Below, one piece after another: positions 1-64,000 of a DNA stretch of 64,000 nucleotides. Both the position numbers and the translations under genes were made by a program. The stretch's first letter is position 1; each line of letters starts with the position of its first letter. Source of the stretch: Hirudinaria manillensis (taxonomy: Eukaryota > Annelida > Clitellata > Hirudinida > Hirudinidae); contig CM067529.1 in the NCBI GenBank assembly GCA_034509925.1, positions 3,075,001 through 3,139,000 of the forward strand. Reading direction: 5' to 3'. The notes under the pieces were generated by a model. It did not search any database and had not been told where the DNA came from. It saw nothing but the letters and a program-made list of their open reading frames with translations.

Positions 1-2179
1 ATCGAATTTCTCGACGATGCCTTGTACAACGCTCCAGCTTTGGCCACCCTCAAGAAATTCTGTCGATCATTCGCCAACGACTTGCCAAGCTGCCCCTCAG
101 AAAACTGCACCTCATCCCAGCGGCAGCAGCTGAAGAAGACGATGAAGAAGAAGAAGAATTCAGAGTCGTCAGAGTTTCACGAAAGGGACCGTCTACACAA
201 GGGACGAGTTTATTTTTACGTCTTCGAGGGTCTGCCCAACTTGGGAGGGTCGCAGGGCCGCGGGAAGGGCCACGGACAGGAGTTGGAGTACGTCTTTGGG
301 TATCCTCTGGCAGAGAAAAGTTCAGGTGAGGAAGTTAAGAGAAGAAGGATCTTTTCTGAGAGGCTGATGAAGTATTGGACCAACTTTATTCACAATGGGT
401 CTGTCAATTTTTGGCTGGATTTCAATCAGTATTGATTTATTTATTTTTATTTAATCAATAATATTTATTAATCTGTTAGAGTTATAAGTGATCGCTATTA
501 TCAATTAATCTCTCAATTACTAAGTTAATATTTGACAATAAGATATGCATCAATTGGTACAATTATTCATATTAATATATTGTATTATTGTTATTAAAGG
601 TTACTATTTCCATGTTATTATTGACGGTAATATAATATTTCCAACAGGAATAAGCATCATCACCGCCATTATTGTCATCATCATCATCAACGTCATCGTC
701 ATCATCGCCGTCGTCGTCAAAACAACGACGTCATCATTAATAACATCAACTCGCAGGAACCCGAACAAGGAAATCGTTTCCACGCCGGATATTCATGACG
801 TCATCACGAATTTTCAGTGGCCGGAGTATGACGTCACTCAGGAACTTTATTTGCTCCTGTGTGAGTAGGAATTACTTCTATCCGCCTTGTTTCATTGATG
901 TCGTCATCGTCATCATCACCATCGTCATCATTGCATGCAATATTTCTGTACAATGTTTTAATGCTGGTTCAAACTGTTGTTGTTGTTGTTCTTGTCGTCG
1001 TCGTCGTCGTCTGCAAGACTTGCATTCATTGATGCATTCCCAATGCATTCCAATGAATTATCACCCCACGAGCGAACCACTCCATTCATTATGTCCTCCA
1101 TCGTGCAACAATTCATCACCCTTTTTGAAGTGGTCGCCGTGGACTTCATACGCCAAATCCACCCATTCATTCTACGTCCGTTCATTACCCCCATCGTGGT
1201 CCAAGGGGCGTGGTCCACGGTATGCGGTCAACGTTGTATGGCCCATGGTGTGTGGCCAGGGTACGTACGTACACCCCCAGCAATTTATGCTGCGCTTTAC
1301 ATCCAACAAAATCGACTTCAAACAGTTTTGGAAAATCAGGCGTTGATTGCACATTGTGGTGACAGGTGGAAAAAAATGTTCTACTTTTCTGAATTTAAAC
1401 AGAAAAAAATTGAAATTCCAAAGAAAATGTTTAAAAATTTCTTAAATCATTTATCCATTGTTTGCTGACTTTGTTGGTATAATTTTACTTATATGTTGCA
1501 TATTCATTTATTTATTTAACTATTTATTTTATTTTTTTAAAGTTTATTTATTTATTTAGAATGAATTCAAAACAATGGCAATTGTTCAATTTCCTCTTGG
1601 CTGCACATGCTTAATGCAGATAGATCCTCATTTAGAATAAGCATTACTTTTGTGTGTAAGTGTATGTTTATGTATATGTGTGGGTGTGGGTGTGTCTATC
1701 TCCCCGTCTCTAATTTTCTGTAAGAAAGTCTGGCTGTTTATACGTCTGTACGTGTCTGCCTCTCTGCCTGCCTGTCTGTCTGCCTGCCTGCCAATCATTA
1801 TGTCTGTCTGTCTGTCATTCATCCCAACAGAACCACCTTGCAAAACAAAAATTGTATTCCACCAACAAAGACCACGTTTGCTCGTGAAAAGAGTTATCAA
1901 TCATTTTTTCAGAACATTTTTTTAAACATAATTTTTTTACCAATAATTCTGTCGAATAATTTTATTTGCCCACCGGGACCTTGTATGCTAATGTCACTCG
2001 GATTAAGTCTATTTATACGCCCCGGGCTATTTATGGTCGCACTCATCCATTTATGTAGCGCCTCTCCAGGTGGAAATAAAAATTTTTTCGTGAATGTAAG
2101 ATGAAAGGATCGAGGAATAATCGTGCAGTTTTAAAGGGAAACGTTTAGTGATTTAGGTTTACATTGGTTATGGTAATTA

Positions 2180-2254
<75 letters not shown>

Positions 2255-2257
2255 TTA

Positions 2258-2297
<40 letters not shown>

Positions 2298-2340
2298 CAT
2301 TATTAATATCATTATTATTATTATTATTATTATTGTTATT

Positions 2341-2371
<31 letters not shown>

Positions 2372-4903
2372 TTTTTATTATTATTGTTATTATTATTATT
2401 ATTATTATTATACATCAGATGTTACAACTTATTTAATTTATTTCTCAATTTAAAATTTAATTTCTTCCTTTGAAAAAAAAAAAGAAACTCGTCTCGTTGA
2501 CACCACAAAAACAGCCAAAAAAAATATTTTCGAAAATTTTGCTGGCTTGTGTTTTTTATTATTTTGAAAGCAAAAAGAAAAAAAAGAAAATATTAAAGTA
2601 AAATTATCAAAATTGTCAAAATTATCAAAAATGTAAAATCGTGAAAAATTAAAAAATGTCGACCACAATCTGAGCACTTCAGAGACTCGTGGAAAATTTA
2701 TATGGATCACCAGAAACTGTCAGAAGCAATCAAACTGAATCCCGATGGTGAATATCGACGGACGGTGAGATATCGAGGGTGGGAAAGACATCAATGACCA
2801 ATGAAAAGACACGTGGTCTCCAAAATGGCCGCCATTTCTCCAGCGATAGATGATGGACGGAGAGAAGAAAAATGGAGGAGCAAGAAATAAATTAAAAAGG
2901 ACTGAAAGAATAAAAAAAATGAATGAAAGAATGAATGAATGAATAAAAAAATGAATGAAAGGATCAATGAATGAATGAATAAAAAAATGAATGAAAGAAT
3001 GAATGAAAGAATGTAGAAAAGGATGCTTGAAAAGGAAAGTCCATTCGGTCGTGTATAATGAGGAGTATGTAAATTATGTAATTTGCAGCCTCCTTATTTT
3101 TTTGGACCACTGTTGCCAGTCGGACCAGTGTTTTGTAATTCTGTGCTGCAATCATTTCCATAACTTACCTCGCATTCATTCAAAGCATAATTATAAAAGC
3201 ATAATTAGGCATAATTTTATAATAATTATATATAATTACTCGTAACTAGGGAACTCCTGCTAATTCGTTTCATGTAAATGGTTAATAAAAGTATAAATGT
3301 TTAAAAGTTATTGTTAACAATAATATAAATTTATTAAATATAGATTTATTAAATAAATATTTAAATATATATTTAATATTTAGGGCCTATATTTTAAAAC
3401 ATTTTAAAAATTATATTTGAATTTCCCAATTTTTCACTAATTCTGCTTTTTAACAGTTAATATTATTCTTAAAAATTAAATACTTTCGTAATAATTAATT
3501 TTAAATATATTTATGGCAGTCAATATCACTGACGTTAATGCAAAAATAGCATTTCCGTCCTCGAGAAAATATCGAAATTTTAAAAAAATCCTAAAAAAAA
3601 AAAACCGCTTGAAACAAGAAACTGGCACCAAATAATTTTCGAATTTCAGGGAGAAAATATAACTTTTGCTGTGGAAAATCTAAATTTAATTCAAAGATTT
3701 CAATTCCTTTTTTTGCGGATTATTCAAGCATTTATTCGTGATAAATGTTTATTTATTTCATTCTTTAGAAATCGTTTTATTAAAATCGTTCCATTTGTTA
3801 CAGGAATAGCGACCGGCCATAATTTTAAGATATTTTAATAGCTCCTGAAACATAGCTTAAAAATCTGATTTACATCTCGAGGTGAATTAAAAAGTAATAT
3901 ATTATTAAATTATATTATAATTTATCAACAAATTATATTATTTATTATCAAATTATATTTTCTTCAATTAAATTATTTTTCTACAAAAACAAAAAGTAAT
4001 CGGGCATCCTTTGAGGCCGAAAGAAGTTTCAATTTCACGCGCGAAAAGTCCAAAGTCGTCTGCTCCACGTCTGCGCGTATCTTGGGGATGAAATTCAGTG
4101 GTTTTTTTCCGCCATTTTTATTCCAATTCCTCATAATTTTCGTGTCAGTTGAAAATAATTTCAAGATTTATGAAGTCGAGAATTCGACTTGTCTTCGGAT
4201 TATGATGATGATGACGACGACGACGGTGATGATGGTGGTGGTGGTGATGATGATGATAATGGTGGCGGCGGTGATGATGATAACGATGGTGGTGATGATG
4301 ATGATGACTAGGATTGTGAAATCATTTGAAATCATTTCCTTGCACCGCGACCTTTTTGCCAACGTTTGTGACATTAAAATGGCTTCCCTAGAATTGATGG
4401 TTGGACGGATGGATGGACGGATGAAATGGATGGATGGGTACGATTTAAGGATGAATGATAGAATCAGTTTGTAAACAAATTTTTAACATAATTTCAATTT
4501 CATATTTTTAAGTCCAAGAGATTAGTTACGAGTTATAATTAATAAATTGATAAATTATATCAAATTATAGCAAATAGTATATATTAAATATCTTACTTAA
4601 GTTCATTAATTTATTTATAGTAAGTAGAATAAATATAATTTCGAAAGAATTTAAATTTATTTTCAGAGAAACCCCAGCAGGCGTTGTCAAATCCTTTACT
4701 GACTTCCGGTCTTCGAAATCATCACGAATTGAAATTTCAAAGTTTAAATTTAGAAGTTTCAACTTATATTTGAAGAAAAAAATCGTTGCATTATATAAAT
4801 ATATATCATTGAAATTATTTAAATATTTTTACATAATAATTTAATAAATAATAATTATTATATATCAATTTTATTAAATAGATGTTATAAAAATTACACT
4901 ACA

Positions 4904-4944
<41 letters not shown>

Positions 4945-7900
4945 TAATATTATAATAATAATTAATATAATATAATTATATAATAATTAATATTAATATA
5001 ATAATATAATATAATATAATAATAATTAATATAATAATAATAATTAATATAATATAATATAATATAATATAATATAATAATCAATTGATTATTATCATAT
5101 TACTGATTATTGTTATTATCTCTCTTAATTCACCTGACTTAATTCTAAATTATATTCTTTTTATTCTGTTGATTTTTTTTATTAATTTGCGAAAATAATG
5201 TTTAATTCAGTATTCATTATTAATTAATTAATTTGTTTATTTATTTATTAATTAATTAATTTATTTATTTATTATTAATTGTAAAAATTCAACCAATCAA
5301 ATCAACATCTAAGCAACAATTTCATGTTTTACAAAACGAAATTGAAATTTTTCTCAAATAACAATAAATTGAAATAAATAAGAACACGCCAGGATGATCA
5401 ATCTTTTCGACTCATTAATATTCATAGACATACTTAAAGATTATAATAATTTATTCATAAAATCCGATGAGAGTTCGGACGTGTGGCACCGAATTTAAGA
5501 AGGGAGATAGCCAAATCCAGCGCCGTCATCGTCCTCTTCATCCTCCTCCTCCTCCTCCTCCTCTTCTTCTTCCCCCTCCTCTTCTTCTTCATCCTCCTCC
5601 TCATCTTCTTCATCATCATCATCGGTATTATAACAGGAATTGTCTTTGCTGACTAAGATCCGGTTTGTAATATTTTATATTGGTGAAATGAAATATATTC
5701 TTTTCAATTAAACAAATATTTACACAAAAAATTCCGTCAAAAAGGACAAGAAACTCAAAGAAATATTATCGCTTAATCCAGAATAATAAATTTCATCTCG
5801 CTATATAAATAAATAAATAATAAATAATTCAATTAATAAATGCAATATAATATATCACAATTGTTGAAATTAAGCATTTAAAATGTATTTTATTAAAACA
5901 AAAATTTATTTTTGGCATAAAATGCTTAAAACCAGGGCTGACGTGGCAATGGGGTTGGATGGTCGGATGGTTGGATGGTTCATAAAATGATGCCACCCGA
6001 GTGGTGATGGATGAGTGGATGGTTCTGGAAAGTACGACCTCCATATCACCTGGAAGACACGGTCGGAGGATTTCATGGCCGCACGATGACGACGACAACG
6101 ATGATGAATGATGATGACGATGGCGATGGTGACGGCGACGACGAAGATGGCGATGACGATGACGGCGAAGAGTATTCGCCTCGGGTGGTATGCAATTAAA
6201 AGAATCCTATCGAACGGGATGTCTTGTGGTCGATCCGTCGTTGAGACTGATATGTTCTCACTCACTCACTCACCCACTCAATCACCCACTCACTCAATCA
6301 CTCACTCACCCACTCAATCACCCACTCACTCAATCACTCACCCATTCACTCATTCATCTAATACCGATCCAGATCATAATTTCTTTTTTATTGCGCAATA
6401 GTAAATTATTTTCGGAAATATTCATAAATTCTTATAATTTCCTCTCCAAAGTGTCGTTCAAGTCAGCGTCACAAAAACTCATCCATCAACTCCTCCACGA
6501 TTCCACCTCCGAGGAAATCCTTGAGAAATTAAAGATTTTTTCCCATTGAAAAACACGCAATTGTGTCTTAGCAGAGACAATAATTGTTTCGGACGACGAT
6601 ATAATTATAACGATGGTAATATTTATTATATTATTATTATTATTATTAATATTATTATCATCATCATCATCATCATCTTCGTCCACCTCCGAGGAAATCC
6701 ATGAGAAATTAAAGATTTTTTTTTCGTGGAAAAAAGTAACACGCAATTATGTCTTAGCAGAGAGCCAATAATTGTTTCGGACGACGATATAATTTTAATG
6801 TAATATTTATTATTATTATTATTATATTATTATTATTAATATTAATATTATCATCATCATCACCTCACCATCCATCTTCATCACCATCACTATCATGGCT
6901 CATGACGTCTGGAAATCTCCCATAATTCATTACGTCTTCAATTTAAAATAAAATTCTGAAATTAGTAAAATTATCCTTAAAAAAATAAAAAAACATTTCA
7001 CCGCAGAATTTATTTTATTTTTTTTTAAAGAGAAATATCAAAATAAACTCAATCGATGCCAACATTTGCACGAGTCGTATTTTAAATATTTTTAAATAAA
7101 TAAACTGAAATATCTCAATTTAATTGAGTTATTTCTCCAAAAATCACTTTAAAAATTATTTCAGTTTCCTTCCACGTCCTGAATGGATGGTCCTGATTGG
7201 ATGAGTGATTTTGGCGCGTAATAATTGCAGACGTTTTGAAGACCATTCGATGCTTACTCATTCTGAGTGCACATTTCATCGACCTTTGAACTCTTGAAAT
7301 TGCCCTCAGTCGATTGGATGATGGGCAGAATTAATTATTCATTTAATTCGTTATTATTTATTTATTATTATTTTGCACTCTGAACAGTATATACACTGAA
7401 AATCTCTTTCAAAATATGGTAATTTTTTTTTATAAATTACTTTTTATCTTATTATTATAAAATTATAATTATTATTATTATATTAATTTATTTATGACGT
7501 TTTAAACTTCTAAAACTCTCCTTTTGGCACTTTACCCCGTTCAATTTGTTTGAAAGTCTGAAACAAATTTTTGGAATCCTGCTCTTCTGTCGTTCCTTCT
7601 TGGCAGAGGAATGCCAGGCTTTTCATTGCTCCGTCGTTATTTACGCTTTGGCGCTAGGTGGCGCCAAAATCACTCGAGCGATAATATGATGAGTTGCCCG
7701 TCTGGCGATGACGATCAGTGTTTACACTTCAGTTTGATGCTTTTTTTCTTGTTGAGTTGCGAATGACTTCGATGGGTTGTTTTTTTTTTTGGGGGGGGGG
7801 GGGGGGAGCGATGATGATGACGATGGTGGTGGCGATTAATGATGATGATGACGACGACCATGATGATAATGATGGCGGTTAATGGTGATGAGATGGGAGT

Positions 7901-9634
7901 TTTAAGCATCGGCTTAATGTATGATGCCCTGGTAATGAACTATTTGTCATCCTAACAATCATGGACTACAGTCTCATTTCGTCTGGCTTTTTTGCCCTCT
8001 TTTTAATTAAACAAACCTCTCCAGTACGCCCTTGTCTTTCAATTGGCCACATCCATCCGTCCACCCATCTATCCACCCATCAATTCCTTTCATCTATCCC
8101 TCCACCTATCTATCTATCTATCCTTCAATTAATCAATCGATTAATCTCTTCACTCGTATTTCTTTATTTCCATCCCCAATTACCAGCCGAGCATCCGAGT
8201 GTGAGGCACCATTTTCGCAGCAGGAGGATGGCAGTCTGGTTGGACCTTCTGCCAAAGATCCACGTGCCCAACTTCAAAGAGTCCTTGACCTTCGATGCCC
8301 ACAAGTTGAACGACTTCGAAAGTTCATTCGAGTCGGGCATCATGTCCGATGCCCAGGCCTTCGAGGCTTTGATGTCGCACTGCGTGACCCCTTCGACCGA
8401 GGGGTCAAAAGGTCGCGCGAGGTCAAGATGCTCTAGAACGGCGCAGGTCGATCAGTTCTTTAACCTCCATAGTTACAAATGTCCAGAGAAGACTGATCAA
8501 AACTCGAGCAAAGTTGACAATCGCATGACACCTGTCAAGGAAACTTCTCTGGTGATGGCCGGTAGGCATAACAACGGAGCGCTCCAATTCGATGGTGATG
8601 GAGATGATGACGTTGATGACGATGATGTCGGATCTGACGGACTGGAAAAGTACGATCTCAACTTTTCACAGGATTCACCGAACGTAATCACGCTTTCATC
8701 AAAAGAAACACTCCTAACTGATTCCAATGACGGTAACCCATCGAAAGGGTTGATCCTAGAGGACCCCAAGGCCGAGAAATCATGGTCCGTCCTCATCATC
8801 ACCATCGTCATAGGAATAGTCTTCCTCTCTTTGAATCTGCTCGTATTCGGAGCAACCTTCGTCCAATGGTACGTTATCAGTCAGAGATTTAAGAAGGGCT
8901 TGTGCAAATCCCAAAACTTGTCCGATGCCAATAAATCGGCCGAATCGTGCCCAGGGATAAAGCCGGAATGTTCGATCGTAGGGGGAGGCGAACAGCTCGT
9001 ACCCCCAGCTCGTAGATCGGACCACCAAGTCAAATCGAATGTCATTTTCAAGACAGGTTTTCGACCGTCGTTCAACTTGTCGGAGGTTCTGAACCATGGC
9101 TTCAACTTTTTCCCAAACTCCACCAATGCCGTTCTAGAGGACAGTGGCGGCAACGGCAGCCCACAAGGCGCTCGAGTAGAGAAATTGTCGCCGAAAATAT
9201 CTCCGCTTGGCTTCCTTCATCCGTTGTCAAAATTTTCATCAACTAAAGACCTGCTTCCTCCGAACAAAGATCCTTCGGAGAGACACCGTCTGACTGTCAG
9301 ATTCTCCATCAACGACAACCACCAGCAGCAGCAGCAACAACAACAAAAACAGTCCTCAGACCTGCAACTAACAGCTCTCAGCGACCTTCATCCTGAAGAG
9401 ACTCAGGGGAGTCGTACCTTATCGAGTTTTGCGTTCAAACCCTTGAGGGCTGATGGTCAGAATTCTGACAACAACCAACATATCAATGCTCAGTCTATCC
9501 AAGTGTCTGGATGCGGAACTATCGGCCCACTGGAGTCATACCCTCAAGGTTCGATTCCTGGCGAGGAACAGACTGCCGAATCTACTCCGAGCCTTGTCAA
9601 AGTTTTGCACAAAAACGTTTCGACAACGGTTTAA
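1..9634 (+). CDS. Neuroligin/gliotactin-like cholinesterase-domain adhesion protein, C-terminal part
   Basis: Partial gene, 5' part outside the window. Exons 1-398, 757-860 and 8187-9634 join in phase; the second intron is 7.3 kb. Exon 1 holds the end of an alpha/beta-hydrolase (esterase) fold: HG-x-E followed by EYVFGYPL, then KYWTNFIHNG. Exon 2 gives NPN...WPEYD...LYLLL, and exon 3 continues SEHPSVRHHFRSRRMAVWLD, the neuroligin pattern (HYRA..VAFWLEL). A single membrane span lies near 8780-8875 and is followed by about 250 cytoplasmic residues with a Gln tract at 9322-9349. The C-terminus is STTV, a class I PDZ ligand. In this family the extracellular domain binds partners and the tail binds PDZ scaffolds at synapses or septate junctions. 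Neuroligin and gliotactin cannot be separated without the N-terminal half. The family is sure, the subfamily is not. Confidence 0.85.
2176..2411. repeat. (ATT)n microsatellite
   Basis: About 236 bp of ATT/TTA trinucleotides with scattered G and C interruptions, within the neuroligin intron. Open frames here (poly-Ile, poly-Leu, poly-Asn) are products of the repeat. Confidence 0.95.
2915..3012. repeat. Imperfect (AATG)n tetranucleotide array
   Basis: Repeated GAATGAAT/GAATGAAA units with A-runs, in the neuroligin intron. Confidence 0.8.
4201..4309. repeat. Imperfect (GAT)n/(GGT)n array
   Basis: Trinucleotide-rich purine/T stretch (GATGATGAC, GGTGGTGGT units) in the neuroligin intron. Confidence 0.85.
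4904..5088. repeat. (AAT)n and (AATAT)n low-complexity tract
   Basis: Pure A/T tract that starts as (AAT)n and decays into AATATA-type units. There is no coding potential. Confidence 0.9.
5537..5628. repeat. (CCT)n/(CTT)n pyrimidine tract
   Basis: About 90 bp of C/T triplets ending in CATCATCAT, in the neuroligin intron. Confidence 0.85.
6257..6350. repeat. Imperfect (ACTC)n array
   Basis: CACT units interrupted by CCACT and CAAT variants. The motif is the same as in the much longer array at 30.6-31.2 kb. Confidence 0.9.
6502..6862 (+). repeat. Two-copy tandem duplication, about 180 bp unit
   Basis: The segment starting TCCACCTCCGAGGAAATCC at 6502 recurs at 6682 with the same order of landmarks: GAGAAATTAAAGATTTTT, ACACGCAATT, GTCTTAGCAGAGA, TAATTGTTTCGGACGACG, then (ATT)n and (ATC)n. 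The copies differ by small substitutions and indels. Confidence 0.9.
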
Positions 9635-9768
9635 ACTCGTGGACTGCTTCCCAGTTGCTAACGAAACCCGAACCCCTGTTTTATTTTTTTCCCAGAGGCA
9701 CGCAAATCAATGTTTGAATATTATTTTCCTGACGAAACGAGGCCATCTTATAATGTGAATATGAAAAA

Positions 9769-9778
9769 AATAAATAAA
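9769..9778 (+). terminator. Polyadenylation signal of the neuroligin-like gene
   Basis: Overlapping AATAAATAAA lies 135 nt after the stop at 9634 and gives a short 3' UTR. Confidence 0.7.
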
Positions 9779-9788
9779 TCTCTCCAAT

Positions 9789-9794
9789 TTTATT
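9789..9794 (-). terminator. Polyadenylation signal of beta-tubulin
   Basis: TTTATT on the + strand, which is AATAAA on the minus strand, lies 374 nt downstream of the tubulin stop. It is only 11 bp from the opposing signal of the convergent neighbour. Confidence 0.55.
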
Positions 9795-10167
9795 CCCGTG
9801 TGCTTTGGTCAGAAAAACGAGTTTGCAAGATCATAGCAGAGTCTTAAAAAGGTAAAACGCGCTGTTATGCGATTTTTAAAACAGGAATTCAAAAAATCAG
9901 CAAAACAAATCCGAATGCATGTTCTTGGCGATCAAAAAGGTGCTGAAGTTTTGCAAAAGAAGAAGATAAAAGAGAATAAACCAGGCTGATTTGCAGTGAA
10001 ATAACCAGGTCAGACTTTACCCGAGTGTACTTCAGGAGTTAAAAACACAAAAAAATGCGACATCGTGAGTCTTTACGAGCAATAAAAATGGAAAATCTTC
10101 TGGCATTCGTCCCGATGCGATTGAAGGCAATAAAAAAAGTGCAAGGATTGCCAGGGAAGATCCAGAA

Positions 10168-13100
10168 TCACTGGCCCTCCTTGTCATCCAGTTCATCAAT
10201 CTCGTCTTCGTCGAATTCGGCCTCGTCGTTGCATTTTGCCTCCTGGTACTGTTGGTACTCGGACACGAGGTCGTTCAGGTTGGTTTGCGCTTCCTGGAAC
10301 TCCATCTCGTCCATGCCCTCGCCGGTGTACCAATGAAGAAATGCTTTGCGTCTGAACATGACAGTGAACTGCTCGGAGATGCGCTTGTACAATTCCTGTG
10401 GATTGAGAAACAAGCCAATGAATCTTATGAAAGCTGACGTTATTATAACAAGTAATTATGTTATAGTAGTTATAATGGAGATTATAATTTCGGAATAATT
10501 ATATTCGCCTGGATGGCGGTAGTGTTTCCGATGAAGGTGGCAGACATTTTCAATCCACAGGGGGGTATGTCACAGAGGGAAGTCTTGACGTTGTTGGGTA
10601 ACCACTCGACAAAATAAGGGCTGTTCTTGTTTTGCATGTTGAGCATCTGATCGTCGACTTCTTTCGCCGAAATCTTTCCTCGGAACATCGTGGCCACGGT
10701 CAGGTATCTTGAAATTGAGAGCCAAGGGAGCCATTAAAATGTTAGCGGCGATTAAAGTGAAATATATTCTTAGATGAGCACGGGATAGAAGGGAAAATGC
10801 CCTTTGGAGGAATTTTAATATCAAAAGTAACTTGATGGAAGATGCCATCTCATCCGCTTACTCTGCACTTTTATGGAGCACGATTGATAATACGGAGTGC
10901 GGTTGAAACGAAATGAGACGATTGAAGGAAACTGGATTGATTAAAACCAACCTCCCGTGGCGGGGATCGCAGGCAGCCATCATGTTTCTGGTGTCGAACA
11001 TCTGTTGGACCAGGGCGGACACATTCAGTGCCCTGTACTGCTGGCTACCTCTGGCAGTGAGCGGAGCGAATCCGGGAACGAAAAAGTGGAGGCGTGGAAA
11101 CGGCACCATGTTGACAGCCAACTTTCTCAGGTCGGCGTTGAGCTGGAAGATTAGATTTTCGAAATAACAACAGCGACAAACATCAAATCGAAGCATGAAA
11201 ACGTTTAGTTCGAGCCGAGTTTTAGGAGAGCTGCCATCTTTTTTTATAGACATTTTCAGGAAATTGATCAATTTCCCAGGAAAGGCATCTTTATGAGATG
11301 AGTAAACCTTTGGAAAAATTAAAATTATCGTCCACTTTGACAAGACGCCACTCAATCTGTCTCGCCGGAAATGATTTTCTTGTAATGGAATTTCAATGCA
11401 AACAATACCACATCCCCCCTGGCCATTCGCAAACTCGAGCGACCAGAAACGAAAATTTTATTTTCGAATGTACAGACCTGTCCCGGAAAGCGCAGACAGG
11501 TGGTAACGCCGCTCATGGTGGCAGAAACCAGGTGGTTAAGGTCACCGTAGGTCGGATTGGAGAGCCTCAGGGTACGAAAGCATATGTCGTAGAGGGCTTC
11601 GTTGTCCATGCAGAAGGTCTCGCTGGTATTCTCCACCAGATGGTGCATTGCCAGGGTGCAATTGTAGGGTTCGACCACGGTGTCCGACACCTGGAGAACG
11701 AGGAAACAACGTAAAATAAATAAAAAAAACGAAATCCATTCCAATCTTCCGACAGTTTTCCCCAACTGACTTTGGGCGATGGAACGACCGAAAAGGACAT
11801 CATGATGCGGTCGGGGTACTCCTCGTTCATCTTGGTCAGTAGCAGGGTACCCATGCCGGACCCAGTTCCACCGCCGAGTGAGTGGGTCAACTGCACCCCC
11901 TGGAGGCAGTCTGCACTCTCTGCCTCCCTACGTACGACGTCCAGCGCTGCGTCAACCAGCTCGGCCCCTTCGGTGTAGTAGCCCTTTGCCCAGTTGTTTC
12001 CAGCTCCGCTATGACCTTTTCAATTTATAATCACTCATTTATTTATTTATTCATGCATTAATTAATTTAATAAATTTTTTTATTATGACTGATTTTTTTT
12101 ACTTTTAACCCTAATGAATAAAGACGATCTTTTTTTTTTACCGAAAACGAAGTTATCAGGCCTGAACATCTGTCCGTAGGGACCAGCTCTGGCAGAGTCC
12201 ATGGTACCAGGTTCCAAGTCCACAAGAATCGAACGCGGGTAATACTTGCCGCCTAAGTTTTGCCAACGTTGAAGATTATTTTATTTTTTGCTGGAATAAT
12301 TTATTAAAATTAAAAATATTCATTTTGAGTTGATGATTACTTCTTCGCAAATTTGCGTAGCACTTCTATATAAAGATCTCCCAAAAGATTTTGCACTACA
12401 GTACAATGCTTTTGAGAAATTAAGATTAAAAAATATATTTGGATCAAAATAAAGTTCGAGAATCTCCCTGCTGGTCGTTATTGTAAATGGCTGGCTTTAT
12501 AATTTTACAAAGTCGTTGTTATAAAATAATAATAATTATATAATAATAATAATAATAAATAAATAATTATTCTCTTATAAATATTATTATAAAAGGCTGA
12601 CCTGTGCCTTCGTTGTAGTAAACATTGAGTCGGTCAAGTTGAAGGTCAGACGTACCACGGTACATGCCTAGCTGATCGATACCGTGCTCTTCGGAAATTA
12701 TTTCCCAGAACTGATCGAATGGTCGCAATAATAATAATAATTATTATTATTATCATATTATATTTATATATAATTTATATAATAATTATAATTATTATTA
12801 TCATTATCATAATTTTCGATGTAAGGGGTCATCGAGTTTCAAATGATTGATTTGATTGAAAGCCCTATGCCTATTCTTCGATAGATCAATCGAGGTTACT
12901 TTTAGACTGGATTGAACTTTAAATATTTAACATAAGTTTTTAAGTCGGCCTGGAGTAAACTAAACTAAACAGAATATAAATCATCTTTTTTGGGTCAGTT
13001 TGCATTCGACCTAAATGATTAGAAACTGAACTCTACCTAAACCGATTTATAAGGCATTAGTTCAGATAAGTTAGGTCATAAGTTCAGATAACAGTTGAAG

Positions 13101-13211
13101 CATAAAATTCCACGAAATCATGGCATAGTTTTTGACCCTCAAGGGGTACGATACCTTGGTTCCAATTTGATTCCCGCACTGGCCGACTTGAAGGTGTATG
13201 ATTTCCCTCAT
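10168..13211 (-). CDS. Beta-tubulin
   Basis: Eight exons on the minus strand: 13155-13211, 12602-12710, 12142-12252, 11771-12015, 11478-11690, 10952-11142, 10509-10707, 10168-10395. They sum to 1353 nt, giving 450 aa, the usual length. The protein begins MREI, the motif of tubulin mRNA autoregulation, followed by [12 protein letters not shown]. It carries the GTP-binding signature GGGTGSG and the [16 protein letters not shown] and [20 protein letters not shown] blocks. It polymerises with alpha-tubulin into microtubules. The last intron starts with GC, not GT. It is a divergent isotype: [16 protein letters not shown] stands where LTVPELTQQMFDAKNM is usual, and the acidic tail lacks the common EEYEEE/GEFEEE pattern. 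The CDS is convergent with the neuroligin-like gene and divergent from SIK. Confidence 0.97.
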
Positions 13212-13377
13212 CTTCTTCTTCTTCTTCTTCTTACTGTTGTTGTTGTAAAGGACAACTGACTAAAACTTCACCAAGTGGTTTTGAGTGGCGAGGGGAGTTT
13301 ACGAGCTGGTTACGCCGATAAGAAATTTGAACTTTGGCGGTTTTCGGACCAAAAAAATCTTACGTCATGCGATCGTA

Positions 13378-13385
13378 TGACGTCA
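13378..13385. promoter_or_regulatory. CRE palindrome upstream of beta-tubulin
   Basis: Perfect TGACGTCA, 167 bp upstream of the tubulin ATG, with a TACGTCAT half-site variant at 13361. This sequence binds CREB/ATF-type bZIP factors. Function here is inferred from position only. Confidence 0.45.
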
Positions 13386-14256
13386 GCCTAGTATCGAGAG
13401 TGAATCATACTGAATTGTTTTTGTATTTTGTATTTTTGTGTTTGACCCAATTTTAAATAGTTGATTTATTAATTTTAAAATTAAAAATAGTTAATTGTTG
13501 ATTGGTAACGAGTATTTGTTTTTATTTAAGGGTTGATTGTGATGCATCGGACTGATTTCCGATTTCGGGGGACATCTCAAAAATGAGTAATTCTCTGGTT
13601 CAGTAAATCTATTTTCTGGGTCAGTTAACTTCCAACTTAAATTATTTTAATTACAAAAATGTTGAATAATTTATTTTTAAAAAGGGACACACACATTTTA
13701 TCTTGTTCCGTGTTGGTTCCATATAAATCGCTGAGGAAATTTTGTGCCTCTGTGAACTTTTTTTATTAAATTTGTTAATAAATTTCAAACACTATAAATA
13801 ACAACTGAACTGAACTGAATATTAAAATGAACTTAAAATGAAAAGTGTTAGCGATCGATTTTGAATTACAAGCAGTTGATTCAAGAAAGCAGAATACATT
13901 TTTGTTTTTCATCTCGAAAGAATTATAATTAAAAAAGTATATAAAATTAAAAACAAATTTAAATTTAAAATTCTCCTTCGTAAAACGACTCTGTAAATAT
14001 ATCATTTTCTTCTTACTGAACTGAGTCTGATTCTCCAAAAAGACATGACGATGTAAACGTTCAGGCAATCATTGCCTGTTGATAACTTTTCAGAGGATAT
14101 TATTGGCTGAAACACTTCTTTATCCCCGGATTTTCAACCAATATTTATGTATGTCGTGTAAATCTAAAAAATAAATAAATAAAATTATGTTTAAAATAAC
14201 CGAGAAAACATTCCATCACAAGTGCTCCGTGGTACGGGTTGTTTGAGAATATCTTA

Positions 14257-14264
14257 TGACGTCA
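14257..14264. promoter_or_regulatory. CRE palindrome in the tubulin/SIK intergenic region
   Basis: Perfect TGACGTCA about 1 kb from either gene start. Confidence 0.35.
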
Positions 14265-15101
14265 GAAAGTTGGAAATAAAAAAATAAATAAAAAGAATTC
14301 AAGCAACTACGAGAAATCATCCAGAACAACTTCGAGGCCAAACGGAAAGATTTGAGCCGGATCGAAAGCCGTCGCTTCCATGGAAAGGGTGGAAACTTGA
14401 AAATCATTCTTGACGTAGGAAAGGCGACATTTTGATTGAAGGAGTAACGAGGAAAGAGTCCTAAAGTCCTGGGGGATGATTTTCATGAATGAACGTTTCG
14501 TTGCTGGTTGGTACAAGCACGTGGAAAGCACACCAGTAGCATCTTCTCAATCAGTCACCACGTGACACGAGCCTCACCTTTCCATTGGCTGGAAAGTCTG
14601 GAGATGAGGAGGACCGGGAGAGAGAAGATTACGTATTTTCTAAATTTGGAAACTCGTGCCGGAATGCTGTGCTAATATATGCAGCTTCTACGTTCAAAAC
14701 TGGACATTGGATACTGCCTCCTTCCAACTGGAAGCAAAAATCCTACTCCGACGTTTTAAATTTATTTGTAAATTAAATTTAAATCGTACGAAAAAAAAAT
14801 TAATCATATCCTATCAATAAAGTGCTTTCGAAAATCGCTCTTAAAGCCAATTTCATCTGGCGATTACAGCGTAAAAAAATTCGCTTTTAAAAAGAAAAGA
14901 AAATATTTTGTCTAAAAGTCGTAGTAAATATTGTAATAAATATTCTGAAAATCACAACAAACCATAAAAGGAAGGTTTCATGGAAAACAATACCAACACT
15001 CGGTGTTCCTCATTAATATGCAAATAGAGCGGAATTTGCGTCAACGAAGCCAAAATAGTTGTCATTTGGCCACGCCTACTATGACCCGGTTCTGGCACTC
15101 A

Positions 15102-15115
15102 TGACGTCATATATA
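15102..15115 (+). promoter_or_regulatory. CRE followed by TATA-like sequence, probable SIK promoter
   Basis: TGACGTCA at 15102-15109 is followed directly by TATATA at 15110-15115, 230 bp before the SIK ATG. This close CRE-TATA arrangement is typical of cAMP-responsive promoters. Vertebrate SIK1 is a known CREB target. Confidence 0.5.
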
Positions 15116-15323
15116 CAATCGTAGGCGGAGAGGAAAAAATAGGAAAGTTGGTTTGTGGAGAGAGAGAGAGGGAGAAGGAGTCTCTTTTTTTCTGGTTGGG
15201 ATGGTAAGAAAGTCGTCTGCTGTTGGATTGGAAGTTTGATGAGAAAAGCGAAAAAGGTTTTTGTCTCGTGCGGTCCGTGCCCATCAGTAAGTTCCTCAAG
15301 TGGTCAGAGAACCGGCGAGTTAG

Positions 15324-19460
<4,137 letters not shown>

Positions 19461-21132
19461 TTTCTCCACGCCAGGAGACGGGTGGAGGTTTTATACGAAA
19501 GTAAATTATGTAGCGCCGATTTTTAAATTGTAAACAACACTATTTAATGAATGCCTATCTTGATTGTTGACGATTTTGTACTCGTTTTACTGCGAAGCCC
19601 GGTTCGTGCAGTCCGCTGTTGCTCGTCGCCCTTTAGAAATATGGACGCGTTTTAGATTAGAGCGGTCATCGTTAACGATCAAAACATTTCACGAAACTCA
19701 CAAGAGAGCTTTTCTTTTGCAAAAAAGATTAGAAGAAGCTTTTTTTGTTTTAGGACTGAAATTGATTGACAGCAATGTTTGATGATCATATGCCACGTCA
19801 CTTGAAATTGCCTCGATTCGCCATTATTACGATATCTAGTCGTCCTCATTGGTATCAATTATGCAAAGGTGGTTATTAAATGTAAACAATTAGTATTAGT
19901 TAGCATTACACGCTTCGGGCCTTGCTCCAATGTTCAAATGTATCTCATGCCAGTTAAATCGAAATGTTTCTTTTTTTTTCTGGTTTCAGTTATTCGTCGT
20001 TCATCTGTTTGTTTGTTTGTCACGCATCTGAGAATCAATCGTCTGCGACATGGCGATTAGTCTATGCACGAGTGTAAGCTTTGTTTTGTCATAATTTGCA
20101 AATTATGTTGTTAAATTTGTGGCAATAGAAATGACACCCGATCCAGCAAAGACTCGCGCCTCGCCGTCTCCACCGATTATGTTTCTAGTCACTTTTTGTT
20201 TGAATTGACAACCGATCTGAATTCTGATGATCTATGATTATCCATATTTTTGTTTTATTTTATTTGTATGCACAACATTTTTCTGATTTCGTTTCTTCAC
20301 ATTTCGTCACACTTGAATCTGATTTTATGAACTGGCCATCAACTTAGATCCACTTGATATGTGACCGTCGATTGTAAATTGTAGCAGTTTTGTTTTGTTT
20401 TGTTTTTGATAGTTAGACGATGATTTGCTGTGAAACCACTGCGAGTAATTTGACTTTGTCAACACGGCAAGTGATGTTGAAAATTTCACACCTCAGTTTT
20501 GTATTGCTCTTCATTGTCCATCTACCTTATGATTTTCATATTTTGTAAATAATGATGCAAAATATAAAGATATTTAAATGTTCTTATAAATAACTTCCGA
20601 GATGTGTTTGGCTTCAGAAAGATGGACTTGACTAAGACATAACTTACCAAACATTGTTGCCATACATTCAAACAAATTCAAATTCCCTGATACCAGCCCG
20701 AAATAAACTTCGTTCTGCTATTCTTTCTACTTGCGATGGAAAATCGGGAGGGAAAACTTTTTCAAATATTTCAGCATCAAATAAAATTTTAAGTCTAAAT
20801 TTAATTTAATCATGTTAGTTACTATTTTAAACTTCAGGCAAATTAACCAAAAATCCTAAATTTGAATGAATTTAAATGCGAACTTCCATCGCATTTGTTT
20901 GTTTTGTCATCTGATTTCTAACAGCGTTGGTTGTTGCCGTGACCATAAAATCGGGTGAGAGGTAGAACCGCTCTTTTGCGACGATGACTCCATTTTGGAA
21001 TAATTAATTTTTAACATTTCTTTGCTCAACTTGTCATTAATCTGGATTAGCATGGGTTCGCTAAAAGAATCAAAGTTATTCATTAAGTACCTGGTCTTTT
21101 AAGGAACCATTTAAGAAACAAGCCATTGCGCA
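19461..21132 (+). other. SIK 3' UTR and WDFY 5' region
   Basis: No supported coding exon. A plausible SIK poly(A) signal AATAAA is at 20702-20707, leaving about 425 bp for the promoter and 5' UTR of the next gene. TTATGTAGCGCC at 19506 belongs to a dispersed motif described in the findings. Confidence 0.55.
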
Positions 21133-24100
21133 ATGGCTGCTGAAATCAAGCCTGTTGATCAGTCTGCTGGAGACAATGGCTTTGGAGTTGTCAAGAGACT
21201 GGATCTTCTGAGCAAAATAGAAACAATGTACACTGTAAACATGGCTGTCCTCATGGGAGATGAAGATGACGGAGTGATTGGAGTCTCAGAAGACAAGTAA
21301 ATTTAAAAAACGATCGATTTTGGCTCATAAATTGCCATTGTGGAATCTTCCTTTCACCTCCACTAATTCATGGCTTGATTTTTTTTCATTTGATTAACAT
21401 TTCCACAAAAGAACTTCGGTAAACGAACTTTTTGTTCGTGTTTTTAAATCCAATATGCATTAAGTGAAATGAACATTTTATGACTTAGAAGGAGGCTAAC
21501 ATAATTTTACCTAGCTTCATTTAAAAGGAGTGTTAATTTGCAATTATTAAAATGACATTTTAATATATTATATAAATTACATTTGCCAATTCTAATGCAT
21601 TTCAGAAGAAAATCTCAACATATTACAATATCATAAACATTGTTGAAAATACTTATAATCTCTTCATGAGAACTTCTTAACTCAGGTCAGTAAGAATTTG
21701 GCTGAAGAGAGACAGGGGCAAGTATTGGCCAAGCGTCTGCCAGTTTCTGCCAGGTAGGGAGGATTGTCAATGATTTGTATTTATTTATTTATTTATTTAT
21801 TTTATTGTCTTGTAAAGGAGTGAATTGAAAAAGTGAATGCAAAAGAATGTAAATGAACGAGCGAAACTCGTGTTGCTTAAATTGCAAGTAAATGAATGAA
21901 GGAAGGAATTGTTAACTTAGATTTGGTGGATTGTCTTTTTAGAGCTACTTACTTACTTACTTGTTTGTTCTCTCAAATGTTTGAAATCTGTTGTCTATTC
22001 AACTAAGGAAGCCTAAAGCTATGAATTGTGCAGACGACAATGCAGTTGTTGCAGTCGCATTACAATGCAGTTGTTGTAATACGACTGCAACAAACACGTC
22101 AAGGAACTGTGACTAACGTGCCAAGCCTATCAAGTAGAAGTTTTCTGAGCTCAGGTGTCGTGATTATTCACGAACGTTTGTTTCTCTCGAAAACTCTTCA
22201 AGCGTTCGTTAATGAATTCAAAACAATCGCATTTTCATCCAAAAGTTTGCAAAACACAGAAATAAATGCAATGCATTCCATCATCGTTAATAAAGACAAA
22301 AACATTTGTTGGATTTTGGCCTGAAAGTGGAAGAAAAAAGTCGACAATTTTTTTTTTATTCTTGTTTAGATTTCATCATCATCATCTTCTTCATCTTCAT
22401 CACTGGCTTGAGTGCTTACAACACTCAACTTTGAAATAAAATCCCATCAACTTTCTACGTTTTATTTACATTCCTAACGTATTACAAGCTCTGACAGCAA
22501 CAACTCTAGGCAATAACATTGAATTGCCAATCGTTTTCTGCCGATTGCTCCCTTTTTAGCTCGGATCTTTAAGCCGAGGTAATTGTGCCGTGAATTTTTA
22601 TTATAATTATTTCGTTAATAATATGATGGTTAATGCTACCCTTAGCTGATCAGGATGAGGTTGTCGTGCTGTTTTTGAGTTTTATGATAATTACATCATG
22701 AATAAATAATATTATTATAATGTTATTTATATTATTAATATATTATTATAATGTTATTTATATTATTAATATATTATTGTAATGTTATTTATATTATTAA
22801 TATATTATTATAATGTTATTTATATTATTAATATATTATTGTAATGTTATTTATATTATTAATATATTATTATAATGTTATATTGCAGCTCCAGCAACTT
22901 CTGTGTTTTATTACAAGGAGAAGAGGGCGCTTTACATCGGCCTTGGCAATGGAACCGTAATGGTACGAAATTACGCCAGACGACAATTACAATTGTAATT
23001 GAGTCATAATTATCAGAGAGTTTTAATTATTGACAAATAACAAGTAATAATCGTAATTTTATCGTAATAATTGTAATTTTATTGTAATAATTGTAATGCT
23101 ATTGTAATAATTGTAATTTTATTATTTTTTTTTGTAATTAAGCTCGTGCAATGTAAGTTCACATGTTTCTTTTGTCCTTTACCTGAACCTTTTGAATGAA
23201 TAATCCACGATAATCAAGTCGGTATTTATGCTAATTTGTGCTAATTTATTCGCCAACACTTTCCCTCGCTCTGTCGAGTGAAGTGCACCGCTTCAAAATT
23301 AGTTTGAATTTCTTTCCTAAAATTAATTAATTAATTAATTAAGTCGTAAATAATTCGTCAGGAATTTCTCGTGGCAGAAGATGCCAACAAAATAACGCAC
23401 GTCAGGGATGTGCTGGGTGAGTGAGAATTTGAGTTCATGACATTCAGTTTTCATGCAATCCTGACCTATTGTTGTTCAATTTGAACTGTAACTTTCCAAT
23501 AGGTTTAGAATTTGATTTTGAGACATTATATTTATTGTGGATATTAATTTTCTATTATAAATTGGCCTTCTTAAAAAGTTGAAGCATCTTTATCACTATT
23601 ATCACCATCACCGACATATTATCTTAACATCATATCATCGTCGTCGTCATCATCATCAATCTTTTCCAGCACACGTCGACAAGGTCACATGCATCTTCCT
23701 GGCTCCTTTCCAGAGATGGGTTCTGACGGGATCGAGGGACAAGTTCTTCCAGTGGAACTGCTCCGAGACGGGGAGGAAGTTGGGCAGCTACCTGGTTGAC
23801 GTTTGGATCAGTTGTCTGTGGTTGGTTTTCTTGGTGATCAATCGATTGATTACTCATTTATTAGGTTGTCATCGTCCAAGACTTGTTAGAGATTCTGTTG
23901 TTTCTTGTTCGGACTGATATTGATGTTTTAACTAACTGTCTTCTATGCTATATTTGATGTGAAGCATTGGAGTTTAGCATGTTTTGTTGTTTTGAACTTC
24001 ATGTTGTTCCTGTTCATAGTTGGTTGTTATTTCCCAACCATTTGGAATTGCAAATCCATAACTTCTTTCCACTGTTGTCCTTATATATATATAACATAAT

Positions 24101-27014
24101 ATAATATAATATATATTATATATAAAATAATATCTGGTATATTTATCATCAATATCTGGTCACCAGTGCTCCTCTAGATGGCTTCTCTGCGATCAACATC
24201 GTTTACGATTTTAGAACTGAAATACTTTCATTAATTGTTCTAAACATCAACATAATTATAATAAAGCACGAAATTATTATTATTTTAATGTCGGATAATA
24301 TCGACCGATTAGTTTTTAATTCAAAAAAATCTCTGAGCAGTCGTTCAACATATTCTCAGCTTCGACTCTGCTTCTCAATGCGCGTTTGTTGGTGACATGT
24401 CTGGACAGATTACGGTGCTCAAGATCAACCAGACGACATCGCTCATCACGGTCCTCAAAGGACATTCGGGTGAGGATAACTAATTTTGGTTATTATTATT
24501 ATTATTATTATTATTATAATTATTATTATTATTGTTATTACCACTAATGTTTTAACCCTTGCTATTGATTTTAGCATGTCCAGATAATGTTCTTGTAGCA
24601 ATTATAATCTCTATTTGTTTTTTCTTAGAAGTGCTTTCAACGGGATTAAGTCATTATCGGAGCTATTTATGTAGCTCGTACTTTCTGTCGGGTTTCGCGT
24701 ACTGAAATGAGTTTCTGACCTCGAACGTAACAGTACACCGTTCCATCCCTTGTCAACAAATAAAAAAATTTTATTAAATAGTTAATTATTGATTAATAAA
24801 TAATAATAAACGAGGGTATTTCAGCAAGGTTTATGAGGAGCCAATTATTTCTATTTCTTCTGGTCAGGGGTCAAACTGGAGTTTCTGACCTGCAGGTCAC
24901 CAAGCAAATACCCCCCCGATTTAAAACCTAATAACAACATCAACGTGCCTAAGATGTTGATAATAGAAATTTTATTTCCCTTCCAAGTTCAAAGTTCATC
25001 TTCAGTCCATATTGATGCCTTCCATCCATGTTTTCGTTTAAACTTCAGAAATAGTTTTTATTTAAAAATTTATTTATTTTTATTAAACTTTGTCCGCAAC
25101 GAACAAAGTTTGGCTTTGATGTGATGTTTCAATTTATTTTGGGGTTTAGAAACATGGATATTTAGAACCATAATTTTTTTCATGGGAGGTCATAATCTTT
25201 GATTATTTTTGTTACTATTATTATTATTATTGTTGTTTTTATTATTATTATTATTGTTATTGTTGTAACTACAATTATACACGATGCACTCAACTCAATC
25301 AACAATCTTGAAGAACATGTAATTGCATTAGAAATAATTATTCCACAAAAACTCTTGCTTTGCATATCTTTTACGTTTGAGGTCACTAAACACGTGAAAA
25401 CCATTTGATTGCATTAATTTTCAAACTTAACGACATCCGTCAGAGTCACACTTGAATGATCTCAAATTTTTACAAAATGCATGTAATGTTTGTAATGTTC
25501 GTAATGCGAGACTGTTTACGATTTACGAGTCTTTTATTCGTTTCTTGTTCCAGCCTCCGTTCGCAGCCTGGCCTGGGACAAGGACAGGAATCTTTTGTTT
25601 TCGGGAGGCGGTGACAGCACCGTGGTCGTGTGGGACATCGGGGGGAAGAAGGGGACCACGGTCGAGCTGTCGGGCCATCAGTTCGTCCAATGCTTCCCTT
25701 TCCTTGGATTTGTTTTGCCGTGACATGAGTGTAGAATGTGGAGACGAAGAGATTGGATTGCGTTCATAATTACGAATAATTACGATTGTGATGTTGCTTT
25801 GCTTCATGATGACATTACAATTCAACATTGAATGTCATGGCTAAATGGTAATCTATCTATCTCCTGTTCAATAGCATTGATTATCATGACCATCTTGATC
25901 ATCATCATCATTACCATAATTGTCTCTTTTCAGGGACACTGTTGAATGCCTCCTGTACATTCCCGCGTTCAACCAACTGGTGTCCGGAGGTGCCGACTGC
26001 AACATCATCTTCTGGAACATGGATGCCCAGAGGAAGCAGGTGAGTGAGTGAATGAATGAATGAATACCGAGTTTTGTGATTGACGTGGTCTACAATTCAT
26101 TAAATAGACTGCTTGGTGAAACTATTTATTACTCGTCGTTTAGCATAATTAACGAATTATTTGCAAAATGGAAATAAAACGACTTCTTGTCTTGTTTTGT
26201 TTGTGAACTTGATATCTTTACTTTGCATCCAGATGCCAGTCTGGAGTGAGAGCAACAAGTGCGAATGTTGTGGGGGACCCTTCTTCTGGAACTTCAAGAC
26301 CATGTGGGAAATCAAGGCCATAGGCGGAAGACAGGTTGTAGGATTAAACGCAAACGTTTTTAGAATTTTTACGACATATGTCAGAACAAAAATTCTTGTT
26401 ATGACTTGCCTTCTGTTATTATTTTTAATTATTATCTTAAAAATATTTATTAATTAAATAATCCTATTAAATTATTAATGAATATCTTATTATTTATTTT
26501 TAAAATTTCCGTCTTTCTATTTTGCAGCACCACTGCAGGAAATGCGGTCGAGCCATCTGCTCCACTTGTAGCCAGAAGTTTTCCATTCTGCCACAGTACG
26601 GCTTCGAATATCCTGTCAGACTGTGCAATGAATGTCATGGCAGTCTCAAAGAGGAGGAGTAAGATTGGATTATTTTAATTATTACTTAATTAAATTATTA
26701 TCAAGGATTATTTTAATTATCATCATCAATAGCATCCTCACCTTATCATCAATTTAATTGTTAGTATTTTTTATTTAATTTGTGTTTTGTATCGTGTTTT
26801 GTAGGCTCTCACCGCTGGCAGTGTCATATCATTCCAAGCACAAAATCATCAGCATGGACGTTGACGTTTCCAAGAAGATCATTCTGACCACAGGAAAGGA
26901 CAAAATAATGAAGGTAGATTCGGTATTATTCGGAAAATAATAGCTTTATCATTTTTATTTGCGATTTTTTTTTTAAATTTTCAGATCTGGGAAATGCTGG
27001 ACAACTGGAACTAA
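21133..27014 (+). CDS. WD40-repeat and FYVE-domain protein (WDFY1/WDFY2 family)
   Basis: Twelve exons: 21133-21296, 21686-21753, 22889-22962, 23362-23416, 23670-23820, 24360-24469, 25554-25680, 25934-26039, 26233-26334, 26528-26658, 26805-26913, 26985-27014. All phases agree and the product is 408 aa, against 400-410 in vertebrates. It starts MAAEIKP, has WD40 blades with [42 protein letters not shown] and NIIFWNMD, then a FYVE zinc finger (from about residue 290) with CECC, GGRQHHCRKC, CSTC and CNEC ligand pairs. The final blade ([13 protein letters not shown]) follows the FYVE, so the finger is inserted in the propeller as in WDFY1/2. Family members bind PI3P on early endosomes. Paralogue identity cannot be settled. 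Confidence 0.96.
22046..22093 (+). repeat. Short inverted repeat (hairpin) in WDFY intron 2
   Basis: Arms 22046-22065 and 22074-22093 are 20 nt each, complementary at 19 of 20 positions, with an 8-nt loop. A direct repeat of ACAATGCAGTTGTTG (22038 and 22062) overlaps it. Confidence 0.8.
22706..22880 (+). repeat. 29-bp minisatellite ending just before WDFY exon 3
   Basis: About six tandem copies of a 29-bp A/T unit (ATATTATTATAATGTTATTT plus 9 more bases). Copies show TATAATG or TGTAATG at the same place, and these alternate in the later copies, suggesting a 58-bp higher-order unit. The array ends about 8 bp before the acceptor of the exon starting at 22889. Confidence 0.9.
24489..24540. repeat. 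(ATT)n microsatellite in WDFY intron 6
   Basis: About 50 bp of ATT units 20 bp after the splice donor. Confidence 0.85.
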
Positions 27015-27525
27015 ATAGACCTTGATGATAACTAAGTCAATCTCGATGACAACAAATTCTTACTGTTTATTTATCTTTTATGCAATTTTATTGCGCTTTT
27101 CTGGAACCGTGGTGATATCGAACAATGACCCAAATATGGTATTAATTTAGTAACAAACTAACTAAGAATAACTGCTTTATATGACCAATCTAAATATAGA
27201 TATTTGTCACGGCTGTCTACTTATTTCTTCTGACTGTTGATTCGAGAAATCTTGAATGAGGGAGATTTTGCGATAGAAAAAAATTGATTTATTGGGTGTT
27301 TTAGTCATCTTGAGTTTGTGTTTGTTTGATAGAAAGGTTTTTCATTCGCTTCTGGAAAGTTCTGGCGTTGTTAGCAACCGCTCAGATAATTCTCAAAAAG
27401 GTAAACAAGCTTAGAAATAAAAACTGCGCATTTCGTGTCCTGAGCTCGGGAAAAGGAATTTGTCGACTTATCGCCTTTTAGCACTTTAGCTTTCAGGACG
27501 CTCTCGAAAGTCATTTACTCAGAAA
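27015..27525 (+). other. WDFY 3' UTR and MLF 5' region
   Basis: No coding sequence seen. AATAAA at 27416-27421 could end the WDFY transcript, only about 105 bp before the MLF start codon, so the two same-strand genes are tightly spaced. Confidence 0.5.
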
Positions 27526-29594
27526 ATGTTCAGAGGATTTTATGACGATCCATTTTTCGGGTGAGAAATTACTTTGTTTTCAAGGCACTAGAATCAACTG
27601 ACTTTTTGCGAGGTTCTGTTTGCATGTTTGTAAGACTCGATTTAATTCTGAAGATTTGATGAACATCAACATCGGGGGAGGCACATGGATCAAATAGAGG
27701 ACGATCGAAGCCATCGTCACAAAGGGCACAAAAAGTCACATACAGGGTCCAGAGATTTGGCCCTGATGGATGAATTCGATCAGTCCTTCAAAGATCCTTT
27801 CAACGTGTTCGATACTATGATGCGAACCATGGTGAATGGTGCATTTTCGGAGGTGGGTTAGTTTGAAAAATGCCACCCTTTCTTTCTCTCTAATTTGTCA
27901 CTTTCAAATAAACCCATTGCACAAATCTGAAGATCTATGTTTCTGGGATTTATAGTATTATGTCTTTACAGCATCATTATTTATTATTATAGTATTAATA
28001 ATGCTCAGGCATTCTCTGACTTAAATAACAGTTTGATTTTGATTGTTTCAAAGCATTTCAATATTTCTGAATTTGTGCAGTCTATCAGTTTGGATGGCAA
28101 GGATGGGTTCGGATATTCTTCCTACCACGTAGCATCTTACACTGACGACGGCAGTGGTCAGCCCAAAGTGTTTCAGGCCAGCAAGTCCACCAAGCACGCC
28201 CCTGGAGGGGTAGGTAGCATGAATTATTTTTGAGTTGTTTCTGATTCCTTAACTTCAGTAACACTTGATTTCATTTTAGTTTTAATTAATTGACGAGATT
28301 TGCACAAAATATTTTTGGTTAAAATGCGTGGTGAAGTACTACAAGGGAAAGTTTTCTCATAAATTTTTGAAAATAATCCAAGAATTTGATTAAATTTAAA
28401 GTGAATAATTTTTCAAATTTTTAAACACTTTTTTTTCCTATGAAATTGTCTTTACTATATACTAAAGGCCAATTCTTAAAGTATTGTTTTATTCCAGTTG
28501 AAGGAAACTCACAAGGCAATTAGGGATACGGAGGCAGGGCTGGAAAGGATGGCAATCGGTCGCCACATCCGAGACCGGGGTCACCAGATCATCAGGGAAA
28601 GGAACACCAAGAGCGGAGAAATGAGAGAGAATCAAGACTTCATCGGGTTTGCAGAAGGTGGTGCATAACTTTTGTCGTTTGGTATCTTATGTATGTATGT
28701 ATACATAGTATGTGCCCAGTACAAGAGTAATAATTTCTTAATATTTTTATTAAGTAGGGAAAATTATTACATTTAATAGGATAGATGTCAGCATATTTTA
28801 TTAAGAATTAGCCTTCGTTTGGATATTTCAACGTCTTTCATTTTGTCTTTATATCTTCATTGCAGTTGATTTGTTCCAATTTGTATTCATATTTGAACAT
28901 ATTCCTTACAAATCATCAACAGCATGGCATTACAGTCCAATGTACGTGCATTACATTACCTATTACGTGTTGTCTCATTTGCAGAGGAGGTCGATCAGTT
29001 CGATAAAGATTGGAAAAGGGAGGCAGAAGCATTTGGAAGAAATGATAAGCAGTTTCTGAGAGATCAGAGGTATAAAATACCTATTTGTACTCTGAACAAA
29101 GGAGTTGACGAATTTTATAATAATACATCATTTATATAGCGCGTGAGCTGTAGGGACGCTGAAATATATTTAATATTATATATATTTCAATTTATTATGA
29201 ATCTTAATAATATGAATTTATCTAATATTATATATATTAGTTTCGAAGAGTCTGCTTATAAACACTTGAGCTACTAAGTCTATTAAATTCGTGAATATTT
29301 GCTCGCAAAAGTCGAGGAAGCGGGAAACGAATTTGACGAACGACTGATTTCGTCGTCTTTGTTGTTTTTCCGATCTTTTAAGGTCGACTGCACGTCCAAA
29401 GCTGGAGTACAAGTCTGGAAAGAAATCAAAATACTAAAACCATTACATCTTGTTTTTGTGATTCCTCATGTTTCATTCCTAATGACGATGATGATGATGA
29501 TGATGATGCTGCTGCTTTCCTGTCTCAGCGTCATCCCAGAACGTACAAAACCAATTCATTTTCAAGTAGCAGGCACGGACCTCGGAAGACTTAA
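27526..29594 (+). CDS. Myeloid leukemia factor (MLF1/MLF2/dMLF family)
   Basis: Six exons: 27526-27560, 27654-27852, 28081-28209, 28498-28657, 28985-29069 and tentatively 29540-29594, giving 220 aa. The protein starts MFRGFYDDPFFG and contains DPFNVFDTMMRTMVNG, then SSYHVASYTDDGSGQPKVFQ. It continues with HKAIRDTEAGLERMAIGRHI and RDRGHQIIRERN, the MLF core, and ends EEVDQFDKDWKREAEAFGRN. MLF proteins are small adaptors that shuttle between nucleus and cytoplasm, associate with Hsp70/DnaJ chaperones and act on transcription factor stability. The last exon is the weak part. It fits the phase and gives a short Ser/Arg/Lys tail followed by AATAAA near 29620-29635, but I could not match it to a conserved tail. 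Intron 3 (28210-28497) and the other introns hold no other exon. Confidence 0.92.
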
Positions 29595-30466
29595 CTTTTT
29601 CAGTTCGATGATTTTGGTGAATAAAATTATAAAATAAATCGTAAAAAATTGCAGTTTTCTCGATCGTCGAATGATTTTTAAAAATTTCAAAATTTTTTTT
29701 TCTTTTCCTTTAAAAAGAAAAAAGAAATTCATGGAAATTTGAAATGTTTACGAGTAGCTCGGTGGAGCGCTTCGTTCGGCCCCCCGGTTGGGTTCGTCCA
29801 GTTGGCGGATGTCGTCTGCTCCGACTGCGTTTAATGGCGCCAAGAAAAAAAAATTATTTTACAGTAATTTTTTCCTTTTAAAATGCTACGTACAAATCTA
29901 CGCGAAGGAAAATGTCCGTTGGTGACAAATGACTGAAGTTTTTTTCGGAAAATGGTTCTTAAAAAGTCTGCCTTTTCCGCGCCATTTTTTCTTTCTAGTT
30001 AGAACGTTTAATAAGTTTACATTATAAACCGATGTTACGAGCAGACGCGAGGATAATAAAGTCTGTAACTTGGGAAACCAAGATTGTAATGAATACAATA
30101 ATAATAATAATAAGAATAACAAATAACATTCCTAACAAATAAGATAATAATAATAATGAATATTATTAATGGCAAAGGTTTACCGATAATAATTAGTTTT
30201 AATATTATCGTAATTATTAATAATGATAATATCATGAACGATGAGATAACCATGACAACGGGGAGCTGATGACAAAGATTACGTAACTCAGTCGCACCCG
30301 ACGTGGACTTTGAGGACTAGAATCGTACGTACGCTTCATAGGTCAGTGAAACTTTTGATCATAAAAATATGATGATGACGACGACGACGATGATGGCGGT
30401 GATGATGATGATGACGATGCAGATGTCGACGAGGTATTATAATCTGATTTAAATGAGGAAATCATT

Positions 30467-30472
30467 TTTATT
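30467..30472 (-). terminator. Candidate Wnt4 polyadenylation signal
   Basis: TTTATT on + (AATAAA on -). I found no canonical or ATTAAA signal between it and the Wnt4 stop at 31443, which would place the tetranucleotide array in the 3' UTR. Confidence 0.35.
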
Positions 30473-30642
30473 TCGGCGTGAAATAATTTTTGCGGACGCC
30501 ATATTGTTCGACGACGACGACAGCGGAACGAGTCCTCCAATAATTACACAGTCGACGAGAGACGAATAAATTATGATAATTATGTGCATATTATATGACG
30601 TTTACGTGAACGTAGTAATAGATCATCCTTGTGTCCTCTTTC

Positions 30643-31155
30643 GCTCACTCACTCTTTCACTCACTCACTCACTCACTCACTCACTCACTCACTCACTCAC
30701 TCACTCACTCACTCACTCACTCACTCACTCACTCACTCACTCACTCACTCACTCACTCACTCACTCACTCACTCACTCACTCACTCACTCACTCACCACT
30801 CACTCACTCACTCACTCACTCACTCACTCACTCACTCACTCACTCACTCACTCACTCACTCACTCACTCACTCACTCACTCACTCACTCACTCACTCACT
30901 CACTCACTCACTCACTCACTCACTCACTCACTCACTCACTCACTCACTCACTCACTCACTCACTCACTCACTCACTCACTCACTCACTCACTCACTCACT
31001 CACTCACTCACTCACTCACTCACTCACTCACTCACTCACTCACTCACTCACTCACTCACTCACTCACTCACTCACTCACTCACTCACTCACTCACTCACT
31101 CACTCACTCACTCACTCACTCACTCACTCACTCACTCACTCACTCACTCACTCAC
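30643..31155. repeat. Very long (ACTC)n tetranucleotide array
   Basis: About 510 bp, roughly 125 units, nearly pure. There is an early CTCTTTC interruption near 30653 and a one-base frame slip (CACCACTC) near 30794; the rest is perfect. Three open frames encoding Ser-Leu-Thr-His repeats are artefacts of the repeat. Confidence 0.97.
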
Positions 31156-31442
31156 AATGTACACGAGTTCATTGCTTGGAAACGTATCGTAGGAAACGTT
31201 GAGATCTTCAAATAATTGTCCACGGATGGTCTAATGACAGCAGAAGGGTAGACTTCCACAAGAAAAGATGGTGAAATTTGGTGTAGCTGGAAATGGTAGG
31301 AAGCACTCTGCGGGGGAAGAGATGACCTCGACAAGTGCAGCTTCGAGGTCAGGGAGATGGACGGGTAGACGGATGGACCACTGGCGGATCGGCGTACAGA
31401 TGGATCGTCGATAAGAAGGAGACATTTTGAAACGCGCCCAAC

Positions 31443-34400
31443 TTATTTACAGAAGTGTTCCTCTTTCTCGATCTGACAAGTCTGACAGCGCACGGAACAA
31501 CACCAGTGGAACTTACAGTGGCACCTCTCGGTCACTATGGTGCGTTTCGTGTAGAACCCCCTACCGCAGCACATCAGCTCGCACCCGTCCATACCGGTCG
31601 AGGTACGATTGCAGGATCTCATGTGCGTCCCCAGAGACCCGGTCTTCGAGTCCGGCTCGCAGAAGTCCGGCGACGCTACCAGGTACACCAGGTCGGTCTC
31701 CGTCGGGGTCGGCACGCCTCTGATCTTGGGTATCAGTTCCCTCCTGGCATTGTTCAGCAGCTTCTCTTCCACTTCCACTGCGGCGTTGAACTTTTCCTTG
31801 AGGACCGAAGCGATGTGCCTGAAGGGGCTCATGGCGCGCCAACAGGTCTTCACCTCGCACGAACCTGACACTCCGTGACATTTGCACTGGACTTTCATGC
31901 TCTCTTCTACTACCTATAAAGTGATTAATTAATTAAGTATTAATTAATAAAATTATTGATTATTAATATAAAAGTATTGATTAATAATTGAGTTATTTGA
32001 TTGGAAGGAAGTAAAGGTAAGAATTGATGTATGTGACTAAACATGACCTGAATTATACATATAAAGGACACATAATCATAAATTAACGACATATTAATAA
32101 TTAGCTGATTTTAAATTGATTTATTTACTTTAAGTATTTACTGCTGATGTAATAAATTCTGATAAACTATTCATGATCGAAAAGTAGAGGGAAATAAAGC
32201 AGACGCTTTACAATCGCCGACAACTTCCACGACGACAATAAGTTGTGCATTATCACTCCACTTCAGTCCATAAATAATGGCAATCCGCGTTCATAAACTG
32301 CCGCTCAGTCTTGAATTTATCAAGGATCTGGAATGGATCCGATGCGACGAGGCTGACCATTCTTCCGCCTCAGACATCCATCACACTTTCGTTTTATGGT
32401 GCTCCATGACGTGATGTAAATGTCTTTCAGATATTGTTTCCTCCGATCGCAAGCAATACGGATGCCTACGATTTGTCTGGATCAGTCACGTGGTCGGAAA
32501 ACGTCATCTTTCGGGAAATGTTCGTCCGAAACTTCCGTCATAAATCCAGCGAAGGAAGCGGCCATAAATTTTACACTGGCAGCGTGCGTCGGCATCTCCG
32601 ATCGACAATAACTCACGTCTGGAAGAAGCAATCAAAGATTTACGAGAGCATTTACAACGGACCCAAAGACTCGATGGAAGCATTGAATTCCCATCGAAAT
32701 CTGGATTTCCATCCATCGTAAGGTCGTCCGGTGTGCGAGATGTCTAGCAGGCTGCAAATTACTCTCGCATTTTTCCAGTAACGAACTTCCGGAAAAGCGT
32801 GATGAATGAATCAGGAGAAAAAGGTGCGAACGAACTCAAAATCGAAGGACATTGCTTTCGACATGCCGGATGAGACGCGAGCCGCTTCAGTTCATTGTTT
32901 GATACATCGATTACCTCGAGTCATTACCTGCCATTCGTCCCGCATTCCGGTGTGAACGTCGAGTCGTGTGTGGGTCTCGGTTACAGTCGATTACGACGTG
33001 GATTACGGATACCAGAATAAATCGAACGAGTGCACTTGCTGGGGGCAAAATTTGACATAAATGAAGCTCATTAACGATATCAAAACTATTCAAATCAAAT
33101 TTCCAGAGGTACACATTATTCACGCCCGGGTCTCACACCCGATCCACAGATGGGACTAGGCTCGCCTGATTCCATTAATTCCATTTTCAACCATTATATT
33201 TTCAGTGCCTTGTTTGTGAAAATCAGATGTGGAGGTACGACGGACCTTCTTAGTGCCCAGTCTCCCCCCAAAAACAAGATATTATTCGCGCGCCATCCCG
33301 ACAAAGCTCTTCCCGACACCACGAGGCTGGGTTAACTTATTAATTATGCTAATGAATTAAGGGTAACACCATCAGGCGATTGACTATTAATAGCTTTTTT
33401 TTTGGCTCTTAACTTGAAAGACGTCTTAACCAGGTTGAGAGGCAAGAACGAACGAACGAACGAACGAACGAACGAACGTATGAACAAAGGAGTGAACGAA
33501 TAAATGAACGAGCAGAGTTCCATTGTGTCGTCTGACAGGACTTGTGACAGTTAGAAGAAAGTCACACAAATGTGTCGTCCAAGGCTAAATGTTTGTGCAT
33601 CGTTCCAAGTTTATAAGAAACATGTTCATGACAGCCATTAAGCTTTCTAAACGATGTTCTCGCACAAAACTGTGGACTGAACAAATATTAGCAAGTTCGT
33701 TCGTTCATTCATTTTTTACGAACTTACGTTTGGAGTCCTAAAGCACACTTCGAGCGTCGGAATTTGAATTCTTCAAGTCAACAAAGCCGGGCCGAGAAAG
33801 TGAAGAAAAAATATTTGAGACGTCTCTAAACAACTAAAGCCGGTCAGGCCGTCGTCTAAAAGTGCCATAAAAAGGGAAATAAATGAACTTTACGATTATT
33901 ACAAGCAAAACAACTCGTCATTAACCAAATATTACTTTTAAACAGGAGCCGTAATTGCTTCCACAATCGATGGGGGGTAGACCGGGGGAGCAGAGCCCGT
34001 GCAGCCACGGTAGCAGAAAGAAGAGGAGTGTTTGGACCCCAGACGGGCGTTACTATGTCTATAGATAGACTATCAATCGATCACAGAATACGATTATTAC
34101 AGAATGCTGATTGATTGATTAGGGACGCGTTCGAAACCTGAGCCGAGATCGCGGTTAACCGAGGATGTATATTTCCAATTATAAGTGTTTTCTTTTCAGT
34201 AACTGGTTTTAATGATACATGATAATATAGATTATAATAATAACAATTATGATTATTATTAACATAACAATTTTATAATAATTTGTTTATGGTAGCCGTA
34301 ATAATAATAATTATTATTATCCATAATTTTCGCTTAAAAATTATAATTATAAAATTATAATTTAGTGATTATCGTAATAGTGTTAACCAATCAAAATTAA

Positions 34401-37400
34401 CGGGTCACCGGTAACACAAAAATGTCGCAAAACAGGAGGTAAATATTTCAGACAAGAATTTAAAAAAAAAACAGCCACAACTGCTGTCAGTTTGGACGAA
34501 TTTGGGTCGAATCGGAAACATTACAGGGCAGAACGCTTTGTAGCATTTCAAACGTGGAATGTTCTCCACACCGGAGCTGGAAAAGTATCGAGGAGTCGAA
34601 CGATGACTGAAACCCTCTGAAACCAATTTGCATCCTTGGCAGAACCAAGTGGCCCTCGGATGCTCGAGGTACCCCGATAAAAAGGGGCGTGGGAGGAGAA
34701 TCCATTAATACCGCCATTGAACGTGTAATGAGTTATTTATATTATTTCGAGTAATTACAAAGAGAGCAGTCTAAAATTAACAACACGGTCGGTGACGGAA
34801 GCGATCATATTTTCGTTTACGGTCTGCCACACACACACACACATTGATAGCCCCAGGGTTTTCGTCTGGGGCGTGACAAAGATCAAATTCTCTGTTCATC
34901 GTCGTCGTCATCGTCGTCGTCAGCATCAGGGTGTCAGGTTTGTAACTGACATGCACGAGTTCAATCAACTATTGTTACATCACCTGGTTTAGGTTTCACG
35001 TCTGTCAAATATTTACATCCTTACAAACCTATGGGAACTATGTTTCTCTTGTGAAATTCTTAATTTTTGAGACAATAAACCTTAACGTGATTTTCTGATG
35101 TCAATAATTTACTATGATTCATAGTGAATCAGGAAAGATTTCGTTGTTGTTATCATTTATTACTCAGTTATCACAAAAATTATTATTATTATTATTATTA
35201 TTATTAATCACATAAATTAATCTGGAATAATTCTAGTTGGTTAATTACTTTCAAACGACGTAATTTATTGGATTATACAGTATAAATCTAAAATAAAAAT
35301 AAATAAAAAAATCAGCGTTTATAATAGCCATGCCTATCGAACAGAATCTTTTGTCGCGGTACAAGATCAGAGAGACGTCGGTTCTCGCACGGGATGTCTT
35401 TGATGGCGCCCTTTCCCCCTCTTTCCACCTCCCCTATTCCTCCTCTCCCGTGCTAACGAATGAGATGAACATAACGAGAGCCATAGATCCATCTTTCATA
35501 CTCTTTGTTCGCTCGAAAGCATGTCGAATATCGGCGAGGAAAAGCCATCGAGTTGGAGATCATTGAGATCGTTCGGGACGTTTTTTTTCCTCCTCCTTCG
35601 CCCAACAAAGCAAATAATCATCCATCATCCTATCGGGAGAACCCTCCCTCTTTTACGAGTCTTGTCACTTCCAGGCACATTGAAGAGGAGCGGCGTGTGA
35701 GCGCCAAGTTCTACAAAGTTCTCCGGCCACCTCTGGAATCCCGGAAATCCAGGAACACGGTAGAATAAGATGCTCCGAAGCGTCGTAAAGCAGGGTTTCC
35801 GTCTCAAATGAAACGGCCGAGCGAAGAAATCAAAGATGCCGGCGATAACCAAAGAACAATGGAATGCATAATCAGCCACTTATTGACGGCGTTTCCTTGG
35901 ACGTCGTGTTTAATTAACAATGCAATCTAGGTTCCGCCAGGTGTGTTCAGAGTGTTATGGCGACAACAATGCAACGACAACAGCGACGGCGACGACGACG
36001 ACCACAGCAACTATGCCGACGGTGATAATTAACGTAACCTCACTTGTGAGGAATAATATCTATAATTAATGTTACAATTTAATAATTTATCATATTTAAC
36101 TTCATTGATTTCAGATGAAGGAGTGTAAATTAAAAGCAAAGTCTTAGCCATCGATTTGAACGTAGAAGATGTGTTTTTGGCGTTCCAAAGCTCGGCAAGA
36201 AGTTATCAGGAACTGAGGATAAACGTTCCTCAAATGGAAAACAATCCGTCTTCAGCAGTCCGACGGAGAAGGAAAGCATCTCATGCAATAGATCATATCG
36301 CGAGAAATTTGCCAAAACATGGACTACAGACAGCACATAAATAACAGGCGTAGTTTAAAAGAAAAATATTCACCTCCTAAAAAACAAATTTATAGTTTCG
36401 ACGAGAGACAATTGAAAATTTGTCAATATACTCTCTCTTCCTGCTTTCAAAAAGGAGGCTCCAAAAAAGATTGCCCTTTACCCAATGAGGCCGATAAAGG
36501 TCGATATGAATTGGGGTTTGGGTCACTAATCAGATGGTCGTATGGGTGGGTGTATTTGGGGGGATCTTACGAAGAAGTAGTAATATCATTTCGATTTTGC
36601 AATTACTCGAGAAAAGTGTATTTTCTCTTGCGTTGAATTATTTCAGAAGAAAAAGAAATATTTTGCAACAAAAAAATGTTTTCGTTGGACTTTGCCCATC
36701 TATCAATCCGCTGAACATCATCACATCGGTTCAACAGACGCTCGTGCACTCGATTGAACTACGTCTTGAGGCGGGATTTGAACTCGGCACCTTTCATTAA
36801 GTCCGAGGCATCTTTAGTGGACCTCGTATACAACCGATATAAGATCTTTTATTTGAAATAAGCAGACGAGATATAGGAGAAAGTTTAGGAAAATCGCTTC
36901 TGAATCTTTCGAATCTTTATATCTGTCCATCTATAACCTTCTCTATAAGCGCATTATTTTAATTTAATAGACGATATTTAATAATAATAATAATAATACA
37001 ATTATTGTGCTCCTTATTATTAAATTATAATTATGTCTCCGGTCTAACGACTGAGTGATAATAGACAACGTCGAGTGAATGTGCAGCTGGAGTTGACGAT
37101 CCAGAAGCACGTTTGCCAAGGATTAAGTTTCCTGGACACAGGGTCAGACGTGATTGGAATATTTTATCTCTTTTCTAGTAAACATTCAAATGTCCATAAT
37201 AATAATTATTATGATCACATGATAAATTATTCATAACACTTTAATATCATTAATAACAATAATAATAATAATAACAATAATAATAATAATATCAGAGTTG
37301 GCCAGAGTTCGATGCTTAATATTTATTTTGTGATGAATAAACATTAGCTACACGAGGTCTTATAATACCTTTCGTCGCTGTATAACGACTGATAGAAGCA

Positions 37401-40400
37401 GACAAAGAAATGAATACAGAATAAAGTATAAAAACATTAGTTAATAAATATAACTTAAAACGTCAACGTGCCAAACTCGTCAGTCAATTCACTTTAGAGT
37501 ATCATGAGAAAGAGGCGCTGTAAACAATGATCTGCCATCAGATCACGGCCCAATAAACTTCTTTTTACCTACTACGATGTTATAAATTCCAGCCTGTAAC
37601 TTATTACAGACTTACAATTCATGGACTGTAAATAATAGCAGCCTAGATTGGACATTACTAGATTGGGTTATTAAAACTTGTCGTTACAACTTGTTTATTT
37701 TAAATGTTTGTTTTCGGATGTTTGATTTTTTTTTTTAAATTTCGGTTTTGATTGATTTTTGAAGAAGCGCCAAATGAAATGCGTGTTAAATGAATCTGAA
37801 AATAATTAGAAATAAAAAAATAATATAAATTAACGTAAATTACAACTCTCTGAGCTCGATAGTCCTCGCAAACGAGTAATGCGGTAACATGATGTACAAA
37901 TTACAATGTAGTAAACCGAATGCAGTAATTGATGTACAAATTCCTCTCCAACGATTCTCGAACTGAAAATCAATCTTAACTTATTCATTACGATCTGATC
38001 GGCAAACTTCGGCTACAAGAACCTGAGTCAATAGTTCAAAGTTCAAAGTTCAAGAGCTCAAACAAGTCCCCAATTTAAAAGGCAACCAAACTCTAAAAGC
38101 TGTAAATCTCAGGGACTCATAAAGGCATCCACAGACGAACGTAAAAGTATTTTTTTACGGACACACGAATTGCTTTGATGATGTTTGTCGGCTGGAAGAG
38201 AGTTTTTAATGGGTACTTTCATTTCTTCTTGGAGAATAACGCAAAAAGAAAGAGTGACAGGACCCTCTCGTCAACGGGGTCATAAATCAATACCCAGGTG
38301 GTGGGGGGTAGGTTCGATGGTAGTAGGTGTGCAAGTCCCCCCTTTCCACCTGGTCTCTGTTTGTTGTCTCTGAAAGAGAGAACAAAGATCAAGATAAGAA
38401 CCTAATGGTGTACAGGTTTGGCACTTGACGAAGGAAGCAGAGCTTAATTGATTTGTAATTATTCGATCATTAATCATCAATGTTTATTAAAGTAATTATC
38501 TAGAATTAGGAAAGCAATCAGTGAATAAGAACATGAGCTAAAGTGATAAAGAAGAGGAAGAACGTGATGATGATGACGACGATGATGACGACGATGATGA
38601 CGACTGTGATGACGGTAGGGCTTGAGAAGAAATAGAGAACCAGGTGATGAATACAACAGGTGAGCACCTGAATCCAGTGAATTGAGGCAAACCACGAATA
38701 CCCAACCAACACTTTTATCTCTGACAGCCGGAATAGGAAATACTCGTTCATGGATTTGTAAAATGGAAAAAAAGAGACGAATAAAAGAATGCCATGGATC
38801 ATGGATCAATTCATGGATCGATCATTTCATGGATTTCAAAGTTCTTGACGAGAATAACAGAAATCCGGGATAAAGACCGAAAGTAAGATGTTCACAGTCA
38901 ATAAATACCAATTCTGATTTATATTCGTCCGTGGTGGAAAACTAAGATTATTAAGGAGGCAAAGAAATCACACACACACACACAAACTTATACACAGGCA
39001 CGTATATTCACGTACACGTACACACAATCATGACGATGATGACGATGATGGTGAAAAATTTAGGGATTAAAAATTGCCTCATCGTCAGGAAATCAGCAAA
39101 ATCTTTTTTAGAAGAAGAAATGAAAGAGGTGTGAATTATTTTTTAACAACAACAATAATAATAATAATAACAATAATATCTGTAATAGCATTAATAATAA
39201 TAATAATAATAATATCTGTAATAACATTAATGTTATTAATAATAAAATTGTAATTACTAATAAGCACTAAGAATTATTTCAATAAGGTGCTTTATTCATT
39301 TTTCCTTGCGGGACAATAAGTCACGCCAAAACGGAAGTCATGAATGTAGGGATCATAAAAAGAACGTAATACCTCATAAATGACCTTTAAAGCCGGAGGG
39401 CTGTATAAATTTCAAAGTAGTCTAAAGCACAACGAAAGATATTAACTACCGTCGGCGTTGATGGAAATGATGATGAAGATGATGATGGAGATGATGGTGG
39501 TGATGGGGATTGTGATGGAGAGCCTCAGAGGGGTTCACTGGGGCTCAGACATGGCCCCGGGTTAAGGCGATACGGAGGATTTCATCGGATTGCAGGGACT
39601 TCATAAAGTACTTTGATATCGTGGAAGTTTAGCTAACCAGAGATAGGCAATACATGAAATGCTTAGCGAGTTTATCTTAGTGATACGCAGTGGTAGTGGA
39701 GCAATTATGATATACGCAAACTGCGCTAGATAAATGCGAAGGCAGAATGTAAGGATGACTAACAACCACGAAGGACTGAGTTTGATAATTTGTCTTAATG
39801 AAAATAAATATATAATATTTACATGATAATTGATGCTTAATCTTACGAGTATCTTGTTAAACGACTATGATAAGTGCTATTCATTAGCCTTTATCAGTTT
39901 TCAATCTGAATCTCAGATCAAGTGCTCAATAAAACGTGTATTCTTTGAAGACTCATAAAAGTCTATTCGTCGATCTATTAGAGATTACAACATCGCATTT
40001 ACAAACCCATAGGGTCCATTTCAACGGGACCCCCAAGCCACGGGCGCTAATGGATTCTACGAACTTAAAAGAAGAATTGGACTTTTAATCGTTATGTGCC
40101 GTGTGTTGGATCAAAGGGCACGTTTATCTCCACAAGTCGGGATTAATGAATAAGAAACATTTTGTAAATCCTATAAATAAAGCAGGATTCTTTCTCCTAC
40201 GATGGCATCTTCATTACTCATTACATTAAAAAAAAAAGAGCTAAAAAAATATGATTGATATCATAAAATAATAAAATAACGTGAAATTTTCTTTTAATTA
40301 AACTCCGAGCATTAATTTTTTTAATTATATTTGTAATTAAAAGGTTTTTTTCGAATTTAATAGAATGTTATATTTAGATTTAGATCTGGGGGGAAGTATG

Positions 40401-42774
40401 CCAAAAACATCCACCTACCTTTCTACCAGCGTTGTTGTTGTGCAGATTGATGAGAGCCCTTTGGGCGGACTTCCCCCTGACTCTCTCCCTGGCGTCGACG
40501 AAGACCCTGGAAAGGGCTATCCCGAAAGCCACGTTGTCGGAACAGCCGGACCACTGGAGGTCCACGCTACGCGATTTCTGCTGTGGGTGTTGCGGATTGT
40601 TGGACTGTTGCAGGTGACTGGACACCATCCGTCGTACCATGACCTCGCTGGTCAGTCCACCCGGAACGCCGCTCCTGTCGCAACCGCAGCGATCCAACAG
40701 ACCGGAACTGCAGGTTCTCGTGACGCTGTAGGCGACGCCGGCCGACGATAGCGCGTGGACGAATGCGGATTCTTTGGTTCCTAATAATTGGTGATTAAAT
40801 TGATTAATGAATAATAACAATAATAATAATAATGATAGTTATAATAATAAGCAAACATAAGTAGAGGATTAGGTAATGATAGGCAATCAACATTAACGAC
40901 TGTTCCAAACCGACTGACCGTAATTAAGGAGTCTGCCCAATATGTGCGGCCCATCTACCGTGGAGCAGTTCCATCGTCTCCCGGCAAACTGAAGCTGACA
41001 CTGCTCGATGGCTTCGATGGCACCGTGCTTGATCGGGTCCATCATGTCCAGGTTTCGCTTGCACACGGACTTCTGCTTTCTGTCCAGCCAGTCATATTTG
41101 TCGCAGTCGGAATCGTAGACTATTCGCTGATGCTGGGGTAGTTTGGAAATGGCCCTGTTGTGATTTAAGACGTTACTTCTTAATAAGTCCTTGCCACGGT
41201 TTGGATTGTAATTAGTGGCATTCCGAGGAATTAGGTAAACGATATGAGTTCACGGTCTATGCCAATTTCCTGCAAGATTTCGCTGGATTATAAATACATG
41301 TTTGATTTAAGTAGCTGAGTTTGAAAAAGGTATTTAGTGAGAGACCTCTTAGTTTTGCACTTTTAGTCTACACTTCTGTTCTCACTGCTAGGCTCAATGA
41401 GCATTCGAATATCCCACCCCTGAACGGCCTATCGCTAATCTCGCAATCTGATACCGTAGTAGAAGCCATTTTCTTTCCAGTGAAATAGAATTACAGTTGT
41501 CCCGGAAGAGAGATTATCATCCACTTGATCGGCACTAACAGAACCACCAACCGATCACTTCCGTTCTTCGGCAAAGATAAAAAAAAACGATCTATCGTTA
41601 CAGAAAAAATCTTTCCAGTGAATGACTCTTTTTTCTGATTACATAATTGATGAAAAAAAAAACCACTGCATGTTTCTCTTTTGGATTTGTATTAATGCAT
41701 CTCGATGCGCATGGAAAAAGTCAGTCGATGCCGGAATAAATCCAGAGGCGACCCGCTGATTGTCAGGCTATTTTTTTACGGCATTCGGTGAATAAAAAGG
41801 TCGATACCGGGCCCGTAGGCCAACAGATTGATGGTGGAGATTTTACTTTTTTCCACGGAAAAATAGCAAAACGAATGACGCCGTTGGAGTTTTGGGCTCC
41901 GACGAAACAAATCCTCGTGACGTTACACTTAAGTTTGGCGCTCGGGACGGATTGCTTAGCGCCCCCTCGGATCGTGATGGCTATAATTTAATCCTTATCG
42001 AAAACCAAGGCAGACGTCCGGTGGGATGAGGTAAGTCATTAATCCAGAAGTGATCCATTTCAAAACTCAGCGGAAAGGTTCCGGCGACCAGGCCATCTTT
42101 CCTTCTCGCTAGAGAATCGAATGCCTTCCGAAAAAGGGCTATTTTTCTGGCGATTTCATTTCTCTTTTGTTAGACTGCACTGCAGCGGATCTGGCCGATC
42201 AAAAAACGTGCGTTATCCTGAGAATAGGAGATAAATCTATCGCGGAAAGGTACATCAGAGTCTCAGTGAAAATGTCAGCTCCTCCTGTTTATTCAACGAT
42301 TGAAATCTCCTTTCGAAAGGAAAACGACATTTTTCCGACGATCGGCCGTGGAGAACTTCCACACCCGGTCGCCATGGATACGATTCTAGCGCAGACGACC
42401 GAAAATATTTTAAGAGTGCCACTTGACATAAATAAACAGAGATTTCTCGAATCCAAAGCAATCGATTCCGTCATTCCGAGCCGACAACAATGGACCTTTT
42501 CATGATTTGCGAGCTTTCTTTAATAAATTCTAATAGGTAATTCTTCGAGTAACCGGATGACATTGTAAACATCGTGTCTTTGATGGGCAGCCATATCACT
42601 TATTCGTCTTTTCAGATTTCAGATGTGCAAGCGGCTTGCAGAAGTCGAGCATTTATCAACGTGTGATGTAATTCTTTGTTTACCAAGTGCATTGCAAGTC
42701 GCCTGACCATATTTGTTTACACATCGAGCCAAAATTAATTGTGGCATCAACAATAGGAACAATAAAACAACGGC

Positions 42775-42856
<82 letters not shown>

Positions 42857-45800
42857 GCAGTAATAATAAACATTATTAGCAGTTAATGTTACACGATGAT
42901 AATAATAACAATAACAATAATAATAATGCTTTTTATTACAAATTCCATCTTTTCACTATCTTTTCCGAGTATTGACCTTGAGGTATATTAGAGAAGCATA
43001 ACTCGGATGTTTGCAAAGCATTTTCATAGCCCGTTTACGACGGGGCAGGATTTTATTTTAATTTTATGTCAGTAAACATGACCGGAACTTCGACAAAGCA
43101 CTTCTGTTTGCCTCTTCGAATTATCCTGCCAGAATGGGCCTTGAGCTTTTGGCCCCTCTGGAAACTTTCTTCGAGTATATGGCTTGGAAGTCATCTCAAT
43201 AAATAAGAGTCGTACTTTTTTGTTTCTGGTGGTTTTTTTTTCGGATTTAAATTATCTTTCCATCCATCCGTCCATCCGTCCGTCCTTTCTTACGTTAGAA
43301 CGAGAACGAAGGATAGGTTGAAAGACATAAACAAAAAAAGTTAAAGCCGTAAACAAAATCCCATCAGGGAGCGAAAGAAAGTGGTCAGGAAAACGCCGAG
43401 AGAATTTATTGACTCCGAGAGCTCCGTCGGCATCCTTGTCTTTTCATCTCGGAGGATTAGTGACTCAGTCGCTACTGAGTCAACAATGCCGGACGACCGA
43501 GCGGCCTCTAGCGTCGGTTGACGTGGCACGAGTCATCGTCACGCCATCGGCGGTATTTATCGCACGTGTCCAGTCTTGGAAAGGTGAGGGAGGGTTAGGA
43601 CATTGTCGATGCGTAATGCCCTCCTTGAAAATAACCTACTGGATTTTAGTGTCGTCAATTGCCTTCCAATGACTCAGCATGGACTCGGATGACCAATCTC
43701 GTATGAGTCATGTTACCGTCATGGCGTAACTGTAATTACACGATTTACACGTTCAAATATGGCGTGCAAGAACTAGTGACAGAAAATTTTTGTGCATAGA
43801 TTATAATTAATATAAGTTGTAATTAATATCCGAGCGAATGCGTGAAGCCGGTTTCAATTACGTTTCTTGTGAATGCAAATCTACTTCTTAACCGCTGCAA
43901 TTTATAATCTCGTAATGCATCTCACCTCAGGAGTTTTTTACGTTTGTTTTTTTGTTTGTTTTGTTGTTGATTTTTGTTTGGATTTTTCAACAAATGATGA
44001 AAAGACGTGATGAAATAAAAGTTTTAAAAGGAGCGAATTTTAGAATCACGTGCTGGAAACATGGCCGTCTTTTCCTGTTAAGGAAGAGCTGGAGTACTGT
44101 CCGATCAATCATCTAATCAGTCAGCAAGTGATGGTGCAGTAACGAATGTTGCAAGTGCGGGTATTCGTGGACAGGGAGAGATATAAAGAGAGGGACTCAC
44201 AGAGATAAAGCTAAAGAGAAGGAGAGAGAAAAAAAGAGAGAGAAAGAGAGAGAGAGAGGTGGCATGACCTTTGGAGGTCACGGCACGAATGGTCCGCGAC
44301 ACGTTGCTGGATGCCTCCGATACTTGAGGGATGAAGGCAAGTGAATAGCAGACCAGTCGCTTGAGTTGGAGTTTGTTTGGCCGCTTAAAGTGAGTGGCAA
44401 ACATTCTAAAGATGATGGATGACCAATAATAATGTCCGTCTGGAATGGGGAATTCAATGGTATTGCTACGCCAACTCATTAGTCCGTGACCGGAAGCCGA
44501 TCGACGATGGTTTCCAGTTATTAAGTTGTTGTTGTTGTTGCATCCTTTCCAGGACAAATGGAAGCTGGAGTTGACAACGACCAATGAATAACGAAGGACA
44601 ACAATTGTTGAAACGAAATGAAACAAGTAATTCTAATTTATCTAGCGCATTGTGCGGAGCGTGGGAAGTTCCCTCGTCCGAGGTACTCGCCCCGGGCAAT
44701 GAGCTATTGAATCATAAAAGACAGAGGTTATCGTGAACATCAGTCCATTAACCAGCATTAACGGCAATCAATTAAGCCCCCTCAGATCTCAATCGATCAA
44801 TCAGTCAATCAATTAGCTAGATCGACTCTATAGTCAGCTACTGACGGCTTTGAAGTCGACTTTAGTTAGAGAAGACCACCACTGACTGATTAGCAAGTCA
44901 AGCATTTGAAAATAAGCAGCCAATTGTAAAACTGATTCCAATTCGAATCACTAAAGTGGAACGCAAGAGGTGTTGAATATCCGATTGAGCTTCGAACAAC
45001 CGGGTCGAGCGAATGAGTGAGTGAATGAATGAATGAATAAATGAATGAATGAATGTAAATGAATGGATGGATGAACGAACGAACGAATGTATGTAAATCA
45101 ATGAATTATGTTTGCATACGTGCATTGAATTAACGGCTTAACTTTAACAAAGTTAAATGAAAAGTAATAAATAAAGCGAGCAATCAAATCGCGTAATTAA
45201 TCCAGTAATATTATTATTATTTATTTTTTTTTTACATTTTCTCCCGCTTATATTCGGTTTTAAGTCTGTTTCCACTTGTTTCGTGAATCTCCAACTCAAT
45301 TTGGAAGTTGTAAACAGATTGCGAATCGCTTAAGCACTCAGAGCCAGCCAATTCTGACAAATGAAAAATGGAAAAGTTTGCAATGAATTTGGGTGGACAA
45401 GTTGGAGACAAGAGAGATTAATTACTACTGGCCTGTTTAAGAAATACGGCTCCGACAAAAACTTGTTGCAAGAATGTGTTGTGTGTTTTTTGTTGTTGCA
45501 AATCACTCGAGCGTAATTTACGATCACACGATTTCCATATTGTCCACTTCTAGTCCAATCGACTAGAATAGCTAGTTCCAAGATTGAAACATATGAGGTT
45601 AATAAATTATGTAATAAATCATAACAAGTCATCGCCGAAAGTTACAGTTTTACATGTTTGAACAGAGTAAATGTTGTAAGAGCTGTTGGGAGAATCAAGG
45701 CAGTCTTGCGTCAATCAACGTCTGTTCGCTGTGGAACATTAATCACTCTTACAGAGGAAACTACTCGCTTGTAAGAGTGTTTTCAGTCAAATTCCTCCCT

Positions 45801-46175
45801 TACGATTCGCTTCTTTTCGGGTTCTTTGAGTACAAAGATAATTTTTTTATCCATGTTCAACCTTTAATTTCTCACCCGGTACTGATCTTATCGCCACGGC
45901 ATTGGCATTTCGGCCGAGGAAAACTTAAGCCGATGTTAGTCTTCTTGCCAGCGCGTCAACGCCGGCTAATCTGCTCGTTAGAGATTGTTTGCATGATACA
46001 TATTGTTTGCACGTGATGATACACCGTGTTGGATATCGGGTGGCACCAGAGACGGGAGATAAAACAAAAAAATATACGAACGGACTACTAACAACCACTT
46101 GGTGGCCCAGCATGACGAACAGATTTCGTAGAGTAGTAAGACTATGGTCAATAGCGTGTTCCGACTAATTTCCAT
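31443..46175 (-). CDS. Wnt4: Wnt4 secreted signalling protein
   Basis: Four exons on the minus strand: 46096-46175, 40919-41154, 40419-40780, 31443-31913. Phases agree and the product is 382 aa. Exon 1 gives [20 protein letters not shown] plus SCWATK, a good signal peptide; its weak donor G|GTTGTT is the least certain join. Exon 2 has [19 protein letters not shown], exon 3 [31 protein letters not shown] and [10 protein letters not shown]. Exon 4 has [20 protein letters not shown] with the acylated serine, and the Cys-rich [20 protein letters not shown] end. EVKTCWRA-x-PFR and DLVYL-x-x-SPDFCE indicate Wnt4 over Wnt11. The ligand is lipidated by Porcupine, secreted and bound by Frizzled. About 30 extra residues rich in Gln, Asn and Ser interrupt exon 3 after CGCDR. 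The third intron is 8.5 kb. Confidence 0.92.
31914..40418 (-). other. 8.5-kb intron of Wnt4
   Basis: No supported exon on either strand. It has patches of higher GC (32.2-33.3, 35.3-36.0 and 38.1-38.9 kb) without recognisable protein similarity, an (ACGA)n run at 33446-33478, several (AAT)n runs, a CA tract near 38970 and a tRNA-B-box-like fragment near 36760. Confidence 0.6.
33446..33478. repeat. (ACGA)n microsatellite
   Basis: Eight AACG units in the Wnt4 intron. Confidence 0.9.
42776..42857. repeat. (AAT)n microsatellite
   Basis: About 27 nearly perfect AAT units in Wnt4 intron 1. Confidence 0.95.
44206..44258. repeat. Purine (AG)n-rich tract
   Basis: GAGAGA units mixed with A-runs, all purine on + apart from isolated bases. 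Confidence 0.85.
45010..45090. repeat. Imperfect (AATG)n / (AACG)n array
   Basis: Units GAATGAAT pass into GGATGGAT and GAACGAAC variants in Wnt4 intron 1. Confidence 0.85.
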
Positions 46176-48374
46176 CACTCGTGTGCCTTTCAGTCGAATC
46201 GTAATAGAAAAACCTGTAGTAAATCGTGTCAAAATAAGACTCCTTAATCACGTGAAATTGAAATTAAGAAGAGGTAGTTACTCACTCGATTTGCGGTGTG
46301 CTGTCTCTGCCGAAACTCATCTTAAACATTCATTTGTTATCCATGTCCACCGGATCGTACGAGTTAATCCACATAGAGAAGCATTTTTTTTTTAATGTTT
46401 TGTTTTTCTAAACTGCAAGAAAACGTTCGAAAAAGGTACGTAAACGCAACGCAAACAAACTCTGCCTGTTCCCCCAGAATCGGACGACGGCGTAGGACAT
46501 GCGATTCGGAGTCAGCCCCCCATCTTTTATATGCCCTGCGAACACGCCTATCGACGAGCGTTCGTTCTTATAAGAACGGTAACTTCGGTTCTATTAACAC
46601 GGCCCTGTAATCTTACCTTACGTATACATACTGAAAGCCGCACACGATACGAGCATCACTGAAGATGTTTCGTTATGCTTTGTTTTGTATTTTCGGGTGT
46701 TTTTTTTGCTGTAAATGTTATTTTTTTATTTTTTTATTTCACGTGCAAAAATTTTTGTCCGGCGAATTAGCAAGTTTTCGATGAAGCCAATAGCTACTGA
46801 ACGATTCAGACGAGTGTGTCGTCGTTTGATTTGAATTGCAAGTTCATAAATCGTCCAAAAGAAGAAAAAAAAATCATCAGACAGGCGCAGCGAGAAGTCC
46901 ACAAACTAATTATCAATTTCAATGCTTATTTTATTCCGAATAATAAATGCGCTTTTGTAAATAAATAATTCTCCGACTCAACTCATGTCTTGAGAGATTT
47001 AGAAGGGGGTCCACCACACCGTGAGACCATGAGACACAAGAGGCAAATGTTTCAAGTTGTGAACTCGAAATTCCAGCAGCCCCTTTTATAAAAGGATCAA
47101 CTCATAAGAACTGGCAATGGAATCACTATGAATTTTAGTGCTAATTTGACAAAAAGTCTATACTACTACTACTACTACTACTAGTACCACTACTGCAATT
47201 ATGCAGATCTATCTGAGTGGAACCAAACGAAGTTAAGCGGTTAAATGAATTCTGAGTTCAATCCATTTTCATAATTCCGGAAGTGCAAATTTGGACAAAA
47301 CCTCTTATTTCTTTCAAAACTTAATCTCACTTTCATGCATTAACCAGTACGTCCTGCTACGGAGCTGAATTTGCGTAACAACGATCTCAAACAATCTATT
47401 CCAAGCATGGGCAAAATTAAGCCAAACAGAAGGGAAATCATTTGTCTCTCCATGATCGATAGCAGCATAGACAAACTAATTTGAGAGGACAAACAATGAA
47501 ACGAGCCCCAAATGGCACCCCTGTCACGGGCCAGTGCATCATCTGCTATCGGCCCCTCAATGTTCCACGTTTGCGTCTTCTTGATAGCGAAATTAGAACG
47601 CAGAGCAATAAAACAATTTCGTATATTAAAGTTAATATTCGAGGATCTATCGTTAGAGCACTCGCCACTAGAAGTTCGATTCAAGGATGATTGAAATCGA
47701 ATCTCTAGAGTCATTCGAGAGTTGGTGGAATGTGTTCCATCCTGCTGGACATTATCCTCAATGTCTGGAAACTATGTTAGCCATGTAGACACTTGTGTTG
47801 TTGTGCAAGCAAGGTGGAAACCACTATTTAACCATTTTCTTTAAATGGGCAAATTTCGAAGAAATTATTGTTTAATTAAGTAAATTAAGCATCTTCGGTG
47901 CTAAACTCTTGAACTGCCCGCATGTCCCAAACTTCTATCACTTCAATGCACAAGTGCCACACAAGTGGACACATTCTTAATTCATATTACTTTACAGTCT
48001 CTAGCAAACTAAAAGGACCACCCATTGCCAAATAATATATCGGTTCAACTCGCAAAATATATCGGCCTTGATCGTATTGTCTTAAAATCCTTTTAAGAGA
48101 TTTGAACGCGATTATGGATCCAGACAAATTTTGATTAAAAACAAATTCATTATTATTACAATTATTACAGTTACTATGGTTACACTGTGTGACATTATTA
48201 CGTAATAAAACAGTAACCATTGAAAGCAAAAACAAAATAAAACATTTCCAGACATTTAGACACCAAGAATTATAAACACTCATCTTTGGAGCCTCCGGGT
48301 GAGACCGACGTTTTAAAACCTCGCAAAGCATTTTCAAGAGACAATAAACGTCTCTTCCGAGACAGAAAATCGTC
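46176..48374. other. Wnt4 5' region and proteasome beta1 3' region
   Basis: 2.2 kb without a supported exon. It includes a (TAC)n run at 47160-47182 and, near 47655-47690, GTTAGAGCACTCGCC followed closely by GTTCGATTC, which resembles an internally deleted tRNA or tRNA-derived SINE. Confidence 0.5.
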
Positions 48375-49410
48375 TCACGTAACCTCGGAAGGAAAATGTT
48401 TCAGGTGATCGTTCAGGACGATCAAAGAACTGCAGCCATATTTGGTGATGTCCATCAGACGGACCACACCTCCGCTCGATCCATCCCGCCTGATCCCGAG
48501 AGTCACGGCTGTTTATTCAATCGCAATTTATCTAAGTCGTGACTTCAAGGATCTGCTTGCTCTTAGTTACTTGATAATTTATCCGAAGTGATGTTCTGCC
48601 AATTAAGTGTAAAACATTTTTTTACCTTTTTCTGCCAATTCCAGGCATTCCCTTCGGTTCATGTTTTCTCTGAAATGAAAGTCCATGAGGGAGGCGATGT
48701 AAGAGCTCCCCGAACCAGCCACAGCGTATGACTGAGGAATGCACAAACCATCAAAAGGAATATCATATATCTGAAAAGTTATATTTACAATTTATTTCAT
48801 TTTAACTTTTTAATCCAATCGAGGCTTCAAAATAACCTGGAATCCTTCCTTACTGTCCCATCCAGCACATATCATACTACATTCCATGTATTCTCGATTC
48901 TTGTAGCACAGCTCGTGGAACATGGATGAAGCCATCTTAACGGTAGGTTCTGCTTTAAGTTCTAAACTATTGTAACAATAATTAGCCAATTCCATTTGAT
49001 AAGTTTAAACATCAATGGACCGTTTAGCTCACCTCAAAAGTGACAAATGATAAGATACCCGTTCGATGATTACGTGCGTATCAGCTTCAGCTCCAGATCG
49101 ACAACAAAATATGCTTTGTCTTAGTTGGACCAACTTGTCGGCAAATCGATTTATGATATCTTCCCTGGTTATAACAAACACTGACATTAACGTGAGAACA
49201 TAAGATGGCATTTTGGTTCAAACAAACTCGATGGTCACTCTGGAATCCCCAGCGAGAATGATTCCATCCTTGTATTTTACAGCAACAATTGTAGTCTGTC
49301 AGGACAGTTTACTATTTATTAAATGGAGCATTTCCTAGTCAGTTATATATTTAAAAACTAACGCCGCACTTTGATTTCCTATGTGTTATGGTGGAGCGAT
49401 TCCTTAACAT
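48375..49410 (-). CDS. 20S proteasome subunit beta1 (PSMB6-like, caspase-like activity)
   Basis: Six minus-strand exons: 49363-49410, 49228-49295, 49033-49164, 48837-48966, 48626-48770, 48375-48508. Together they give 218 aa: a 16-residue propeptide ending in Gly and a 202-residue mature chain starting TTIVAV. Counting from Thr1, the hydrolase residues fall exactly where expected: Thr1, Asp17 (AGDSR), Lys33 (RFADKL). Arg45 (IFCCRSGAEADT) is the S1-pocket residue of caspase-like beta1. Downstream are AVAGSGSSYI and RRDGSSGGVVRL. The propeptide is cut by autolysis at Gly-Thr when the 20S core assembles, and the subunit cleaves after acidic residues. It is odd that residues 23-25 are Glu-Glu-Asp, not the usual Gly-Ser-Tyr. 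The immunoproteasome paralogue LMP2 is excluded by Arg45. Confidence 0.93.
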
Positions 49411-49717
49411 GTTACAAGCAGAAAGACACATTGGAACGAAAACAAGCAGACGATAAATGACACCACAAATCATGAATTGAGAATAAGACTTTTATAATAT
49501 TTTTGCACTTAAGAGTGCAAGCAAGTGATATATTGTAAAGGTAATTCAAAATATATCAATGACATTTATTTAAATAACATTTTAGTTAAATGCATCACAT
49601 ACAAATGTTCACTATTCATTGGTGATGTGGACATAAACAAAAAATGCCTGACCGGCGTATTGGTTAAATTAAGGGCGGATAATTACGCGTTTAATTTTTT
49701 TTCGTAGCATTTCCATT
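49411..49717. promoter_or_regulatory. Candidate bidirectional promoter between proteasome beta1 and the ORF1p-like gene
   Basis: About 300 bp separates the two head-to-head start codons. It is AT-rich, and I recognise no definite core promoter motif. Confidence 0.4.
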
Positions 49718-50761
49718 ATGCACAAGAGTAACTACAACATTTACAACAATGAGAGACCAGACACTTCCAATCTTCGTTCGCTTTGCATCGAGGCCGGCTT
49801 CAATGAAACTAATTTGGTTCCACCTAACACATTGTCGGATAGTGTTGTTCAATTGACAGATAAGAATTCAATGCTAGCTGATAAAGTAGCTCACTTAGAA
49901 GAGGAAATTAGTCAGCTCAGAGAAGAGAATGCTTTTCTCCTAAATCAACTGAGAAGGCAGGAAGTAAGCCATGAAACTATTGAAAGAAGAGTTAAAGATC
50001 TTGAATTGTTATTATGTGATTTGAAAAATAACGAGGCCGAGTTGGATAAATCCCACGAAGGAGAAAATAATAAAGCAATAGAACAAGCCATTTCTGACAA
50101 TGTTAAGAAACAAGCTGATGTTGAATCTCGATTTAATGCCTTCGTCACTGATATTAACGGCATCAACAAAAAGATGGACGTTTATAGTTTGCACTTGACA
50201 GACATATCAAAAGTGGTCTACAAATTAGAATCTGAGGTTCAAAAGTTTGTTAGAAGACACTGTCTTGTAATTGAAAACTTTTGTCCAAAAGAAGACAGTT
50301 CTGCAATGGAAATGTTATTACTTTTTGCCACATCAGTATTGAATGTAAAGCTTGAAGAGTATGACATCGAAAGTCTACAGGTTATCGAAAGAATTCCTGT
50401 GGAATCCCTGCCCGGAACTCCAGAGAAAAGGATCTTGCCGAGACCGGTTCTGGTCACCTTCACTTGTTACAGGACGCAAGACCAGATTTACAAATCCTGG
50501 CTCTCTTTCCGATACAAAAGTAATCCGGGATCGCTGTCAAAAGGAAGAGGACAGGGAATCACGATAAAAGAATATTTGACCGAAAACCAGGAGAAGATAT
50601 ACAGTGAAGCTCTCAAGCTCAAAGAGAAGCATTTTGTCACCGACTGCTGGACATACAAGGGCAAGACTTACATAAAGAAAACTGATGGCGTGATCTGCGA
50701 GTTCTCCAACAGCAATGAAATTGTTCCCAAGAGTGACAGCTCTAGCTGCTCGGTCATGTGA
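49718..50761 (+). CDS. LINE-1 ORF1p-like coiled-coil/RNA-binding protein with C-terminal CaaX box
   Basis: Intronless 347-aa ORF. Residues about 42-110 form a heptad-rich coiled coil (VAHLEEEISQLREENAFLLN). Residues about 178-262 look like the RRM-type domain of L1 ORF1 proteins: HCLVIENF as first strand, IERIP, then PRPVLVTFTCYRTQDQIYKS, comparable to the RPRPI-x-V-x-F pattern. Residues 280-330 resemble the ORF1p C-terminal domain (ITIKEYLTENQEKIY, then DCWTYKGKTYIKK). ORF1p-type proteins trimerise and coat RNA. No reverse transcriptase, target-site duplication or poly(A) tail is visible nearby, so this may be a domesticated, stand-alone copy. The last four residues, CSVM, fit a farnesylation motif. 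Codon use is normal and no stops interrupt. Family assignment is by pattern only. Confidence 0.7.
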   Translation: MHKSNYNIYNNERPDTSNLRSLCIEAGFNETNLVPPNTLSDSVVQLTDKNSMLADKVAHLEEEISQLREENAFLLNQLRRQEVSHETIERRVKDLELLLCDLKNNEAELDKSHEGENNKAIEQAISDNVKKQADVESRFNAFVTDINGINKKMDVYSLHLTDISKVVYKLESEVQKFVRRHCLVIENFCPKEDSSAMEMLLLFATSVLNVKLEEYDIESLQVIERIPVESLPGTPEKRILPRPVLVTFTCYRTQDQIYKSWLSFRYKSNPGSLSKGRGQGITIKEYLTENQEKIYSEALKLKEKHFVTDCWTYKGKTYIKKTDGVICEFSNSNEIVPKSDSSSCSVM

Positions 50762-52245
50762 CGAATCAATCAAAAATTCTACGTTATCGTGCAAAATGCA
50801 AAGTGACTGCTGTATGTGTCGATTTGTAATCTTTCATTTGAAATTGTTATATTTTTATTTAAATATCAGTTTCCTCAGAATTAGAAAAGTTTCCTCAGTT
50901 CTTAGGGGCATCGTTGGGTTCGTTTAGTTTACCTCCTTGTCTACTCTCATCTAATTTTCCCCATTTAGCATCTATGTGTAAATTTTGTTCTTGAAGTGCA
51001 TCCGATGTTGTGCTTTGCTTGGATTTGTGCATTTGTGATGGTTTTGTATTTTGAGACTGCAATGTTTTTGTAAACTTTATGAGCCAAAAACTACTGTGTT
51101 ATTATGTAACAGTAAAACTGCTATCTGAGAGTTAGAGAAGTGGTAGGTTGGTGCCAAGAAAATATAACTTAATATCTCGCTTTAAATCTTCAGTTTGCAA
51201 AATGTGAATTTAGAAAACTGAAATTGGTGACTTATTGTTGATTATTATTTTAAAAATTCTTGATGTCATAGGGATAACTTCTGGCCAAATGTGAATATTA
51301 TTGTGACAGGATATTTACGTACAATGCTTCTTTTACAATGAGGAAATGCTTTGTGTTGGGAATATAACTTTTGTGTTTATTGTTATATTTGTTGTGATGT
51401 GAAGAGCTATCGAATATGCTTATGAATTCTATCTACAATATTTACCAATTGATGTATTGCAACAAAGATTGTTTTTATAAACCATAAAGTTATACAGCAT
51501 TTGGCTGTACTATCAGGACAAAATATAGTTCAGGTGGATATAATGTCCTCTGCTTTTGGATTTTGGAAACAATTTTTGAATTGATTTCGGTTTTAGTTTC
51601 GTCGGGGCAAGTGGTCGTCTCAAACTCAGATAATCCAATGATCTTCGACGGTTAAGTGTAAGTGCTACTATCGGATCTTGCCATTCGGTTCAAAGTTAGA
51701 GGTTCCCCAGTGTTGTTTGAGACGGGCGGAGATGATTTAGACGTCCTTTGTTTTGCAATATTTTGTTGGAATTACGTAGATGTTGCCACTTTTGTTCGGA
51801 TTTATTTAGAATTTACGAGAAGAATCACAAACAACCAGTTTACATTTTTCCCCCGCTCTCAGGTTGCGATGGCTAATTGGCTTCTTATGTTTGCCTAGGT
51901 TTTCAAAAGAGGTTATAAGTAGCTGGTAGAATTAAATAGGGATAATGAATTTCGTTCACTTTTGCAGTCGTTTGTCGAAACAAATTCATGTAAACAAGCC
52001 GCGATGACAGACACGTGACGTCGCCCATTCTGAAATTTCGTTGCGTTGAATTAAATTTCGTAAATTAATTATAAAAATTATTTACTCTTAAAATTCAGTA
52101 TTAATACCATATTTTAAGAATGTTGTAAAACTTTTAAAATACTCGACAAATGTTTTTCTGTTTATGGTATACAACCACACATGTACTGTCAACAGATCCC
52201 CAATGCTAAAAAAGGAATAAACACTGAACGGGTTGGGTCGGATTT
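50762..52245 (+). other. 3' region of the ORF1p-like gene and 5' region of RPB1
   Basis: No supported exon. Oddly T-rich on + up to about 51.9 kb, which suggests a long 3' UTR. CACGTGACGTCG (52012-52023) lies about 230 bp before the RPB1 ATG. AATAAA occurs near 52213. Confidence 0.5.
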
Positions 52246-55200
52246 ATGGAAAAACTACTATCAAGCACAAGCGTCCCCCAAAAAACTGTCCAAAAAGTGC
52301 AGTTTTCGATTCTGGGTCCAGAAGAAATTGTTGGTATTATTTTGATTAAATCGGGCATTTAAAACAGCCTGTCGTTTTTAACATGCTCAACTCAGTCCTC
52401 TTGAAATATTTCTCGACAGCTAAAGCAGTCTGTTACTCTCCCAGATGGCATAATTTACCCAGAAGCATATGAAGCAGGAATGCCTAAAATTGGAGGCGTC
52501 ATGGACCCTAGACAGGGTATCATTGACAAGATTGGAAAATGTAAGACTTGCAACGGGAAGATGCACGATTGTCCAGGACATTTCGGACACATCAATTTGG
52601 CAAAGCCAGTCTTTCAGGGTCATTACATGAACTACATTAGGAGTGTTTTGAAGTGCGTATGCTTCTCGTGTTCAAAACTTCTCGTAGATCTGGTGAGTGA
52701 TTTTTAAAAGTATATTTTTGCGGCAGTCACATCTTTTATCGTTTTTGAATCATCCGACTACGACCAGCAAAAGCAAGCATAACATAACATAGCGATAATT
52801 TATAGTGGTTAAGAAGACCTATGTTCGCTTATTACATAACTCCAATAACTTTGAATAAAATAATCACTTAAGACATTTAAAATATTTAAAAAAAACTTTG
52901 CTAAAATTAAAGAGACAAATTACGTCCGATACCGCTCCAATACACATCAATAACAAACTTAAATGACCTAACGATAAGTAATTGCATTGCCCTAACACCG
53001 TCTTAGACGAGCTGGACCGAATCACGTTTCAAAGTTCATATCAAAACAATATGCATCAATGCATGTATAAAGTTACATTTAATTTATACTTAATTACAAC
53101 TAGTTTAATTCCAATAAACATCGTTAATCAGAATGATGACAGAGTTAAAGAAGTTCTGAGAACGACAAGAAATAACGCAAAGAAGCGAAGAGACACGATA
53201 GTGGAACTGTGCAGAAAGGTTGGAAGATGTGATACTGGAATCAACATGGAAGAAAATGATGCAAACGACGACCATACCGTAAAAAAGAGGGTTAGTAATC
53301 CATTTTATTGTTTATTAACTTACCCGATTAATTATGCAACCCAAATAAAAACTCATGTTTATCTTTTATGATAATTTGTCGGTTCTTTAAAAAAAATTTG
53401 CTTAGTGCGATCAGTAATCGTCCATAAATAAATGGAAAGCTTCAAAATAAACATTTCGATTATTTGCCTTTTCGAAGGAAGCGCTATATAAATTACGCAC
53501 TTTATGTTTTCTCAACATTTGGTTGATAGTTAACTGAGCGGTCTTTGTTGCAAAGTATTAAAACCTTTACGTGCTCTTGCTGGATGTGATCAAAAGAAAC
53601 GAACTGACATGCGATCAATTTTCATTGCTGAATAAATATTAAAATTACAAATATAAAGTTAATGTTAACATTGTACTATGTTATTATTTAGAGTGGTGTG
53701 GTTCTATTATTATTATTATTATTATTATCATCATCATCATCATCATCATCATTCTATAAATTTTGTTTCTCAAACGTCAGACCGGTTGTGGAAGAAGCAA
53801 ACCTCACATGATAAAACGGGATAAAATGGAGTTGACTGCCAAGTGGAAAGATCCTTTCGACGAATCTGGAGAAACTACTATGAATCTTACGGCTGAAAAG
53901 GTCCTAGAAATCTTTAAGGCCATGAACGATGAAACCATCGAAGCTTTGGGCTTTCACGTTAAGTTTGCCAGACCAGAATGGATGATAGCCACAGTTCTCC
54001 CAGTTTTGCCGCTCTGCGTACGACCCAGCGTTATTTCGTTTGGTACGTCGAGAAGCCAGGACGATCTGACTCACAAACTGGCAGACATAGTGAAAGCCAA
54101 CAAGAAGTTGATAGACGACGAGCAGAACGGCATGGCGACTCACATTTTGGCAGATGATCTTAAGCAATTGGAGTTTCACGTCAACACCATGATCGATAAC
54201 ACCATGCCAGGAATGCCGAGGGCTACCCAGAAATCCGGACGTCCACTTAAATCCATTAAACAGAGACTGGTCAGCAAAGCAGGCAGAGTGAGAGGAAACT
54301 TGATGGGCAAAAGAGTGGACTTTTGTGCCAGAAGTGTCATCACCCCCGATCCAATCCTGAAACTCGAAGAGGTTGGAGTTCCAAGACACATAGCGCAGAT
54401 TTTGACCTTTCCTGAAATAGTCACACCCTTCAACATAGACATGCTGTCAGAATTGGTAGCAAACGGACCGAATCATTATCCTGGTGCAGTTTATATAATC
54501 AGGAATAATGGTGAACGCATTAATCTCAGACTTCATCCAGATCCAAGTCATCTACATCTGGAATACGGCTACAAAGTCGAAAGACACTTGAGAGACGGAG
54601 ATACGGTGGTTTTTAACCGTCAGCCATCTCTGCACAAAATGTCCATGATGTGTCACAGAGCCAAAGTCATGTCGGGATCGACCTTCAGACTCAATCTTAG
54701 TGTCACTAAGCCGTACAATGCCGATTTCGACGGTGACGAAATGAATCTCCATTTGCCACAGAGTCTAGAAGCTAGGGCTGAAGTCGCCCAGCTTGCCTCA
54801 GTACCCAGGATGATCGTTTCACCCCAATCCAACAAACCGGTCATGGGCATAGTCCAGGATTCACTGACGGGCGTTTACAAGATGTCGTCGAGGGATGAAT
54901 TCCTGACCAAGGAAGAAATGATGAACCTGCTCATGCACTTCCCCGAATGGAGCGGGCGACTGCCTCAACCCGCGATCTTAAGGCCTGTTCCTCTTTGGAC
55001 AGGCAAACAACTTTTCTCTGTTCTTATTCCCGGAAGAGTCAACTGCATGAATGGCTCGGACAGCAGTGACAGATGGATGGACCCGGACGATTTGACAGTC
55101 CTCGTCGAAAATGGAGAGCTTCTCAGTGGAATCCTTTGCAAGAAAACGCTCGGTGCTTCTGGGGGTTCACTCATGCATGTAATTTATCTTGAAGAAGGAT

Positions 55201-58200
55201 ACGAGGAGGCTGCCAGGTTTTATACCAACATTCAGTTGGTTGTAAACCAGTGGTTATTGATTGGCGGTCATAGTGTTGGAATATCAGATATGATCGCCGA
55301 TGGCAAGATTTTCATGGATGTCCGCGATCTTATTATAAAGGCGAAGGAAAATATTGCCGGCATAACAGACGACTTGCATAGTGGCAAGCTAACCAAACTG
55401 CCCGGTTGCACAGTTAAACAAACTTATGAAAGCAAGGTCAACCACCTTCTCAACGAAGCCAGAGACAAAGCTGGAAAACTGGTCCAGATGAACTTGTCGA
55501 GGTCAAATCAATTCAAAAACATGGTCGCTGCAGGGTCAAAAGGTGACATCAGCAATATCTCCCAAATCATAGCCTGCGTAGGTCAGCAGAACGTGGAGGG
55601 CAAGCGTATCCCGTACGGCTACAACAACAGAACCACTCCCCATTTCGTTCTTTTTGATACCGGACCGGAGGCTAGGGGATTTGTTGAGAATTCTTACCTT
55701 GCTGGTCTGAATTCATACGAGTTTTTCTTTCACGCTATGGCAGGAAGGGAAGGTATTATCGATACTGCCATCAAGACATCAGAAACTGGATACATTCAGA
55801 GGAGATTGATCAAGGCTATGGAAAGTATCATGGTGAACTACGATGGAACTGTAAGGAACCAGGTCGGTCAACTGATCCAGCTCACCTACGGCGAGGATGG
55901 TCTTGCCGGAGAGTGGGTAGAAAAGCAGCATCTACTTCCCGATAAGTTGAACAACACTGCATTTGAAAAGAGATACAAATTTTCACTCGATGACAAAAAA
56001 TTGAAGAAAGTCCTGAACAAGAACATCTTTAATGACTTGAGCAGAGACGCTCAAGCATATCAAGCTTTCGAAATGGAGTACGAACAGTTATTCAACGACA
56101 GAATAGAACTAATGAGAATCTTTCCCTCGGGCTGTGAAGACGTAGTCCTGCCTTGTAATCTGAAAAGAATGATATGGAATGCTCAGAAGATCTTCAAGGT
56201 CGAAAATAACCGCTCGAACTTAAATCCAGTCCGAGTAATTGAAGACGTGAGAGAACTTTGCAACAAGCTGAAGATAGTCAAAGGCGCTGATCATCTTAGC
56301 ATCTCTGCCAACAACGATGCCACTCTTTTGATGAACATCATGCTCAGGTCGACGTTGTCATCCAAGAGGATAGCCGACGAATTCCAATTGTCTTCTGAAG
56401 CGTTCGATTGGCTCATTGGAGAGATAGAGACGAGGTTTACACAAGCCCAAGTACCTCCTGGTGAAATGGTCGGCGTTTTGGCTGCTCAGTCGCTGGGAGA
56501 ACCTGCCACTCAGATGACGCTGAACACTTTCCACCACGCTGGTATTTCGTCCAAAAACATCACCCTCGGAGTACCGCGTCTGAAGGAGATCATAAACGTA
56601 TCGAAGCAGCCTAAGTGCCCTTCCCTTACCATTTTCCTCGAACCCGATACCGCAATGGACATCGAAAAAGCCCATGAGGTCATGAACTCTCTCTCATTCA
56701 CCGTCCTAAAACACGTTCTGGAGTCAAGTCAAATTCTTTACGAACCCGATCCGTCAACAACAGTGATTGAAGAAGATCAAGACTTGGTGGCTACGTGCTT
56801 CTGCTTAAGCGTAATCGATCCCGACAAACTATCCCCATACGTCTTAAGGTTAAAGATGGATCCCCAAAAGCTTTACGGACATGGAAAGGACATGAAGGCA
56901 TCCTTGATTGAAGAAAAAATTCGGGCCAACTTCGGGGATGAACTGGATGTTTCCAGTTTCGACGAAAAGGACGTAGTGAGAATGAGATTGATCTCCAAAG
57001 AAGACGAGGAGGAAGACGCAGAGGTTAGACTTATCATTTACATAATCCAATAGATAAGCTTTAGAAAGTTAACGACAAATTTATCTCTTTCCACCAGGAA
57101 AAAATAGACAAAATGCCGGACGATACTTTCCTCAGGCATTTGGAGAACAACATGATGAACGATTTGGCTTTGAAGGGTCATCCTGACCTTAAGAGCGTAA
57201 GCGAGATACTTACTTTTTTGTCTAAAGTAAAGAATATGTATTAAAACCTCAACTTGTTTTCAGATCCATTTGTGTCAATCCACTAACAAGACAAGGCAGA
57301 TCAAAAGGAGAAATGCCAACGGAGATTTGAAATTAACAAGCGAATGGTATTTGGAAACGGAGGGTACTGCTTTCCAATACGTACTTTCTGTAAACTACGT
57401 CGATCATACCAGCACTAGTAGTAACTGCATCACTGAAACCTTCAAGGTAAGTAGATTCCATCTATATCAATTATACAATTCACACTGATATGTTTTGAAT
57501 TCAAAAGATCTTACAATGCCTTTAAATGTATATTTATCGTAATAAGAAAATTTCTTTGTTGATATTATATCATATTAATCATAATTACAAGAACCATAAA
57601 ATTAAAAACAAACTAATCTTGTAAAAGGTTCTGGGCATTGAAGCAGCCAAGAAGACGATAGAAAAGGAGATGAACACCGTTCTGTCCTTTGACAGCTCCT
57701 ACGTCAACTATCGCCATCTGGCTCTCCTGTGTGATGTCATGACAAATAAAGGTGAACAAAATTTAAATAATTGACTTGTGACCAGTGACTTATGAAATAT
57801 TTTAAACATTTAAGGACACTTGATGGCTATTACAAGACACGGCATCAACAGGCAAGAAACCGGTGCCATTTCAAGAGCTACCTTCGAAGAAACCGTACGT
57901 TTTAATTTTAATTGGGCAGTCGTAATTTGTGAAATTAACCCGAAATAATTAACTAATGATCAATAACTTATTATAATACTTATCCATAATTTTCCATAGA
58001 TGGACATATTCGTTGAAGCAGCAGTTAATGCAGAACTTGACCCGCTGTTAGGAGTTTCAGAGTGCATTATGCTCGGCAAATTTGCCAAAATCGGAACGGG
58101 ATGCTTCGATATCTACCTTGATCCAAAGTTGTGCGAGCAGGCATTTGAAGATCCCTCAGGTAAATGCCTTTATAATGGTTACGGTTCCCAGGGCCAGAGT

Positions 58201-59271
58201 TTTCAGAATGAATTATTACAGTATCAGTTAATTAGAATAAGCTCTCATTTGCAATATTCCTCATTCTTTGCATTGTCCAGAGAAGCTTTTCGTTTCTAAC
58301 AGCATAATTATTTGTTTTAAGGTCTCTTCAATGGGGGTCTAAGAGAACCCATGGCAGATATTTTGGGTGGGGCCACTACACCCTGCTACAATTCTACCAC
58401 TCCGTTATGGAGCGGATCCAGAAGTCCAATTGCTGGGGGATTTTCACCGACAGACTTCAGATCAAGTCCGGGTCTTAGTCCGGGATTCAGTCCAAGTTAC
58501 AGTCCTGGGTACAGTCCAGCTTGGTCTTCAGGTGCAGCTTCTCCGGAATATGGTTCTAGTTCGCCGGGTTACACTCCCAACACACCATCGTACGCCCCTG
58601 CGTCACCTGGGTACAAGCCTTCCTCGCCTGGATATACGCCAACCTCGCCTGGTTACACTCCTACATCGCCTGGATATGCGACCACCTCGCCTGGTTATAC
58701 ACCAAAGTCGCCTGGATATTCGCCAACATCACCGGGTTATTCCCCGTCCTCTCCGAGTTACAACGTAACGTCTGCTGGGTTCAACAATGCTCACAGACCC
58801 TCAGACACTACAAAGACCCCTAGCTACTCGCCTTCTTCACCGGTCTATTCTCCCACTTCACCGGGGTACTCTCCGTCTTCCCCCAATTATACGGCGACCT
58901 CACCGGCATACTCTCTCAAGACACCTGGCTACACGCCAACGTCGCCCAACTACACTCCGGGCTACTCACCCCCATCGCCAGGAACTTCTCCCACCTCCCC
59001 CAGATATTCGCCTTCATCACCTGCCTATACTCCAGGATATTCCAATACATCTCCAGCCTACTCTCCTGCATCCCCATCATATTCCCCATCGGCCGGTTCA
59101 TACAGCCCTTCCTATACCCCGACATCGCCATCGTATTCACCCAGTTCTCCGTCTTTCACTCCCATGTCGCCTAACTATGCGGGATCACCTTTCTACTCAC
59201 CATCATCGCCGTCCTATGTACCCAGTTCACCTGCCCTCAGTCCCACCTCACCGGCTGATAATGATGATTGA
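52246..59271 (+). CDS. POLR2A: RNA polymerase II largest subunit RPB1
   Basis: Ten exons: 52246-52329, 52420-52692, 53132-53290, 53781-57023, 57098-57196, 57264-57446, 57628-57751, 57815-57894, 58000-58159, 58322-59271. Phases agree; product 1784 aa. Domains in order: N-terminal [12 protein letters not shown], clamp zinc site ([17 protein letters not shown]), [14 protein letters not shown], catalytic [16 protein letters not shown] (Asp 487, 489, 491 bind the active-site Mg2+). Then the bridge helix region with [20 protein letters not shown], the trigger loop ([18 protein letters not shown]), [17 protein letters not shown], and a Pro/Ser/Tyr CTD from about residue 1510. The CTD has about 30 heptad-like units, none exactly YSPTSPS, and ends PADNDD. 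Exon 4 alone is 3.2 kb. It transcribes mRNA precursors with the other Pol II subunits. Many normally invariant positions differ from typical animal RPB1. Confidence 0.96.
52693..53131 (+). other. RPB1 intron 2
   Basis: AT-rich intron with no other feature seen. The open frame running in from 52982 is intronic read-through into exon 3. Confidence 0.7.
53291..53780 (+). other. RPB1 intron 3
   Basis: Contains (ATT)n then (ATC)n at 53709-53751, close to the acceptor, and GCGCTATATAAATT at 53481, the reverse complement of the dispersed TTTATATAGCGC motif. Confidence 0.7.
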
Positions 59272-59348
59272 AGGAGTTATTAATCTAGGTCTGCTCACCA
59301 TTGTGAGATTACATTTAAGTTACATTGAGTTAATTAAACATTTATGAA

Positions 59349-59354
59349 AATAAA
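59349..59354 (+). terminator. RPB1 polyadenylation signal
   Basis: AATAAA 78 nt after the stop codon. Confidence 0.7.
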
Positions 59355-60394
59355 AGTCTTCAAAAATTCATTATTTATTTCTTAGTGGGTAATGACAGTA
59401 AAATGATGATTTCTTATAGCTTGAATATCGCAGTTTGTTGTATTGTTGGGACTGCATCTTAAAAATAGATGTAATCTCTAAATCTCATGAATGGCCTGTG
59501 TCGTGTTGGCAAACCAGCTCCCACTGCCACAAGCACTTTCGGAAAAGAGCGCTACACAAATGGAAAAGTGCCTCTGACGTTCTGCAAATGGCGCTATAAT
59601 AAGTGAATTACAAGCAAACACAAATTACAGGACATAAGTGATACTTGATTTGATGAAACTAAGGTTAGTTTAAAGTCAGGAAGAAGCTAATAAACGAATC
59701 TACAAAAACAAAAAGATTAAAATGAAGAAACCGCTGACCCATTCCTGTACGTGTCCTTGTCCTTCCCTTCGTGACGCCACCGCATTATGCTCGTCACGTG
59801 ACCATCCGCGACGATTTCTCGAGCAGACGAGCTGTACAGCTGCTGGGAAAAGGCGGCTTTAGGAGGAAAATGGAGATAGATCGAGAAAGAGAGCGTCAAC
59901 AGAATGTGGACGCTATTACGATGTCAGATTTGCGATCGAATTAAAAATTATTTCAGTTAAAAAACCAACTCAATTTTTTTGGAACCAGACTGTTTTTTTT
60001 CCATCCAGATTGTTTGGAAGTTTACATCATGATGGCTTCTTTCTGGGAGCTTTTGGCGTTAACATATGGTTCGTATGTTCGTTCTTTAGCATATGGACGA
60101 TGCTAGCTTTCTGTGTTTAGAGTGTCGTTGGACATTTCGAAAGAAATCGTAGGCGTATGTTGACAATTAATCGTTGAATTTCAATGTCATTATTGCTTTT
60201 ACTGGAAATGATGAAGCTACTGGCGTCAATTGCGCTGCTGGCCGTAGATTAACGGAGCCTGTCGTTCTATTTAGAAACAAATCGTAAAAAATAGACAAAA
60301 AAGATTAAATATCATAAAACTAATGAAGTGGACAATTTATTATCAAACAACAAACCTTTTAGATTAATCTGTTGAGACACTTCATCTCTCTAAA
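59355..60394 (+). other. RPB1-FNDC3 intergenic region
   Basis: No coding sequence seen. Two copies of the dispersed TAGCGC-type motif lie in reverse orientation near 59549 and 59590, and a GTCACGTGAC palindrome is at 59793. Confidence 0.5.
59793..59802. promoter_or_regulatory. GTCACGTGAC palindromic E-box (CLEAR-type)
   Basis: Perfect 10-bp palindrome about 590 bp upstream of the FNDC3-like start codon. MiT/TFE and USF bHLH factors bind this sequence. Function is inferred. Confidence 0.4.
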
Positions 60395-61364
60395 ATGACA
60401 TCGTCGAATGAACAGACTGCTTATCTTGAAGCCTCAGAAAACGACAACAACGTCCACAGCAACGAGAACAACAGCGACAATAGTCCTTCCCGTGAAACTA
60501 ACAACGAAACCGACGATGTATTTGTTGAGCATAAAAACGACAGCAAAGGGAACCACAAAGTCTCTCCAAAGGACGATGAATGTGATGCAAAGCCGGACAA
60601 GCCCACCGACGTACACGAAAAGAACCTTCAGGCCTCAGCTGACATCAGCGTAGCCGAGGAAGACCCTTCAAAGACTCCGAACGAGCGCCTTCCTTTGGAA
60701 TCCTCTGAGAAAGTCGAAGAAAAGACTGCCAACCATCGACAAGTGATCGAGCGAACGTCCAAGAAGATAACGACGAAGAGAAGATCCTTCAGTAAGACCT
60801 CAGCGACCTCGTCAGACGTCGATTCTAACAGGAAAGACTCGTCGAGCGGGGAATTCAAATTCCTTCCAGACGGAAAGAACAAACTGGAACTCATGGACAG
60901 CAGCTACGGAGCCGGAGTCATCAAACTGAAGCCTACCAAGCACCTCGACTCCTCCTCTTCTTCCAAATCGTTCCACGCCGGAGTGGAGTTTCCGGCCTCC
61001 AGGATCGTGACCTCGTGTTCTCACTCGAGGAAGAAGGAATGTCGGAGTTCAGAGACAGCCCATCATTTCGTGCCGTGCAAGTGCCAAATCCAGAGAATCA
61101 GTGGACGTTCGAAACCCAGCAGGCAAAAAATGATGCCATGCTCTGAGTCGACGAAACTCGCTCACTCCAGTCTCGAACGAGCCGAATCTGGCGAGGAAGA
61201 CGGCGAAGATGACGACGACAATGAAGACGACGACGCCGACGGAAGAAACGAAGATGAAGATGGAAGGACTGCTCAAGACCAACAACAATACGTCGTCAAC
61301 GTCCACGTCAATCCAGGAGAAACTTTCTCGGTTTGTGTCAGTGATCAGGTCCAGTTGATTCAGG
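60395..61364 (+). CDS. FNDC3-like protein, first coding exon (partial gene)
   Basis: One exon of 323 codons plus one base, ending at CAG-G|GTAGGT. The ATG at 60395 opens a long hydrophilic Ser/Glu/Lys-rich region. It has a strongly acidic stretch at about 61190-61265 (GEEDGEDDDDNEDDDADG) and ends YVVNVHVNPGETFSVCVSDQ-VQLIQG. That block matches the conserved segment (V-x-VNPGETF-x-I ... IQG) that precedes the fibronectin type III repeats in FNDC3A/FNDC3B. Those proteins are tail-anchored, multi-FN3 proteins of the Golgi/ER and cytoplasm. The acidic N-terminal extension is not typical of the vertebrate proteins as I know them. The FN3 repeats must lie beyond the window, since no further exon is recognisable up to 64000. 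Confidence 0.75.
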
Positions 61365-61957
61365 GTAGGTTCTTCATATTGTTTATGTAGCGCCCAATTA
61401 TTCAGATTTAAGTACAACTTTCATGAAGGTTCCTTCACCAGGAAATCCATAAATAAACTTGAAAACTTGAAGTCATGTTTCGAACATGACTCTTGAAGAA
61501 TGCCATTAAATCGCTCCACGTTCAGTGGTGTCAATCATTTTCAACATTAATAGCCAAGCAGTCCAAATTTTTACAATTTATTTTAAACTCACGTTCCATG
61601 AACGTTCCATAATTATAATTGTTTATTTATTATAATGTCTACAATAATTTCTAATTATTTTTATATAATTTTTAATAATCGTACTAAATTATGCCGTTAA
61701 AATGCAGTTCCATTTTCATAAACAATGAGAAAAATTGATATCCTAATAATATTCATTTAAACAATTTAAATTTTAAATAATTTTATTTAAGTTTTATTTA
61801 TTCATTTTTATTGAAATTCTTATCAAGCTTTTGCAAGACCCAAAGATTCAGACAAAATATTTAAGTATTTTCTGAAACTAATGGTATCAATCATAGATAA
61901 ACTTGAAAATGAATTTGATAAAGGGCGCGGCTATATATTAAAAATATTTTATCAACA

Positions 61958-62070
<113 letters not shown>

Positions 62071-63221
62071 ATAATTAATGAATTAACTAAAGATTGAATG
62101 TTATACGTATTTCGTACGTGTTGGTTAAGAAAATTAAAATAATTACATAATTTATAATTCGAATGTGCCCTTCAAAGAAGTCACGTTTCAGAACTGGAGA
62201 TGAGTCACCCCAACGGTGACTCTTTGAAGTCAAAAACCTCATTTTGTAAATAATTTAAAAATTAAAACAAAAAAAAAAAAAAACGAAGTCGTTCGAAATT
62301 TGTTTTAAAATCTCCGCTTCAAAGGGATACAATTTGGCTTTGTTCCAATCGAGGACATTTGTTCTTGCTTTTCAAATTATTTTTATTTTTAAAACTTTTC
62401 GGATCTTATAACGTTTTAAAATAATTATTTTCTATTTTGTCTGAGTACTCCTGGTGCCATGTGTTTGTCGATCTATTGGTTATTGATTCGTTGAAATGAA
62501 TTGCAAATTTCACGTGATATATTTATGCATCCATCAATAATATGATTTCCTATCTTAATTATAGGTTGTAATTATTATTATTATTATCATAATAATTATT
62601 ATTTCAAGTATTAAAGAATTTTAATATTTAAAATATTTTCAAGTATAAAGAAATTCATTATTTCAAATATAAAAAAATAATTATGAATAATTTCCTACGA
62701 ATGTATTTAGAAATTTAATTCCTCCTTTAAAAACCTTTTTGTTCCAATTTTAAAACTATAAAGTCTTTATTTACAATATTTTCCACATTTTCTGACATGA
62801 TTAAACAAGAATTTAAATCTAAAATGATTTCCAACATAATTCAATAACTGGCAATAACTACCGGCCATCAGATCCAGAAGAACACCGGTAGGTACGGGCC
62901 GCTTCAGGTACTAATCAGTCCCGCGTCACCTGAATTGGACGCCACCTGTAACGAACGTCACCTGTAGTGAAGGACGTGTTGACTGATTGAAACAGCTTTC
63001 AATCCAGCACAATGTGAAGAGGTTCAACCTCGCGTTACCTGAACTGGGAAATCTCGAGACGATCGGAATCTTCCAGCTAATTATAGCTGCCGGTGTTTAT
63101 TTATAAGCACGTGGGAACGTATAATTGCTTAAAGGTGATTTATTTAAAGACTTCTCCAGTTTTTTTTATCTTTGCTTTCATTTAAAAGTTACTTTCATTC
63201 AAACAGAGACGCCTTTTCTGA

Positions 63222-63348
63222 ATGTTTGTTTCTCTAAATGTCCTGTCAGATGTTTCTCTGTATGTCCTTTTAGATGTTTCTCTGTATGTCCTTTCAGATG
63301 TTTCTCTGTATTTTCGTTTGGATGTTTCTTTTTTCGTGTCTTTTAGAA
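63222..63348 (+). repeat. 24-bp minisatellite
   Basis: About five diverging copies of a 24-bp unit (ATGTTTCTCTGTATGTCCTT plus 4 bases). One frame reads CPFRCFSV repeats, but there is no sign of a gene around it. Confidence 0.8.
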
Positions 63349-63690
63349 ATGTTTAGAAATCCTTCAAATGATTACTTAAATGTCTTTCTAAATTTCTAAA
63401 TATTCATGCAAATGCTTTTCAAAGTATACGTTTCTCAACACATTCCACGGCCACTGTTTTCCTTGTCCAACGATTATACCCTGACAACAGATAAGTTGTC
63501 GTCTGGAAATTCTTTTGTTTGCACAATGGCCTCATCTCCTACTCCCCCCTTCTATCTCCCCACCACTCCAGAATGGCTTTCACTGTACTACAGTTGTATC
63601 TTAATGCATACTGGTTGTATGGCAGTGTATCAAAACTGCTGGCATTGACCCAAGTAACTCCTACCAGCAACTTCTCAATGATTAAGAGGA

Positions 63691-63798
63691 TGACTCACTT
63701 CGAGTGACTCATTCCATACTGGGCCCACGTGACTGGTCTCCCTTTGACGTCATCGGCGACGACCAATCATCGCCTCTATTTGTCGTCGCATGACGTCA
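63691..63798. promoter_or_regulatory. Cluster of AP-1, E-box, CRE and CCAAT motifs
   Basis: In 108 bp: TGACTCA at 63691 and 63705, CACGTG at 63726, TGACGTCA at 63745, CCAAT at 63763, TGACGTCA at 63791. The density suggests a bZIP/bHLH-driven element. Confidence 0.45.
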
Positions 63799-64000
63799 CC
63801 ACCATTATCACCTAAGATCTTTCATCGTTTCAAAGCTCGGCCTGTTTTACATAACGACGTCTTGTTAGTGAGTGAACTTCTCGATGGATGGACAGACGGA
63901 CGAACAGATACGTGTATATGGATGGACGGACGGACGGATGGATGGATGGGTGGGTGGTGGCTAGTTCGGAATAAATCGTGATGGATAAATTCACCTCGAG

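Follow-up and report, generated by a model that had tools for sequence, protein, structure and literature searches.

In the cited parts of the literature, L1TD1 is called the only known domesticated gene derived almost entirely from L1 (PMC4161310). It is a eutherian host gene, L1-derived, RNA-binding and made up of little else than LINE ORF1, that lacks an ORF2, encodes 865 aa in human and contains two ORF1-homologous regions (PMC4161310, PMC11925450). The Bex/Tceal genes, which arose from HAL1b ORF1, have been presented as the second metazoan domestication of a non-LTR element (PMC7586669). In Tceal7, the whole ORF lies within one exon that follows two non-coding 5′ exons, and the protein shares 31.7% identity with HAL1b ORF1p (PMC7586669), while all Bex proteins are said, in the section cited, to end in CaaX, with function unknown (PMC4303428). 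Outside animals, the EKA effectors of fungi are reported to derive from LINE ORF1 (PMC4641428). The order of coiled coil, single RRM and C-terminal domain (CTD) corresponds to the type II ORF1 of Khazina and Weichenrieder and, as the cited text has it, is present in the L1, CR1, L2 and R1 clades (PMC4120745).

Two further proteins bear on how an ORF1 product might meet a membrane. The esterase-type ORF1p of ZfL2-1 binds phospholipids and liposomes, and the passage cited speculates about Gag-like membrane targeting (PMC3905857). ZAP-L, the long isoform of PARP13, binds RNA, is farnesylated at a CaaX end and resides on endomembranes, and ZAP restricts LINE-1 (PMC4441479, PMC12582503). Judging from a section heading, the zinc finger domain of ZAP is sufficient for LINE-1 restriction, so farnesylation would not be needed for this effect (PMC4441479). 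Among the matches listed in our searches of the open-licence PMC literature, neither a prenylated ORF1p-derived protein nor the domestication of an invertebrate ORF1 was found. In the same literature no paper joined ORF1, a non-LTR retrotransposon, RRM and prenylation, and none linked FP25K with ORF1 and a retrotransposon or dealt with Baculo_FP.

The window analyzed here, a 64,000-nt stretch of a leech genome (C4:3075001-3139000), was examined together with the genome itself (148,429,096 bases in 23 contigs). A stand-alone LINE ORF1-like gene was found at 49718..50761 on the plus strand of the window. It comprises 347 open codons with no internal stop, followed by TGA, and its product ends in SDSSSCSVM. 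The chance of 347 consecutive open codons is ~2e-12 at the background base composition and ~2e-11 at the composition of the ORF itself. When codon usage was scored against that of the neighboring RPB1 exon, the true frame ranked highest with 0.26 bits per codon, and none of the other five exceeded 0.08. The synonymous-codon part of this signal was weakly RPB1-like, at 0.06 bits vs. 0.22 for RPB1, which is itself the training set. A sequence-only reading of the locus had described a fully open frame with a Cys-Ser-Val-Met terminus; the frame is indeed uninterrupted and coding-like in its codon use, CSVM occupies residues 344-347, and that observation on the ORF is thus confirmed.

The same reading had assigned to the protein a coiled coil, an RRM-like region and a C-terminal domain, in that order, and the heptads together with homology to leech LINE ORF1s bear this out. 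A heptad coiled coil extends over residues ~38-183 (49829..50266, plus strand). Its heptad score was reached by none of 500 shuffles, residues 38-182 are free of proline, core positions within residues 136-177 are hydrophobic in 12 of 12 cases, and GCN4 and L1 ORF1p were matched in the coil only. The RRM-like region follows at residues ~183-270 (50264..50527, plus strand), supported by profile alignment from residue 200 onward, with the first strand (residues 183-199) placed by eye. The CTD, at residues ~279-339 (50552..50734, plus strand), is supported by hhalign and contains the conserved residues E285, L287, T288, W311, T312, and G315. Residues 200-324 aligned with a profile built from the ORF1s of five leech LINE families (L005, L012, L021, L045, L047; profile A2) with an hhalign probability of 96.7, an E-value of 3.7e-10 and 31% identity over 106 columns. 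Within the aligned block, 16 of the 27 columns that are invariant in the five LINE proteins are kept by the ORF and 11 are lost, and the ORF shares the CTD signature E.LT ... WT..G with LINE ORF1s. Overall identity to the leech LINE ORF1s is just 21-24%, and the ORF carries long loops of its own. The LINE families are themselves far apart, at 36-47% identity to L005.

Searches of domain and structure collections returned little beyond the coil. No Pfam family exceeded its cut-off on the ORF; the best match was SHE3, over the coil (E 4e-5, 23.9 bits, cut-off 30). The first ~180 residues matched coil-type families only, the last 170 residues had no Pfam match, and PF02994 was absent among the 24 families listed for the ORF up to E 10. 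In PDB, human L1 ORF1p was matched by sequence in the coil only (2ykp/2yko, E 1.7-1.8), and the RRM-CTD part of the ORF alone matched no chain up to E 10. LINE profile A2 found the 6fia coil at E 0.21, and LINE profile A1 did not find L1 ORF1p up to E 10. Direct homology to the solved L1 ORF1p was dropped, as there were only weak coil matches. Of the earlier label "L1", then, the architecture and the kinship to LINEs stand, whereas PF02994 was unlisted and the match to human L1 ORF1p was confined to the coil. Since the order of coil, RRM, and CTD is also found in elements of the CR1, L2, and R1 clades, "L1-like" is used here for architecture, and the alignments leave descent from L1 itself unproven; by its domain order the ORF belongs with type II LINE ORF1s. 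As a separate observation, the CTD of all five leech LINE ORF1s matched PF25298 (Baculovirus FP domain 2), with two scores above the 24-bit cut-off and three below it, which hints at a link between LINEs and viruses. A genome search with PF25298 located 30 matches, of which 26 exceeded the cut-off, and none of the 30 was the ORF.

Genome searches recovered the gene as a single copy. With the whole protein as query, 34 candidates were scored and 18 reached E ≤1e-3, namely the ORF itself and 17 partial matches with 30-34% identity, 16 of which span 84-90 residues and one 117. A query with the last 170 residues, read up to E 10, matched all 32 candidates: the ORF, 25 at E ≤1e-3 (29-34% identity) and six weaker ones. 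The first 195 residues returned only the ORF and three weak matches (E 0.15-3.5), and 3.7 kb of DNA around the gene (48700-52400) matched only itself. Thus, in the searches made, for which match counts are lower bounds, the ORF and the surrounding 3.7 kb are single-copy and a second copy of either half was not found; this is the copy count that the sequence-only reading had called for. The ORF has its nearest kin among the LINE families of this genome, with 29-34% identity over mostly ~85 aa. Relatives were confirmed neither in viral contigs, where the protein query gave 7 pattern stretches and the alignment A1 query 32, nor in a set of genome contigs that includes no other animal genome, where 24 stretches were obtained.

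The rest of a LINE is missing from the locus. Three leech LINE ORF2 pieces, run by tblastn against the 64-kb window, gave nothing up to E 1, and a full 986-aa ORF2 with reverse transcriptase gave two chance-level matches (E 2.8 and 7.5) far from the gene; four of five LINE ORF1 queries run by tblastn against the same window matched the ORF. Among the LINE kin, a downstream ORF2 was identified by a Pfam endonuclease at two loci and by endonuclease plus RVT_1 in one full 986-aa frame, and at the remaining loci the ORF2 frame was recognized by eye only. The ORF is thus neither multicopy nor followed by an endonuclease/reverse transcriptase ORF2, as a LINE would be, and it has what is looked for in a domesticated ORF1: an intact frame in a single copy, with the rest of the element gone. 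Its earlier description as a stand-alone gene without ORF2 is supported by the lack of ORF2 similarity in the window, and many near-identical copies beside a reverse transcriptase, which had been named as evidence against that description, were not seen.

A 19-nt direct repeat, matching at 17 of 19 positions, brackets the ORF (49565..49583 and 50854..50872, both on the plus strand) and is a candidate target-site duplication. It was the only direct pair found that does so. No 19-nt pair with as few mismatches occurred in 100 dinucleotide shuffles of the flanks, the length of 19 nt having been picked after the fact. Of 227 other window stretches with this geometry, 3 had a repeat with as few mismatches (1 of 61 at matched G+C), and all three were simple-repeat or low-complexity matches. 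After these two comparisons the pair was no longer put down to chance and is listed as a candidate only. No poly(A) precedes the right copy, no tandem repeat adjoins the 3′ end of the ORF (the two weak arrays in 47000-53000 both lie outside the gene), and no Rfam family matched in the window at gathering thresholds. Retroposition may have left this repeat behind; were it a target-site duplication, some 1.27 kb with ORF1 alone would have been retroposed. LINEs are usually 5′-truncated, so an ORF1-only remnant would be unusual as debris.

Upstream, the gene is arranged head-to-head with a proteasome gene. A six-exon model on the minus strand (48375..49410) encodes a proteasome beta-1 (PSMB6) paralogue, supported by PDB and Pfam matches; the best PDB matches of its fourth exon are PSMB6 chains (E 5.2e-7, 32.7 bits, 43 aa). 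The idea that this neighbor is a frame-broken pseudogene was dropped, because the six exons have matching phases and read through as an intact frame. It shares 47% identity (91 of 194 aligned columns) with a second copy on contig C11, whose pieces were cut by eye. The corresponding stretch of the C11 copy, an 81-aa query, gave a far stronger match to PSMB6 in PDB (55 residues, E 4.2e-14, 56.1 bits), which identifies the copy in the window as the diverged one. The claim of a head-to-head housekeeping neighbor therefore holds for the orientation and for the proteasome beta-1 identity, but the neighbor is a diverged paralogue and not the conserved copy. It may be a tissue-specific proteasome subunit; by analogy with other proteasome paralogues, the two divergent genes may form a pair whose activity is restricted to certain tissues, perhaps to the germline.

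The start codons of the two genes lie 307 bp apart, and the region between them (49411..49717) is a candidate bidirectional promoter. A donor-like AAG/GTAATT at 49541 and an acceptor-like TTTTTTTTCGTAG/C ending at 49707, 10 nt before the ATG, would delimit a putative 5′UTR intron (49541..49707, plus strand). These consensus matches are suggestive only, and pyrimidine-rich AGs like TTTTTTTTCGTAG number 206 over both strands of the window, or 1.6 per kb of strand. Both the divergent layout and the splice-like signals are consistent with transcription as a host gene. The next gene downstream is that of RPB1, the largest subunit of RNA polymerase II, with exons at 52480..59271 on the plus strand (Pfam Rpb1 domains at 53760-59271; the exon at 52480 was placed by reading). 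By eye, the RPB1 C-terminal repeat (58321-59271, plus strand) looks strongly degenerate, with many SPGYTP/SPSY variants. Elsewhere in the window we observed a long tandem repeat at ~30600-31200, read as (THSL)n/(LTHS)n in three frames; Wnt-like exons at 31443-31913 and 40380-41249 on the minus strand, recognized by eye only; and a 542-aa open frame at 17832-19460 on the plus strand, whose match to the SIK3 UBA domain (PF23312, E 2.2e-5) stays below the cut-off. Hirudin-family exons were matched four times in the genome, three times over the Pfam cut-off, which marks it as that of a leech.

The C-terminus of the predicted protein is a CaaX-type motif, Cys-Ser-Val-Met (50747..50758, plus strand), preceded by a Ser-rich tail. 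CSVM fits the farnesyltransferase consensus, and residues 344-347 satisfy the C-a-a-X pattern of FTase/GGTase substrates. The tail is longer than that of a LINE protein: 27 residues follow the conserved K320 in the ORF vs. 19 in the ORF1 of L005. None of 46 C-termini from 47 LINE kin loci has Cys at position -4, many places being counted twice in this sample and two of its frames ending early. Neither a polybasic stretch nor an adjacent second Cys occurs near CSVM. CaaX-like ends occur on ~1% of the stop-to-stop ORFs in the window that reach 60 aa: 3 of 328 under a strict definition and 4 under a loose one, this ORF being counted in both cases. Prenylation at CSVM is a plausible guess from the motif. 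The sequence-only reading knew of no relative of the RNA-coating ORF1p that combines with prenylation; a precedent is Bex, which derives from HAL1b ORF1 and carries a CaaX end according to the sections cited (PMC7586669, PMC4303428).

Set beside the known systems, the leech gene resembles L1TD1 in being nearly all LINE ORF1, presumably RNA-binding and without ORF2. It differs from it in having one ORF1-homologous region, leech LINE kin and a CaaX end. With Bex/Tceal it shares derivation from a LINE ORF1 and, in the case of Bex, the CaaX end (PMC7586669, PMC4303428). In the accounts cited, however, Bex/Tceal proteins have a mostly disordered N-terminus and retain only part of the ORF1 frame, whereas the leech protein has coil, RRM, and CTD. 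The five leech LINE ORF1s agree with it in all three domains as well as in the invariant columns noted above, and unlike it they occur at many places, lie next to ORF2 where tested, lack CaaX and have a shorter tail and loops. In ZfL2-1 ORF1p, by contrast, contact with lipid is made by the esterase domain and not by prenylation, and the protein is without structural RNA-binding domains according to the cited part of the report (PMC3905857). ZAP-L is a works-like analogue and as a zinc-finger/PARP protein is unrelated to the ORF product.

Taken as a whole, these results suggest that the ORF at 49718-50761 has probably been domesticated by its host. In its full form, as a single-copy host gene derived from a type II LINE ORF1, with an oligomeric RNA-binding product, a divergent promoter shared with its neighbor and possibly a farnesyl group, we give this reading a probability of about 0.6. 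On this account, the host gene would go back to ORF1 in a type II LINE and may have arrived as a retrocopy of ORF1 alone. L1 ORF1p oligomerizes through its coil and coats single-stranded RNA, and the ORF product, being of the same fold class, is expected to do likewise: it would self-associate through its coiled coil, probably forming trimers as L1 ORF1p does, and the RRM/CTD pair would bind single-stranded RNA. Transcription would probably start from the divergent promoter shared with the PSMB6 paralogue and proceed through a spliced 5′UTR. The Ser-rich tail may carry a farnesyl group at CSVM, and this would keep the complex of RNA and protein at internal membranes. As to what the protein does we can offer a guess, the likeliest roles being those of an RNA chaperone, of a regulator of translation or of a factor that interferes with LINE RNPs made by the leech itself. 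More speculatively, such a protein might act as a non-LTR-derived, membrane-bound "Gag" that ties RNPs of LINE or host origin to endomembranes, perhaps in the germline and together with a variant proteasome subunit. In its most specific form, that an invertebrate LINE ORF1 became a farnesylated, membrane-anchored, RNA-coating host protein restricting LINEs in the manner of ZAP-L, the proposal is doubtful.

Whether the lipid anchor belongs to this picture is close to an even bet, since the ORF could equally be a domesticated gene whose CSVM is coincidental and whose product is an unlipidated RNA chaperone like L1TD1. The base rate of ~1% among window ORFs, the many ORFs inspected in the sequence-only reading and the lack of a second membrane signal all favor coincidence; against it, the motif follows a Ser-rich tail, fits the farnesyltransferase consensus, and sits on an extension missing from the LINE proteins found in this genome. 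A different challenge is that selection has not acted at all, and that the ORF is an unselected relic or a solitary insert of rather recent date, be it a retrocopy of ORF1 alone, the sole survivor of a LINE lineage that this genome has otherwise lost, or a horizontal arrival, whose frame is still open for want of time to decay. Its divergence from the leech LINEs could date from the phase as an active element, the LINE families also differ widely from one another, and the 17/19 repeat around the ORF resembles a target-site duplication and may mark a young insertion. Retroposition of an ORF1-only unit is equally compatible with a nascent host gene and with a lone unselected insert; the candidate duplication slightly raises the odds of a relic and slightly lowers those of a host gene. 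On the other hand, no sibling copy was found in 148 Mb, there is no ORF2 remnant, the 3′ tandem repeat and the poly(A) are missing, and the copies of the repeat differ at 2 of 19 positions, so that even a true duplication would not be brand-new, as far as 19 bases can serve as a rough guide. We regard an unselected insert as rather unlikely.

Two further explanations would alter the origin or the extent of the gene. The ORF may not be LINE-derived and may represent an ancient RNA-binding gene of animals that has this fold and is the source or sister of LINE ORF1s; the low overall identity to LINEs, the loops of its own and the splice-like 5′ region are consistent with this, but the shared domain order and CTD signature point to LINEs and, coil matches aside, no non-LINE relative was found in the collections searched, PDB and Pfam. 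We consider such an origin highly improbable. It is also improbable that the ORF forms just one exon within a longer spliced gene whose ends, the C-terminus included, differ from those read here. The good acceptor-like site shortly before the ATG makes an upstream exon probable; yet only 307 bp separate the ORF from the ATG of its neighbor, the frame is closed upstream of 49673, the ATG has an A at -3, and no strong donor was seen by eye before the TGA.

The preferred reading, that of a domesticated ORF1 gene, adds to what is known in particular respects. Domestication of a LINE ORF1 is known already; new in the leech gene are its non-mammalian host, the full order of coil, RRM, and CTD, and the possible lipid anchor. 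A leech gene in which all three domains are kept would show that ORF1 has been co-opted in further phyla. If the CaaX motif is real, its recurrence with Bex would suggest that ORF1-derived proteins gain membrane anchors repeatedly, and it would bear on what ORF1 RNPs do at membranes, a question raised in the cited discussion of ZfL2-1 (PMC3905857).
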